From positions 1 through 59,283 of the forward strand of contig JAMASS010000032.1 in assembly GCA_024761205.1 (NCBI GenBank): 59,283 nt of DNA, read 5' to 3'. The stretch comes from Limisphaerales bacterium (GTDB lineage: Bacteria; Verrucomicrobiota; Verrucomicrobiia; Limisphaerales; AAA164-E04). The notes below the pieces were generated by a model. It did not search any database and was not told the DNA's origin. It was given only the letters and a program-made list of their open reading frames with translations. Numbering within the stretch: position 1 is the first letter of the stretch; the number at the start of each line of letters is the position of its first letter. This document shows, piece by piece, positions 1 to 59,283 of this stretch. The translations under genes were made by a program, and so were the position numbers.

Positions 1-139
1 AGGGCAGATGCTGAGCCGAGGCGGAGGGCAGGGGGTGAATAACCGCCAGCAGGAAGCTGGCGCCGAGAGCCAAGGGACGCTTGGCGATGTTCTGAACGAG
101 GCCGGCGAGGACCGGCAGGGTCGCATGAATCGGATTCAT
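1..139 (-). CDS. N-terminus of a secreted protein, cut by window edge
   Basis: The minus strand opens with ATG at 139 and stays open to the left edge (46 codons visible). The translation begins MNPIHATLPVLAG, has a basic patch (residues 17-22), a hydrophobic stretch (about 23-35), then PSASAQ, which looks like a signal-peptidase I cleavage site. This is seen directly, so the product is probably exported. The mature part lies outside the window and cannot be identified. A GAAAG stretch just upstream of the ATG could act as a weak ribosome site, and a TAGCGT hexamer at 155-160 (minus) resembles the -10 element seen elsewhere in the window, but it has no clear -35. Confidence 0.6.
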   Translation of the reverse strand, partial: MNPIHATLPVLAGLVQNIAKRPLALGASFLLAVIHPLPSASAQHLP

Positions 140-207
140 GATCTTTCGAATTTAACGCTATCGGTTTGTGTCGTGTGAATTCCGGCACGCAAGCGCGCCG
201 GGCCGCT

Positions 208-357
208 GTTCACACTCTTAGCGGTTAAACGCAAGCAAGTTCCCGCCTGTTTGCCTGAGCATTGGGGGGAAGCTTGCAATCTTCTCCCCCGATGCATTGT
301 TTAGGCTGTTGTATTTGGCAGGCAGCCCGACTTTGAGATGCCGCTAACAGTGTGAAC
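208..357. repeat. 150-bp element with nested inverted repeats
   Basis: A 17-base arm at 208-224 (GTTCACACTCTTAGCGG) has its inverted partner at 341-357 with one mismatch. Between them lies a second hairpin: GCATTGGGGGGAAG (259-272) pairs with 281-295, with one wobble and one small bulge, around an 8-base loop. No target-site duplication is visible at the outer ends. It could be a miniature mobile element, a REP-like repeat or a structured RNA. Its function is unknown. Confidence 0.6.
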
Positions 358-1046
358 GGGAAGCACCTTGGACGAAGGGAAGGGCGTCGTCAAGGGTGAA
401 TTGCGATTTTTTTCGATTTTTTTTTCAGAGTCGAAAAGCGGGCGGCGAGGCGGTGCAAAAAGGGCCGTTCACCGTATGGGTATCGGTGGGGTATCGGTGG
501 GGTTGCCTTGGCGTCCGCGACATCCCCACGGCTTGAGGGAAAGCAGCGGCCGGAGCAGTCCCCCAAATTCTTCGAGCCAAGGGGAGATTCATGCCGCGAG
601 CCCTCGCTAGGCCGAGGAGGATGAAGAGCCTAGTCGGGATGCCTTGCACGAATCCGGGATACTGCCGCGCGTTGTGAGACGGCGGCTCAAGGGAGTCTCA
701 TCCCACCGGATCACTTTGAATCAAGCCTAAACAGTGCCGCAACCATGCTGACAGCGCAGACAGAAGTTCCCGGAGTGATCCATTCCACCTACCCGGTGAG
801 GCTGCATTGCTATGCCGTCATTGGTGACGTCATCAGTATTATTGTGGGCGACTCTGGGATGTTTCTGGGCATCGCACGATCGGCCCGACACCTTCTGGAC
901 GCCAGTGCACATGGCCATCTGTCTCGGCGGGATTCTTGGCGGCGTCACTTGTGGTTGGTTGATCATCAAAAACACTTTTCTCAATCCGCTCAAATCTCAA
1001 CGTAACGGGTCCGCCTCTGGGTCTTTCGGGGAGCTGTCTACGCCGA
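358..1046. other. No recognisable gene
   Basis: Only short overlapping frames are present, with no start and ribosome-site combination and no recognisable motif. A plus-strand frame at about 812-1072 contains a hydrophobic stretch around 905-985 that could be a relic of a membrane-protein gene, but no family is recognisable. An 11-base tandem repeat (TATCGGTGGGG, twice) lies near 480-502. Confidence 0.4.
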
Positions 1047-1075
1047 TTGACCAGTTATTTGCGCTAGGATAGCGT
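1047..1075 (+). promoter_or_regulatory. Promoter, TTGACC-N17-TAGCGT
   Basis: TTGACC at 1047-1052 is followed after exactly 17 bases by TAGCGT at 1070-1075. The same -10 hexamer occurs behind TTGAC boxes at secA and rpsT, and a close variant at carA. It points into the decayed ceramidase-like gene, so it may be a surviving promoter of a dead gene. Confidence 0.5.
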
Positions 1076-1201
1076 AGGCGACAGCTTTGCCGTGAGGGAG
1101 CCACCCACGAATCCCGAAATTGCATTCGAGAACGGTTTCAGGTTTGAGATGTGTGGCTTCCACGGTGACACTGTTGTCATGCTCAGATTCCGATATCCAT
1201 C

Positions 1202-2224
1202 ATGCTTGGTGGTGCTGGTCTTGGAATTATCACAACCTCTCCGAGCGGCCAGGTTTCAAGCTGCCATCGCCATGCGGATCGTCACACCCACAGCGCACCG
1301 GGCTGCTATGGCTTTCCAGACGGTCAAGGCGGATTTGCTGCAGACTTGGGGTATCTGGGTCAAATCTGCGTGAGCATGGCGGAAGCTGTCAACAAGGCCA
1401 TGGATTCGCTGGCGGCGACTAAAGTGAAAATCAGCACCGATGACGCGCGCGGAAAAATCGCCTACAACTACTACGCCAAACAGCTTTACGATCCACACTG
1501 CGATGTCATCCAGTTCCTAGACAACCGAGACCGAACGTTTGCTGCCTTGGTCAACTATGCCGTCCATCCAGAAGTCTTGGGTGCTGAAGCAGGCCTCATC
1601 AGTCCCGATCTCGTTGGCCCGCTTTGCAACCGAATCACAGAAAAGGGAGGCGGCATCGGCATTTTCATAAATGGCGCTCAAGGCGGAATGATCGCTGCCG
1701 ATAACCGAACGGAATCCGGCAAAGACGCCCGTACCTGGTCGGAATGCGTCCGCATCGGAACCCTGCTTGCTGGCAAAGCTTTGCGGATCATCAAAAAGGC
1801 ACCGCTTCAATCCAACCCATTTCTGAACATTCTGGCTTGGCGCGTTTTCTTCCCTGTGGCTTCACCGTTTATCCGCCAAATCATGAAGCTCTCACTACTC
1901 GGCTACGTTCAAGGCGCCGGGTCAGAAGTGTCCGTCAATGTCATCACCTTCGGCAACGCGCAAATCCTCACCATCCCAGGGGAGGCGCTCCCCAACATTG
2001 GGTATTACCTCAAGCGCCAGATGAAAGGCGAATACAACCTCCTGTTCGGGTTCACGAATAATGTGTTCGGTTATATCCCAGCCCAGGTCGATTGGGGCAG
2101 TTTTCGCAGATACGACTTGACCACCCGCACCAGCCTTGGCGGACAAACCGGCAAGATCTTTATCCGAAAAGCGCTCAGACTGATCATCGCCTCGCCTGCG
2201 CCTGCGCCTGCGACTATTGACTAG
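1202..2224 (+). pseudogene. Neutral ceramidase-like protein, 5' end degraded
   Basis: The frame resembles the neutral/alkaline ceramidase family (amidases that cleave the N-acyl bond of ceramide; many bacterial homologues have unknown substrates). Family-like motifs are RHTHSAPG (about residues 27-34), VNYAVHPEVLG (about 117-127), ISPD (about 133) and FINGAQGGM (about 154-162). The C-terminal part runs on intact to the stop. What is missing is the usual N-terminal region of roughly 90 residues (metal-site entry and the first beta strands). Upstream sequence is open in three different frames, none of which resembles the family. I read it as a gene whose 5' end has decayed. A shortened functional protein starting at 1202 is possible but would lack core structure. 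A typical promoter at 1047-1075 remains in front of it. Confidence 0.6.
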
Positions 2225-2268
2225 CCCTTATGCGCCTGATTTGACTCATAACTTGGATTCCAGCCTTT

Positions 2269-2706
2269 ATGTCCCCGACCCAAAAGCCGCAACTCCCCGG
2301 CACACGCTTTCAATCGGAGTTTACCGTTCGACCCGACGACATCGATCTGTTTCAACACGTCCACGCCAGCCGCTACCAGGATTACCTCCTAGCCGCTCGC
2401 TTCGACCAGATGGAGCGGTGTTACGGCTTTTCCATGCAGGCTTTTATCGACAAGGGACTAGGGTGGTTCGTAAGCGAATTTCAGATTCACTATCACCAGC
2501 AATTGGGTCTCGGCGATCAATTTACGGTCACGACCTGGGTGGAGTCGATTCGAGCAGCCACGGTCATCGTCAAATTCGAGATCCATAAGAAGGCCCCGGC
2601 GACCAAACGCTGTTGCCACGGCCATTCCAATTACGTGCTGATTAATCTCGCCAACAACCGACCGACCCGAATTCCGGCCTGGGCCATCGAAGCCTACTCG
2701 ATCTAG
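2269..2706 (+). CDS. Acyl-CoA thioesterase, hotdog fold (YbgC/FadM type)
   Basis: This 145-residue protein matches the 4-hydroxybenzoyl-CoA thioesterase family in length and in its N-terminal signature. VRPDDIDLFQHVHASRYQDYL (about residues 20-40) corresponds to the family pattern V-R-x-x-D-x-D-x-x-x-H-V-N-x-x-x-Y. The Asp at 24 or 26 is the likely catalytic residue and HxxxxxY lies at 30-36. Family members hydrolyse acyl-CoA thioesters in the cytoplasm, and the substrate cannot be read from sequence. It starts 44 bases after the ceramidase-like frame and may have shared its transcript. The next 3.6 kb downstream is dead sequence, so it stands alone as an intact gene between two decayed ones. 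Confidence 0.8.
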   Translation: MSPTQKPQLPGTRFQSEFTVRPDDIDLFQHVHASRYQDYLLAARFDQMERCYGFSMQAFIDKGLGWFVSEFQIHYHQQLGLGDQFTVTTWVESIRAATVIVKFEIHKKAPATKRCCHGHSNYVLINLANNRPTRIPAWAIEAYSI

Positions 2707-2759
2707 GCGACTGTTTGTTTGACCCCGCCACAATAACGATAAAGGATACGCCTTAAGCC

Positions 2760-5460
2760 ATAATACAACAGCACTGCCTGAGGACTTTTCTACCGCTCCT
2801 AGGTGGGTGCCTGGCACTGGCATTAAGTTCGCTTAAAGCGGCCGCTTTCACGGACGTCAGCATCGTGTCCCTCAACCGAGATGTTCGACCAATTCTCTCG
2901 GAACATTGCTGCTATGCCTGTCATGGTCCGAATGCTGGAAAACGAAAAGCAGGCCTTCGTTTGGCCATTGAGCCTGCATCAGCCCCCAGCGTCCACTCCT
3001 CCCTGGCTCAAGCAAAGCGGATGAGCCAAGAACGAAATCGATCACTTCATCCAGAAAAAACAAGAAGATATCGGGCTCACGCCATCTCCGACAGCACCCA
3101 AGGAAAATCTCATTCGACGTGCAACTCTGCATCTCACGGGTTTGCCACCGTCAGTGGAGCGAATCGAGGCCTTCTTGGAGGGGATTCCGAAGAGGCATAC
3201 GAGGAACTTATCAATCGGCTCCTAGACTCGGATCACTATGGCGAGCGCCAAGCCATGTTCTGGTTGGATTTGACCTGCTACGGTGAGACTGAAAGATTGC
3301 ACCATGATCGCCGCCACGACATGTAGTGCTGGTGAGATTGAGTCATCAACGCCTACAACGAGAACAAGCCCTTTGACCAATTTACTATCAAGCAACTCGC
3401 CGTCGGCCTCCTCCCCCGAGCCAACGAATGACCAATTGATCGCCACCGGCTTTCACCGCAACGAAATGACGACTTCCGAAGGCGGTGTCTTACCCGAGAA
3501 GTATTTGGTAAAATATGCCGTCGGACGGGGCGACACCACTCGCTGGCATGCGCCGAATCTCACGATCGTAAGTACGATCCCATCTCGCAGAAAGGATTAC
3601 TATCGTTTCTTTGCCTACTTGAACAACCTGGATAGACTAGATCGGGGAATGAATCCGCGCGCCCGCATCTGTCCCTCAAGAACGAACAACAGGAAAAGCA
3701 ACTGCAAACCCTGAATCAAGGGTTCAAGCTAACGTACGAAAACCTGGTCAAACCATCCAGTGAAGCCTGCAGCGGCAACCAAACAAATTGGGTGTCTCGG
3801 CAGCAAGAGTCGAATCTGCGAGATTGACCTACTCTTCAACCCATTACTAGCACGTCCGAAAATCATTCGAATCTGAAATGGGATTCCGAGAATATCTTGA
3901 TGGCCACCCTCCCAGATAAAGACACCTACACCTTCGATTTTCACGCGGGCTTCACCGGGATCACTAGCATCCGTCTTGAAGCCATTTCTCAACCGAAGCA
4001 TGGACGCTGGAAAGGCTGGTCGCGCAAAGAACGGGGATTTTGTGCTCACTCGATTCGAGGTTTTCTCCCGAGCAGGAAGCCGTTCCGATCTCGCTGAATC
4101 GCCCAAGCATCCCAACTTTGCGGCCTGGCGCGTGATTGGACTATTCGGACGAGCTTCTCGACCCGATTTTTGGTCTGGAGAGCAATCTCGACTTCACCGC
4201 CGCGTTCAGAGACAGCAAACTGAAATGGTCGGAGCCAATGGCTGACTCAAACAGTGCTCTCTAACAAATTGAATCCTCCAACGGTGCGTTCTATCGCTGG
4301 GCAAGTTTCGCCTCGCCGTCACCACATCCAATCATCTCGAAGAGTTAATTCAGCTGTCGCAAGGTGTTTGATCCGGACTCGTCAAGCTCACCGACCAACG
4401 AAGATCTGAGATCCCGCCATCAGTCCAGGCTTACTACCGGGAGAACTTCGTTGAAGAAGCCCTTGATGCGAAGCGAAAAGAACGGGACGATTCTCAATTC
4501 TCGCTGCCGCTCGCCATCATGGTGATGGGCGAGCGCGAGAAACGGAAAGATCTCCATGATCATACGTGGCGAGTACAACAACCCCGGACAAAGAGTGGAT
4601 TCCCAGAGTTCCCTCAGCACTTTTTCCTGGAAACGCAGGTCAACATGAAAATCGCTTGAATTTGGCCAAATGGCTGATCGATTCCGATCATTCCCTCACG
4701 AGCCGAGTTATCGTCAATCACTACTGGCAGCAGTTCTTTGGGATGGGCATCGTTAAGACTTCCGAAGATTTCAGGTCTCACAGGACGAATGGCCTCACCA
4801 TCCCGGTTTGCTGGATTGGCTGGCGCGGGAATTCATCAAAAGTGGCTGGAACATCAAACACATCCATAAACTCATCCTAGCCTCGGCCACCTATCGTCAG
4901 GATTCCAAGGTCCTGCCTCAGCAGCCACTCGATCCGGCAAATCGTTACCTGGCCCGTTTCCTCAGAATTTGTCCGGAAGCCAGCCATCCGCGATATTGCG
5001 ATGACGGCCAGCGGTCTTTTGGGATCGAACGATTGGCGGAGAAGCCATCTATTCCTATCAGCCGTTCGGCCTCTAGGAGCAGGTGGCGTTTCAAGGAACC
5101 CGAAAGCGGGAACAAAGCAAAGGCATCACAAACTACCGAAGCGGCCGCTATGTCTATTGGCGCCACTCCGTCCTCTTCGATGCTCCCAGCCGTGAAACGT
5201 GCATGGTAAAACGATCGCGAACCACCACGCTGCTACAAGCCCTCGTCTTGATATAACGCCCCTGTGTCTGTCGAAGCGGCGCGGGCCTTCGGCCTCCGCA
5301 TGATGACGGAGGACGGAGCCGAAACTAGACGACAAAATTCGCCTCGCCTACCGGACCATTCTCAGTTGGTCTCCCAGTCATCAGGAACTGACGAATTGGT
5401 TGCGTGGACGATGATTGGCAATACCCTACTCAATGTGGACGAAACGATTACCAAGAGTTA
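2760..5460 (+). pseudogene. PSD1-type cytochrome / DUF1549-DUF1553 gene, multiply broken
   Basis: Fragments in shifting frames follow the order of the Planctomycetes/Verrucomicrobia PSD1 family. First comes a cytochrome-c-like PSCyt1 segment with SLNRDVRPILSEHCCYACHG (2865-2925, CxxCH motif kept). Then a DUF1549 segment (about 3030-3330: RRATLHLTGLPPS, then ERQAMFWLDL), AYNENKPFDQFTIKQLA (3350-3400), a jelly-roll-like middle (3870-4010: DKDTYTFDFHAG), and DUF1553 pieces (about 4420-4950: ASATYRQDSK, then DPANRYLARF). At least six frame changes and several stops separate them, so no long product is possible. Intact relatives are large secreted proteins of unknown role, usually paired with a DUF1501 gene. 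That partner follows directly and is also dead. Confidence 0.85.
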
Positions 5461-5463
5461 GTG

Positions 5464-6345
5464 CCACGGATTTGGAAACACTATGCCGCACCTCAATCGC
5501 CCGACACGCCTTTCTCAAACGGACCGGCTCCAACCTGGGCACAATCGCGCTCGCCTCACTGTTGAACAAAGACCCGACGGCGCTCCCTCAGCCAAGGGAC
5601 CCAAAGCCACGTTTGGAACCCGGGTTCAGCCATCGGGCTCGTCGGCGCATGTTAGAGCGGGTGCAGGCACTGAACCAGATGCACTACAATAGCATTAGCG
5701 ATTCCGAAATCTTAACGCGCATCGAACAATATGAGATCGCCTACCGCATGGAGACGAGTGTTACGGAACTCATGGACTATCAGCACCGAACCCCAGGCCG
5801 TGCTCGATCAGTCTGGCCCGGCCCCCAACGCTGCGCCATTTGCCAACAATTGCCTGCTAGCCCGCCGACTCGCCGAAAGGGGTGTGCGCTTTATCAAGTT
5901 ACTCCATTGCGACTGGGACCATCATGGCGGACTACCGGACGGCATCCGAAAACAAGCCACGAACACCAATCAAGCCTTGGTCGTGCTCCTCGCGGACCTC
6001 AAACAACGAGGGACCCTGATGAAACACTCGTCATTTGGGGCGACGAGTTTGGGCGAACTGCCTGTAATAGCCAGGGAAGCATCACCAAGAAAAGTTTCGG
6101 CCGTGATCATCATCCGCGATGCTACAGCCTCTGGCTGGCTGGCGACGGGATCAAGGGCGGCATGGCCTTTGGCGAAACCGATGACTTCGCCTACAACATC
6201 GCCCGTGACGGCGTTCACATCAACGGTCTCCACGCCACGATCCTTCATTGTCTGGGCATTGTGCACGAACGACGCACCTGCCGTTTTCCACGGACGAGAT
6301 TTTCGACTCACCAACGTTGCCGGCAAGGTGACTCATCCGATTTGA
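5464..6345 (+). pseudogene. DUF1501 family protein, frameshifted
   Basis: The start region reads TSIARHAFLKRTGSNLGT (5487-5540), the usual opening of DUF1501 proteins, which resemble sulfatases and carry a Tat-like leader. Later pieces are LARRLAERGVRFIKL (5856-5900, frame shifted), DWDHHGGLPDGIRKQA (5911-5960), then back in the first frame TLVIWGDEFGRTACNSQG (6024-6078) and AGDGIKGGMAFGETDDFAY (6142-6200). At least two frame changes separate these, so the gene cannot make a full product. It sits directly after the dead PSD1 gene, the normal partner order. Both members of the pair are therefore lost together. Confidence 0.85.
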
Positions 6346-6373
6346 TCTGATCCGTTGCGGCTCGGCTCCCAAC

Positions 6374-6400
6374 AAAAAAACCGGCCACAAGGGCCAGTTT
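6374..6400 (-). terminator. Intrinsic terminator for the small membrane protein gene
   Basis: Read on the minus strand, AACTGGCC-CTTGT-GGCCGGTT forms an 8-bp stem with one G-T wobble and is followed directly by a run of seven T. It lies about 30 bases after the stop codon of the gene at 6429-6599. Confidence 0.85.
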
Positions 6401-6428
6401 CAAAAAACTACTGCAAGGAAGGCAATGG

Positions 6429-6599
6429 TCAATGCTCTGTGCAACCGATTTTCACGAAGGCCACCACATAAGCAAAAGCCGCCAGACACAACAGCCAAAT
6501 CTTCGCACTCCCAGCCTGCATGACGAGTAGAATGCACCAACCAATCACAGCTCCCATGGCGACATAAATGCCGCAGGCCGCTAAGAATTTACCTAACAT
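6429..6599 (-). CDS. Small membrane protein with two helices
   Basis: This is a 56-residue protein if started at the ATG at 6599 (MLGKFLAACGIYVAMGAVIG). It has two hydrophobic helices, about residues 4-24 and 31-48, with the short charged tail KIGCTEH. An upstream GTG at 6674 would add 25 mostly basic residues, and the ATG is preferred because the extension looks non-coding. I do not recognise a family. A clear intrinsic terminator lies just downstream on the same strand, which supports this being an expressed gene rather than a chance frame. It is likely an inner-membrane protein of unknown role. Confidence 0.6.
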   Translation of the reverse strand: MLGKFLAACGIYVAMGAVIGWCILLVMQAGSAKIWLLCLAAFAYVVAFVKIGCTEH

Positions 6600-6732
6600 G
6601 AGGGCGACTTTAGGTAAGAATCCAATGTCGGCAAGTCTCGATCTCACTTTTTTTGACCTAAACCTCAATATCACACAGACTGGCAGTCTCTGGGATTCGA
6701 ATCCGTATCATTAAACCAGGGATACACACGGT

Positions 6733-8025
6733 TTGAAGACTTTCAGGTTCACCAACCAGCAGATTCTCGTTCGCTACCAGCAGCGGTTTGGCTCCCTGCT
6801 TCCTCAAATCGCCTCCCCGCCGTCCGCAGGTCTAGGATTGGTCGTTGTCATCCCGGTCCACGACGAGCCCAAACTCAACACAATGCTCAGGAGTCTTTGG
6901 GAGTGCGAGCGGCCGCCCGTTGACACCGAGGTCCTGCTGATCCTTAACAGTTCGAAGACAGACAGCGAAGCGATCCGGCAGGCGAACCGACAAACATACC
7001 ATCAAGCAGTTGAATGGATCGAGGCCCATCAAGATACCAGTCTTCAGTATCACCTCCTCAATTTTCCCGACCTTCCTCCCAAACACGCCGGAGTCGGACT
7101 TGCCAGAAAGATCGGGATGGATGAAGCCGCAGCGCGCTTCCATCATTGCGATCGCTTGGACCAAGGCGTTATTATCTGTTTCGATGCCGACTGCCGCTGC
7201 GCACCAAACTTTCTCGTGGCATACGCCCGACACTTCGCTAAAAACCCGGAAATCGCTGGATGCAGCACTTACTTCGAACACCCATTGGAAGGTCCCGAGC
7301 AACCGGCACTTTACGAAGCCGCCGCCGCCTACGAGCTTCATCTGAGATACCACATTGAAGCACTTCGCTACATCAAGTTCCCCTTCGCCCATCACACAGT
7401 CGGCTCCTCAATGGCTGTAAGAGCCCTCACTTATCTCCGCCTTGGCGGCATGAATCGACGAAAAGCAGGCGAAGATTTCTATTTCTTTCAAAAACTAATG
7501 ATGAACGCCCCAATAAGCGAACTCACCACCACCACAGTCTATCCCTCAGTAAGGCCCTCCCATCGAGTCCCTTTCGGCACCGGCAAGGCCATCAATCAGA
7601 TTCTCTCAGGGGAGCCTCAAACGACCTATCCCTTTCTAGCCTATCTCGATTTGCAGATGCTGGTCACGGCTGTTCAAACCCTGACCGAGGTACCCGTCGC
7701 TGGCGACGCCAGCTTCCTCGCCCCACTTCCGTCACCACTAGCCCAGTTTCTCCAAGCCAATGACTATGAAGAGGCACTCGGAGAAATCGCTGAAAACGTT
7801 GGCGACATCGTCCAATTCAACAAACGATTCTGGCACTGGTTCAACGGATTCCGCTGCATGAAATTCCTAAACTGGGTCGTGACCTCACACTACCGCAGAG
7901 TACCAGTCATCAAAGGCGCCGCGGAACCCTGCCTACTCGAACGAATCGGCAATCACAATCAACATGAGCATTCCGTGCCCGAACTCCTGAGGCTTTACCG
8001 GAAAAAACAGACGATGAGGCAGTAA
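6733..8025 (+). CDS. Family 2 glycosyltransferase
   Basis: This is a 430-residue cytoplasmic or membrane-associated glycosyltransferase with the GT-A fold. The nucleotide-binding strand LGLVVVIPVHDEPKLNTML lies near residues 34-53, a DxD-type metal site in CFDADC near 146-151, and an acidic ED pair in KAGEDFYFFQKL near 241-252. All are typical of GT2 enzymes, which transfer a sugar from an NDP donor. Acceptor and sugar cannot be told from sequence. No membrane helices are obvious. The start is a TTG at 6733, preceded by AGGGA at 6718-6722 with about 10 bases of spacing. No in-frame ATG lies near enough to keep the first beta strand. It is a single gene, with no recognisable polysaccharide cluster around it. 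Confidence 0.75.
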   Translation: MKTFRFTNQQILVRYQQRFGSLLPQIASPPSAGLGLVVVIPVHDEPKLNTMLRSLWECERPPVDTEVLLILNSSKTDSEAIRQANRQTYHQAVEWIEAHQDTSLQYHLLNFPDLPPKHAGVGLARKIGMDEAAARFHHCDRLDQGVIICFDADCRCAPNFLVAYARHFAKNPEIAGCSTYFEHPLEGPEQPALYEAAAAYELHLRYHIEALRYIKFPFAHHTVGSSMAVRALTYLRLGGMNRRKAGEDFYFFQKLMMNAPISELTTTTVYPSVRPSHRVPFGTGKAINQILSGEPQTTYPFLAYLDLQMLVTAVQTLTEVPVAGDASFLAPLPSPLAQFLQANDYEEALGEIAENVGDIVQFNKRFWHWFNGFRCMKFLNWVVTSHYRRVPVIKGAAEPCLLERIGNHNQHEHSVPELLRLYRKKQTMRQ

Positions 8026-8532
8026 GAAACTCGCGCGGAAACACCGAATTCTTCTAATCTCATGGTTAAACGACATATCGCCGGGATCTTGACGGCTCAT
8101 ATGTCAGACAATACTGCCATCAATCTTTCGGACGCGGCAATCCAAAGCTGTCGATGATTGTCTTGCCGATACATCGTTTTATCGTCAAGCTACTGGCACT
8201 CGAACGCGGAAATGAATCCGCAGTCGATCGTCTATCGACACCTCGAACGTCCACATCTTCCTTACACCCTGTTCCACATCACACCGCGCCCGGCAACTTC
8301 GCGCAAAAAGGTTTGTCGCCTGCGACGAGCGCCAAGCCAAGACCTCCAGGGCCGAAGCCATGAGACCCGAGCTGATTCATTCCGACTGAACCGTCAAACA
8401 GCACGACTCAAGATAACCTAGCGGCACCGCACTACGGAGCTCGCCGTCTTCGCGCCAGACCTTTCAGTTCCCCGAGACATGAAGTGATTTTCGTCTTGGC
8501 CGTGCAGGGAAGTTTGCCTTAAACCAACGCCA
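8026..8532. other. Intergenic region before argG, no gene seen
   Basis: Two short overlapping plus-strand frames (about 8154-8421) show no motif and no good start. A short inverted pair GACATAT/ATATGTC lies near 8073-8107. A TTGACG box near 8090 has TACTGC 17 bases on, a weak promoter-like pair far from argG. Nothing else is recognisable. Confidence 0.4.
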
Positions 8533-9777
8533 ATGAAGATCGTCCTCGCATATTCGGGCGGGCTGGACACATCCGTGCTCGTTTCCTGGCTCAAAGATAA
8601 GTATCAGGCGGAGATTATCGCCTTCTGCGCCAACATTGGCCAAGAAGAGGAACTCAAGGGACTCGACAAGAAGGCCAAAGCCACTGGAGCCAGGAAAGTC
8701 TACATTGACGACCTCCAAGAAGAGTTCGCCCGGGACTTTATTTTTCCCATAATGCAAGCAGGCGCCATTTACGAAGGCCAATATTTTCTCGGCACCAGCA
8801 TCGCCAGACCGCTCATCGCCAAACGCATGGTGGAGATCGCTCGGAAGGAAAAGGCGCAGGCACTCGCGCACGGTGCTACCGGAAAAGGCAATGATCAAGC
8901 GCGCTTCGAGATCGCCGCCGCCGCCCTCGAGCCCAACATCGAAGTAATCGCGCCCTGGCGAGATGAAGCATTCAGAAATCAATTTCCTGGTCGTGCCGAA
9001 ATGATCCAATACTGCCGGGACAAGAAAATCGACGTGGAAGCCAGCGCCAAGAAGCCCTACTCCATGGATCGCAATCTCCTTCACATTTCTTACGAGGCCG
9101 GTATTCTGGAAGATCCCTGGCTCGACGCTTCCGCCCCGGCGCACCGCCATATGTATAAACTGAGCGTTTCCCCCGAGGACGCCCCCGACAAACCTCAGTA
9201 TGTCAACCTCGATTTTGAAAAGGGCAATTGCGTGGCAATCAACGGCAAAGCGATGTCAGCCCTTGGCATCGTGAAACGCCTCAATCAGCTGGGTGGCAAA
9301 CACGGCATCGGACGAGTGGATCTCGTGGAGAACCGATTTGTCGGCATGAAATCCCGAGGCGTCTACGAGACGCCCGGGGGCACGATTCTCCACTTCGCTC
9401 ATCGACAAATCGAAAGTCTGACTATGGATCGCGAAGTGATGCACCTGCGCGATTCGCTCATGCCCAAATATGCCGAGCTGGTTTACTACGGATTTTGGTT
9501 CGCACCGGAGCGTCTGGCGCTTCAAGCATTGATCACCGAGAGCCAAACCAATGTCACCGGTACAGTCCGCCTCAAGCTCTACAGGGGGAACATCATTACC
9601 GCGGGAAGGAAGTCACCACTGAGTCTCTACAATCCAGCCATCGCCACGATGGAAGCGGACCCGACAGAGGCGTACAACCAAGACGACGCGACGGGATTTA
9701 TTCGGTTAAACACCCTCCGCCTCAAAGTCGCGGCCCAGGTCAAAGACCAGCGTCTAAAGAAAAATCAGGAGCGGTAG
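8533..9777 (+). CDS. argG: Argininosuccinate synthase
   Basis: ArgG condenses citrulline and aspartate with ATP to argininosuccinate, the penultimate step of arginine synthesis, in the cytoplasm. The 414-residue length is normal for the family. The N-type PPi-loop [10 protein letters not shown] is at residues 6-15. Other family stretches seen are [13 protein letters not shown] (about 116-128), IAPWRD (about 139-144) and [16 protein letters not shown] (about 173-189). The start ATG at 8533 gives the canonical [10 protein letters not shown] opening. No strong ribosome site is seen directly upstream. It is a single plus-strand gene converging with the FHA gene. An open minus-strand frame lies inside it but is only a shadow. 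Confidence 0.97.
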
Positions 9778-9859
9778 CGAGAGTAATTTCGCTCACTTCA
9801 ATCTCAACACAACGGGAAGAGTCCGAACCGATTTACATCGGCGGCAACGCTGCCTCCAC

Positions 9860-10378
9860 TTAGTTCCCTTTGATCTGCATCACTGCCAAGATGATGCAGC
9901 CAATAATGACCAGGATGAGGATGATACCAACAACAATAAAAAACTTATTGATCTTGTTGGACTTCTTGACGAAGGGTTGATCCTTGCCGAAAGTCACCGT
10001 CTGAGTTGGCTTCTCCAATTCCCCAAGCTTGACACCGCCCTGCTTCAGAACGATCGTCTTTTCGATATCCTCCTCATCGCCTTCCTTGCCACCGGTCTCC
10101 AAGCGAATCTCAACTTGGCCTAGTCGAAGGATCTTACCCGGCGGCAACAAGGCCTGCGAATTCACCTTCTTGTCGCTAATGAAAGTTCCATTCGTGGATC
10201 CCAAATCCTTGACGTAGACCTTCCCCTCTTTCAGGTGGACTTCACAATGGCGACCGGAGACGGAACCTTCCGGAATCGGGAAGGAATTGTCATCAACACG
10301 GCCAATAGTGATCTTGTCCGTCTTGAGGTCGCACGTCTTCCCCGCAAATCCTTCACTTAAAACGACGAGTTTGGCCAT
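9860..10378 (-). CDS. FHA-domain protein with C-terminal membrane anchor
   Basis: This is a 172-residue protein. Residues 1-95 form a forkhead-associated domain, with the phosphothreonine-binding signatures ITIGRVDDN (23-31), GSVSGRHCEVHL (38-49) and DLGSTNGTF (58-66). A variable linker follows. The C-terminus has a single hydrophobic helix FFIVVGIILILVIIGC (about 146-161 onward), making it a tail-anchored inner-membrane protein with the FHA domain in the cytoplasm. FHA domains bind phosphothreonine peptides and often serve Ser/Thr-kinase signalling, but no kinase is in this window. It has its own promoter (10404-10433) and lies downstream of carA on the same strand. Confidence 0.85.
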   Translation of the reverse strand: MAKLVVLSEGFAGKTCDLKTDKITIGRVDDNSFPIPEGSVSGRHCEVHLKEGKVYVKDLGSTNGTFISDKKVNSQALLPPGKILRLGQVEIRLETGGKEGDEEDIEKTIVLKQGGVKLGELEKPTQTVTFGKDQPFVKKSNKINKFFIVVGIILILVIIGCIILAVMQIKGN

Positions 10379-10403
10379 AACCGGCTGGTTTGAAAGTAAC
10401 TGT

Positions 10404-10433
10404 ATTATCCAGGGAGCCCACCATCCAAGTCAA
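10404..10433 (-). promoter_or_regulatory. Promoter of the FHA gene, TTGACT-N18-GATAAT
   Basis: On the minus strand TTGACT (10433-10428) is followed after 18 bases by GATAAT (10409-10404). The start codon at 10378 is about 25 bases further on, giving a short leader. No terminator separates carA from it, so read-through from carA may also occur. Confidence 0.55.
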
Positions 10434-10538
10434 ACCGTTTTCTGTTATTCTAACTTCGGTGCACCCAAGCCGCCTACCCAAGCACAGTCAACCCCTATTA
10501 ACAAGTTGGAATCCTTTTCGGCAACTGACAAATCCAGC

Positions 10539-11702
10539 TCAACTGCGCTCGATCAGAGAACGAAATTCTTGAAACAAAGACGCCGAATCATGCGGCCCCG
10601 GCGAAGCCTCCGGATGATACTGCACACTGAAGACCGGCTTGGTTTTGTGCCGCAGCCCTTCAACTGTTTGGTCGTTTAGATTCACGCGATTAATTTCGAC
10701 GTCATTGGGCAGCGAGTCCGAATTCACCGCAAATCCATGGTTCTGTGAGGTGATCTCAATGCGCCCGGAGTCCATGTCCTTCACCGGCTGGTTGGCTCCT
10801 CGGTGCCCGAATTTCAGCTTGTAAGTCTTCCCTCCTAGCGCCAGCGCCAACATCTGATGCCCGAGGCAAATGCCAAACATCGGGATGCCGTGATCGACTA
10901 ACTGCTTCACATTGGCGATCACACAATCAACCGCCGCCGGATCGCCAGGCCCATTGGATAAAAAGACACCAGCGGGTTTCCGCTCCAACATTGCCTCCAC
11001 CGAAGTGCTCGCTGGCATTAGGTAAGGCTTAAACCCGCGCTGCCGAAGCCGTCTGAGAATGTTGTACTTCATTCCCAAGTCGAGAGCCACAATCGGGATA
11101 TCCGCTGGTGGCAGGGACTTTCTAAGGGCACGGGGATCTCCTTCCTCACTTGGCCCAGCCGCAAGCCGAAATTCACCGCTGTCATTAGGCGACTCATCCC
11201 AATCGAACGCCTCCGAATGAGTCACCTCCTTGACATAATCCACACCAATCAACCCACTCCAAGCGCTCACCTGCTCAAGAGCCTCCGCCTCGGTTTCCGC
11301 CTGCCCGCAGACCAAGCGGCCCTTCATGGCGCCCTCAACCCGCAGCTTTTTCGCCAACGCACGCGTGTCAATCCCCTGCAAACCCGGAATGCCTTGCTCC
11401 TTCAAATACTCATCCAAAGAGCAGTTCGCCCGCCAATTACTGACCACCGGCGAGAGTTCACGAACGACGAATCCAGACAGATGCGCCCGCCAAGACTCGA
11501 CGTCGACCTCGTTCACGCCGTAGTTCCCAATGAGCGGATAGGTCATGGTCACAATCTGTGCGCGGTAGGAGGGATCCGTCAGGATCTCCTGGTAGCCCGT
11601 CATGGAGGTATTGAAACAGACCTCGCCGCAGACAATTCCGGGAGCACCGAATCCTTCCCCCCGATAAACTGTGCCGTCTTCCAATGCGAGAAATGCTTCC
11701 AT
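10539..11702 (-). CDS. carA: Carbamoyl-phosphate synthase small subunit
   Basis: CarA is the glutaminase subunit of carbamoyl-phosphate synthase. It releases ammonia from glutamine and channels it to CarB for arginine and pyrimidine synthesis. It has 387 residues, the usual length. The N-terminal domain shows CFNTSMTGYQEILTDPSY (29-46). The class I glutamine amidotransferase domain carries the nucleophile Cys279 in FGICLGHQ and the catalytic His363 and Glu365 in QYHPEASPGP. SNGPGDP (249-255) is also present. All catalytic residues are seen. carB is not adjacent: downstream is the FHA gene and upstream a dead gene. A promoter is visible at 11725-11754. No ribosome site is obvious before the ATG at 11702. 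Confidence 0.97.
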   Translation of the reverse strand: MEAFLALEDGTVYRGEGFGAPGIVCGEVCFNTSMTGYQEILTDPSYRAQIVTMTYPLIGNYGVNEVDVESWRAHLSGFVVRELSPVVSNWRANCSLDEYLKEQGIPGLQGIDTRALAKKLRVEGAMKGRLVCGQAETEAEALEQVSAWSGLIGVDYVKEVTHSEAFDWDESPNDSGEFRLAAGPSEEGDPRALRKSLPPADIPIVALDLGMKYNILRRLRQRGFKPYLMPASTSVEAMLERKPAGVFLSNGPGDPAAVDCVIANVKQLVDHGIPMFGICLGHQMLALALGGKTYKLKFGHRGANQPVKDMDSGRIEITSQNHGFAVNSDSLPNDVEINRVNLNDQTVEGLRHKTKPVFSVQYHPEASPGPHDSASLFQEFRSLIERS

Positions 11703-11724
11703 GCGTCAAAATCGAAGGGCCCAG

Positions 11725-11754
11725 ATGCTATGTTCCAACCTACCAACAGGTCAA
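11725..11754 (-). promoter_or_regulatory. Promoter of carA, TTGACC-N18-TAGCAT
   Basis: On the minus strand TTGACC (11754-11749) is followed by an 18-base spacer and TAGCAT (11730-11725), 22 bases before the carA ATG. The -10 box resembles the TAGCGT found at secA and rpsT. Confidence 0.5.
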
Positions 11755-11905
11755 GCGACTACCCGGACAACCCCGCAATGCCCGACAACACAGCCGCTAA
11801 ACCTTAACCCATAGAACGCCCCGCCGCCGACTTCCTTAGTCACAAAGCCCAAAAATCACACAACAAACATTGTCAGAACAAGCGGGCCTCTGCCATGCTG
11901 CACCT

Positions 11906-12706
11906 ATGCAACGGGTCGTCATTACCGATTACTGAACTCCTACGGCAGAGGTCGAGCAAACTCAACTGACCGACATCGCAACTGTCGATTGCCTCCAAGC
12001 AAAAACCGAGAGCGATCTCCACCGACGAGCAAGCGATGCCAACGGCATAATCTTGTACCACGAAACCTCCATCACCGAGAAGATCATTCCCGAGCCCTGA
12101 CCGAACGGAACCTGCGCCAATCACTGTCTCCCCGGGTACATGCGGGCCGTCGAACCCATCTTCCGGCTCCGAGGCGCTACCATGGGCATCATCGGACTCG
12201 GCAGAATCAAATCCACCACCGCCAAAAGAGCGCAGGGCCTGAGCAGGCAAGTCCTCACTTACGATCCCTACATAAGGCCGGGCACCGACAAAGTCATCGG
12301 GGGGACGCTTGTGGAATTGGATGAACTCCTCATCATGTCCGCACATACGCCACTCACCGAGGAGACGCGAAACCTGATCGACACCGAAGCCATTGGCAAA
12401 ATAAAACCGACGGCAATCTTGGTCAATACGGATGCCGTGGCGGACGCCCTCGTGTCCAATCAGATCGCCGGGGCCAGGATCGATATCCTGACAATCAGAC
12501 CGGCTTCAGCCTCTATGAAACTCATCCAATTGCGGCAGGAAGACAGAGCCCCTCCGGTGAAACCTTACGATCACCCTGCACATTGCCTTCTATTCCCCAG
12601 AAGGCCTGCTGGAGATGAGATAAAATCCGCCCAAGAAGCCGCACACCTCATCAGCGGCAAACCGCCGTTGAACTGCGTCAATTCTCAGTATTTTGTTTCG
12701 CGGTAG
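11906..12706 (+). pseudogene. D-2-hydroxyacid dehydrogenase (CtBP/SerA-like), broken
   Basis: The frame starts MQRVVITDY at 11906 and meets TGA at codon 10 (11933). It then continues in the same frame with family-like TPTAEVEQTQLTDIATVD and ANGIILYHETSITEKII to a second stop near 12098. The NAD-binding domain resumes at 12140 with GATMGIIGLGRI (Rossmann GxGxxx), then YDPYIRPG, LDELLIMSAHTPLTEETR (catalytic-region helix) and LVNTDAVADA. Homologues read LVNT.RGG..D here, so the active-site Arg and its surroundings are altered. The stretch joining the two domains (the family's G-V-G-x-D region) is deleted. No working enzyme can result. Intact relatives oxidise or reduce 2-hydroxyacids with NAD(P). 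Confidence 0.8.
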
Positions 12707-12710
12707 CCCC

Positions 12711-13682
12711 CTACCTCTCCGGTTCTGGGGCGTCAAGCGAGGAAAGGCTCAGGGGTTCTCCGGAAATCGCATCATTCGGGACGGACTCGAGAATGTCCGG
12801 CACCAACTCGTCGATCGAATCGGATGCCTTACCCTTCTGAAACTCAAAGTTGCGAACCGCCACCCTGACCAATAATAGTAGCCGCATTTTCAGGGCGTGC
12901 TCAGCCAGCTCGGCATAAGCTAGTTCGCGATCGGTCTCATTCTCAACCGGCTCCGTTTGCGCAAACAGCGTTTGCTCCAAAAGCGCCTCCCATTCCTTGA
13001 TCGCCGACACCGAAGGCCGTTCCGTTTCAATTTCCTTGAGAGACGCTAACATCTGACTGAGGTTGTCTTTGGAAAGTCTTTGAATCAGGCCATCCAAAGC
13101 CCGCGCCCCTTCTCCTCGATGGTGATACCCGCCAAACGATCAATCATCACGCCGCCACTCCCAACATACTATCCCAAACGCATCGTGTCCCCAAAAGCGT
13201 TCATTGCCTTCTAAGGCTGGAGCACTTGCTCGGCATACAACCCCGCAGCTAGCATCAGTTCGGATAAGCGATCCAGACCGGCCAACTCCTCCGCATGCCG
13301 CACCCCAAAGGCCGGAACGTTCTCAAACACCACCCGAGATTGATGTTCAAACGCCGCTCGCGCGATCTTCATCACTTCTTCGTGTTGATTCAAATAAGCC
13401 CCAAGTGCCCCCCGACTCAACGATGCCACAGGAACCGTTAGCTGATTAGGTGTTGTCCGCGGCTTGCAGCAACATTTCATAAGCATTCGGACTCGGATAC
13501 CCGGGGAGCTGTGTGACCGTCGTCGTAGGCGCAGCATCGCCATCCGCAGATGCTGGCTGCCGGGTGCGCAAAATCAAGCCGCCAATAACGACCACTAGTG
13601 CTACCCCCACTAAGAGAAGAATTCGTTCTTTTTCATCGCAAGTTTCCAGTGTGTAACAGCCTCCCCACGTCAAACCGTTCAC
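12711..13682 (-). pseudogene. Membrane-anchored protein of the exbBD operon, frameshifted
   Basis: The gene starts at an ATG (13682) that overlaps the exbD stop as ATGA, so it was once translated by coupling. The first piece has a membrane helix (residues 22-43, LLLVGVALVVVIGGLIL) and ends at TAA (13446) after NAYEMLLQAADNT. A second piece in another frame (LTVPVASLSRGALGAYL to AEQVLQP, 13442-13211) and a third (MIDRLAGITIEEKG near 13136 with RALDGLIQRLSKDN to 12711) carry on the same protein. The C-terminal text FEFQKGKASDSIDELVPD resembles the end of hypothetical proteins common in Verrucomicrobia and Planctomycetes. At least two frame changes and stops are present. Function unknown. Confidence 0.7.
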
Positions 13683-14098
13683 TCGTTCGACTCCGGCTTG
13701 GTTCGCAACTTAAAATTCATGATATTGGCTGTCTTCGCTGCGTCAATCACATCAACGAGCAGCCCGACAAGGGCGTCTTCATCCGGCCGGATGCTCAATT
13801 CAAGATTCGCGTGGGTGCTTGCCAAATCCGATAATTCGGTTGCCAGGTTCTCAACGGCGACTGGCTGATCCCCAAGATACAAATGGGGTGCCTCCTCCGC
13901 AATCGTCACCACAAACCGCTGTTCCGTTTCGCCGGCGCTGCTAGCGGTATTTGAGGTCGGGAGTGTCAAACTTAACGCCGGCGTCTCGCGAAAGGTTGTC
14001 GTGACCATCAGAAAGATCAGCAACACGATCAGGATATCGATCAGCGAAATGATAATAACCGCCGGTGGCCGATGTTTCTTACGGTCCGAGAATTTCAT
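13679..14098 (-). CDS. exbD: ExbD/TolR biopolymer transport protein
   Basis: This 139-residue protein has a short basic cytoplasmic start (MKFSDRKKHRP), one membrane helix (about 13-33, VIIISLIDILIVLLIFLMVT) and a periplasmic domain. The helix contains the Asp at about residue 20 (SLIDIL), the position of the proton-carrying Asp of ExbD/TolR. Together with ExbB it uses proton flow to energise a TonB-type protein that reaches outer-membrane receptors. It is the fifth gene of a minus-strand cluster, 34 bases after exbB, and its stop overlaps the start of a now broken gene (ATGA). Confidence 0.9.
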   Translation of the reverse strand: MKFSDRKKHRPPAVIIISLIDILIVLLIFLMVTTTFRETPALSLTLPTSNTASSAGETEQRFVVTIAEEAPHLYLGDQPVAVENLATELSDLASTHANLELSIRPDEDALVGLLVDVIDAAKTANIMNFKLRTKPESNE

Positions 14099-14132
14099 CG
14101 CACCTATTGGTAAATTCGATAACCACCGCTCT

Positions 14133-14750
14133 CTAGTTGTTCAACGATTTAGGAGCATAGAATCGTTGCAGGAGCATATCACAAACAGACTCCATCTCGA
14201 TAGATAGCGCCTCGACCTTTTTGTTGAAATAACTCCATGCAATAAGGGAAGGAATGGCGATTAATAAACCGGTCAGGGTGGTGTTCAACGCGATTGAAAT
14301 GCCTTTCGCCAGCACTACATTGCTGCCCAAACTCGCCTCGCCGAAATTCCCAAACAACGTGATCAAGCCATGGAGCGTACCCACCAATCCGAGCAGAGGA
14401 GCCGAGCCGACGATGACCTCGATGATCACCAAGCCGCGTTCAAGTTCCGCTACCTCTTTTCGCGCTCGTGTCTGCAAGGCATCCACGTTCTCCGCCTTCG
14501 GCCAATGCAATCGGTCAAGCACCAGGACTACAAGACGCCCTAGCGGTGAGAGATTCTTTTCACAGACCTGACGGAGTTCCGCCAAATCCTCTGCCGTCTG
14601 GCAACTCTCGACCGTTTCCTCGATAATCGGGGGAATTACTCGCCCCCAACGGAGTGCAATGGTTCGCTCGATAACAAAGGTCAATGAAACCACCGAAGCC
14701 ATGATCAGCAGCCACATAAACGGACCGCCTGATTGGATAAACTCAAGCAT
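14133..14750 (-). CDS. exbB: ExbB/TolQ/MotA-family proton channel protein
   Basis: This 205-residue inner-membrane protein has three hydrophobic segments, about residues 9-29 (GPFMWLLIMASVVSLTFVI), 108-130 and 150-172. The family signature GSAPLLGLVGTLHGLITLF (about 117-135) is well kept, as is the final KGISIALNTTLTGLLIAIP segment with the conserved Thr residues. ExbB pentamers surround an ExbD dimer and drive TonB using the proton gradient. It is 77 bases downstream of the TonB-like gene and 34 upstream of exbD. A TTGACA box occurs in the 77-base gap, but no -10 follows at the right distance. Confidence 0.9.
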   Translation of the reverse strand: MLEFIQSGGPFMWLLIMASVVSLTFVIERTIALRWGRVIPPIIEETVESCQTAEDLAELRQVCEKNLSPLGRLVVLVLDRLHWPKAENVDALQTRARKEVAELERGLVIIEVIVGSAPLLGLVGTLHGLITLFGNFGEASLGSNVVLAKGISIALNTTLTGLLIAIPSLIAWSYFNKKVEALSIEMESVCDMLLQRFYAPKSLNN

Positions 14751-14827
14751 CTATAACTGAACTGCTGCAAAAGAAGAGCCCCTTCCGTCGAAAGATCAAT
14801 GTCAAACTGTAGACACCCGCAAAAAGG

Positions 14828-15907
14828 TTAGTTGTAAAAGAAGCTAAATTGGACCTTGAGACGATCATTCCCAATCATGCGGCGCATGTCATCCGGCCAC
14901 CGCCCATACGGTGCCGGTTCGCTCACCGCCTTCTGGCAAATAAGCGACTGGATGACCCCTACGGAATCCTCGACAACCTCCAAATCTATGATAGTCCCGT
15001 CCGATTTCATTGCAAACTTCAACACCACTTTTCCCCGAGCGTTGCGCGCAGTGGGTATTGAAGCCAAAATATCCAACCAACGTTGCTGGATGGCCTGAAT
15101 GACCGCCGCATGGTAATCTCCAAGCGGTGTCGCCAAAAGGTCGGGCATGGCTTGGAGGCGAAACCGTTTGGCCCCGCCCTCCTGTTTCATTTTCTCACCG
15201 ATCAACGCCGCCTGCTGCTGCCGCACCGCCGCCAAAGTTCTCAAACGCTTAGGTTTGGGGGGCTTCGGCTCGGAGAGCGTCGAATCGCCAAGATTGATTC
15301 GATCCAAAGCAGGAACAGTCGGGCGCAACATCGCGACCTCATGAGGGCCACGTTCACTCTCCCCCTCCTTCACCGTTGCATCCGTGTTGTCAGCTTCCTC
15401 CAAAACCAATTGATCCGGCAAGTCGGGATTCAACGGGCTATTCGCCTCTTCCACCTCTTCACTGGACGCCTCCTCGGCAGGCATCGCCACCACGGACACG
15501 GCAGAGGGTGGCGTATCCGTGGTTTTCAATACTTTGTCCTGATTCCCATCAATCTCCGGCTGATCCAACGAGTCTTCCGGACTGTTGTCACCGGCAACCG
15601 CATGGATCACGGAATAATACGGCGTTTCTTCCGGCTTTTCCTCCGTCGCCTGGGACGGATTGGCATCGACGAATTGGGTCGGCGAAGTTTCAGGTTCCAG
15701 TCGGAATTCAAACTCCGAGACTTTTGGCTTCTCCTTGCCTTCCGCCAACCTCGCCACCGCCGAGTTCCCCGAAAACAGCCCGGATCGCGCCATCAAATCG
15801 AGCGCAACTAACAACAAAATATGGAACCCAAGGGAAAGACTGAACGCACAAGCGAGAGGCGCCTTTGCTCGTAACAGATTCATCTGAAGAGTGCTCGGTT
15901 GCCGCAT
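14828..15907 (-). CDS. TonB-family energy transducer
   Basis: This is a 359-residue protein from the ATG at 15907. The start is chosen because the upstream extension to 16078 lies antisense within another gene and GAGAAACGGGTG precedes this ATG. One N-terminal membrane helix (about residues 17-36, ACAFSLSLGFHILLLVALDL) is followed by a long acidic, Pro-rich periplasmic spacer with PKPPKPKRLR near 230. A C-terminal TonB-like domain follows (about 270-359: YHAAVIQAIQQRW, then GKVVLKFAMKSDGTI). TonB transmits energy from ExbBD to outer-membrane transporters. No receptor gene is in this window. It lies between the zinc-finger gene (28-base gap) and exbB. Confidence 0.8.
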   Translation of the reverse strand: MRQPSTLQMNLLRAKAPLACAFSLSLGFHILLLVALDLMARSGLFSGNSAVARLAEGKEKPKVSEFEFRLEPETSPTQFVDANPSQATEEKPEETPYYSVIHAVAGDNSPEDSLDQPEIDGNQDKVLKTTDTPPSAVSVVAMPAEEASSEEVEEANSPLNPDLPDQLVLEEADNTDATVKEGESERGPHEVAMLRPTVPALDRINLGDSTLSEPKPPKPKRLRTLAAVRQQQAALIGEKMKQEGGAKRFRLQAMPDLLATPLGDYHAAVIQAIQQRWLDILASIPTARNARGKVVLKFAMKSDGTIIDLEVVEDSVGVIQSLICQKAVSEPAPYGRWPDDMRRMIGNDRLKVQFSFFYN

Positions 15908-15935
15908 TTTCACCCGTTTCTCGCGCGTTCGAAGT

Positions 15936-16208
15936 CTAACGCCCCTGCTTTTTATGCCGCGCGGACGAGGTATTTTGATTTTTTTTGCCGGGCTCGACAA
16001 CCAGTTCCCGTCCCCCGCCCATCTTCCGCGGAACGGGCCCGTAATGAAAGCCGGTGCAAAAGCGGCACTTATACGCAACGAGATAGCTGCCTTCCTCGCG
16101 CCTCAGGTGCGCCGCAACTGCCTCGGCGGTTTGTTGGTCCTTGAACCGTCTTTTGCCGCTGCAACTGCGGCGCCGAAGTCTGCGTTTAAGTCCGCGTTTG
16201 CTGCTCAC
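15936..16208 (-). CDS. Small basic zinc-finger-like protein coupled to NYN gene
   Basis: This is a 90-residue protein from GTG at 16208. The GTG overlaps the stop of the upstream NYN gene (GTGA), a classic coupled start. An ATG at 16274 would lengthen it but overlap the neighbour by 70 bases. It is strongly basic (RGLKRRLRRRSCSGKRRF) and has Cys-Ser-Gly-Lys in the first part and YKCRFCTGFHYGP (about 49-61), giving a C...CxxC...H set like a small zinc-binding fold. Such short proteins (C-GKxRF...Y-CxxCxxxHxG) are widespread and of unknown role; nucleic-acid binding is likely (inference). The N-terminus is Arg/Lys-rich, like an RNA- or DNA-binding arm. Confidence 0.6.
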   Translation of the reverse strand: MSSKRGLKRRLRRRSCSGKRRFKDQQTAEAVAAHLRREEGSYLVAYKCRFCTGFHYGPVPRKMGGGRELVVEPGKKNQNTSSARHKKQGR

Positions 16209-17026
16209 AAGATATTCTGGATTCTCTTTGCCCGGGGCCGCTGCCTCCGCTGGCGGTGGCAAAAGGAACAGCATGGGCGGGGGGTGTTTTTTGGGATGGG
16301 CTCCCGACGGGTGAAGATGCGCGAGCAGTAAGCGCAGGTATAGATGTGGTTGCCAGCAATGATTTGCGCGAGGTTATCCTGCAGGTAGAATGGCGGAATG
16401 CGGAACTCGAAGTTGGCCAACGAGAAGGCCGTGTGCCGATGTTCGGCGCACAGTTCGTCCGGGTGGGTCGTGGCCACGAAAACGTTGCTGGTATCGGAAT
16501 AGGTGACTTGAACAGCGGGCAAGATGTCGGCATCACCAGTAATGATGCAATGGTAATCCTCCGGTTGCATGATGGCGGAGCGAACGAGCAGCGCGACGAC
16601 CATCGTGTCAACCTGTTTCTCCTGATAATCCTTTGAGATCAAACGCTTGAGAATCCAGGGGCGGAGCGACGGCCGCACCACGGCGTCACCAGAGTACCCA
16701 GCATCCAGCGCGTTGTTGACAAACTCGTTTCGAGCGTGAATGACACGCCGGATGTGCCTCAAACGATCAGGCCGGATGTCGTTATCCACAGCCGGCCAAT
16801 TGTCCAGATCATCCGGCAACATGAAAATGGAAGTTGCAAAGTAGCGTGTGCCCAAGGCTTCGCAGTCAGCGTGGTTGCGGACGTGCCTCAAGAGGGATTG
16901 ATCGAGACGAGCGAAATCCAACCGGACGGAGCAGTCGGGCCGGTCGGTCTTGGCGGCCAGGACGTGGTCCGGCCCGGCCACTTTGAACAACCAAGACCCA
17001 TCAATAAAAATGTGAATGCGCGGCAT
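16205..17026 (-). CDS. NYN-domain putative nuclease with C-terminal zinc ribbon
   Basis: This is a 273-residue protein from the ATG at 17026. The longer frame upstream is antisense to smc and is rejected. The NYN (LabA/DUF88-like, PIN-related) fold is marked by [10 protein letters not shown] (residues 4-13, first acidic site), [15 protein letters not shown] (about 143-157) and [13 protein letters not shown] (about 168-180). These Asp residues are the expected metal ligands of a ribonuclease. The last 40 residues hold CAYC and, after a spacer, CCSFC, a zinc ribbon. Known NYN proteins cut RNA; the target here is unknown. It diverges from smc across about 150 bases and is the first gene of the minus-strand cluster leading to TonB-ExbBD. 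Its stop overlaps the next start. Confidence 0.75.
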
Positions 17027-17174
17027 AGTTGATAAGCATTCCCAATCCGACAACCTCTGGCCATTGGTTCTTTTAGAAACACCATCTCGGAACAAAAAAA
17101 CAAGGCGCAATTTCCGCCCGGTAACCGCCGATTTCCCTTTACCTGTTTCTTCATTCTTGACAGTTTCACTGCCA

Positions 17175-20100
17175 ATGCATCTCAAGAACCTTACGGTCCT
17201 CGGGTTTAAGTCATTTGCAGACCGGACTTCACTAGATTTCGAGCCTGGTATCACGGCTATCGTCGGGCCCAACGGCTGCGGGAAATCCAACGTTGCAGAC
17301 GCCATCCGATGGGTCTTGGGGGAACAGTCGGCAAAAGCACTTCGAGGCGGTGAAATGGCCGACGTTATCTTCAACGGCACCGACAAAAGGAAGGCCATTG
17401 GCATGGCCGAAGTGTCCCTGACCATCACCGATGTGGATGAAGATCACCTTCACGCCGCCCGGGTTCCAATCGACTACAACGAAGTCACGATCACTCGTAG
17501 AGTCTTCCGGGACGGGGGGAGCGAATACTTCATCAACAAGACGGCCAGCCGGCTCAGAGATATCCAACAACTGTTCATGGGTACCGGTATCGGACGCTCG
17601 AGCTACAGCATTATGGCACAGGGCAATATCACGCAAATTCTGTCCAGCAAGCCCCAGGAGCGCCGCATCATTTTCGAGGAAGCGGCCGGTATTACCAAAT
17701 TCAAAGCCCAAAAACGCGAGGCACTGAGAAAGCTGGACTATACGGAACAAAACCTCCTTCGCATTGAGGACCTCATCAAAGAGGTCAAAAGGCAAATCGG
17801 CTCACTGCAACGGCAAGCGGGAAAGGCGCGTCGCTACCAACAATACCAAACCGAGCTTCAACTCCTGGAAACCCAACTGGCGCGCCACGAGTATGACACC
17901 CTCCAAGCAGAGATTGGCGACAAAAAGGCACAGGCCGATCGGCTCCGTGAGGCCATGGAATCCGGCTCCGAAAGAGTCATCCAAACCGAAGAAGAAGTTC
18001 GACAACTCCGAGATGCATTTTCCGAGCTGGAGCATCAAATCAACCAATCCCAACAGGAAGGATTGTCCCTCAAGAATCAAATTGATCAGAACTCCAACCG
18101 GATCAGCTTCCGCCAAGAACGCCTGCGGGAACTCGAGTCGCAAAACGCGCGAGCGCTCTCGGAGATTCAGGTGGCGGAAGAACGTCATCTCGGGACCCGA
18201 CAAGAGATTGCGCTGATCCACACCAAGCTACAAGAAGCGGACCATGCCCTGGCCATCAGAAAACGGCACGTGGACAAGAATCAAAACCACATTAAGGAAA
18301 TTGAGGGCGCCATTTCCCGAACCCAGGAGGAACTCCGTCGAGCCCAATCAGACGCCTTCGCCGCCGCACAAGAGTTGGCCAAGAGTCGCAACGAAATCAA
18401 CGCCCTCGACCTCCTCAAAAAAGGAAACGATACCCGACTAGAAAAGCTCTCTTCCGAGAAGGTGCAACTTGAGGAAGAGTGCCTGCAATTGGACCAAACC
18501 CTCGAGAAATTTGCCGCTGGGGTGGAAGCCAAACGCCTCAATGCGGATCGCCAACGATCCACCGTCGAACAACGCCAAAACCGCTTGACGTGCCTCCAGG
18601 TTGAACTATCCGAACTCACGACGCAGCTCGATTCACTCACCCAGCAACAGGCCGAACAACGGTCTCGCCTTTCCGTCCTCGAACAACTCGACGCAAGCCG
18701 TGAAGGATTCAGCGAGGGTGCCATAGCCGCACTCAATCAATCGGAAAGGGTCATCGGGTCGTTGGCCGATTTCATTCGCGTCCCTGATGAGCACGTCACC
18801 GCCGTCGAAGCCTCACTCGGCCATCACTTACAAATCATCCTTACCCAATCCGAGACTGAGGCGACCGCCATCATCGACCAACTGCGCTCTACCGGCGAGG
18901 GACAGGCCAGCGTGGCCGCCCTTCAACTCATTGCCTCCAAGCCGGGACAACCTCCAACCGATAATGGCCTTCTTCCCATCAACGCCCCGTCCGCAGCCAG
19001 TATTGTTTCGAGTCCCCCGGATATGGTACCGGTCATTCAATCCCTACTCGGTGAGACGCTCATCGTTTCGGACCTTTCCCAGGCAACCCAGTTGTGGAAG
19101 GAAACCCGAGGCCAATATGATTTTGTCACCCGCGGAGGTGAAATACTCACGCGACACGGGGTGTACACCGGCGGGCGCGAAGGACTCGACAGCAGCACCT
19201 CAACGGCAATTCTCAGACGAAAGAACGAAATCCACGAGTTAACGGAATCCACCCGACGACTACAGGAATCGATCGACGCCAAGAGCCGCGCCAAGGCTGC
19301 GTTGACCAATGAACAGCGGACCCTACAAGCCAGCCTCCAGGAGGCTCAGTCGGACCTAAAAGCCACAGAAGTCGCCATCGCCACAGAAGAGGGCGAGTAT
19401 GCAGCACTTCGCAATTCACGATCCGTACTGGACCAAAAAATCGAGACTGTTGTCTACGAAGTACAATCACTGGCCAGCCAACAACAGGAAGGTCAAGCCA
19501 AGCGCGATCACTTGGCTGGTCACATTGGCTGCCTCGAATCACAAGCCGCAGATTCGGAAAGTGCAGTCCAAAGTCTCAACGGAAAGTTAGAGGAAACCCG
19601 TGCCGAGCGAGACCAAGCCAATGCGAAGCTGACTGAGTGCAAGGTGGCCCTCGCCGGGGAGCAGGAAGCCCTGACAGCGCTAAACCGCCAGAAAGGCCCT
19701 CTAGGGCAACGATTGGAGGAACTCACCCAGCTGATCGCCCAACGTCGATCCGAAACGGAGACCATCCTCACCAAGAAAGCTCAAAGCGAGTCCGAAATCT
19801 CCTCTTGCCAACAACAAGTAGAATCACTGACGCATCAACGCAATCTCAACAACGAAAAAACCGGCAAACTCGTCCAGGAGAAGTCCAAGCAAGAGAACGG
19901 GATCAATGAACGTGAATCCCAACTGAAAAACTTGCGGTCCCAATTCGAAACAGGCCAGCAAAGGAAAAACGAGCTGGACCTCGACCTCGCGCAAAAAGCC
20001 CTGAAAGCCGAAAATATTTGCCAACGAATCGAAGACAAATATCAAATACCGCTGCCAGAGATCCGCAGCAGGACGATTCAGATCGCCGAAACCGGTGACG

Positions 20101-20912
20101 GGCAAACTAAGGTGGAAACAGCAGAGCCTGGAGAGACGTCCCATGCGGGCATAGCCACGGATTGGAATGCCATCGCCCAACATGTCCGCATCATGCAGCA
20201 AAAGATCGAAGCAATCGGCCCCGTCAATTTGGTGGCGATCGAAGACTACGAGGAAACCGAACAACGATTCCAGTTCCTCACCGGACAACACGATGACCTA
20301 GTGAAGGCAAAAGACGAACTACACGAAGTCCTCAATCGCGTCAATACTCAGACTCGAGAGATGTTTCTCGAGACCTTCACGAAGATTCGCGACAACTTTC
20401 GCGCCATTTTCCAGGAGATCTTTGGCGGGGGGAATGCCGATCTCCACTTGGCCGACGAAGCCGACATCCTCGAAAGCGGCATCGACATCGTCGCTCGTCC
20501 CCCTGGCAAGCGCCTCCAGAGTATCAGTCTCCTCTCCGGGGGTGAGCAAACCATGACGGCGGTGGCACTCCTCTTTTCAATCTATCAAGTGAAACCCAGT
20601 CCTTTCTGCGTCTTGGACGAGCTCGACGCCCCCTTAGATGAATCGAATATCAATCGCTTTCTCAAGGTTCTCAAAAGATTCCTCGAGTACTCGCAGTTCA
20701 TCATCATCACTCACAACAAGCGAACCATCAGCACGGCGGATATCCTTTACGGCGTTACCATGCAAGAAAGAGGTGTCAGCCGACTGGTCAGCGTGAAGTT
20801 CCACCGGGATCAGGGAATGCCTCAACCTACGGATTCTGGGTCCAACGAATCGGCAACCTCACCGGAGCGCGAGACCGAGAAAACCGTCGCCGAACCTGCA
20901 GAAACCACCTAA
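17175..20912 (+). CDS. smc: Chromosome segregation protein SMC
   Basis: This 1245-residue SMC ATPase works with ScpA and ScpB to compact and separate chromosomes. The start ATG at 17175 gives the usual [17 protein letters not shown]; an earlier in-frame start would add 53 unrelated residues. Walker [10 protein letters not shown] is at 31-39. [11 protein letters not shown] and the Q-loop [16 protein letters not shown] follow. Two long coiled coils flank a hinge (about 500-660). The C-terminal head has the signature [19 protein letters not shown] and Walker [14 protein letters not shown] (about 1140-1165), with the D-loop and switch His (ITHNKRT). All ATPase motifs are present. The 18-residue tail is variable. 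Confidence 0.97.
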
Positions 20913-20995
20913 CATGTCGATCGGCTCCGGCTGTTCACTGCCCCCAGTCTCGCCACGTTGAACGCATCCCCCACCTTTTCTAGAATCTGCCTCCA

Positions 20996-21802
20996 ATGAA
21001 CCCTTGCTCCAGCAATCCGGCGATCAGCGCGTTCATTGACCACCTCAATCCATCGGTGACATTTGGACAGGCGGTAGTCTCTCGCCAAGAGACATCGTTT
21101 GAAGTCCGGCATAGTGCCGATGCGGAAAAAGATACCCACCAACTCGAGCTCCTGACACCGCGGGACCTTCGTTCCCGAATTTCGAAAGATGCTGCCGGAC
21201 GATTCCGCCCCCTCCAATCGGCGCCCGATCTTCTGTCCGGCTGGAAGGCTCGCGCGTCGTCATCCGCCGATCTTTGGGAGATTCTCAATATCCTGTATCC
21301 TGGGGGGGTTGGCGATTGGTATGCCAACGCCAGACAGAGTCAAACCACTGTCAGTTATCGAGACTTCGTGAACCGCCAATCAGGCATGTTCCGCGGCGCA
21401 GCCAAGTTGCAAGATGCCGAAGCTGCGCAGGTTGCGAACGCCTGCTGTGCGGATCAACACTGCATCAAGAACCGCCTTTGGGACATTTCAGGGAACATGG
21501 ACCATCACTCCATTGAGACGCCACGCCTGGTTTGCCTTGAGCCTTGTCAGATCCTTCTCGAACTGGCTCGCCGACAATTCAAACTTGGGCAAAGTCCATC
21601 GACGACTCTTGAACTGCCGGAAGAGGAAGTCGCCCTCGTCCTTGTCGCGCTTGATCACCTGTCAAAGGTCCCGCGTGGCAAGTTACGAACAGGAGATCTT
21701 TCAATGCCGATGAATCCTCGGCGGATGAACCTTTTGCAAGAGCGATTACAGGCACAAATACCTCGACAAACGGAAAAAGCGGCGAATAAGATAGCGCAAT
21801 GA
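20996..21802 (+). CDS. Putative 4Fe-4S protein, DR2241-like
   Basis: This 268-residue protein has LWEILNILYPGGVGDWYAN (about 93-111) followed by a cysteine set: CCADQHCIKNRLWD (about 149-162) and RLVCLEPCQILLELAR (about 176-191). CxxxxC...CxxxC clusters of this kind, followed by LEPC and a helix, resemble the 4Fe-4S domain of DR2241-like proteins, which are often near cobalamin or sirohydrochlorin chelatases. This assignment is from memory of the motif and is uncertain. No signal peptide is seen, so it is probably cytoplasmic. It lies 83 bases after smc and 16 bases before the TlpA-like gene, and probably forms an operon with the latter. Confidence 0.5.
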   Translation: MNPCSSNPAISAFIDHLNPSVTFGQAVVSRQETSFEVRHSADAEKDTHQLELLTPRDLRSRISKDAAGRFRPLQSAPDLLSGWKARASSSADLWEILNILYPGGVGDWYANARQSQTTVSYRDFVNRQSGMFRGAAKLQDAEAAQVANACCADQHCIKNRLWDISGNMDHHSIETPRLVCLEPCQILLELARRQFKLGQSPSTTLELPEEEVALVLVALDHLSKVPRGKLRTGDLSMPMNPRRMNLLQERLQAQIPRQTEKAANKIAQ

Positions 21803-21818
21803 ACCATTGTATTGCCTT

Positions 21819-22940
21819 ATGAAATTAACACCGGATTTTCAAAACATTGCCCGCCTGCTAGTCTTTAATCTAGTGATCTCATCCTGTCCATTGGTGACCA
21901 TTGCGGCCGCTGATCTCGACTCTGATCCCGACAAGGCTTGGCAGCAGGTGGTCAAAGCGTCAAAACCACGCCCGTATCCCGAAGCCTGGCAAGACAAGAC
22001 GCCGGAACGAAGAGAGATTGATGCGTTCCATCAGGAAAACGGAGAGATCACGGCCAAGGCAGCCAAAATGGCCCGGGAATTCTACACCGCTTATCCCAAA
22101 CACCCTAAGGCGGCTTCAGCGAAGGAGAAAGAAATCAAGCTGCTCCAAGTCGCTGTTCAGTTAGGCAACACGAAGGCAATAGCGCGCCTTGAAGAACTCG
22201 AGCTGGCGAGTGCGGATGATCCAAGCAAAACCGACGCCGAGCGGTTTCAAGTCCAGTTGCAAGCCGTCCTGGCAGCGACCAACGCCAAAAAATTCGAAAG
22301 CAGAGAGGCCTTTCTTGTAGAATTCGAAAAAGGAGTCCGAGAACTCCAAGAGAAATTCCCGAATGAGCAAGAAGTTTATCAAATGATCCTCTACTTAGCG
22401 CAGCAATGTGAAGGGGACAAAGCGCTTGCTTTCGCCAAAGAGGTGGCGGAAAACGCTGAGTCGCCGCAAATAGTCGAAATAGCCAACAGCCTGATGAAAA
22501 AGCTCTCATTGGTGGGCACCGCGCCCGAAATCAGTTTCACCTCCATCAATGGCAAAGACATCGCCCTCGTCGACTACAAAGGCAAAGTTGTTCTCGTTGA
22601 TTTCTGGGCCACGTGGTGCGGGCCCTGCATCGCAGAATTGCCCAACGTCAAGCGGGCCTATGAAAAGCTACATCCTAAGGGGTTCGAAATCATCGGCATC
22701 AGCTTCGATCAGAGCAAGGTGAAACTGGAACGGTTCGTAAAGAAGGAGAAAATGCCTTGGCCACAGTATTTTGACGGCCTTGGTTGGGAAAACAAATTTG
22801 GTCAAGAGTATGGCATTAATTCGATTCCGTCGATGTGGCTCATTGATAAGAAGGGAATCCTTCGCGACATGAGTGCTCGAGCCAACTTGGAGGAGAAAGT
22901 CAAACGGTTACTGGCTGAAGATTCCCAGAAAGTCGAATAG
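21819..22940 (+). CDS. TlpA-type thioredoxin-like protein, exported
   Basis: This is a 373-residue protein from the ATG at 21819; a TTG four codons upstream is also possible. An N-terminal hydrophobic segment (about 15-30, LVFNLVISSCPLVTIAAA) is a signal peptide or anchor. A helical middle (about 40-220) follows. The C-terminal domain (about 235-370) is AhpC/TSA/thioredoxin-like with VVLVDFWATWCGPCIAELPN and its CGPC redox pair near residue 267. The cis-Pro region reads INSIPSMWLIDKKG. Such proteins reduce or isomerise disulfides in the periplasm. The substrate is unknown. It is followed by the MITE-like element at 22985. Confidence 0.85.
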   Translation: MKLTPDFQNIARLLVFNLVISSCPLVTIAAADLDSDPDKAWQQVVKASKPRPYPEAWQDKTPERREIDAFHQENGEITAKAAKMAREFYTAYPKHPKAASAKEKEIKLLQVAVQLGNTKAIARLEELELASADDPSKTDAERFQVQLQAVLAATNAKKFESREAFLVEFEKGVRELQEKFPNEQEVYQMILYLAQQCEGDKALAFAKEVAENAESPQIVEIANSLMKKLSLVGTAPEISFTSINGKDIALVDYKGKVVLVDFWATWCGPCIAELPNVKRAYEKLHPKGFEIIGISFDQSKVKLERFVKKEKMPWPQYFDGLGWENKFGQEYGINSIPSMWLIDKKGILRDMSARANLEEKVKRLLAEDSQKVE

Positions 22941-22984
22941 GAATTCGAAAGAGTCGCCATCCTTTGTGGGCGGCCTATTGATTC

Positions 22985-23081
22985 CTAAGGAAACGCTGAT
23001 TTAACCCCTGAACTTTGCTGTTTTCGGTGATTTTTCCAGAGAAAAACCGAGTTTCCGGTTACTAATCAGAGGTTTCCCTAA
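22985..23081. mobile_element. IS5-group miniature element (MITE), 89 bp
   Basis: The left end starts GGAAACGCTGATTTAA at 22989. The right end, reversed, reads GGAAACCTCTGATT from 23077. The ends are inverted repeats differing by one inserted base and a substitution. Both are flanked by the 4-base sequence CTAA (22985-22988 and 23078-23081), a target duplication of the YTAR type used by IS5-group elements. No transposase lies inside. It could be a non-autonomous element moved by a copy elsewhere in the genome. Confidence 0.7.
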
Positions 23082-23325
23082 GGTTTCGGCCCTCAATCCC
23101 AACGAATTTCGGCTAGTGCTCAAGATTGGTGGAGTGGGTGGCCTTTAGTCCTAGACACAGACCGGAACAGCCCCGTCAACGGGTGAGCGCCAAGGATTGC
23201 GAGAGAATCTTCACAGACCTAACCGCTTGATTGATCCCAGTGGAACTCTCCGGTCACCGACGGAAAAAGAGTGGGTTCAGAAAAGCCGAAGTAAGACCTC
23301 TCAACATCTGTAATGGGACGGGAGG

Positions 23326-24147
23326 TCAGCCTTGGAGATACCGCTGGATTTTTCTCCGAACGAGCCCGTTGTTGGCGATCATCCGGAAGCGTTGATAACC
23401 CTCGATGGGGCGGCAATAGAACTCTCCTCCCGCACGTTCCAAGATAAGCCCCCCGGCGGCCACATCCCACAGGCGAACGCCACTCTCTACAAAAGCATCC
23501 ATTCGTCCGCCGGCAATCCAGCTTAATGACAACGCGGCTGCCCCCATGATTCGCATCTTTCGGACCTGATGAACCAACCGATTAAAGCTAGGCAACATCG
23601 AATCCATCGAAGACTTCGTCTTTGAAAATCCGATCGCCAGAATACATTCTGCAAGCCGAGCGCGGCGACTTACCTGAATCTTCTTTCCATTCAATAGGGC
23701 CGGACCGCCCTTGCTCGCCACCCACATCTCATCCATGAAGGGATCAAACACGGCACCCACTATGGTTTCGTAGTTTCCGAAGCAACGCACCCGGTCACCT
23801 CGCGCCGAAGGTTCGCAGCGCGCTTGCAAAGCGATCGAAACACAAGCGTGCGGAATGCCATAAGCAAAATTAACCGTTCCATCAATAGGATCCACCACCC
23901 ATCGATACCTTCCCGCAATCTGTCCGCTCTCCCCTTCTTCTCCCAAGACGGCAATGTCCGGATGGCTATTTCGCAGATGTCGTTCAATCAGTCTCTGACA
24001 CCGGACATCCAGCTCGAGCTTGATGTCATGTTGGCTGACAAAATTGGCACGTTTGTTGGAATGGAGATTGCGGGACATCACCGCCCCAGCTTTTTGGGCA
24101 GCCGCCTCGGCGGACTGCAACGCTAGTTTGATTTTCTTGCGATTCAT
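23326..24147 (-). CDS. Inositol monophosphatase family protein
   Basis: This is a 273-residue protein from the ATG at 24147. The upstream start at 24207 would run into the dead gene, and a GAG precedes this ATG at a usable distance. The metal-binding motifs of the family are present: LGEEGES (about 68-74), WVVDPIDGTVNFAYG (about 82-96) and WDVAAGGLILERAGG (about 223-237). Such enzymes are Mg-dependent phosphatases acting on inositol-1-phosphate, histidinol phosphate or 3'-phosphoadenosine-5'-phosphate. Which one is unclear. The insertion GNYETIVGAVFDPFMDEMW is normal for the fold. Confidence 0.85.
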   Translation of the reverse strand: MNRKKIKLALQSAEAAAQKAGAVMSRNLHSNKRANFVSQHDIKLELDVRCQRLIERHLRNSHPDIAVLGEEGESGQIAGRYRWVVDPIDGTVNFAYGIPHACVSIALQARCEPSARGDRVRCFGNYETIVGAVFDPFMDEMWVASKGGPALLNGKKIQVSRRARLAECILAIGFSKTKSSMDSMLPSFNRLVHQVRKMRIMGAAALSLSWIAGGRMDAFVESGVRLWDVAAGGLILERAGGEFYCRPIEGYQRFRMIANNGLVRRKIQRYLQG

Positions 24148-24184
24148 CTCAAGTTTCTCGGCGTGAGCGGGAGGAATGGGCAAC

Positions 24185-24962
24185 TCACAGCGTTCGATCG
24201 AAAACACCGAGTTTATCTACGGCCTCGTCAAACGACGCTTGCCCATCCTCCGAAAGCTGGCGCAACGGCGGACGTACCAGCCCGAAATCAAACCCGACTC
24301 GCCTCATCAGCGACTTCCCCGCAGACAACGGGCTGACGGCGTTCAGAATCATCACCAGTTGAACCGATTCCAGTTGGAACTCCCGAGCGGTTTGGTGCTC
24401 ATTGTTTCGCCAAGCGTCGATCACCTTGTGATACACCGGGGCCAGATAGTTATAAGTACTTCCCCACGGCCCCATCAACCCCCAGACTGAGGGCTGCCAA
24501 CAACACTGCATCACAGCCAAACAATAGATTGAGGTGAACATCATCAAGCATTCGGCACCGCTGCAATTCGATCAGGTCCAAGTTTGAAAACTTCACTCCC
24601 CGAAACGAAGGGATACGGCACCGGGCCTGTTCATCGGCTCTTACGGTTACCGCGTGTCGCGCCAGTTCAACAGCATTCGAAAGGCAGTTGTCTCCGACAT
24701 GCACCACGACCTTGAGGCCTGTCTTCCGGGAAACCTCCATCCAAGCCTCCACGACCTGCTGCCGCTCCGCAATGGTCAACGATGAAAACTCGCCCGTCGT
24801 CCCGCACACGAACACACCGGTAATCTCCACAGACTTGAGGTAATCGACAAAGCTCCCGATCACATCAAGATTCAAGGAAAAGTTCGGACGAAACGGGGTA
24901 AACGGCGCCACCACCAATCCATGCAACAGCTTGCTCTCGCTACTCACACAATCTTCGCTCAC
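24185..24962 (-). pseudogene. N-acetylneuraminate lyase-like (DHDPS family), broken
   Basis: The 5' piece from 24962 reads LLHGLVVAPFTPFRPN, then ITGVFVCGTTGEFSSLTIAERQ (the GTTGE phosphate-binding motif) and VVVHVGDN. After HAVTVRADEQARC the frame jumps to RIPSFRGVKFSNLDLIELQRC, so about 80 residues including the Schiff-base Lys region are lost or rearranged. A frameshift near 24450-24547 then shifts to a second piece, STYNYLAPVYHKVIDAW to LSEDGQASFDEAVDKLGVF, ending at 24185. The order and the motifs are those of N-acetylneuraminate lyase, which splits sialic acid. The gene cannot make an active enzyme. Confidence 0.8.
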
Positions 24963-25316
24963 ACAATCAGAAGCTTACAATCCTCGGCACACACCACCGG
25001 CTAGTCACATGAATTCATTCAACGAGACAACCCACCCCGGAGAGTCGCCGCATTGTGGAACAATATTAACTGGAGAACCAAGCAAATCTTTGCCACTCGA
25101 TCTTCCATCCCCTAACGGCTACACTGGACGCTCGCTGCACATGCTTCAAACTGACACGACATTTCGTAGAGAATTCGAGCGAAAATCTTTCTCTGGTTCC
25201 TGGCTCTCTCGGGGACACTGGTCAATCGCTCAATGCCTCCGATACCCTTCAGATAGACGCTAGTGCATCACCGCTTTGGAGCTCAACAATCGAACCTTTA
25301 TTTAACAGCGGAATGA
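24963..25316. other. Spacer between dead genes, no gene seen
   Basis: Only a fragmentary plus-strand frame is open (about 24931-25263), with no recognisable domain. It may be decayed 5' sequence of the PSD1-type gene that follows. A region around 25085-25200 reads NGYTGRSLHMLQTDTTF and has no family that I recognise. Confidence 0.35.
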
Positions 25317-26150
25317 GTGAAATGCCACGGCCCGCTGAAGAAAAAAGGCGGGCTTGATCTGAGCGCCTTTCAGCAAATCATCGCAGGCGGCCGATTCCGG
25401 TCTGGTAGTACATCCAGGCAACTCAACGGCCAGCCTTCTCTACCCATACTTGCAAGAGGATTCGGATCCTCACATGCTCCCGAGAAGCAGCTGGCAAAAG
25501 ATAAAATCGAGGCATTACCAAATGGATCGTTCATCTCCAAGTTCCAAGAACCAAATGCAATCGCTGATGGCACTTCAGCCTTCCGAAGGCCCCCGACAGA
25601 AAGCCTCCAGACAGAAGCAACCGCGGATCATTAAAATCGCTGCACCCCTCACCAAGCTATCGACACCTTAGTTCACGATGGCTGTCTCCAGCGAGACGTC
25701 ACTCCTGCACTGATCTGTGACGACCGCGCCTTCATTCATCGAGTTTCCCTGGATATCATCGGCGAACTTCCTCCCCACCATGAGGTTCTCAGCTTCGTCT
25801 TCGATCCAAGCCCGAAAAAGCGACAGCAAAAAATATGGACCTTACTGAAGGCAACAGCTTACGCCCGTAACGTGCGCGAGACATTTGACGTCCTCTTCCT
25901 CAGCCGAAAGAGTCCACCAATCCTATCAGATCGCCAAACCCGTCAATGGCATGCTTACCTTGATTACCAAAGGTCTGACTGGCGACGGCGTGTCGCTACC
26001 GTGATGAGTTTGAGCGGCTTGTTCACACACCCTTACATGATCCGAGCCGCAAAAAAAATCGGACAAACACTGCATCCTGCTTTGGCTCTCGGCGCGCCCA
26101 GCCAGGGATCCCAAGCAAAACCTACCAACGGATGGCCCGTTTAAGAGCAT
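25317..26150 (+). pseudogene. Second PSD1-type gene, N-terminal remnant
   Basis: Cytochrome-like text VKCHGPLKKKGGLDLS (25317-25364) keeps the CHG but its first heme Cys is lost and a stop precedes it. After a frame change it continues QLAKDKIEALP (about 25495-25527). The DUF1549 part follows as LVHDGCLQRDVTPALICDDR and HRVSLDIIGELPP in the 25660-25760 region, then HAYLDYQRSDWRRRV (about 25945). The DUF1553 half is absent and the remnant runs directly into DUF1501 sequence, so a deletion removed it. It is non-functional. Confidence 0.8.
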
Positions 26151-27160
26151 TCCAACATCAATTACCGGAATCCACTTTTCGGAGTTAATGCCAAAGTGTG
26201 CTTCGAGCCCTCACAAACTAGCTGTGGTCCGATCAATGAACACCAAGCCCACCGAACACTTTCAAGCGATAGATTTCCTGAATCGCAGCGCAGGCCTCGC
26301 GTTCATTCATCCCACCTCGGGATCAGTCCTCGGTGAGCAACTCGACAGCCTGATTCCGAACTTTATTCTCCTGGACCTCTGCCCGGAAGGAAATGAGTTT
26401 AAGTCCTTCAAAAACGGCAATCGGGGCGGCTAGATCGGTGCAGAATACGGTCCGGTTCGCGTAGGCGGCGAGTTCAAGATACCCAATATCGAGCAGCTTG
26501 CCGACACCACCGCCGAGGATCATGAAAAGCACGAAGCGCTCAGGCGTTTTCTTTCCAAAAAGTACGAGAACGAAACCAAAAGCGCCGCCGCTACTTCCCA
26601 AAACGCCGTCTTTGAACGGGTGAAGGGTCTGATGAGCACCGCTCACCGCTTCGATCTGGAAGCCCTCCCAAAGAAGGACCGTGAACGATATGGCCCGGGC
26701 ACCTTCGGTCAGCATACCTTGCTGGCGAGGAATCTCATCGAGAATGGAGCCCCTTTCGTGATGGTGGCCAATGGCCCTGGGATTGCCACCTCTTTCATCA
26801 CGAGAACTATCAAATGCTGGTTCCCGATCTGAACAATGGCATTTACCAATTGATCACCGACTTAGAGGACCGTTCTATGCTTGACAACACACTCATCGTC
26901 ATGATGGCGAATTTGTAGGAACGCCTTGGCTCAACGCCAGACCCGAGGCCGAGATCATTATTCCAACGCCTGGAGTTTGGCTCAGACGGCATTGATGGCG
27001 TGAACTTGCCCTTCAATGAGATGAACCTCTTTGCAACCATCTTTTCCTCACTAGGCATTGATCCATACGCCGAGTACGACCTCCTTGAGTTCCCCACCTT
27101 TCATCGGGTCAAGGAGAAGACCTCGCCCATTGATCAGATCTATACAGTGGATCCCGCACC
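26151..27160 (+). pseudogene. Second DUF1501 gene, broken
   Basis: The remnant begins in the middle of the family with HFSELMPKCASSPHKLAVVR and MNTKPTEHFQAIDFLNR (26170-26293). It passes through several frame changes (RLMSTAHRFDLEALPKKDRE near 26630-26680, GTFGQHTLLARNLIENG near 26702-26750, WDCHLFHHE near 26785) and ends with NEMNLFATIFSSLGIDPYAE (27015-27075), the typical DUF1501 C-terminus. The stop after MMANL replaces the family's FGR-like region. No product is possible. As at 2.7-6.3 kb, PSD1 and DUF1501 partners died together. Confidence 0.8.
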
Positions 27161-28292
27161 CGGTGACCATAAAGCAATCGACGGGCATCAAAGTTACGCC
27201 CAGGCATCGAAACCCCTCCGGCATGATCTTGAAACTCAGCGTCCCTTCACGTAGTTAAAGCCCACGATTTTTGATCCTGGCGATTGGAGATAACGCCTAA
27301 CGGAAAATCGGTTGCCTCGGTCACTTGGACACTACCGCGCAGCAGTGGTTACCGATACGAGCCAGCGCCGGAAGCCGGATCCTCCATAAAGGCCTTCGAT
27401 TCAGAAACCGTCCGCCAACTCAGGAGTTCAGCCATGTGCCTCTTATATATTATGAAAAAAACAGTAATTTGCAGAACGACATTGGTGATTCATTTGACGA
27501 TTAAACTTACACCAAAGGTATCAGTACTCTGAAGACAACGAGCACGCGACTTGGTTTTTACTTCACCAGCTTTTACCCTGGAAAGCAATGGAAACATATA
27601 GATGAGCTTACAAGGCGGCCCTAGAACTGCAGCCTGCCTGCCAAGTAATGTGAGCGACATCTCTGATGGAAACGCTACTACTAGTGACATCATTGGAATC
27701 GGATTACGAAGCGTCAACACCGGGAACTATGCCGGGCTCTTTTCGACTTCTCGGGAACCATGTTGGAAGCTTCAGCCAGTATAATTTTGGCAGTCTATCA
27801 GGTCTCGCTGATTCTTACACGATTTACCAGTTGGATATGATTGATACTTGAATAGGTGGATGAGGATTCATTGCCATTGATGACGTTTCAGTTGAAAGTC
27901 CACTCGCTACCGTCCTGTGGAAGCCGAGGAATACAAGGTTAATATTTGCATGGACCCCTATAGGGTAGCTGTAGCGTCGCTGGGAGGTCCCCTAGATTCT
28001 CTCCATTACATCGCCCCCTAGCTGAACGCCAAAAAAACTCTTCTCAACTCAGACATCGCAAAAGCCTACCTATATAGAATTCAAGATTCATCACCTCGCG
28101 AATTCTGAGCATCTCATCGAGCCCGACCTTGAACGCAAGCTAATTCAAAGCGCGCCAGCAAGTAACCCTCGGCTTTCTCCTGAAGATGTGAGTCCGCCGA
28201 TGCTAGTTCATTAAGGACCTTTGCGCGATTTCCATCTGCTAATTTTAAATCAAGGCATGGGTATAGTTGAATGTCAGGCGCTGATCAATCGC
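27161..28292. other. Relic DNA, no intact gene
   Basis: Only short frames are open. The plus frame around 27862-27920 reads GFIAIDDVSVESP, which resembles the end of extracellular jelly-roll or adhesin-like domains (AIDD-x-x-V). A frame near 27284-27530 shows no motif. I infer the remnant of one large secreted protein gene. The region is less GC-rich than its neighbours and has no promoter or terminator that I can support. Confidence 0.4.
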
Positions 28293-29396
28293 TCAGCCAA
28301 AATGATAAAAATCGTTTGAGACCATTAGTCGCCTCACAATCTTTCGATGGGCTCCTGTTAACGCCAATCGCTCTAGTTCAGCATGGGTCACCCATCGATG
28401 TGAGTCATCAAGATCGGAAAAACCATGACTCACCTCGGTCACATAGACTCTCAGGGTGATTCGATTGGTTGTAATGGAATGTTTAATTTCACCCAACGTT
28501 CTCAAAGCCTGCGGTCCCTGCCGCCACCGTTTTTCAATCCACTTGTAACCGCCGGGATCGTTGCCATTAGTTTCCGTGGCAGGAAATTCCCAAAAACTCC
28601 CATTGATCGCTGCCGCACTCCGCTTCCTCACCAGCAGCTTGCCTCGCCTGCGGATGACGAGGGCCACGTAGTTGCGGCGAACGCTCTTCTGGCGCTTGCC
28701 TAGATTGGGCAACCTCTCGATCAAACCAAGTTTTTTCGCCTGGCAACTGTGTCGCATCGGACACAGTTCGCATGACGGATTCCGCGGCATACAGACTGTG
28801 GCGCCCAGTTCCATTAGCGACTGATTGAAACCACCGCACGAATTGACACCCGGCTTTTTCTCCCGAGACGCTTGTCGCACCAGAGCCTCGGCTCGAGTCC
28901 ACAATTGCCGATTCACCGCTGGCTGCTTGACACACTCATTGATCCCATCGACCCGGCACAGCACCCGAATCACATTGCCATCCAACACCGGTCGCGCTTG
29001 GCCAAAGGCGATACTGGCGATCGCTCCGGCTGTGTACGGACCAATCCCGGGCAATCCCAAAACAGCGTCAAACTGCTCGGGGAACTTTCCTCCATGGGCA
29101 TCTTGAATCACCTTTGCCGCTTTTTGAAGATTGCGCGCCCGCGAATAATAACCCAAACCTTCCCAAAGCTTGAGCACCTGATCTTGATCCGCCCGCGCTA
29201 ACGCCTCAATCGTCGGCAACGCCTTCAGCCAACGCCTCCAGTAAGGAATGACCGTATTAACCTGGGTCTGCTGCAGCATGATCTCGGAAATCCAAACCGC
29301 GTAGGGATCCGCGCACCCCCGCCACGGAAGATCCCGTGCGTTGTGGCGATACCACGCGAGTAGGGTTTTGACGATAGCGGCCGCTTCAGGCATCAT
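28293..29396 (-). CDS. mutY: A/G-specific adenine DNA glycosylase
   Basis: MutY removes adenine mispaired with 8-oxoguanine. This 367-residue protein keeps catalytic Glu38 (SEIMLQQTQV), the helix-hairpin-helix GLPGIGPYTAGAIAS (114-128), Asp139 of the LDGNV loop and the [4Fe-4S] ligands C202, C209, C212, C218 (Cx6Cx2Cx5C). The C-terminal MutT-like domain for 8-oxoG recognition spans about 235-355. The divergent rnhC gene starts only 29 bases away, so the two promoters must overlap or lie within each other's starts. Start M1 or M2 at 29396/29393; no distinguishing ribosome site. Confidence 0.95.
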   Translation of the reverse strand: MMPEAAAIVKTLLAWYRHNARDLPWRGCADPYAVWISEIMLQQTQVNTVIPYWRRWLKALPTIEALARADQDQVLKLWEGLGYYSRARNLQKAAKVIQDAHGGKFPEQFDAVLGLPGIGPYTAGAIASIAFGQARPVLDGNVIRVLCRVDGINECVKQPAVNRQLWTRAEALVRQASREKKPGVNSCGGFNQSLMELGATVCMPRNPSCELCPMRHSCQAKKLGLIERLPNLGKRQKSVRRNYVALVIRRRGKLLVRKRSAAAINGSFWEFPATETNGNDPGGYKWIEKRWRQGPQALRTLGEIKHSITTNRITLRVYVTEVSHGFSDLDDSHRWVTHAELERLALTGAHRKIVRRLMVSNDFYHFG

Positions 29397-29425
29397 TCCT
29401 CGCCCTCAGGGTTTACAAGACACAA

Positions 29426-30400
29426 ATGCCAGCAAAAGAGATCACTACCTATACACGCAAACTCACCAATGAACAGGGTCACCGGCTTGCTCAGATACTC
29501 GAAAAAAAAGGCTACTCATTCAGCCAGATGGCTTACGCCAAATTTGCGGCACGACACGAAAAAGTCAATGTTGTGTTCTATGAGAGCGGAAAACTCGTGG
29601 TGCAGGGAAAGGGTGCCCAAGATTTCGTTCAATTCATTCTTGAACCCGACGCGATCAAGGAGGTTCAGTTTGGTTATGAAGACCTACTGAATCCCGACCG
29701 CTTGATTCCCCGCTACGGGATCGATGAAAGCGGTAAGGGTGATTTTTTTGGTCCGCTCTGCGTTGCTGGCGTCTACGTCAACGAGTCCGTCGTCAAAACC
29801 TTTGAAGCAGCAGGCATTCAAGACTCGAAGAATATCTCCTCAGACAAACGCATCGTCGCCTTCGCCGAAATCATCACGAAAACTCCCGGTTGCGTTCACA
29901 CGACCGTTCCCATCGGTCCCGAAGCCTACAATCGCCTTCACCGGGAAATCAAATCGGTCAATCGCCTCCTCGCCTGGGGACACGCTCGGGTGATCGAAAA
30001 TCTTATGGGCCAGCGTCACCGCATGGATCCCCTGCCCAAAATCGCCATCAGCGATCAATTCGCCTCTAGCAAGACCGTCACTGAAGGGGCCATCATGGCA
30101 ATGGGGAAGGAAATCAAGCTCATCCAACGACACAAAGCAGAAGCGGATATCGCCGTGGCCGCCGCCTCCATTTTGGCGCGCTGCGAATTCGTGCGGCGTC
30201 TCCGAAAATTGGAGAAACAATACGGCCTGCCCCTCCCGAAAGGGGCCGCAAAAGCCGTTGACGCCGCCGCCAAGGAATTCCTCCAACGCCACGGTGAAGC
30301 CGAATTCGGCAAGGTCGGCAAACTCCATTTCCGCACCGCCTACCGCGCCCTGGGCCAACCCGAACCCCCGCGCGCTTATGTCAGGCAGCGCCGCTACTGA
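29426..30400 (+). CDS. rnhC: Ribonuclease HIII
   Basis: RNase HIII cuts RNA of RNA-DNA hybrids. It has 324 residues. The N-terminal substrate-binding domain (DUF3378/TBP-like) spans about 1-85. The catalytic part starts GIDESGKGDFFGP (98-110) with Asp100 and Glu101. Asp210 (AISDQFAS) and Asp241 (EADIAVAAASILAR) complete the active site. All four acidic residues are seen. RNase HIII in place of HI or HII is known in Firmicutes, Chlamydiae, Verrucomicrobia and Aquificae, and agrees with the assignment of the window. It diverges from mutY. The next gene has its own promoter. Confidence 0.95.
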   Translation: MPAKEITTYTRKLTNEQGHRLAQILEKKGYSFSQMAYAKFAARHEKVNVVFYESGKLVVQGKGAQDFVQFILEPDAIKEVQFGYEDLLNPDRLIPRYGIDESGKGDFFGPLCVAGVYVNESVVKTFEAAGIQDSKNISSDKRIVAFAEIITKTPGCVHTTVPIGPEAYNRLHREIKSVNRLLAWGHARVIENLMGQRHRMDPLPKIAISDQFASSKTVTEGAIMAMGKEIKLIQRHKAEADIAVAAASILARCEFVRRLRKLEKQYGLPLPKGAAKAVDAAAKEFLQRHGEAEFGKVGKLHFRTAYRALGQPEPPRAYVRQRRY

Positions 30401-30438
30401 TAGGCAACATATCGAATACTTAACCAACGAAACCGCCC

Positions 30439-30468
30439 TTGACAGCCCTCCGCCCCCTTCTCTAATTG
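30439..30468 (+). promoter_or_regulatory. Promoter of the chimeric gene, TTGACA-N18-TAATTG
   Basis: TTGACA at 30439-30444 and TAATTG at 30463-30468 are separated by 18 bases. The ATG at 30493 follows 24 bases later. The promoter lies 39 bases after the rnhC stop. Confidence 0.5.
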
Positions 30469-30492
30469 CGGTCGTTCACCAGACCCACAAAT

Positions 30493-31086
30493 ATGGCAAA
30501 ATTCTTAGGCATCCCCAGTTCCGGCGCCCAGGGCGGTCAAGTCTTCTCCCGCAACCGTTTCGGGCAATACACCCGCACCCGGGCCGTTCCCGTCAACCCC
30601 AACACCCCCAAGCAGCGGGAAGCCCGCGCCTCCCTTGCCTGCTGCGCCGCCGCTTGGCGGGAACTCATCGCCTCCCGGAAGCTCAAAATCCTGACGCTGA
30701 TTCTCTTTGTAGTCACGGCAACCTTCCTTTCAGGTTGCGCGACACCCTACAAACCCTCTGGCTTTAGGGGTGGCTATCGGGAAATACAGTTAGCGCCCGC
30801 TGTTTATCGCATCACCTTCCGAGGAAACCAATACACTTCATCAGAGCGAGCACAAGATTTCGCCATGCTGCGCGCCCCAGAACTGGCTCTTCAACATGGG
30901 TTCACTCACTTTGCGATTATTGACGAGCAGAGTTCGGAGACTGCTTATATAATTGACGGTGTCACAACCTACAAACCAAAGACCGGGCTTTTAGTTCAGT
31001 TTTTCAAGGCCAAGCCGGATGGCGACTTCGCCTTCAATGCCGCCTTCCTCCAACAGTCCATTAAGCAGACCTACGGAATTGAGTAA
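30493..31086 (+). CDS. Chimeric ORF: phage-like N-terminus fused to lipoprotein
   Basis: This is a 197-residue frame from ATG at 30493. Residues 1-60 (MAKFLGIPSSGAQGGQVFSR, then QYTRTRAVPVNPNTPKQREA) resemble a short conserved protein of phage or accessory regions. From about residue 62 it becomes a lipoprotein: LKILTLILFVVTATFLSGCA, lipobox LSGC, then FRGGYREIQLAPAVYRITFR and RAPELALQHGFTHFAIIDE, as in the CC0125/CC1285-type lipoproteins. No in-frame ATG, GTG or TTG lies at the lipoprotein start, so it can only be made as the fusion. It looks like an insertion of lipoprotein DNA into the phage-like gene, whose possible tail lies at 31112-31288. Whether the fusion is processed as a lipoprotein is unknown. 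Confidence 0.6.
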   Translation: MAKFLGIPSSGAQGGQVFSRNRFGQYTRTRAVPVNPNTPKQREARASLACCAAAWRELIASRKLKILTLILFVVTATFLSGCATPYKPSGFRGGYREIQLAPAVYRITFRGNQYTSSERAQDFAMLRAPELALQHGFTHFAIIDEQSSETAYIIDGVTTYKPKTGLLVQFFKAKPDGDFAFNAAFLQQSIKQTYGIE

Positions 31087-31111
31087 GCGCAACTCAATAC
31101 CCGACGACTAG

Positions 31112-31288
31112 TTGTTTCTCCGCCTCACCCAGCAAATCAACGGCGTCCAAGACCCCCAACCCATCGTCCCCTTCATCCTCACCGGCACGGGCAAATACCT
31201 GAGCCAAGCGGAAGAACGCCTTGAGAAATGGCGCGACCAAATCCGCCAGGAAGAAGAGGCCAAAGAACAGGCCGCAAAAAAATCATAA
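31112..31288 (+). pseudogene. Possible displaced 3' end of the interrupted phage-like gene
   Basis: Right after the lipoprotein stop, a 58-codon open stretch without its own ATG reads LFLRLTQQINGVQDPQPIVP and ends EEEAKEQAAKKS. It has no start and no ribosome site. Its codon use and high charge fit coding sequence. I infer that it is the tail of the gene that begins at 30493, separated by the lipoprotein insertion. The reading frame is not the one of the fusion. Confidence 0.4.
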
Positions 31289-31562
31289 AAAAGGCTTGCC
31301 GTGATTCCGTCATCTGATAACTTTTGCCCCGCAAAGCATCCTTAAAAAGAGAACTCGATCATCGGGTTACTCGCGAATACAACAGTTTCGTCACAGCGTC
31401 GGGAGAGTCCCTCTCTCGGCGGTGGCGGAACGAATAAGCGGGAACTCTTCATTGCTCTTTTGAAGGATGTTTTGCAAACGGCCCGGTGCGGTTGCGTCTG
31501 TAGCCGCTTTGCCGGGAACACGACCGTCGGAAAAATAAAGCACAGTAAAAGACATCACTGAT

Positions 31563-32582
31563 ATGAAACCACTCCTCAAAACATCGGTCACCGCCGGACT
31601 TCTGGCGGTTGTCGTGGCGATCAGCGCTCTGTTCGCCGTTCAACAAGCCAATGGTTTCGGATACTACTATAGAATCTGGATAGGTCTCACTCCCGCCGGT
31701 AAGGCGGTCATTGCTATTGCGGGCAGTCTTGCATCAGTCATAGCCCTCGGGCGTGATTTATGGTTTGAGCGTAACCCGCCGACGGACAAAAACGGACGGG
31801 TTCTCGCCCGTCCTGATCTGGAAGGCCCTTCTGACAGCGTCCGTTATGGGTCCTGGCTTAATAGATCGGATGAAGGATCCGAAGAGCGTACGAGGTGGAT
31901 AGGTTATGCGGACTACGAATACTATATTATCGGAAAAGTGCAGGCGATGCAGACATGGGATCCGATATATGGGTGGTGGCATCCAACGGGAGCACCGACT
32001 ACAATTTCAGGGGATTCATACAAATCCTTGTCTGACCTGCAGGCCATGCGCACCGCTGACAATGATCCGTACTTGTCCAAGACGCCAGGCACCTTTATTG
32101 ATGACGCTGAATCCGAAAAGCAAACCTGCGGCGATTTTACCGTCGTCAGCGAGATTAGCGGCGGAACCTTCAAGGCTGCTGACGGGCAACTAGCGGCCGC
32201 CACCCCGCATTCCGTTTATACGGTCAGGGTGACGTTTGATCGCAAAAGAATGATCTGGGACAGTGTGAACCATCGTTGGGCTCCGCGACGTTACTTTACT
32301 TTTACTAAATCTAATAGTAGCGTTAGCGCGGTGAAAAGAGTGACCTACCCTGTTACCCTTGTAGAGGACGACACCAAGCTTAAAAAACGACCACGCGCGA
32401 GAGGCTGGAGCAACATTGTCTGGAAAAGAATAGAAGAAGACCAACCTCCGACTAAGATAACCTACCACGAAATCGTCAATGGTATGGCAACCGGAAACAC
32501 CTATGAGATGAAGAATGCAGTTAGGACAGAAGTCACATACGTTCCGATCCAAAACACAGACCGACCCAAAACACAGAATTAA
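31563..32582 (+). CDS. Unrecognised membrane-anchored protein, gene A of island pair
   Basis: This 339-residue protein matches no family that I recognise. Two hydrophobic helices near the N-terminus (about 10-29 and 43-62) leave a large, Trp/Tyr-rich domain (about 90-330) outside or inside the cell. Two short similar stretches, TWDPIYGWWHP (about 134-144) and IWDSVNHRWAP (about 223-233), suggest an internal duplication. There is a single Cys in this domain. The next gene begins 16 bases on and a strong terminator closes the pair, so they are one transcript. About 270 bases without a gene precede the ATG. It lies between a broken phage-like gene and secA, so the pair may be imported DNA. Confidence 0.6.
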   Translation: MKPLLKTSVTAGLLAVVVAISALFAVQQANGFGYYYRIWIGLTPAGKAVIAIAGSLASVIALGRDLWFERNPPTDKNGRVLARPDLEGPSDSVRYGSWLNRSDEGSEERTRWIGYADYEYYIIGKVQAMQTWDPIYGWWHPTGAPTTISGDSYKSLSDLQAMRTADNDPYLSKTPGTFIDDAESEKQTCGDFTVVSEISGGTFKAADGQLAAATPHSVYTVRVTFDRKRMIWDSVNHRWAPRRYFTFTKSNSSVSAVKRVTYPVTLVEDDTKLKKRPRARGWSNIVWKRIEEDQPPTKITYHEIVNGMATGNTYEMKNAVRTEVTYVPIQNTDRPKTQN

Positions 32583-32598
32583 TGCAAAGAGCTGAAAA

Positions 32599-33915
32599 AT
32601 GAAAGTGTCTCTCAAATTCTTCAGAAGAATCGCTGTTGGCTTGGCCGTCGGCATTGTGCTTGGCCTTCTGATCAGCGTCTGGGTCGCCCGGATATTCTTT
32701 CCGAAACCCAGCGAGGAAACGATCGCCAGAGCGAATCGGCAGTTGGAACTAGCGAAGGATTTCAATCAGGAATCGGCCTACGAGCGATTGATGGCGAAGG
32801 GCAACTTCGACGCGGCAAGGGAAGAGCAGGAACGGCTAGCCAACTGGAAGAAGAACTTCCCGTGGCAGCCCACCACCGACCCGGCGGTGCAGTTCGATCC
32901 CGAACGACATCATCCATTAGTAGGGCAACCTCGATCATGGGGGAGGAAAGGCAGAATCGTGAATAGTCGCATTGCGGAGAACAATGTCGCCCTCAAGCGG
33001 TTTTTCCAGAACGAGGCGCGGTTCACGAAGCAGTTTGAGCAGGTCTATCGCATCCTGGAGGGATACCCGGAAGAGATGAGAAGGAATCCCGCGCAAATCG
33101 GGTTCGCCTTCGAGTCTCTTTGGGAATATCAACGGGCCATGCGGCATGATCCCGATGAAGCCGCGCTGGTGCCGAATATGTTTGTAACCAAGTGGAAGGA
33201 TCCGGATACAGGCGAATTGATTACTGAAGGGCCTTTTCAGCATAAAGAGAGACCCTGGGAACCGCTGGACACGGTTTTCGGCAGACCGCTAACCTGGAGC
33301 GAGGTGGCTGATAATCACCATGAGTATATAGCCGGATACCTCCAGAGTCACGATGTTTCTTCCCTTCCCTATAAGGAAAAGATGGCGGTGACCAGGGAAA
33401 TCCGGGACCGGCTGATTGCGGAGGTGGAAGGCATGGCGGATATTCCCCAACCGGGATTCTGGGAACTTTCTCCCGAAGAGGAAGCCCTGGGTGGCTCCTA
33501 CAGCAACCTGCTGGAAGAAGGGCATCCTGAAGCGACCAAAGAAGTCCTTGTCCCGTATGTCGGCTGGGCAGAGGACCTGCAACGCTATGAGGATGGGTTT
33601 TACGCTCAGTTAGATAAAAGCATTATGGAAGGCGATCCTTCATTGAAGGCGCTGCGTCCTGAGTTTTTTCCTCCTGCGGGCATTGAAAACAACGTTCTGG
33701 TCGATAAAGACGGTGACCCGATCAAACCTTACGAGGGGATGAATGTTGTGTTCATGACGCCGGACGGGGAACGGATTCCTTTGACCACAAATGAGAACGG
33801 CAACGTCACCCTTCCGACGCCTTCCGAGATCGAGGAGATGCGCGAACTGGCGCGGCTGGCGGCGGAAGGTCAGGCTCCGCCCGACGGCGGGCAAGGGGTG
33901 AAACCGACTGAGTGA
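32599..33915 (+). CDS. Unrecognised membrane-anchored protein, gene B of island pair
   Basis: This 438-residue protein is not recognised. One N-terminal helix (about 11-32, AVGLAVGIVLGLLISVWVARI) follows a basic start (MKVSLKFFRR), so the N-terminus is probably cytoplasmic and the rest extracytoplasmic. A charged helical stretch (about 37-90) leads to a Glu- and Pro-rich domain without Cys. The C-terminus is DGGQGVKPTE. The start follows the stop of the upstream gene by 16 bases with GAGCTG near it. The coding frame is long and uninterrupted and is followed by a strong terminator, so it is a live gene. No function can be inferred. Confidence 0.6.
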   Translation: MKVSLKFFRRIAVGLAVGIVLGLLISVWVARIFFPKPSEETIARANRQLELAKDFNQESAYERLMAKGNFDAAREEQERLANWKKNFPWQPTTDPAVQFDPERHHPLVGQPRSWGRKGRIVNSRIAENNVALKRFFQNEARFTKQFEQVYRILEGYPEEMRRNPAQIGFAFESLWEYQRAMRHDPDEAALVPNMFVTKWKDPDTGELITEGPFQHKERPWEPLDTVFGRPLTWSEVADNHHEYIAGYLQSHDVSSLPYKEKMAVTREIRDRLIAEVEGMADIPQPGFWELSPEEEALGGSYSNLLEEGHPEATKEVLVPYVGWAEDLQRYEDGFYAQLDKSIMEGDPSLKALRPEFFPPAGIENNVLVDKDGDPIKPYEGMNVVFMTPDGERIPLTTNENGNVTLPTPSEIEEMRELARLAAEGQAPPDGGQGVKPTE

Positions 33916-33943
33916 TTCTTTCCCCGCCGAGCCTTTCACGCTT

Positions 33944-33977
33944 CCCGCTCCGGATTGCCGGGGCGGGTTTTGTTTGT
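33944..33977 (+). terminator. Strong intrinsic terminator closing the island pair
   Basis: CCCGCTCCGG at 33944-33953 pairs with CCGGGGCGGG at 33958-33967 (10 bp, one wobble) around a 4-base loop ATTG. It is followed by TTTTGTTTGTT. It separates the orphan pair from secA. Confidence 0.9.
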
Positions 33978-34074
33978 TCCGGGGATCCAAAGGCGGGGAT
34001 GCCGAGGGGGCACTGGCGGGCTGGCTCATTCCGGCCATGAAAACAGGTCCAACTGCGGCGGCGGCCATTATGTT

Positions 34075-34103
34075 TTGACGCATCCTGAGCATTGCCTTAG
34101 CGT
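34075..34103 (+). promoter_or_regulatory. Promoter of secA, TTGACG-N17-TAGCGT
   Basis: TTGACG at 34075-34080 and TAGCGT at 34098-34103 have a 17-base spacer and lie 25 bases before the secA ATG. AAGGCAGG near the start could be the ribosome site. Confidence 0.6.
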
Positions 34104-34127
34104 TCTCGCCGCTAAGGCAGGTCACGA

Positions 34128-37100
34128 ATGATTGGGATAACGAAGTCAGTTTTCAAAAAGGTTTTTGGCACGCGGAACGACCGTGAGATCAAGAAACTCC
34201 AGGGGCTCGTCGGGCAAATTAATGAAATCGAATCGTCCTACCAATCGCTCAGTGACGATGCTCTCCGGCAAAAGACCGCCGAGTGGAAAGCCAAACTTTC
34301 TCAAATCGAGGATGACGATGAACTCGCTCAAGAACTAGAAGCCATCCTCCCGGAAGTCTTTGCCGCTGTCAAGAATGCCTGCCGCCGCTTGTGCGGCAGG
34401 CATGTCTCGGTCAAGGGACACGACTTGCTCTGGGAAATGATTCCCTTCGATGTTCAGCTTATCGGGGGTTACGCGCTCCACTCCGGCCGCATCGCGGAAA
34501 TGGCCACCGGTGAAGGCAAGACCCTCGTCGCCACCCTGCCGGTCTATCTCAACGCGCTCACGGGCCGCAGCGTCCACATCGTCACGGTGAACGATTATCT
34601 TGCCTCTCGTGATAGCGAATGGATGGGCGCGGTCTACAAGTTTTTGGGACTGACCGTCGGTTGCATCGTCCATGACCAAGCCCCGCAGTTGCGCCGAGAG
34701 CAATATAATTGCGATGTCACTTACGGCACGAACTCAGAGTTCGGATTCGATTATCTGCGCGATAACGGCATGGCTTCGAAAAAGGAAGAGCAAGTGCAAC
34801 GACAGCACTACTTCGCCATCGTGGATGAGGTGGACTCCATTTTGATCGACGAAGCCAGGACCCCGCTCATTATCAGCGGCCCGGCGGTCGTGAACACGGA
34901 CAATCGCTACGACAAACTCAAGCCGGCGATCGAAGGTTTGGTCAGACGGCAAAAGAAACTCTGCCAAGACTATCTGAAGGAAGCCGAAGTGATTTCTAAG
35001 AAACTCCGGCCTGAAGACGATTCCAATCCCGAGAACCCCGACCTGCTGAAACAGGAGCTTGGCCTGCTTCTCTATCGGACCAAATTGGGGGCCCCCAAGT
35101 CTCCCGGGCTGCTCCGCTTTCTCGAAAATCCGGAAAATCTGAAGCTCATGACCAAGGCGGAGCTGACGCTTCACGCCGATCAAACGAAGAAGGAACTTTA
35201 CGCTCAAAAAGAAGCGCTTTTCTTTGCCATCGAGGAGAAAAGCCACGACGCCGACCTGACCGAGAAAGGCCGCGGTTTTCTCAGCCCGAAAGATCCCAAC
35301 GCATTCATGCTGCCCGACCTCACAGAGACTTATCATGAGATAGACAGCAACAATTCCCTAGATGCCAAACAACGTATAGAGGCCAAAAGTACCGCTCAGA
35401 AAGAGTTCGAAGCCAAAGCTCAACAAATCCATACGATCTCTCAGCTGCTCAAAGCGTATTGCCTTTACGAGAAAGACGTTCAATACGTGGTGCAGAACAA
35501 CGAAGTCGTGATCGTCGACGAAAATACCGGACGTCTCATGACCGGCCGTCGCTGGAGCGAAGGACTGCACCAGGCGGTTGAGGCGAAGGAAGGTGTCGAA
35601 ATCAAACGGGAAACCCAAACCTACGCGACGATCACCATCCAGAATTACTTCCGTCTCTACACCAAGTTGGCGGGAATGACTGGCACAGCCGAAACCGAAG
35701 CCAGCGAGTTTCTGGATATTTACAAGCTTGGTGTGTTAGTCATTCCGACAAATCGTCCGGTTGCCCGCAAAGACGCCCACGACACGGTCTACAAAACCAG
35801 GCGTGAGAAATACAACGCCGTTATTGACGAAATCAGAGAGATCAACGGCAAAGGCCGCCCTATTCTAGTCGGCACCATCTCTGTTGAAGTCAGTGAGTAC
35901 TTGTCCAAATTACTCAAAAAAGAACGCATCGTGCATTCGGTGTTGAACGCCAAGTATCACGAACAAGAAGCGGAAATCGTTGCTCGCGCCGGAAACAAAG
36001 ACGCCGTGACCATTGCCACGAACATGGCCGGTCGCGGAACGGATATCAAACTCGCAGACGGCGTCAACGAGCTCGGCGGGCTTCACGTCATCGGCACCGA
36101 ACGCCACGAAGCGCGCCGAATCGACCGCCAGCTTCGCGGACGTTGCGCCCGCCAAGGGGATAATGGTTCTTCCCATTTCTTTATCTCACTCGAGGACGAT
36201 CTGATGCGTCTGTTCGGTTCCGATCGCATCAGCAAGGTCATGGAAAAGGTCGGGCTCGAAGAAGGACAAGAACTCGAACACCCCTTGCTCAACCGTTCCA
36301 TTGAGACCGCGCAAAAGCGCGTCGAGCAGCATAACTTCCAGATTCGCAAACGCACGCTGGAGTACGATGACGTCATGAACAAGCAGCGCGAAATCATCTA
36401 CGGATTTCGCAACGAAATCATTCGATCCGACGACGTTCAGGACCGGTTGATGGATGTGATGGAGGATGTCGTTGTCGCCAAGGTCGAAGAATTCTCCTCA
36501 CCAGACATCGAGCCCAACGAATGGAACGTCCGGGCGTTGACCGACTGGACCAACCTCAACTTTCCGCTAAGTGTTCCCGAGGACGAGATTATCAAAGCCG
36601 CCAACGCCGGTACCGAAGATGCCGTCCCGGGCTCCATCTTTGAAGGCATGAGCCCCGCGCAAATAGCCACGGCCATTTTTATTTCCGATAGCGTCCGCAA
36701 TGCCTATAAACTCAAGATCAGTGTCGAGAGCAAAGACGCCCTGCAGAGTATCGAACGCTTCACCATTCTCAGCGCGATCGACAAATTATGGCAGGAACAC
36801 CTTTACAGTATGGACGGACTCCGGAGCAGCATCGGACTTCGCGCCTACGGCCAACGTGACCCCTTAATTGAATACAAGACCGAAGCCTTCAAGATCTTCG
36901 ATGAGTTGATGGTCAACATCAAATCCGAGATCTGTCACAACATCTTCCGTAGCGCCTCCAGCCTGATGGCGTTCCAAAGCTTCCTATCCAAACTACCCCA
37001 GCGAACCGTGCATCAGGGGGCCAATGCCTTTGGAAACAACAGCGGACAAACATCCCAGCAGCAGGCGAGCAACATCGTCAGCGAAGCCAACGAGGCCGTG

Positions 37101-37208
37101 AGTAAGACGCGGGCCACCTCCGTTCGCACCGGCCCCAAAGTTGGCCGTAATGATCCCTGCCCCTGCGGCAGCAGCAAAAAATACAAGCAATGCTGCGGCA
37201 AAGCATAA
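34128..37208 (+). CDS. secA: Preprotein translocase ATPase SecA
   Basis: SecA pushes unfolded preproteins through SecYEG using ATP. It has 1026 residues. The Walker A motif GEGKT is at 128-132, the DEVD box is in FAIVDEVDSILIDEAR (about 230-245), and TNMAGRGTDIKL (about 635-646) marks the second helicase half. The helical wing and scaffold follow. The C-terminus has the SEC-C zinc motif NDPCPCGSSKKYKQCC (about 1008-1023), which binds SecB or ribosomes. A segment of about 80 residues at 270-400 is longer than in E. coli SecA, as in several PVC-group proteins. The start has AAGGCAGG upstream. It is followed 15 bases later by a lipoprotein gene. Confidence 0.97.
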   Translation: MIGITKSVFKKVFGTRNDREIKKLQGLVGQINEIESSYQSLSDDALRQKTAEWKAKLSQIEDDDELAQELEAILPEVFAAVKNACRRLCGRHVSVKGHDLLWEMIPFDVQLIGGYALHSGRIAEMATGEGKTLVATLPVYLNALTGRSVHIVTVNDYLASRDSEWMGAVYKFLGLTVGCIVHDQAPQLRREQYNCDVTYGTNSEFGFDYLRDNGMASKKEEQVQRQHYFAIVDEVDSILIDEARTPLIISGPAVVNTDNRYDKLKPAIEGLVRRQKKLCQDYLKEAEVISKKLRPEDDSNPENPDLLKQELGLLLYRTKLGAPKSPGLLRFLENPENLKLMTKAELTLHADQTKKELYAQKEALFFAIEEKSHDADLTEKGRGFLSPKDPNAFMLPDLTETYHEIDSNNSLDAKQRIEAKSTAQKEFEAKAQQIHTISQLLKAYCLYEKDVQYVVQNNEVVIVDENTGRLMTGRRWSEGLHQAVEAKEGVEIKRETQTYATITIQNYFRLYTKLAGMTGTAETEASEFLDIYKLGVLVIPTNRPVARKDAHDTVYKTRREKYNAVIDEIREINGKGRPILVGTISVEVSEYLSKLLKKERIVHSVLNAKYHEQEAEIVARAGNKDAVTIATNMAGRGTDIKLADGVNELGGLHVIGTERHEARRIDRQLRGRCARQGDNGSSHFFISLEDDLMRLFGSDRISKVMEKVGLEEGQELEHPLLNRSIETAQKRVEQHNFQIRKRTLEYDDVMNKQREIIYGFRNEIIRSDDVQDRLMDVMEDVVVAKVEEFSSPDIEPNEWNVRALTDWTNLNFPLSVPEDEIIKAANAGTEDAVPGSIFEGMSPAQIATAIFISDSVRNAYKLKISVESKDALQSIERFTILSAIDKLWQEHLYSMDGLRSSIGLRAYGQRDPLIEYKTEAFKIFDELMVNIKSEICHNIFRSASSLMAFQSFLSKLPQRTVHQGANAFGNNSGQTSQQQASNIVSEANEAVSKTRATSVRTGPKVGRNDPCPCGSSKKYKQCCGKA

Positions 37209-37223
37209 GCGCCCCTGAACGGC

Positions 37224-37952
37224 ATGAAGTTCATCGTCATTCTCGCGGCAGTAGCGGCCGCAATTTTCCTCTCCGGCTGTGCAACCGGACCGCCATTCCA
37301 TGTCGCCGTGAACGGCTTGGCGCCGCAGACCGTCAGTTCTACAGCCTCGTCGTGCGTTATCTTGCCGGGCAATCAAGACGTAACGCCCGATAATCTCCAG
37401 TTCCGTGAATATGCGGCTTACGTGGAGCGCGCCTTGATCCGCCGCGGTTTTCACCCCGCCTCCCGACTTGAAGAGCCCGACCTAGCCATCTTCCTGAGCT
37501 ACGGCATCGGGGATCCAAAGGAGCATTTTTATAGTTACAGCCTGCCGATCTTCGGGCAAACCGGCGTTTCATCCTCCACGACCTACGGCACCATCTCATC
37601 TTATTCAGACGGCTTCGCTTCATACTCAGGAACGACTTACTACACCCCAACCTATGGCATCACGGGATACAGCAACCACGTAGGCACTCGCGTCACTTAC
37701 ACTCGACACATCTTGATTGACGCCGTGAATTATACCGCCTCGACCAGCCAAGACAAACTCGTGCCAGTGTGGAAATGCGCCATCACCAGCACCGGCTCGA
37801 GCGACGACTTGCGCCGTGTCTTTCCCATAATGCTAGGAGCCGCCGCGCAGTATTTAGGCGTGGATACCGGTCAAACAATTGCCGTCAAGCTTTACAAAGA
37901 CGACCCGAGAGTCCTGCGGATAAAAGGGATTCCGGCAGAAGAAAAGCAATAG
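37224..37952 (+). CDS. DUF4136-type lipoprotein
   Basis: This is a 242-residue protein with an N-terminal signal and lipobox (IFLSGC, Cys19), so it is probably anchored by lipid to a membrane. The body has the DUF4136 pattern, EYAAYVERALIRRGFHPAS (about 61-79) and ADLAIFLSYGIGDP-like (about 84-99), then a Ser/Tyr/Thr-rich region (about 107-155), before a beta-rich end. The family's role is unknown. It starts 15 bases after secA and may be co-transcribed with it, though it shares no obvious function. addB follows 64 bases later. Confidence 0.75.
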   Translation: MKFIVILAAVAAAIFLSGCATGPPFHVAVNGLAPQTVSSTASSCVILPGNQDVTPDNLQFREYAAYVERALIRRGFHPASRLEEPDLAIFLSYGIGDPKEHFYSYSLPIFGQTGVSSSTTYGTISSYSDGFASYSGTTYYTPTYGITGYSNHVGTRVTYTRHILIDAVNYTASTSQDKLVPVWKCAITSTGSSDDLRRVFPIMLGAAAQYLGVDTGQTIAVKLYKDDPRVLRIKGIPAEEKQ

Positions 37953-38016
37953 CGCAAAAACAGAAGCGCCCGCCAAAAACATGCGGGAACGAACGGCAAA
38001 GACCACGGCCCAAGCC

Positions 38017-41000
38017 ATGAAGACGAAAGCGACATTTGTTCTAGGTCCCGCTGGCAGCGGCAAAACCCATCACTGCATTCAGTCCGTTCGTGACCGCCTC
38101 GCTCAAGCGCCCGAAGGCGCCCCCCTTCTCTTCCTGTCTCCAAAACAAGCCACATTTCAGGTCGAATCCCAAGTCCTGGCGGATCATCCGGTGATCAGCG
38201 GTTACACCCGCCTGCAAATCCTTTCCTTCCCCCGTCTCGCAGAATATATCCTGAGTAAACTTCTCCCCGAGCAATCACAAATCCTCAGTGAAAACGGGCG
38301 GATCATGGTCCTCCGCTCCTTGCTCCACCAACACGCTAAGGAACTGCAAGCTTTCCATTCCATCGCCGCCTATCCCGCCTTTGCCCAGGAGATGGCAAAG
38401 CTGTTACAGAAGCTCGGCCGCCATCAGATTAGCAGCACCGAATTAGACGAGCTCAAAAAAAACACCTCATTCACTGTTGGGCTTAAAAATAAACTACACG
38501 ATCTGTCTCTCATTTTCAGCTACTACCGAAAATGGCTGGAACAACACAAGATCAAGGACACCGAGCTTCTTTTGGAACGCGCGACCAAGCAACTTCGATC
38601 CCTTCCCCCGGAGCAGACGCACGGCCCGAGTTTTTACATTGAGGAGCTTTGGTTAGATGGCTTCGCCGAGATGACCCCCCAAGAGTTGGCACTCCTCACG
38701 GCCGTCGTCCAAAGGAGCCAAAAAGCAAATCTCGCCTTCTGTCTCGATCCGGTCGAACGCAAAAACCCTAACCCTTCCTGTCTGAATCCATGGTCGACAA
38801 TCAGCGAGACCTATCACCGCTGCCGCAACCAAATCGACGAATTGCCCAACGTCTGCACTGACGAAATGTGCCTTCCTCGGAAACCGGAGCATTCCCGATT
38901 CGCCAAGAGCCAACAACTCCAACACCTCGAGGAGCACTGGGTGGCGCCCCAACCGCTGAAGAACTCGCCGACCAACGGCGATGTTTCCATCACGGGGTGT
39001 TCCGATCGGGAGGCCGAGGTCGTTCACGCCGCCCGAACCATCCTCCGTTCCGTACGCGACCGCGGCATTCGATTTCGTCAAATCACGGTCATCGTCCGTC
39101 ATCTGGAAGACTACGCCGCTGAGATCAAGCGGCTCTTTAACCGCTACCAAATCCCCTATTTCATCGACCAACGAGATACGATTCAACATCACCCCGCCAC
39201 GGTGCTGACTCAAAGCGCCCTGAAGGTAATCGCCCGCAATTGGAAAAACACCGATTGGTTTGCAGCCCTCAAAACCCAACTGATCAACAAGGATATGGAG
39301 CAAGTGAACAAACTCGAAAACGCCGCGCTCAAGTATGGCATTGAGCAAGATCAGTGGCGCCAACCGTTCACTTCTCAGCATCCTGATCTCAAACCATTCG
39401 AAAGTTTTCGGAAAGAGATCATTGCCCCCTTTGAGATTTTGGAAAGCGAATTGGGATTGAAGGAACGCGATCCTCAGCAGGACGTCAGCGGCAGCACGCT
39501 TGCCAAGGCTATCAAGCGGTTCTGGAAGAAAATCAATCTCGCTAAGAAGCTGAAGACATGGGAGCGAGAGACGGCGGCAGAAACGACCGATGGCACACAG
39601 CAGCAGCGACTGAGCCACGAAGCGGCCGGGCAGCAACTGGAAGCTTGGCTGGAAAATATTCAACTAGCCTTTGCCGAGACCGATAACTCGCTTCAAGACT
39701 GGCTGCCCATCCTGGAAACCGACCTCAGCTATCTCTCCGTCGGGGCCATCCCTCCGACCGCCGAGCAAGTCCTCGTCGGCGCAATCGACCGCACCCGCAA
39801 TCCCGATGTCGATCTCGCCATCGTCCTGGGTTTGAACGAGTCCGTCTTCCCAGCTCCCCCGCAACGCCACCCTCTCCTCACGGAAACCGATTGGGAACAA
39901 TTGAAGCAGGCAGGAGTTGATTTGATGCCGTCTGCAAAACGTCGCTTTGCTCATGAGTGTTTCTACGCCTACATCGCCTGTACCCGGGCGCGCCAAAAGC
40001 TCACAATCAGCTACGCCAAGCAAGACCCCGATGGCAGACCGCTCAACCCATCGCAAATCATCAGCCACGTTCAACAACGCTTCCCCAAAGGCGGGCGAGA
40101 GGAAGGCGGATCGGCAATCAACAGCCACATTCAGATTGACCAATTCAAGCCGCCGCCGCCCGACCAAGCGGAACATGCCAGCGAACTCATTGCGCCGATT
40201 TTTCGATCACTCGCCAAGGGAGAGGTCAATTCTTGGGAGCAGCGACTGTTCAACAAACTTCATCCGGAAGCTCCCATTCAACCACCATCCAACAAACCCG
40301 GAACCATCCGCCTGTTGCCAACCGTTGCCGAGATACTCTATACCGATGCGGACAATACCTTGTCTTCATCCGCCTCGGCCCTTGAACAATTTGCCGCTTG
40401 CCCGTTTCGGTTCTTTGTCCATTCCGGTCTCAAAGCGAAGGAAAGGCCCCAATTTCAGCTCGATTCAAAAATATCGGGAAGCTTCCAACACGAGGTCCTG
40501 GCAATCTTCCATAAGGAAACCCAAAATCAAGACCGCCAATGGCGCGATTTCAAGCCCGGTGAAGCCCGAGACCTCATCAAGGAAATCATCGAAACCACCG
40601 CCGAAACGTTCCATCACGGCATCTTTCAAAAAACCGAGAAGGCACGCTTCTCTCTGAAGTCCATCAGCGAGCGGCTGCAAACATTCATCGAGGTCCTCAT
40701 CAAATGGATGCCGCAATACGAATTCGATCCCAAAGCAGCCGAACTCGCCTTCGTACCGCAGCAACCCCAGAAACCCATCGGGCCTTGGTGCATGGACCTT
40801 GACAACAGCGCCCGCCTGGCCCTCAAGGGCAAAATCGACCGGCTTGACATCCTTCCCCAAGCGGGAAACAAGACCGCCGCCGCCGTCATCATTGATTACA
40901 AGTCGAGCGGCGAAAAACCCGACCCCAACGGAATCCAACTGCAACTCTTCGCCTATCTCACCGTCGTCGCCCGGCTCACGGAAATCGGCGAACACCTGAA

Positions 41001-41487
41001 AACCGGCCCGCTGACTCCGGCTGGCGCGTTCTACGTGCCGCTCAAAATCCAGCGCCCCCAGAAATCGCAGAATCGAGACGACGCCCTAACCAAACATCGG
41101 AAGGGCAATCCCAAAAGGTTTCAACACCGCGGCCGCTTCGACAAGGCCTACCTTCGCCGACTGGACAATCGCGACGACCAATCCAGCGGCGACCAATTTT
41201 CATACGAGTTCAACAAAGACGGCACTCTAAAGAAGACCGCTCGTCAGGACGCAATGTCTACCGAAGAGTTTCATCAAGACATCATCGACCGCACCGAGGA
41301 AAACATTCGCGACATGGGCAATCGCATCCTCAAAGGAGACATTGACGTGGACCCGTACGAACACCCCAAAAAAAATCCCTGCCGCTACTGCCCCTACGCC
41401 TCAATCTGCCGCATCGATCCGGAGACTCATACTTATCGAATACTGCCTCGGCCTCCGTCCTCAGCGCGTAAATCAACACCGGCATGA
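38017..41487 (+). CDS. addB: ATP-dependent nuclease subunit AddB-like
   Basis: AddB pairs with AddA to process double-strand DNA breaks for RecA. The protein has 1156 residues from ATG at 38017; an ATG 12 codons upstream is also possible. A Walker A GPAGSGKT lies at residues 10-17. The middle is a degenerate UvrD-type helicase. The C-terminal RecB-type nuclease shows GKIDRLDI and IIDYKSSG (Asp and Lys of the PD-(D/E)xK site). The four-Cys iron-sulfur site is seen as FAACPFRFF plus NPCRYCPYASICRID close to the C-terminus. The stop overlaps the addA start (ATGA), so the subunits are translated together. Confidence 0.9.
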   Translation: MKTKATFVLGPAGSGKTHHCIQSVRDRLAQAPEGAPLLFLSPKQATFQVESQVLADHPVISGYTRLQILSFPRLAEYILSKLLPEQSQILSENGRIMVLRSLLHQHAKELQAFHSIAAYPAFAQEMAKLLQKLGRHQISSTELDELKKNTSFTVGLKNKLHDLSLIFSYYRKWLEQHKIKDTELLLERATKQLRSLPPEQTHGPSFYIEELWLDGFAEMTPQELALLTAVVQRSQKANLAFCLDPVERKNPNPSCLNPWSTISETYHRCRNQIDELPNVCTDEMCLPRKPEHSRFAKSQQLQHLEEHWVAPQPLKNSPTNGDVSITGCSDREAEVVHAARTILRSVRDRGIRFRQITVIVRHLEDYAAEIKRLFNRYQIPYFIDQRDTIQHHPATVLTQSALKVIARNWKNTDWFAALKTQLINKDMEQVNKLENAALKYGIEQDQWRQPFTSQHPDLKPFESFRKEIIAPFEILESELGLKERDPQQDVSGSTLAKAIKRFWKKINLAKKLKTWERETAAETTDGTQQQRLSHEAAGQQLEAWLENIQLAFAETDNSLQDWLPILETDLSYLSVGAIPPTAEQVLVGAIDRTRNPDVDLAIVLGLNESVFPAPPQRHPLLTETDWEQLKQAGVDLMPSAKRRFAHECFYAYIACTRARQKLTISYAKQDPDGRPLNPSQIISHVQQRFPKGGREEGGSAINSHIQIDQFKPPPPDQAEHASELIAPIFRSLAKGEVNSWEQRLFNKLHPEAPIQPPSNKPGTIRLLPTVAEILYTDADNTLSSSASALEQFAACPFRFFVHSGLKAKERPQFQLDSKISGSFQHEVLAIFHKETQNQDRQWRDFKPGEARDLIKEIIETTAETFHHGIFQKTEKARFSLKSISERLQTFIEVLIKWMPQYEFDPKAAELAFVPQQPQKPIGPWCMDLDNSARLALKGKIDRLDILPQAGNKTAAAVIIDYKSSGEKPDPNGIQLQLFAYLTVVARLTEIGEHLKTGPLTPAGAFYVPLKIQRPQKSQNRDDALTKHRKGNPKRFQHRGRFDKAYLRRLDNRDDQSSGDQFSYEFNKDGTLKKTARQDAMSTEEFHQDIIDRTEENIRDMGNRILKGDIDVDPYEHPKKNPCRYCPYASICRIDPETHTYRILPRPPSSARKSTPA

Positions 41488-44396
41488 ACTTCACGAAGGC
41501 CCAAAAGGAAGCGATCGAGGCAGAAGGGAATGTCCTGGTCCTGGCCGGCGCGGGAACCGGCAAGACACGCACCATGGTTGAGCACTGCTGCAATCGGCTC
41601 CTCCGTCCGGACAAACCCACGACCCTCGACCGCATTCTCATGGTGACCTTCACGGTGAACGCAGCCGCGGAGATGAAAGAACGAATCGCCAAGCGCCTGA
41701 ACGAACGCTTGGAACGTCTGAACAAATGCTCGGATAACTCGAAGACTCGCCAGCAAGTCAACGAACAACTGGCGCTCCTTGACACGGCCAAAATCGGCAC
41801 GCTCCACAGCGTCGAGTTCAAACTGATTCGCGAGCATTACCTTGAGCTTCGTCTCAGCCCAAAACTCCGAGTGCTGTCCCCCGAAGAATGCCATCCACTC
41901 GAGGAAGCCGCCCTTAGAGAGGCGTTTGATAAACACTATCAAGGCAATTCGAGTGTCTCCGAATCCGTCCGCCGACTCATCAAGCAAGTCGGACGAGAAC
42001 AGGAGCTTCCCGGCCGAGATCTGGTCCGCCGACTCCACCACTATGCTCAATCGCTGCGTTCGCCGCGCGAATGGCTTCAGCAACAACACAAACTCTACGA
42101 GGAGCAGAAGCCGGTCCAATGGATTCGCTGGCTGTGGAAGGCGCTCTCCGATAGAGAGACATCGCTAGGATGGATTGAGGAGTGGGAAGATGCGCTGCAA
42201 GAAAACGCCGCTGAGTGCCCGAACTTGCAAGAATGCCTGCATCAGCTTGACAAGTTGCGCAGAGTCCTCTTGCAAAACGCGCCCGAAAATCTGACCGTGA
42301 CCGAGGCGGCAAGCGCGCTCGCGCCGCATTTTGAGCGAATCATCGACGCCGACCAAGAGTGGATTTGGGGGACAAAAAAACGCTGCCGCGAACCCATCGA
42401 GAAGTTCTTTAAGGACTCAAAATTCCTGTATTCCCTGCTGCGAGACGAACATTCATCCAGTCCGTTAGCTGAAGACTGGGAACTATGCCGTGAATGGGTG
42501 CTCGCGCTCCTTCAGTTGACGAAAGATTTTCAAACGCGCTTCGTCGAACTCAAGACGCAGCAAGGCGTGCTTGACTTTCATGACCTTGACCAGCAACTTC
42601 TCGGCACGCCCGATAAGGGTCTCACACAGACCGCAAGGGAGATGCGGGAGATGTTCGATTACGTCTTCGTCGATGAATACCAGGACATCAATGACGCCCA
42701 AGACGCCATCATCCGCGCCTTGAGCCGCGAGGGACAGCAGCGGAATCTCTTCATTGTCGGCGACGTCAAACAATGCATCTACCGCTTTCGTAGGGGCAAA
42801 CCGGAAATTCTTAAAGGCTACGCATCTGAATGGAAGGACTGTCCCGGACATACAATCGTTCACCTTCAGGACAATTTCCGAAGCGATCACGCTCTGCTCC
42901 AATTCATCAACGGCTTTTGCAAGCACTTGGCCGGCCAAGTCCCGGGCTTCGATTACACTGCTAATGACCAACTCAATCTCGGGAGGAACACCGACGGTGC
43001 GGCTGACGACGCCAAGGTGGAGCTTCATCTGGTCAAGCCCTCGCTTTCCCCGATAGGGACTCCGAGGGAAGAGGAGATTCACATCATTGCTAAACGCATC
43101 CAAGCCCTTCTCAAAACTAAAATACGCGACCCGGACTCGGAAACCGAGGAACCGCGTCTCGTCGAATACAAGGACATCGCCATCCTCTTGCGCTCGGTCC
43201 GAACGTCGTCCCGCTTCTCGCAAGGTTCGACCACGCGCTCGATGTCCCGCTTCCTGCGCGTCTTCAAGCAGCTTTACGGCATCCCGATTCAAGCGGAGGC
43301 GGAGGGGTTTTTCGAGCTTCCCGAAATTAAAGACTTGTTCGCGCTGCTGAAGATACTTGACAACCCGCTTCAGGACATCCCGCTCCTGGCCGTTCTTCGC
43401 TCGCCTTTCTTCGACTTTACACCGGATGAATTGGCCGCTATCCGCCTCGCGCAACGCCAGGGAAAACTCTGGTCGGCCATTCATCGGTTTTGCCAAAAAC
43501 AGGAGGATGACTCGCCGGAACTGAAGAAACTGCGAACCGTTGCCGAGGGCAAAAAACTCATCGATGACGCACGGCGCAAGTGCGGACGATTCCTGGAAAG
43601 TCACAAAGACTGGAGCCTAGCCGGGCGCACAAAACCACCCTCTGAACGGCTGGAATTCATCCTCACCCAAACCTATTACGTGGAACGCCTTGCGAGCCTT
43701 GCGCCGCACCGGAATCCGCAGGCCCACATCAACCGATTCATCCGCCTGGCTCGTAAATTCGAATCCCAACAACCCGCCGTCAGCCTCCCCCACTTTTTGC
43801 AATGGATTGACGGCCTCCGGGAATCGGAGCACGAAATCGAAATCCTGCACGCGGAAGAACCGGAAAGTGACGAACTCCGGGAATCAGAGCCCCTGAATCC
43901 CCTGAAACAATCGGCCGCAGACGCCGTCCGCCTGATGACCATTCACAAGAGCAAAGGGCTTGAGTTCCCCATCGTCATCGTCGCCACTCTCAATAAGCGC
44001 ATCAACTTCACCGGTTCGCGTGACCTCCTTGATGAAGAATATGGTCTCGGCCCTACCCTCCACAAGCCGGACACCGACGAGAGCTACCCTTCCCTTCCTC
44101 ATTGGCTATGCCAGAGAAAGGAGAGAGCCGCTCGGATTGTCGAAGAAGCGTGCCTGTTTTACGTCGCATCCACTCGGGCTCGAGAACGCCTCATCCTGTC
44201 GGGAACGGTTTCAGAAGAGCAGATCAACGAATGGTGTGAATGGGCGGCGAAACCAACCCGCCCCCGCCTGAAGGCGTCCTCTTACCTCAATTGGCTCGGT
44301 CCCTGGATCGCCACTCAAACGAAGCTGAGGGACTATCTCGAAACGGGGCGACAGCAAGGTTTTGAAAATGGGATTCATTGGACCATTTATGGATGA
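41484..44396 (+). CDS. addA: AddA-like helicase, N-terminal part (helicase half)
   Basis: This 970-residue frame overlaps the addB stop by four bases. It has Walker A LAGAGTGKTRT (about 18-28), the UvrD motif TFTVNAAAEMKERI (about 54-67), motif II VFVDEYQDIND (about 395-405), GDVKQCIYRFRRG (about 426-438) and motif VI VASTRARERLIL (about 893-904). It therefore has the complete helicase core. It ends at a TGA at 44394 after QGFENGIHWTIYG, just before where AddA nuclease domains begin. The remaining nuclease domain follows in another frame. This may be a real split or a recent frameshift. The whole would be about 1200 residues, normal for AddA. Confidence 0.85.
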   Translation: MNFTKAQKEAIEAEGNVLVLAGAGTGKTRTMVEHCCNRLLRPDKPTTLDRILMVTFTVNAAAEMKERIAKRLNERLERLNKCSDNSKTRQQVNEQLALLDTAKIGTLHSVEFKLIREHYLELRLSPKLRVLSPEECHPLEEAALREAFDKHYQGNSSVSESVRRLIKQVGREQELPGRDLVRRLHHYAQSLRSPREWLQQQHKLYEEQKPVQWIRWLWKALSDRETSLGWIEEWEDALQENAAECPNLQECLHQLDKLRRVLLQNAPENLTVTEAASALAPHFERIIDADQEWIWGTKKRCREPIEKFFKDSKFLYSLLRDEHSSSPLAEDWELCREWVLALLQLTKDFQTRFVELKTQQGVLDFHDLDQQLLGTPDKGLTQTAREMREMFDYVFVDEYQDINDAQDAIIRALSREGQQRNLFIVGDVKQCIYRFRRGKPEILKGYASEWKDCPGHTIVHLQDNFRSDHALLQFINGFCKHLAGQVPGFDYTANDQLNLGRNTDGAADDAKVELHLVKPSLSPIGTPREEEIHIIAKRIQALLKTKIRDPDSETEEPRLVEYKDIAILLRSVRTSSRFSQGSTTRSMSRFLRVFKQLYGIPIQAEAEGFFELPEIKDLFALLKILDNPLQDIPLLAVLRSPFFDFTPDELAAIRLAQRQGKLWSAIHRFCQKQEDDSPELKKLRTVAEGKKLIDDARRKCGRFLESHKDWSLAGRTKPPSERLEFILTQTYYVERLASLAPHRNPQAHINRFIRLARKFESQQPAVSLPHFLQWIDGLRESEHEIEILHAEEPESDELRESEPLNPLKQSAADAVRLMTIHKSKGLEFPIVIVATLNKRINFTGSRDLLDEEYGLGPTLHKPDTDESYPSLPHWLCQRKERAARIVEEACLFYVASTRARERLILSGTVSEEQINEWCEWAAKPTRPRLKASSYLNWLGPWIATQTKLRDYLETGRQQGFENGIHWTIYG

Positions 44397-45096
44397 CGCC
44401 ATGTCAGTGGTGGAAGAACGGCTCGCCTGGTGGCGGTATCCCTTTGCGGCAACGCGGTTGCGGGTCAAAGCCTCAGCGAGCAGCCTAGGGCGATTAACGC
44501 CGCTCGAACACGCCGTTTATCCAGGCAGGCAAAAGGAATCCGGAAAGTCTCGAGGGCAGGCCTACCATCGCGTGATCCAATTCCTTGACCCGGACGCCGA
44601 CTCACTGGAAAAAGCGCGGACCGCCGCCGAAGCCTTGCTCAAGAAAGGAGTGCTTGAGACGGAGGATTTGGAGGCAGTTGACCTCGAGCTAATCGTGATG
44701 TTCTGGAAGTCCGAAATTGGCGTTCGCATCAAACGCCAACAACGCGAATATCTTCACCGCGAACTTCCCTTCACGGCGCGATTCTCGAATCGCGAACTCA
44801 GAGACCTGGGATTCCAAGTCTCTGATGACCCTTTCATCGAGGATGAACCGATCCTCATTCAGGGCATTGTCGATCTAGCGGTCGTGACTCCTGAAGAAAT
44901 CTGGCTGCTCGATTTCAAATCGGAAAGTTTCAGACCCGAGGAACTCGCCGAACGAACCGAACGGCACACACCCCAGCTCTCACTCTATCGCGACGCTTTG
45001 GAAAAAACCTATCGCCGAACGGTTACCCAAACGTGGATTCACTATCTGGAACTCAGAAGAACCATGACCATCCCTCCGTCCAAGAACCGGGATTAA
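44368..45096 (+). CDS. AddA nuclease domain in a separate frame
   Basis: This frame gives about 242 residues from ATG at 44368; another ATG at 44389 overlaps the addA stop. It continues AddA: GKSRGQAYHRVIQFLDP, then GIVDLAVVTPEEIWLLDFKSE (the nuclease D...D-x-K site) and TPQLSLYRDALEKTYRRTVT. AAGG at 44356-44359 is placed well for a restart at 44368. Either ribosomes restart here and the nuclease is a separate polypeptide, or a one-base change has broken addA. The nuclease residues look intact, which favours either function as two chains or very recent breakage. Confidence 0.75.
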   Translation: MGFIGPFMDDAMSVVEERLAWWRYPFAATRLRVKASASSLGRLTPLEHAVYPGRQKESGKSRGQAYHRVIQFLDPDADSLEKARTAAEALLKKGVLETEDLEAVDLELIVMFWKSEIGVRIKRQQREYLHRELPFTARFSNRELRDLGFQVSDDPFIEDEPILIQGIVDLAVVTPEEIWLLDFKSESFRPEELAERTERHTPQLSLYRDALEKTYRRTVTQTWIHYLELRRTMTIPPSKNRD

Positions 45097-45133
45097 GGAA
45101 AGGCCAAAGCGGCGATCCCATTCAACCGCTCGC

Positions 45134-46489
45134 CTACATATGTGAGATAATGTTGTCCCCGAACTCAGAACATTTAATCTCGGTGGCATCTTCCGTCAGA
45201 CGAGCAAAATCATACGTCACCCGCTTGGATTGAATCGCCCCGTTAAGCCCTTTCAAAAGGAGGTTTGCAGCCTCAGTCCATCCCAGATAGCGCAGCATCA
45301 TCTCACCGCTCAGAACAACACTCCCCGGATTCACCTTATCGAGATCCGCATACTTGGGCGCCGTGCCGTGAGTAGCCTCAAAAATCGCATGTCCGGTGAC
45401 GTAGTTGATGTTGCCGCCGGGCGCAATGCCAATGCCCCCAATCTGAGCAGCCAGGGCATCAGACAAATAGTCACCGTTCAGATTCAAGGTCGCGATCACG
45501 TCAAAGTCCAATGGACGGGTGAGCACCTGCTGCAAGGCAATATCGGCAATCGCGTCCTTCACCAGAATTGCCCCGCCATCGAGCGCCGCTTGTTGCTCGG
45601 CATTGGCGGTTTCCTCGCCTTTCCCCGCCTTGGTTCGATCATATTGCGCCCAAGTGTAAACCTTGTCCCCAAAGATGCGCTCCGCAGCTCCATAGCCCCA
45701 ATCACGAAAGGCGCCCTCGGTGAATTTCATGATGTTGCCCTTGTGAACGATCGTGACACTCTTCCGGTTCTGAGCGATCGCATAATCAATCGCCGCTTTC
45801 ACCAACCGAACCGTCCCTACCGTCGAGACTGGCTTGATCCCGATCCCCACCTCAACAGGCGGGGCACCATGTCCGGGTGCGGCCTTGCTCACGTACTCGT
45901 TGACTTTCTCCTGCGTCCCAAAACGTATTTTGGCAAACTGCTCCGGAAAATTTTCCTGCAAGAAGTCGAGGACTTTCTGAGACTCGGGGGCGCCTCCCCG
46001 GCACTCAATACCGGCGTAGATATCCTCGGTGTTCTCCCTGAAGATGACCATATTCACTTTCTCCGGATGCTTTACCGGAGACGGCACGCCATTGAAATAT
46101 TGGACCGGCCTCTGGCAGACGTAGAGATCAAGCAGCTGACGCAACGCCACATTCAGGGAGCGAAAGCCACCGCCCACCGGAGTGGTTAACGGTCCTTTGA
46201 TTCCCACCAAATACTCCTTGAAAGCCGCGATCGTGTCATCCGGCAACCAATTATCAAATTTGTTCTTGGCGGCTTCGCCGGCAAACACCTCAAACCAGAC
46301 GATCCTTTTAGCACCGCCGTAAGCCTTCTCCACCGCTGCATTCAACACGCGCTCGCTCGCCGCCCAAATGTCTCTGCCGCTTCCATCACCGCGGATAAAC
46401 GGAATCACAGGATTCTCAGGAACCGTCAGTTTGCCGTCGGCAATGAAAATCTTGCCGCCTTCCGGAGGTGTAATATTTTGGTACGCCAT
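45134..46489 (-). CDS. icd: Isocitrate dehydrogenase (NADP-type)
   Basis: Icd oxidises isocitrate to 2-oxoglutarate, with CO2 and NAD(P)H, in the TCA cycle. It has 451 residues. Motifs of the bacterial type: [10 protein letters not shown] (about 33-42), [13 protein letters not shown]-type substrate loop (about 106-118), [13 protein letters not shown] (about 150-162), [16 protein letters not shown] (about 246-262) and [12 protein letters not shown] (about 368-379). The Ser of FRSLN is where isocitrate dehydrogenase kinase acts in E. coli. It lies 64 bases downstream of dxs on the same strand with a small hairpin (46511-46532) but no T-run between, so read-through from dxs is possible. It converges with the addA nuclease frame. 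Confidence 0.95.
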
Positions 46490-46510
46490 ATTTCTGTAGC
46501 CGCTCTCTCA

Positions 46511-46532
46511 TTCAGCAAGGGGAAATGCTGAA
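46511..46532 (-). other. Hairpin between dxs and icd
   Basis: TTCAGCA and TGCTGAA form a perfect 7-bp stem with an 8-base loop. No T-run follows, so it is not a typical intrinsic terminator. It could slow transcription or protect an mRNA end. Confidence 0.4.
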
Positions 46533-46553
46533 GGCCCCGAAAACAGAGACGGT

Positions 46554-48548
46554 TTACGCAACCGCATCTTTGCAATCCGTTGCCTCGGAGGAGGCAGCCG
46601 ACATCGCCTTTTCGATTTTCTCAATCGTGGCCGCCGGCGTGAGACCGTATTTCTCTCGGAGATCACCCACTGAAGTGGCGTGCTCAATGAATTGATCCGG
46701 CCAACCTACACGAACGACGGGCGTCGAAATCTTTCGGTCTGAGAAAAGCTCGCTCACACTACTGCCGTAGCCGCCTGGTAAAACATGATCTTCCAAAGTC
46801 ACCACCAGATCCGATGCCTTGCCAAAAAACTCGGTTATATTTTTATCAATGGGCTTGGTAAACCTCGGATTGATCACGGCCGGATCATAGCCCGTCTCGG
46901 TCAATTTCTGAGCCACTTCCCTAGCCATGGAATTAAGGTTGCCGAGACCAAACAAGGAGACCTTAGGCATTCCATTGTTCTCGAAATTACTGATCACCTC
47001 CGCCCTGCCAATATCTAAAAGTTTAGGTGTTTCCTTGATGGGCACCCCTTCGGCAGTGCCGCGTGGATAACGAATAAACGTCGGATGTTTCTCGTGGGCG
47101 GCGGTAAACATCATATCCACCAACTCGTCCTCATCCTTCGGTGCCATGGCAATAATATTCGGCACACAACGCAGATAAGAAATATCAAACATCCCGTGAT
47201 GCGTCGGCCCGTCCTGAGGGGATAAGCCAGCTCGGTCCATGCAGAAGGTCACTGGCAAGTCTTGTAACGCCGCATCATGAATGATGCAGTCATAGGCTCG
47301 CTGTAAGAAGGTCGAGTAAATTGCACACACCGGATGAAAACCCATCGTCGCCATCCCACATGCAAACAAGGCCGCGTGCTCTTCCGCAATGCCCACATCG
47401 TAGTATCGGTCCGGCATCTCCTTCTCCAATATTTTTAGCCCGGTGCCGCTAGGCATCGCCGCCGTGATGCCTACGACCATTGTATCCTTTTTGCAAAGGC
47501 GAATCATGGTCTTGCCGAAAACTTCCTGCCATGCTGGCACCCCACTGGATTTCTTAATGGCCGCACCCGTTTTGACATCATAAGGCCCCACACCGTGAAG
47601 TTTCTCAGGATGGCTAACGGCCGCGCCATAGCCTTTGCCTTTCTTGGTCAAGACATGCAACACGATGGGCTGATCACACGACTTCGCATACTCCAGGGCG
47701 GCAATCAACATGGGTAAGTCATGTCCATCCAGCGGCCCCAAATACCTCAAACCCATTTCTTCAAAAATCAGACTATTGCCAAATCCCCCACGGCCGTCCT
47801 CGTCAGTCTTGTCGTCAGACTCTTGCAGGACCAGGTCAGATACCGTCCCCTTCAGGATCTCATCCGCCCGATGCCCCAGCTTGACCGCCAACTCACCTTT
47901 AGGCAAGCGCTTCAATAGTTTCTTAAAATCGCGCTGCAGACGGAAATAGGAGGGATGCGTGATGAGCTTGTTCAAATAGCTGGCAATCGCACCCACGTTC
48001 TTGGCGATACTCCACTCGTTGTCGTTGAGAATCCCGATGAATTTATCCGTGGTCTCTGAAATATTATTGAGTGCTTCGAAAGAAATACCGTTGGTCAACG
48101 CAGCATCGCCAAAAATGGCGACCACGTGCTCGTCCGTCCCCAGCTTATCGCGTCCCGCAGCAATCCCCAAAGCCGCTGACAATGCCGTCCCCGCATGAGC
48201 CGCACCGTAGCAATCATGCTCACTCTCCGTCCGCAGCGCAAATCCGTTCAGTCCATTCGTGGTGCGAATTGTGGAGAACCGATCCTTTCGACCGGTAAGA
48301 ATCTTGTGGACATAGGTCTGGTGGCTGACATCCCAAACAAACTTGTCATGCGGCGTGATGAAGCAGCGATGCAACGCGATCGACAACTCCACCACACCTA
48401 AGTTCGGCCCCAAATGCCCCCCATTCTTGGAGAGCGTCTGTATCAGATCCTCCCGAATCTCACCGGCCAATTGGTTGAGCTGATCCAGCGTCAACTTCTT
48501 GACATGATCAGGACTGTCAACCATATCTAAAAAGCGACTCATACACAT
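46554..48548 (-). CDS. dxs: 1-deoxy-D-xylulose-5-phosphate synthase
   Basis: Dxs makes DXP from pyruvate and glyceraldehyde-3-phosphate with thiamine diphosphate, the first step of the MEP isoprenoid pathway. It has 664 residues from the ATG at 48548, just after the xseB stop; an ATG two codons later is equally possible, and the earlier start at 48572 would overlap xseB. The motifs are KNGGHLGPNLGVVEL (about 37-51), the thiamine site GDAALTNGISFEALNN (about 146-161), and a transketolase C-terminal half with DRAGLSPQDGPTHHG (about 443-457). It is coupled to xseB, a common pairing in bacteria. Confidence 0.95.
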   Translation of the reverse strand: MCMSRFLDMVDSPDHVKKLTLDQLNQLAGEIREDLIQTLSKNGGHLGPNLGVVELSIALHRCFITPHDKFVWDVSHQTYVHKILTGRKDRFSTIRTTNGLNGFALRTESEHDCYGAAHAGTALSAALGIAAGRDKLGTDEHVVAIFGDAALTNGISFEALNNISETTDKFIGILNDNEWSIAKNVGAIASYLNKLITHPSYFRLQRDFKKLLKRLPKGELAVKLGHRADEILKGTVSDLVLQESDDKTDEDGRGGFGNSLIFEEMGLRYLGPLDGHDLPMLIAALEYAKSCDQPIVLHVLTKKGKGYGAAVSHPEKLHGVGPYDVKTGAAIKKSSGVPAWQEVFGKTMIRLCKKDTMVVGITAAMPSGTGLKILEKEMPDRYYDVGIAEEHAALFACGMATMGFHPVCAIYSTFLQRAYDCIIHDAALQDLPVTFCMDRAGLSPQDGPTHHGMFDISYLRCVPNIIAMAPKDEDELVDMMFTAAHEKHPTFIRYPRGTAEGVPIKETPKLLDIGRAEVISNFENNGMPKVSLFGLGNLNSMAREVAQKLTETGYDPAVINPRFTKPIDKNITEFFGKASDLVVTLEDHVLPGGYGSSVSELFSDRKISTPVVRVGWPDQFIEHATSVGDLREKYGLTPAATIEKIEKAMSAASSEATDCKDAVA

Positions 48549-48552
48549 TTGA

Positions 48553-48831
48553 TTATTCGCAATCCTCTTCAAGTGTCAACGGTTTCAAAGAAAACTCACC
48601 CTCTAGCGATTCCTCCAGCGACTTAATCTTCACCTCAGCTTCAGAAAGCTTGTCCAAGCAGACCTTGCGCAAACGCATTCCCTCTTCGTAATGACTGATG
48701 AGCTTCTCCAAGGCCAGATCGTCTCCATCCATCTCCTCAACGATCGTCTCCAATCGTTTTAAAGCCTCCTCGTATGACAACCGAGACAAGGCGTCCTGAG
48801 GGGCGTCGTCACTCTTCGATTTCTTCAGCAC
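48553..48831 (-). CDS. xseB: Exodeoxyribonuclease VII small subunit
   Basis: XseB is the small helical subunit of exonuclease VII, which cuts single-stranded DNA from either end with XseA. It has 92 residues, typical length. The core LSYEEALKRLETIVEEMDGD and LALEKLISHYEEGMRLRKVC (about 18-58) is the family pattern. xseA is not in the window. Upstream (48840-48870) the sequence has two copies of AACCCTAGT and a CCCTAG-T-CTAGGG palindrome that might be regulatory. It starts the minus-strand series xseB-dxs-icd. Confidence 0.93.
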   Translation of the reverse strand: MLKKSKSDDAPQDALSRLSYEEALKRLETIVEEMDGDDLALEKLISHYEEGMRLRKVCLDKLSEAEVKIKSLEESLEGEFSLKPLTLEEDCE

Positions 48832-49008
48832 CGAACCAACCCTAGTGCAAAAACAAACCCTAGTCTAGGGACGATTGACCCGCGGTAGCGTCACAGGCGC
48901 GACTCTGCCGACTGTCGGATCGGCGGCCTCAGCCAATTCAACCGCCTGTCCGCCAGCAACATTCATTGCGTGAAGACAGCCCACCCCCCCACCTTGCCCC
49001 AACCCTCT

Positions 49009-49772
49009 CTACAAACACTGAGCCATCAACAACCGCGGCAGGAACAATACAACCTCTGGAAAGATGATGACCAAAACTAACAATCCCAGCATGGGCAGCA
49101 GAATAATCCCCACATCCTTGACCGCCCGCATCACTCGAATCTCGCCCAAAGCGCAGGAGATCAAGAGGCACAGGCCACACGCCAGGGTTACCAATTCAAA
49201 TGCCAACGCGATCACGCCAATCATGGCAAAATGAATTGGGATACATCCCAGCATCTTCCGCCAAGGGCAACAGCACGGTTCCGAGAGTGATAAGCACCGG
49301 AATAGCGTCGATGAACATTCCCATGACCGACGAACAAACCATAACGGTAACAGCAAAACTCGAATCGTAACCCTCTCTCTTCATTGACAGGATCAGCAAT
49401 GAACCAATACCCGCGGGCATTGGCAGTGGGACGATCCCGAAATACCGGCAAAGAGCATACTGACGGCAACATTGACATGACCGAGGACTCCCGGCAAATT
49501 GCCCCCCCGAAGCTCGGACCAGGTGGACCAATCGCTCCGTGATTCCGGCAGCGTTCATCAAGTTCGCCGCCAAAAGGAAAATGGAACGGTCAAAAGAATA
49601 AAGACAGTGTGAGACTTCCACACCTCATGGATGAGCAACATCGGAGTGAGACATTCGTCGACAAAAAAACTTGGATGCACGCCAAACCCAAGACAAAAGC
49701 AACCGGCACTTGAAGAAAGACGATTACTCCAAAAGAGCCAAAGAGCACCAAAACCATCCCTGTCGGACTCAC
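49009..49772 (-). pseudogene. TRAP transporter large permease (DctM-like), broken
   Basis: Three frame-shifted pieces carry a DctM-type permease. GMVLVLFGSFGVIVFLQVPV (from about 49760) is the N-terminus. AANLMNAAGITERLVHLVRA and LLILSMKREGYDSSFAVTVM, then GMFIDAIPVLITLGTVLLPL, are the middle. VIALAFELVTLACGLCLLIS and VKDVGIILLPMLGLLVLVII end it. Family members have about 425 residues and 11-12 helices. Stops and frameshifts prevent a product. TRAP systems import organic acids such as sialic acid or dicarboxylates. No DctP binding protein lies in the window. Confidence 0.8.
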
Positions 49773-50215
49773 GAATCGTTCCCTTCCTCCTTACCGAGCA
49801 TCCCCCTGAAATCCTCGACGAGCCTCTCCGCCAAGACGGGCGTCCAACTCAGACCGGTGACCGGAAATGAAATGTAGCTGCTCGCCAAATTGATCCTGCT
49901 CATTTCTGCTTTCTGAGCCAAGCCGAATCTCGCAAACTCAATCCCAAACCAGCTAAAAACCAAAGCCATCAACGCCATGGCCACATGGACAATGAATGCA
50001 CTGCAACCATGCCTGACCGCGCCTATTATCACCCAGCAATACCGTTAAAGTGACGCCAAAATGTGCGCCGTTTCGTACTGTAACAATCGATCCCACCACG
50101 ATCATCCAGACGAAATAAAACCCGCGGCCTCCTCCCTCCAAATATACCATTTGCCGAAAAATCATTTTCGGAAAGCGCAGATGGAGATGGAATCCAGTGG
50201 ACTCAAGCCGCCGCC
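49769..50215 (-). pseudogene. TRAP transporter small permease (DctQ-like), broken
   Basis: Pieces in different frames: RGFYFVWMIVVGSIVTVRNG (about 50130-50070) matches the middle of DctQ proteins, then, after a frame change near 50035, SAFIVHVAMALMALVFSWFG and SSYISFPVTGLSWTPVLAER (about 50000-49840). It precedes the dctM remnant with a 4-base overlap (49769-49772), the normal order, so the two genes died as one unit. Confidence 0.75.
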
Positions 50216-50306
50216 CATTCCTCAGCGGCAGCGTTTTCGGCCTTAGGTTGAATTTTGAAGCGCCGCCACAGGTAACTCAAAGCAGAAAATAGAACCTAAC
50301 ACAGCT

Positions 50307-50324
50307 TAAGTTTCCGGAAACTTA
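50307..50324. repeat. 18-base perfect palindrome
   Basis: TAAGTTTCCGGAAACTTA is perfectly self-complementary, without a loop. Both arms read outward as GGAAACTTA-x-CTG, resembling the GGAAAC ends of the 22.99 kb element, joined head to head. It lies in the gap between the dead TRAP genes and the 703-residue gene. It could be a protein-binding site or a relic of transposon ends. Confidence 0.5.
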
Positions 50325-50537
50325 TCTGAGCAGATGGTCCGACTCAGGGAATCAAACCCGTGTAGCGCGAAACAATTTGCAGGAAGCCTTGATAGAATTC
50401 TATGGATTTCTTACCCGGTCCTCCAGCCACGAGAGATTCTCAGGGGACTTGAGAAGGGGATACAAACTTACGCCCCGGTCCGGTGACAAACGTGGCCCCG
50501 AGGATAATAACGCCGCCGTCAGGAGATGCAGACCATA

Positions 50538-50555
50538 GCGGTGAAACATCACCGC
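50538..50555 (-). other. Hairpin after the 703-residue gene
   Basis: GCGGTGA and TCACCGC form a perfect 7-bp stem with a 4-base loop, 28 bases past the stop codon at 50583. There is no T-run, so any terminator role would be factor-dependent. Confidence 0.4.
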
Positions 50556-50582
50556 TCTCTCCTTGAATTGCCACCCGGCTAT

Positions 50583-52694
50583 TCACCTATCGACGCCAAC
50601 CCTAAGAGCATCACCCTCGGCGTCAAACTGCTTCGATAAATTTGCCAATCCTGTCATGAACTCGCCTTCGAGCCGATTAGAAAATCCGCGACATTCCCGG
50701 TGACGCAGCTGATGGTGCAAACGGCGGAAATTACGACGCTGCTTGCCGGTGACTTTTTGCTCGGACGCGATTCGCACCAAGACTTCCTTTGTCCAGGCAA
50801 GGGTTTCCTGGTGCAGTACCTTCAAATCTCGATCGGCTTCAAGCAGATCTGCCGCCATCTTCGACATTCCGGTGAGTTTCGGCTTCGCGGGCTCCTCAGC
50901 CGCAGATTCGACTTCTTTCGCGACAACTTTCTTCGCCGGTTTCTCACTGGGCTTCGGCCGTTCTTTGCGGACCTTGGGGGCGATCTTGGTCTCCAGCACG
51001 TAGAGAGCCACATTCTTTCCATAGCTAATCCGATGATACAAGGGAAGCTCCTTCACCACATTGTCCCCCACAAACAGCAAGGCAGATGGCAAGTCTCCAG
51101 CAGCAGCGACGAACAGAACGGGATCGGTTTCATTCGGCAAATTCAGATCCTTACACTGCGCCACTTCAATATCCGCCATAGTATAAGAGATCACCCGGCG
51201 ACTCGGGCTTTCATCGGAATCGGCAGGCGCGTAATTAAAAGACAGGGTCAGCGTTCCGGCAGCCTCGTCCGACGACTCGATCTCAATGGACTCGGGTGAG
51301 ACACCCAAGGCGGCAATTTCCCAGACCAGATAGACATAAGCACTGGCGGCAGCGGCAGCAAGAGGCGGTTCGTAAAAGTTCCGCTCAACCTTCGCCAAGC
51401 GATATTCCATGCGCAAATCCGACAGACTTTCGCTCCAGGGATCCACATCCATGCCGGGTAGGAGAATCCCCGTCACCGACAACTCAGTGCACTGCCCGAT
51501 CAGAAATGCCTCCAAAACTCGTGGGATTGAGTACCACCCAAAATAATGCTGCCCCCGTCCACCGAGGAGGCCCAATTCGCTCAGGTAACTCCGAACCTGA
51601 CGATAGGACGACATCAACTGCCGCGAGGCTGAGCAGTGTCTGACCGGCTCCATGTCCGTCTCGTCCTCCTTGATTTGGAATTCCTGGCTAAAATGAAGAT
51701 TCGTATAGGCGTCGAACCGAGATAACTCTCGTGATCGCAAAGTGATCTCACCCGAAACCTGGGCGAGCAAACCAAGAAACTTCTGATCGTCCTGGCCAGC
51801 GGCCGAATCTCCCCCCGCAAGCGTCACGAACTCACCAGCCGGAAGGTGGTGCAGCTCAGGGAAAGACTTCGGAGAGTGGTCACCGAGAATCTTCTCCAAA
51901 GAAATCCCGGATTTCGCCTCATCAAGAGATGCCAAATACTTATTGAAAATTTTGGCTGATTTCGCGGCACCAAGCCGCTCCACCGATTCCAGACGATGAA
52001 GGACCGAACCACAGTAAGCCTGGAGCACGGTGTGCTCCTGCCCAACTTGACCCAAGTCATCGCCTTCCTCAAAGGCGCGAAATACCGCCCGAGCTGCGAT
52101 CTCAAACGGTTTCGATTCTCGAGCCAACCGACGAACATCGTCCTTAAATACTGAAGTGACATGCGACAAGACGTATAGAGCCAACTCTTCGACCGCTTTG
52201 CCGTCATCTTTAGTCGGCTCTCCTCCCAACTTTTCGTTGAGCGATTTCAAATGATCGGAGAAATCTTCACCAAACTGTTTAGTCCCTGAGCCGCCCTCAT
52301 TCGCGCCCGACGCAGCATATGAGGCAGCGGTCTCTCCATAACCCTGATTGAATCGCAGCACTTCACCTCGGGATTTAAAGAAACACTTGTTGAGGATTCC
52401 CGAGGGAAAGAGTTGTTGATTTTCCTTCTTCGACTTCAGCGACGCGCCGCGGACAAGAAGGCTCTGGGCAAACTTGAGATCATTCCCCAGCAGTTGTCGA
52501 CACAAGCTAATCAACTGGGAGCCAATCGTCCTACCCTCCTCATGCTCGACCACCCCGTATCGCGAGTCCACACGGTTCTGGACAAGTAATCCGGTTTTCC
52601 ATAACTGCCGAAGGCAGATGTCCGGTCTCGTCGTCTCATTGCCGCCTGCTGCGTCTAGCTGCTTCTCTGCGGTTTGGCGTTCTACTGGTTCCAC
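50583..52694 (-). CDS. Unrecognised large protein, 703 residues
   Basis: The frame starts with GTG at 52694 and is open for 703 codons. I do not recognise a family. No signal peptide or membrane helix is clear. Residues 90-330 are helical, with many charged residues and EDFSDHLKSLNEKLGGEPTK. A middle stretch has GGRGQHYFGWYSIPRVLEAF (about 376-395). A linker of Lys, Pro and Glu (about 575-615) leads to a basic C-terminal domain (about 640-680, RNFRRLHHQLRHRECRGFSN). The layout suggests a cytoplasmic scaffold or nucleic-acid-binding protein (inference). It is flanked by a decayed transporter and the nagA-like gene and has a hairpin downstream. A TTGACA box lies 28 bases upstream of the start, with no good -10. 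Confidence 0.6.
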   Translation of the reverse strand: MEPVERQTAEKQLDAAGGNETTRPDICLRQLWKTGLLVQNRVDSRYGVVEHEEGRTIGSQLISLCRQLLGNDLKFAQSLLVRGASLKSKKENQQLFPSGILNKCFFKSRGEVLRFNQGYGETAASYAASGANEGGSGTKQFGEDFSDHLKSLNEKLGGEPTKDDGKAVEELALYVLSHVTSVFKDDVRRLARESKPFEIAARAVFRAFEEGDDLGQVGQEHTVLQAYCGSVLHRLESVERLGAAKSAKIFNKYLASLDEAKSGISLEKILGDHSPKSFPELHHLPAGEFVTLAGGDSAAGQDDQKFLGLLAQVSGEITLRSRELSRFDAYTNLHFSQEFQIKEDETDMEPVRHCSASRQLMSSYRQVRSYLSELGLLGGRGQHYFGWYSIPRVLEAFLIGQCTELSVTGILLPGMDVDPWSESLSDLRMEYRLAKVERNFYEPPLAAAAASAYVYLVWEIAALGVSPESIEIESSDEAAGTLTLSFNYAPADSDESPSRRVISYTMADIEVAQCKDLNLPNETDPVLFVAAAGDLPSALLFVGDNVVKELPLYHRISYGKNVALYVLETKIAPKVRKERPKPSEKPAKKVVAKEVESAAEEPAKPKLTGMSKMAADLLEADRDLKVLHQETLAWTKEVLVRIASEQKVTGKQRRNFRRLHHQLRHRECRGFSNRLEGEFMTGLANLSKQFDAEGDALRVGVDR

Positions 52695-53170
52695 AAACGA
52701 AAACGTGTCTTATTGATTCCCTGTCAAATTGGTTGCTAAAAAGAACCCAACGCCAAGCGAATCCCATGAAGCCACAAAGAACTCACATCCTGAAACACTC
52801 TGTTGCTCACGGGACAGCCCCTCTTGGGACCTTACTCCTTTACTTCGAAAACACCTGCCGAACACAAAACGAACTCCGTAAGAGCGCTTGCCGCTACTTA
52901 TCAACAGGATGCCGTCTATCTCTGACGGCCTCAGCGCCGAAATATCTACTCACTAAATTCCAATCCAAAAACATCCATTCGAACTGAAGTAATCCCCCCC
53001 TTCAGAATCGTCCCGCAAAATTAAGCGTACCATAGTTGTTCATACTGACACAGGAATTCAAGATTATTCCTCTGCCCAATTTCCCTTTTTTGTTCCCTGG
53101 TCCGCCTTGGTCGCCACCTCAAATGCCGAGGTCGGACCACTCGCAAGAACAACTGATGATCTGTCTGCGG
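52695..53170. other. Intergenic region, no gene seen
   Basis: One plus-strand frame (about 52733-52987) has no motif and no ribosome site. The region sits between the start of the 703-residue gene and the 3' end of nagA, so it probably holds a promoter and a terminator, but I can support only a TTGACA box at 52722-52727 (minus) with a poor -10. Confidence 0.35.
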
Positions 53171-54337
53171 TCAGAGACGCGAATACTGAAGCGTCACTTC
53201 CTTGACCTCATTCCGTGGCCCTGAACGGACCAAACAGAATCGCGCCGGAACGCCGACGGTGAGGTTCAAATCCATCCCCACATGCCTTGCGGGGACCTCG
53301 GAAAACCTAGACCATGCCTGCTGCCAATCCTCGCCCAACATCCGTGCCGCACGCAACACCCCCTCAAGCGGACAAAGCGCCGAACCCGAGAAATTGCTTC
53401 GTCCCGGCTGCCTCACCACCTGATCCCCACCTACCTCTAACCAATGCGGCCAAAATCCATGCCGCCCAGGTGGCGCACCTGCAGCAGAGATGGCATCTGT
53501 GGTGTAATAAACCTGATGGCGTCCTGCCAACGCACGGTGCATTCCCCGAAACACCGGAGCCGGCAGATGAATCGAGTCCGGAATCAAACCCACATACAAA
53601 CCCTTACAATCGACCACCGTCCAAAACCAATTGTTATGACGGTCCCACATCTGAGGACACCCATTCCCCAAATGTGTGATACCGGTCGCACCCGCCCCAA
53701 TCGCCTCCGCCACGGTGGGAGGACCGGCAGCACTGTGTCCCAGACTAAACCGGATGCCGCGACAACAGCCTTCGCAGATCGTTTCGATTGCCCCACGTCG
53801 CTCCGGCGCCACCGTCATTAGCAGGGGCTCCATTCCCACGATCGCTTGCACGGCATCCAAATGACCGGAATGGGGATCAATCATGAATTCTCCCGAATGC
53901 GCCCCTCGATATCCCTCCTCACTGGAGAGAAACGGCCCCTCGAGGTGCCATCCCAAAATAAACTCCCGCAATGCCGCATTCTCAGCTCGGAGAGCAACCA
54001 ACTGCTTCAGTTTTCCTAACAAAGAAGTCCAATCATCCGTTACCAAAGTCACCAAACAGCCACCACACGCGCTCGATTTGAGACCCGCAACCGCTTTTTC
54101 CATTTCCGCCTCGGTCACGGATGGATCTTGGAAGTCCACCCCCGCAAACCCATTGACCTGAATATCAATCAGCGGAGGAAGCAACCATAAACCGTCCGGA
54201 GCACCGACAACACCAGCCTCCCTCGACGAAATCACCCCCTTAGACCAGACGATCCGAACCAGCTCATTCGTCCGCCAATCTCGAGCGATCACTTCACCAT
54301 CACTGGAATCTCGCAGTGATATTTTTATCCCGTCCAT
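53171..54337 (-). CDS. nagA: N-acetylglucosamine-6-phosphate deacetylase-like
   Basis: NagA removes acetate from GlcNAc-6-phosphate in amino-sugar use and cell-wall recycling. The 388-residue start at 54337 is chosen because AAAGGTG lies 9 bases before it; an upstream ATG at 54403 adds 22 residues. Family motifs: LLPPLIDIQVNGFAGVDF (about 52-69), GWHLEGPFLSSEEGYRGAHS (about 128-147), SLGHSAAGPPTVAEAIGAGA (about 199-218), THLGNGCPQ (the usual THLFNAM, changed) and TTDAISAAG (about 278-286). The variations at metal and substrate loops mean another sugar phosphate could be the true substrate. It diverges from rpsT. Confidence 0.75.
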   Translation of the reverse strand: MDGIKISLRDSSDGEVIARDWRTNELVRIVWSKGVISSREAGVVGAPDGLWLLPPLIDIQVNGFAGVDFQDPSVTEAEMEKAVAGLKSSACGGCLVTLVTDDWTSLLGKLKQLVALRAENAALREFILGWHLEGPFLSSEEGYRGAHSGEFMIDPHSGHLDAVQAIVGMEPLLMTVAPERRGAIETICEGCCRGIRFSLGHSAAGPPTVAEAIGAGATGITHLGNGCPQMWDRHNNWFWTVVDCKGLYVGLIPDSIHLPAPVFRGMHRALAGRHQVYYTTDAISAAGAPPGRHGFWPHWLEVGGDQVVRQPGRSNFSGSALCPLEGVLRAARMLGEDWQQAWSRFSEVPARHVGMDLNLTVGVPARFCLVRSGPRNEVKEVTLQYSRL

Positions 54338-54407
54338 TAACTTTTGCACCTTTCCGAAATCAACGACCGACACTTCGTCAAGGCGATAAATTTCCACAAA
54401 CAACCCA

Positions 54408-54435
54408 TTGACAAAGCGATAGTTTGCGATAGCGT
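54408..54435 (+). promoter_or_regulatory. Promoter of rpsT, TTGACA-N16-TAGCGT
   Basis: TTGACA (54408-54413) is followed by a 16-base spacer and TAGCGT (54430-54435), about 41 bases before the rpsT ATG. The same -10 hexamer occurs at secA and at the ceramidase-like locus. GCGATAG is repeated within the spacer. Confidence 0.55.
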
Positions 54436-54476
54436 CCCCTCATTTGGTTTGTTAAGACATTCTCGAAATTTGGTCT

Positions 54477-54740
54477 ATGCCTAACATTAAGTCAGCTGAA
54501 AAACGAGTCCGGAGCACTGCTCGCAAATTCGAGTTTAACCGAGCTGCGAAATCACGAGCTAGCACTTTGGAACGGCAGTTCAACAGACTAGTTAGAGAAG
54601 GCAAAAAAGAGGAGGCTGGCGCGCTCCTGCCTCGAGTGACAGCCGCTTATGACAAAGCCGCCAAGAGAGGCGCCTGCCACCGAAATAAGGCGGATCACAA
54701 AAAATCCCGCCTCACGCGAGCCTATAACAGCATCAGCTGA
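54477..54740 (+). CDS. rpsT: 30S ribosomal protein S20
   Basis: This is an 87-residue, Lys/Arg-rich protein that binds 16S rRNA early in small-subunit assembly. MPNIKSAEKRVRSTARKFEF and NRAAKSR (1-27) and the C-terminal KRGACHRNKADHKKSRLTRA (about 62-81) follow the family pattern, where G-x-x-H-x-N-x-A-x-x-x-K-S-R-L is typical. Length is normal. No Shine-Dalgarno is seen directly upstream of the ATG. It converges with the zinc-ribbon gene at 54910. Confidence 0.96.
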   Translation: MPNIKSAEKRVRSTARKFEFNRAAKSRASTLERQFNRLVREGKKEEAGALLPRVTAAYDKAAKRGACHRNKADHKKSRLTRAYNSIS

Positions 54741-54909
54741 GTCCAGAGGCCACCTAATCCATCCTGCCAACGGCGCAGGAAAAGCACCTAGTTTCTAGTC
54801 TAACCATCCATCAGCGGGGCGACCGCACCGTCCAGTAGTAAGTGAGGCAAAATCCAACCTCGCCCAATCTTCCGCTTTCCCGGCCCGTTGCCGTCCGCCT
54901 CCCATTGCC

Positions 54910-55380
54910 TCACCCCTTGAAGACAATAAGGACCCCGTAGTCAGAAACCTGGGCCTTGGTCGCCATGTCCTCGTGGGTGTAGTTGACCGTGTTGATACTG
55001 ATAATGTGCTTCTCCCCGACCTTCTGCAGAAACTCCGTCACCTTTTGATCGAATAGGTCCTTCCCAACCTCTACACACTCGGACCGACGGATCGTCTTGA
55101 TTCGGATCTGCCGTTCACCGTCTTTGGCGACTTCCAAAGACGGCAGGGCGCCTTTGATTAGGGGCTCAACCGGGCCGTCCGATTGGGGCACCGTAAAGTG
55201 ATGTTCTTCCTTGGCAGCCGCCGAGGAATTGATGGGAGCTTGCGTGTACACATTGGCTGCATCCGCCTGCGGAATGATGAGGACAGTCTTACAAGCGGGG
55301 CACTCAATTTCCGAACCCGCTCCCCCCGCATCGACGATGAGTTCCTGCAGGCATTTCGTACAGCTAAAGATGATGTCCAT
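54910..55380 (-). CDS. Zinc-ribbon protein of unknown role
   Basis: This is a 156-residue protein. It begins MDIIFSCTKCLQELIVDAGG with a CxxC and a second CxxC (IECPACKTVLIIP, about 26-38), a zinc ribbon that in PVC-group bacteria often opens proteins of unknown role. A linker (about 45-90) leads to a domain with KDGERQIRIKTIRRSEC (about 86-102) and KVTEFLQKVGEKHIISINTV (about 113-132). The end NYTHEDMATKAQVSDYGVLI suggests a small alpha-beta domain. No membrane helix is seen, so it is cytoplasmic. It converges with rpsT and diverges from the M16 protease gene. Confidence 0.7.
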   Translation of the reverse strand: MDIIFSCTKCLQELIVDAGGAGSEIECPACKTVLIIPQADAANVYTQAPINSSAAAKEEHHFTVPQSDGPVEPLIKGALPSLEVAKDGERQIRIKTIRRSECVEVGKDLFDQKVTEFLQKVGEKHIISINTVNYTHEDMATKAQVSDYGVLIVFKG

Positions 55381-55531
55381 TTCGATCTTCTAGATCAAGA
55401 TTCCGATAGCATAGCTGAAATTTAAGGCTACTCATCGCCAATTTCCAGGAATTTTTCCCCACCCTTAAGGTGCCCCAATCTCATGCTGCCTTGCGGTGAG
55501 GAGCACCCAGATTCCAGCCATCACAAATGCC

Positions 55532-55559
55532 TTGCTTCATTCCCACCCCGACATATAAC
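55532..55559 (+). promoter_or_regulatory. Promoter of the M16 protease, TTGCTT-N16-TATAAC
   Basis: TTGCTT (55532-55537) and TATAAC (55554-55559) are 16 bases apart. The start codon at 55583 lies 23 bases further on, with GGAGAA as ribosome site about 10 bases before it. Confidence 0.5.
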
Positions 55560-55582
55560 CATGCCTGGAGAATCATAGAATT

Positions 55583-58399
55583 ATGAAATCATTGAATTCT
55601 TTACTCTGTTTGGCAACACTCACTTGCCTCCTACCGTGGAAAACAACGGCTCAGATTGACCTAGAGTCACAGCTCCCGATTGATCCCGCAATCACCGTCA
55701 AGGAACTCCCCAATGGACTGTGCTACTACATTCGAGAGAACAAGAAACCCGAGAATCGGGCCATGTTTCGGCTGATCGTGAACGCCGGTTCCCTCATGGA
55801 AAACGAATCACAGCTCGGCCTCGCTCACTTTCTCGAGCACATGGCCTTCAACGGCACGGAAAACTTTGAAAAACTGGAGATGGTCAACTTTCTCGAACGG
55901 ATCGGCATGCACTTTGGATCCCACCTAAATGCCTACACCTCATTCGACGAAACCGTCTACATGTTGGAAGTTCCCATGGACGACGACGAAATACTCCGAA
56001 CGGCATTCCAAATGCTGAAAGACTGGATGCAGGGCATCAAGTTTGAAACCGAAGAAATCGACAAAGAACGCGGCGTGGTCATCGAGGAATGGCGGGCGGG
56101 GCGGGGCGCTCAAGGAAGACTCAACGACAAACAGATGCCCGTCATCTTTCACGGATCCCGCTATGCTGAGCGGCTTCCCATTGGCAAAGTCGAAATTATT
56201 GAAACCGCATCCCGCGAACAGTTCATCGACTTTTACCGAAAGTGGTATCGCCCGAATCTGATGGCGCTGGTCGCTGTTGGCGATTTTGAAACCACCGAAA
56301 TCGAAGAACTCATCATCGAGTCCTTCTCGGATGTTAAGAACCCGGACAACGCACCGCCCAGAGAAAGCTATCCCGTGCTGGATCATGAAGAGACGCTGTT
56401 CTCCATTGAAACCGATCCAGAGCTACAGGCATCCCTCATTCAGATTGCCTACAAACATCCTCCCACACCGCAAGGCACCGCCGGAGCCTACCGGGCATCA
56501 ATTGTCGAGAAACTCTACACCGGAATGCTGAACCGGCGCCTCAACGAACGAGTGCAAGAAGCCAACCCGCCCTATCTTTACGGAGCCATGGGCAAGGCCT
56601 CTCTCGTCCGCAACAAAGAAGTCGTGATCCAGATGGCTCAAGTGAAGGAGGGCGCCTTTGAAGAAGGCCTAAAAGCCCTGCTGCTAGAAGCAAAACGCGC
56701 CAAGCGAGACGGTTTTACCGCCTCCGAGCTGACCCGCGTCAAGGCGGATGCCTTGCGTTCCATGGAGATGGCTCATGCCGAACGGGACAAAACCAACTCC
56801 GGAGTTTACACGGCTGAATACACTCGCAACTTCCTCCAACAAGAACCCATTCCGGGCATCGCAAAAGAACTCGAACTCTATCAGACATTCCTTCCCGGTA
56901 TTAGCTTGGAAGAGGTGAACCAGGTGGCCAGCGACTGGATCACGCCCAATAACCGCATCATCCTTTTTAGCGCCCCTGAAAAGAAAGGCATCGCAGTACC
57001 CACTAAAGAGGATATCATCAAGGTCATCGCGAGTGTCGATCAACTGGAGATCGCGGCCTACGACGACGGTAATTTGGATGCCCCCCTGATTCCCGTCCCA
57101 CCGGTCAAAGGATCAATTATCGCTCAAAAGACGTACGAAGATCTCGGCGTGACTGAATGGAAACTCTCCAACGGCATTCGGATGCTCCTCAAACCCACCG
57201 ATTTCAAAAACGATCAAATCCTGATGCGTTCATTCAGCCCTGGCGGGCACAGTCTTGTGCCAGACAAAGCCTACGCATCGGCTTCAATGGCAGCCAACAT
57301 CATTGCCAATAGTGGTCTTGGTTCATTCGACTTAATTCAGCTGCAGAAGAAACTGGCGGGAAAAATCGCGAGTGCCGGCCCCCAAATCAGCAAACGCACC
57401 GAAGGTATCAGTGGTTCCGCCTCCCCCAAGGATATTGAGACGATGTTTCAGTTGACTCATCTCTATTTCACCGCGCCGCGGGCCGACCAGAAAGCATTTC
57501 AGGCCATGATGGCTCAACTCAAGGTCAGTGCAGCCAATCGCCTGAACAATCCTCAGGTCGTCTTCGGCGACGCTATCGAAAAAGCCCTCTACAAAGATCA
57601 TCCCAGACATCAACCGCTGAACCAAGCCTTCCTGGACAGCCTGAATCTCGACACTGCTTTCGAGGTGTACCGCGAGCGGTTTCAGGACGCCTCGGACTTC
57701 ACCTTCGTCTTCGTCGGCAATTTCACACCTGAAGAACTCAAACCCCTCGCTGAAACCTGCTTGGCCAGCTTGCCGAACCGAGAGCGAGAGGAAAAAGCCA
57801 AAGACATCGGTGACACCAAGGCTCCAGGGGTGGTTAAGGTTCGAGTCGAGAAAGGTCGCGAGCCGACGAGCATGGTTCGCCTCATGTTTCACGGCGACGC
57901 GCCCTGGTCGACGGAAGAACGTTTCGGTCTCCAAAGTGCGATCGACGTTCTTGAAATTCGCCTCCGAGAAATCCTGCGCGAGGACAAAGGCGGCGTCTAC
58001 GGGGTGGGCATCTACGGAGGACTGAGTCGTTGGCCCCGAGGCCACTACTCCAGCAGCATCTCCTTCGGCTGCGACCCCGACAAAGTGGAAGAGCTCATCG
58101 CCGCGACCATGTCAACCGTCGAAGAACTGAAGTCCGAGGGACCTTCCGATGATAACTTCAACAAGATTAAAGAAACCAACCTTCGCGACTATGAACGCGG
58201 TCTGAAAGAGAATGGCTTTTGGCTCAGCAATCTTAGCTACGCAGCCCAGAACGACCTTCCCATGACCCAAATTTTGACGTTCCCAGACCGAGTCGCCGCA
58301 CTCACCAAAGAGCGAATTCAAAAGGCGGCCCAGAAGTACTTCAGCGGCGACAATCTGCTGATTGCCACCTTGTATCCGGAAGAAGTAACTGCCAAATAA
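55583..58399 (+). CDS. Exported M16-family zinc protease (PqqL-like)
   Basis: This is a 938-residue insulinase-like (M16) protein. It has a signal peptide (MKSLNSLLCLATLTCLLPWK, cut after about TTAQ). The inverted zinc motif HFLEH is at residues 82-86 and its third ligand Glu162 lies 76 residues further, as the family requires. Glu85 is the catalytic base. A second half-barrel domain begins near residue 510 (WKLSNGIRMLLKPTDFKNDQ), as in PqqL and other long M16 proteins that form a clamshell. The protein is probably periplasmic and degrades peptides. It has its own promoter. Nothing in the neighbourhood indicates a specific substrate. Confidence 0.92.
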   Translation: MKSLNSLLCLATLTCLLPWKTTAQIDLESQLPIDPAITVKELPNGLCYYIRENKKPENRAMFRLIVNAGSLMENESQLGLAHFLEHMAFNGTENFEKLEMVNFLERIGMHFGSHLNAYTSFDETVYMLEVPMDDDEILRTAFQMLKDWMQGIKFETEEIDKERGVVIEEWRAGRGAQGRLNDKQMPVIFHGSRYAERLPIGKVEIIETASREQFIDFYRKWYRPNLMALVAVGDFETTEIEELIIESFSDVKNPDNAPPRESYPVLDHEETLFSIETDPELQASLIQIAYKHPPTPQGTAGAYRASIVEKLYTGMLNRRLNERVQEANPPYLYGAMGKASLVRNKEVVIQMAQVKEGAFEEGLKALLLEAKRAKRDGFTASELTRVKADALRSMEMAHAERDKTNSGVYTAEYTRNFLQQEPIPGIAKELELYQTFLPGISLEEVNQVASDWITPNNRIILFSAPEKKGIAVPTKEDIIKVIASVDQLEIAAYDDGNLDAPLIPVPPVKGSIIAQKTYEDLGVTEWKLSNGIRMLLKPTDFKNDQILMRSFSPGGHSLVPDKAYASASMAANIIANSGLGSFDLIQLQKKLAGKIASAGPQISKRTEGISGSASPKDIETMFQLTHLYFTAPRADQKAFQAMMAQLKVSAANRLNNPQVVFGDAIEKALYKDHPRHQPLNQAFLDSLNLDTAFEVYRERFQDASDFTFVFVGNFTPEELKPLAETCLASLPNREREEKAKDIGDTKAPGVVKVRVEKGREPTSMVRLMFHGDAPWSTEERFGLQSAIDVLEIRLREILREDKGGVYGVGIYGGLSRWPRGHYSSSISFGCDPDKVEELIAATMSTVEELKSEGPSDDNFNKIKETNLRDYERGLKENGFWLSNLSYAAQNDLPMTQILTFPDRVAALTKERIQKAAQKYFSGDNLLIATLYPEEVTAK

Positions 58400-58787
58400 C
58401 GGAATGATGACCAGGTAGAGCGAGACTCCCCGACGAGGCGCGAACTCAACGATGAAAAGCCCGACAACCTCCTTGCATTCATGGCTTGGATGTCAGCGAT
58501 TGAACCGCAATTTCGCCTTCGAGATAGAGATTTCCCCGACACGCCTCAGCAATAGATTTCGCGCCGAAAACGCAAGTATCAATCAAAGATAATATGGGAT
58601 CAGGATCCACCGTGGCTGCAGCAGAATCTGTTGTATATTCATGTATTGGTGTTGAAAGGTACTTTGAATATTTCGAATTAGCAACCAGCACAATTCCTAA
58701 ATTAGCATACCCTGATCTATACATATCAACGTCTCTTTTATGTTAATTTCGATAAACCCAGTTATCTTTCATTTTCGAAATAATAAA
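58400..58787. other. AT-rich spacer, no convincing gene
   Basis: Base composition falls sharply after about 58560, to far more A and T than in the rest of the window. A minus-strand frame (58479-58724, beginning MYRSGYANLGIVLVANSKYS) is open for 81 codons but shows no motif or ribosome site. It may be a boundary with imported DNA. Confidence 0.4.
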
Positions 58788-59283
58788 TTATGGGTAGAGA
58801 GAGCCTTCGACGGCGAGGGGAAGCTTCGTCTGTCTGGCGCCGCGGGCCGCAGGCGCGTCCGGTAGCTCGAAGCGGCGCCCCTCCAATATGTCCGGCACGC
58901 TCAGGAGTTGCAGGCGCGGGTAACGTTTGCCTTTGACTTTCAGGGTTCCGGCCTTCTCTATCTCGCGCTTGATGGCGTGACTAGCAGTCGGGTCGCAATG
59001 CAGGTAAATGCTGCCGGTGGGTTTGAGGATGCCGCGCATAGGCAGGAGCCGCTCCGTCATATAAGAGAGATAAGCCGACAACCTCGGGTCCGTCCGGCGC
59101 AGGGACTTCATCCAAAGCCGCCAAAACTCTGCGGCGTCATCATCAATGCCGGATTCCCGCATGAGCACCGCAACTGCTCGATGGCGCGAATCCGCTCACC
59201 GTCCAACGTCCATTGATCGCAAAAGACCTCGACCTGTTTCGGCAAAGGGCGCCCGGTCTCGTCTTTATAGATGGCGTTGTAGG
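58788..59283 (-). pseudogene. Type-III-like DNA methyltransferase, decayed, runs off the edge
   Basis: On the minus strand from the edge the frame reads YNAIYKDETGRPLPKQVEVF and DGERIRAIEQL. After a frame change near 59170 it reads RESGIDDDAAEFWRLWMKSL, then AYLSYMTERLLPMRGILKPT and GSIYLHCDPTASHAIK. These match the N6/N4 DNA-methyltransferase family, in which TGSIYLHCDPTASHY is a hallmark. The text jumps from HCDPTASH to PRLQLLSVPDILEGRRFELP, the C-terminal end of the same family, so several hundred residues including most of the target and catalytic regions are deleted. It cannot be active. Confidence 0.85.

Follow-up and report, generated by a model that had tools for sequence, protein, structure and literature searches.

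Riboswitches for c-di-GMP (GEMM) are found in many copies per genome, often before genes encoding extracellular proteins. HDV-like ribozymes are H-type pseudoknot RNAs with nested hairpins and the strand order A, B, hairpin, A', B'. The use of one strand in two mutually exclusive helices is the usual anatomy of an RNA switch. Classes of orphan riboswitches and other cis-regulatory 5'-leader RNAs have been found by comparative genomics (e.g., PMC2864571, PMC6429828).

A structured RNA of about 160 nt was identified on the minus strand, from position 357 to position 197, of a contig from a Limisphaerales bacterium (Verrucomicrobiota); the window is the whole analysed stretch of this contig (59,283 nucleotides). 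No paper on such an RNA was found in the open-access PMC literature. The RNA most likely represents a new riboswitch-like class of 5' leader. The features of this copy, and of a second copy in the window, are as follows.

197 to 357, minus strand: leader RNA copy 1, whole (5' end 357, 3' end 197; covariance model R1, 143.7 bits; model R3, E 2.6e-19).
341 to 357, minus strand: P1 5' strand (inverted repeat, P1 covariation, promoter spacing); the G at 357 is the predicted transcription start.
208 to 224, minus strand: P1 3' strand (inverted repeat, covariation).
323 to 331, minus strand: pseudoknot 5' strand, GUCGGGCUG (in the family, 97.4% of cells paired and double changes at 4 pairs).
197 to 205, minus strand: pseudoknot 3' strand, CGGCCCGGC, directly outside P1 (alignment, covariation).
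317 to 322, minus strand: P2 5' strand, CCUGCC (alignment, covariation).
242 to 247, minus strand: P2 3' strand, GGCGGG (alignment, covariation).
307 to 316, minus strand: conserved internal loop, 5' side, consensus GAAUACAACA (near-invariant across the compared copies).
248 to 252, minus strand: conserved internal loop, 3' side, consensus GAAUA (near-invariant across the compared copies).
303 to 306, minus strand: P3 5' strand, GCCU (alignment, covariation).
253 to 256, minus strand: P3 3' strand, AGGC (alignment, covariation).
259 to 295, minus strand: P4 hairpin (folding, P4 covariation, palindrome statistics).
273 to 280, minus strand: P4 apical loop, AUUGCAAG, with the palindrome UUGCAA inside (palindrome statistics).
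182 to 186, minus strand: GCCGG, candidate P5 partner of the pseudoknot 3' strand (sequence, family-level co-variation).
197 to 201 with 182 to 186, minus strand: candidate P5 hairpin, CCGGC-GCGCUUGCGU-GCCGG (sequence).
388 to 393, minus strand: -35-like TTGACG (sequence, family-level promoter position).
365 to 370, minus strand: weak -10, CAAGGT (sequence, family-level promoter position).
1 to 139, minus strand: start of the downstream gene (MNPIHATLPVLAGLVQNIAKRPLALG..., signal-peptide-like), truncated by the contig edge.
31329 to 31487, plus strand: leader RNA copy 2 (covariance model, 91.0 bits).
31563 to 32582, plus strand: gene 75 nt past copy 2, encoding a 339-aa protein with a signal-peptide-like N-terminus (Pfam: none).

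The nested inverted repeats reported in a preliminary description correspond to two of these helices. The outer arms (208-224 and 341-357), complementary at 16 of 17 positions, form P1, and the P4 hairpin accounts for the inner stem (about 259-272 with 281-295). The pairing was rightly judged better than chance, as folding of positions 200-365 gave -74.7 kcal/mol on the plus strand (z -4.5) and -65.5 kcal/mol on the minus strand (z -4.3), and none of 200 dinucleotide shuffles reached the real energy on either strand. A plus-strand RNA was rejected despite its slightly better energy. The G-U pairs in the pseudoknot and P1 become A-C mismatches on the plus strand, which identifies the minus strand as the functional one, and the genes and promoters also lie on the minus strand. 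The element extends to position 197 because the pseudoknot 3' strand is located just beyond the outer arms. The region had been described as being without a gene; a minus-strand gene starts at position 139, about 57 nt past the RNA. A further inverted repeat (294-307 with 724-737) was discarded as a chance match beyond the element.

The preliminary description had proposed a search for other copies in the genome and a test for covariation. In the window's own genome (4.94 Mb, 92 contigs), DNA similarity revealed nine places: besides the copy in the window, eight more at 70-81% identity. With a covariance model (R1), about 50 copies were found, and with the final one (R3) 53 at E up to 0.01; the element is therefore not single-copy, and most of its copies were detected by the structure model and not by DNA similarity. 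By sequence reading, copy 2 in the window lies between an upstream RNase HIII-like gene (29426-30400) and a downstream secA (34128-37208). The window's contig (1-200) and a second contig (C56, L074 1-358) both open within nearly the same gene (IHATLPVLAGLVQNIAKRPLALGASFLLAVIHPLPSASAQHLP); the assembly thus breaks at such repeated genes, which may make the copy count too low. At two other loci (L011 8095-8300 and L010 8158-8380), promoter and RNA are almost identical, yet all similarity is lost ahead of the start codon, as would be expected from recombination between leaders and gene bodies.

The family architecture consists of P1, a 9-bp pseudoknot that crosses P1, P2 and P3 flanking a near-invariant internal loop, and the P4 hairpin. 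An alignment of the nine own-genome copies (A1), made with MAFFT from sequence and not fitted to any structure, reveals P2 (CCUGCC/GGCGGG), P3 (GCCU/AGGC), P4 and the pseudoknot, in which GUCGGGYYG pairs with CGGCCCGGC just outside the outer helix. In A1, 89% of the cells are paired versus 81% in shuffled and at most 48.5% in slid alignments, and changes on both sides occur at 21 pairs. In a larger alignment of 108 members (A4), the structure with the pseudoknot has 93.1% paired cells versus 71.1% shuffled and at most 45.2% slid, with 1001 doubly changed (double-compensated) cells versus 277 in shuffles, which overstate significance since the loci share descent. Because A4 was fitted to the P1-P4 structure, its counts for these helices lean that way; the pseudoknot pairs were never included in any covariance model.

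In A4, every Watson-Crick combination is freely used in P1; the pseudoknot, with 97.4% of its cells paired, shows compensatory changes at four positions, and P2 and P3 co-vary. Between phyla, hardly any change is seen in the internal loop (GAAUACAACA / GAAUA) or in a core of 28-31 nt. P4 is the variable part and is missing from some members. A local hairpin (CCCG...CGGG) ahead of the pseudoknot strand is present in many members and is not universal. The proposed covariation test thus yielded massive compensatory change among the copies, and an element without covariation is no longer tenable. The RNA fold is under selection, and the combination of a conserved aptamer-like core with covarying helices is that looked for in a riboswitch.

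Many members contain a second complement of the pseudoknot 3' strand within about 30 nt downstream (P5). A P5 helix of at least 5 bp occurs in 58 of 81 members of the GTDB set (mean helix 5.6 versus 3.3 shuffled) and is missing from part of it; in the window's own genome P5 is weak (at least 5 bp in 16 of 51; mean 4.1 versus 3.5 shuffled). Where the pseudoknot 3' strand ends in CCCGAC, the downstream sequence is GTCGG in 8 of 15 cases, two of the eight being near-identical loci, and GCCGG in none of the 15, whereas with CCCGGC it is GCCGG in 35 of 63 (Fisher p 1.4e-5, GTDB set). The pseudoknot 3' strand thus co-varies with the downstream strand too, so the pseudoknot and P5 would be mutually exclusive; by computation, this predicted alternative pairing is shared by many members. 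The Shine-Dalgarno sequence lies outside P5, and in the members read P5 is not followed by a U-tract.

Among sigma70-like promoters in the 120 nt upstream of each element, the best one ends 3-10 nt ahead of P1 in 91 of 133 elements, versus 4 in shuffles; this places the predicted start site at the conserved G with which P1 begins. The ATG usually lies 25-90 nt past the pseudoknot. With a promoter upstream and an ATG downstream, the element appears, as far as sequence can tell, to occupy the 5' UTR on the strand of the gene, as a riboswitch would. The first gene at +10 to +130 is signal-like by a crude hydrophobicity test in 74 of 100 cases, versus 203 of 686 control open reading frames, and the downstream genes usually encode signal-peptide or lipoprotein products. 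These proteins are mostly unrelated (57 of 66 in the GTDB set are singletons), which makes the RNA the common element. A Pfam scan of eight downstream proteins gave no match for most of them; the positives were one CsgG and one sub-threshold TbpB-like match. In the window's own genome, many downstream proteins share an N-terminal segment (of the MQKIHATLPALAGLVQNIAKRP... type) followed by differing mature parts.

Several further relationships were observed among the downstream genes. The second gene after several copies (window 32599-33915; L013, L016) encodes a membrane protein with a recurrent RLANWKxNFPxxxTxDPAVxFDP segment, and at L011, L015 and L010 a prepilin-like gene (FTLxELLVVIAIIGIL) takes its place; these second genes possibly belong to a multi-copy exported-protein operon family. 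The downstream lipoproteins of L148, L111, L106, L118 and L147 are related to one another, and some end in a TbpB-like beta-barrel motif (GxFxRxDLxGxFG), with a sub-threshold match of L111 to Pfam TbpB_B_D. All five are possibly surface lipoproteins.

Close relatives of the window's organism lack the element. No copy was found in the ten nearest genomes, three of them congeneric, even with deep scoring, in 292 other genomes of the order (model R1, stricter filters) or in 386 other genomes of the phylum (model R3, stricter filters). Plain DNA similarity gave no match in 39 related genomes and alone would therefore create a false picture of an element confined to one species. A degenerate core pattern detected 96 stretches in 84,980 GTDB species genomes, where about two were expected by chance on our estimate; absence elsewhere in GTDB is bounded by the exactness of this pattern. 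Among the 80 retrievable stretches, 79 match covariance model R2, two of them only partly. By record title, the carriers are Alpha- and Gammaproteobacteria, Gemmatimonadota, Acidobacteriota, Nitrospirota, Nitrospinota, Chloroflexota, Poribacteria and Binatota. About nine phylum-level groups are represented, mostly by sponge MAGs going by record name. The genome of an Entotheonella record also carries copies by R3, and a Bacteroidota record gave a weak match. In the 33 other source genomes of GTDB loci that were searched, 1-18 copies were present in every one. With the query genomes included, 4 of 369 sampled genomes were positive in the class of a gammaproteobacterial record and 16 of 148 in that of a Binatota record. 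Phages, plasmids and IMG/VR gave no match to the element.

The SB06xx, CO36xxx, OY/OX, PNGst, IP30b and SCS/MEX bins are presumably sponge-derived for the most part. The 'lac_sponge' record is of sponge origin by its own name, and the NORP17 record is probably not. The MPxx bins originate from Aplysina aerophoba (PMC5649159). The jk18x bins are Ircinia symbionts (PMC9531527), and the p16x bins probably come from the same study. Judging from their prefixes, the RHO/COS/IRC/CAR/STY/APA bins fit the sponge species of PMC8163846. The window's own organism may likewise be a sponge dweller. One element of a 'Deltaproteobacteria' MAG grouped with the Binatota class (L137 5127-5271) resembles that of a Gemmatimonadetes MAG (L124 82-225) over the element and just beyond, which would reflect either horizontal transfer or mis-binning.

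The preliminary description had offered a mobile miniature element, a REP-type repeat or a structured RNA, and the last of these has held. Many dispersed copies within one genome and a wide, patchy spread across phyla are what a mobile repeat (MITE, REP, attC-like or another dispersed element), upstream of genes by accident, would produce. Such a repeat is nevertheless largely excluded, with hardly any probability left to it: orientation and spacing to promoter and ATG are fixed, with the promoter on one side and the start codon on the other, compensatory changes occur within a pseudoknot, and the copies are divergent, those found by DNA similarity being 70-81% identical to the window copy and most needing the structure model. 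A REP or MITE identity is not supported, as the near-identical copies, free relation to genes and lack of compensatory evolution that mark them are all absent; the free variation of the outer-arm sequences between copies argues against an integron attC.

Two other explanations accept the RNA and give it another role. A constitutive structure at the 5' terminus, which without any ligand would protect, localise or present mRNAs encoding secreted proteins and whose blunt P1 helix would hinder 5'-end-dependent decay, agrees with a predicted start at the first base pair of P1, with a P1 sequence that varies freely while pairing is kept and with the enrichment of exported proteins among the following genes. 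It leaves unexplained the near-invariant internal loop, the pseudoknot sequence and the co-varying competing helix P5, and is considered less likely, though a serious rival. A trans-acting or oligomerising RNA, in which the leader is processed off or RNAs pair via palindromic P4 kissing loops, is regarded as quite improbable. It draws on the apical loops, of which 17 of 81 distinct ones contain a palindrome of at least 6 nt, versus 2.3 expected (maximum 8 in 1000 shuffles), although the P4 loop assignment is automatic and partly wrong. Several different 6-mers are involved (UUGCAA, UAGCUA, UCAUGA, UGAUCA, UAAUUA, GUGCAC), which is suggestive of kissing-loop dimers. Against a trans-acting role, other copies have non-palindromic loops (UCGCU, UUGCU, UCC) or no P4, and no terminator lies between RNA and gene in the members read.

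The preferred reading, considered moderately probable, is that the window element belongs to a new family of cis-acting 5'-leader RNAs in which the balance between pseudoknot and P5 controls a gene for a secreted or surface protein. Transcription from the adjacent sigma70-type promoter would begin with the first base pair of P1. The emerging leader would fold P1 and the pseudoknot, next P2 and P3 round the conserved internal loop, and last P4. The CGGCCCGGC strand could alternatively pair in P5, its partner lying shortly before the ribosome-binding region. Binding of a ligand (small molecule, ion or protein) at the internal loop would shift the balance between the two helices and thereby expression of the protein encoded next, probably at the level of translation or mRNA stability. 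The absence of a coherent metabolic function among the downstream genes counts against a switch, as do the weakness of P5 in the window's own genome, its absence from part of the GTDB set and its lack of overlap with the Shine-Dalgarno sequence or of a following U-tract. A wider proposal, tentative and rather doubtful, is that a single RNA sensor of a sponge signal has spread horizontally over about nine phylum-level groups, controls in each bacterium its particular set of secreted or surface proteins, homodimerises by kissing loops and has expanded in the window's species to about 50 leaders, forming an exported-protein regulon under a single RNA class.

The same structured leader before different exported proteins provides a molecular entry point to the features shared by sponge symbionts from unrelated phyla, and suggests a common genetic switch for life in sponges. 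Many poorly annotated secreted proteins are thereby flagged as likely members of one regulon. The RNA fold is new, with a P1 locked to the start site, a 9-bp pseudoknot and a competing hairpin, and its putative ligand can be searched for directly.

The computation establishes how the RNA folds, its strand, its location between a promoter and a start codon, and the bias towards secreted proteins. The element is placed as a new class within the known kind of structured cis-regulatory leaders and would work much as a riboswitch does. The 4227 families of Rfam 15 gave no match in window positions 1-1200 at E up to 5, and in five GTDB loci none matched the element at E up to 1. HEARO / IscB omega RNA is similarly a multicopy structured RNA of about 150-200 nt upstream of an open reading frame; the element differs in lacking an Rfam match and in being followed by unrelated secreted proteins instead of nucleases. 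This candidate was rejected, there being no Rfam match and no nuclease among the downstream genes read or the eight scanned proteins. HDV-like ribozymes share the strand order, whereas the element has no Rfam HDV match, a long and sequence-variable P1 and a predicted 5' end that is a transcription start and not a cleavage site. The c-di-GMP riboswitches are likewise multicopy and often located ahead of extracellular-protein genes, but have another fold and conserved sequence, and the element lacks any Rfam match. Unlike orphan riboswitches, the element has no Rfam relative, reaches 53 copies per genome, precedes genes that are alike only in secretion, starts at the first transcribed base pair and is carried mostly by organisms from one habitat. 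With these riboswitches and other leaders it nevertheless shares the predicted position in the 5' UTR, covarying helices round a conserved loop, a pseudoknot and a putative alternative pairing before the start codon.
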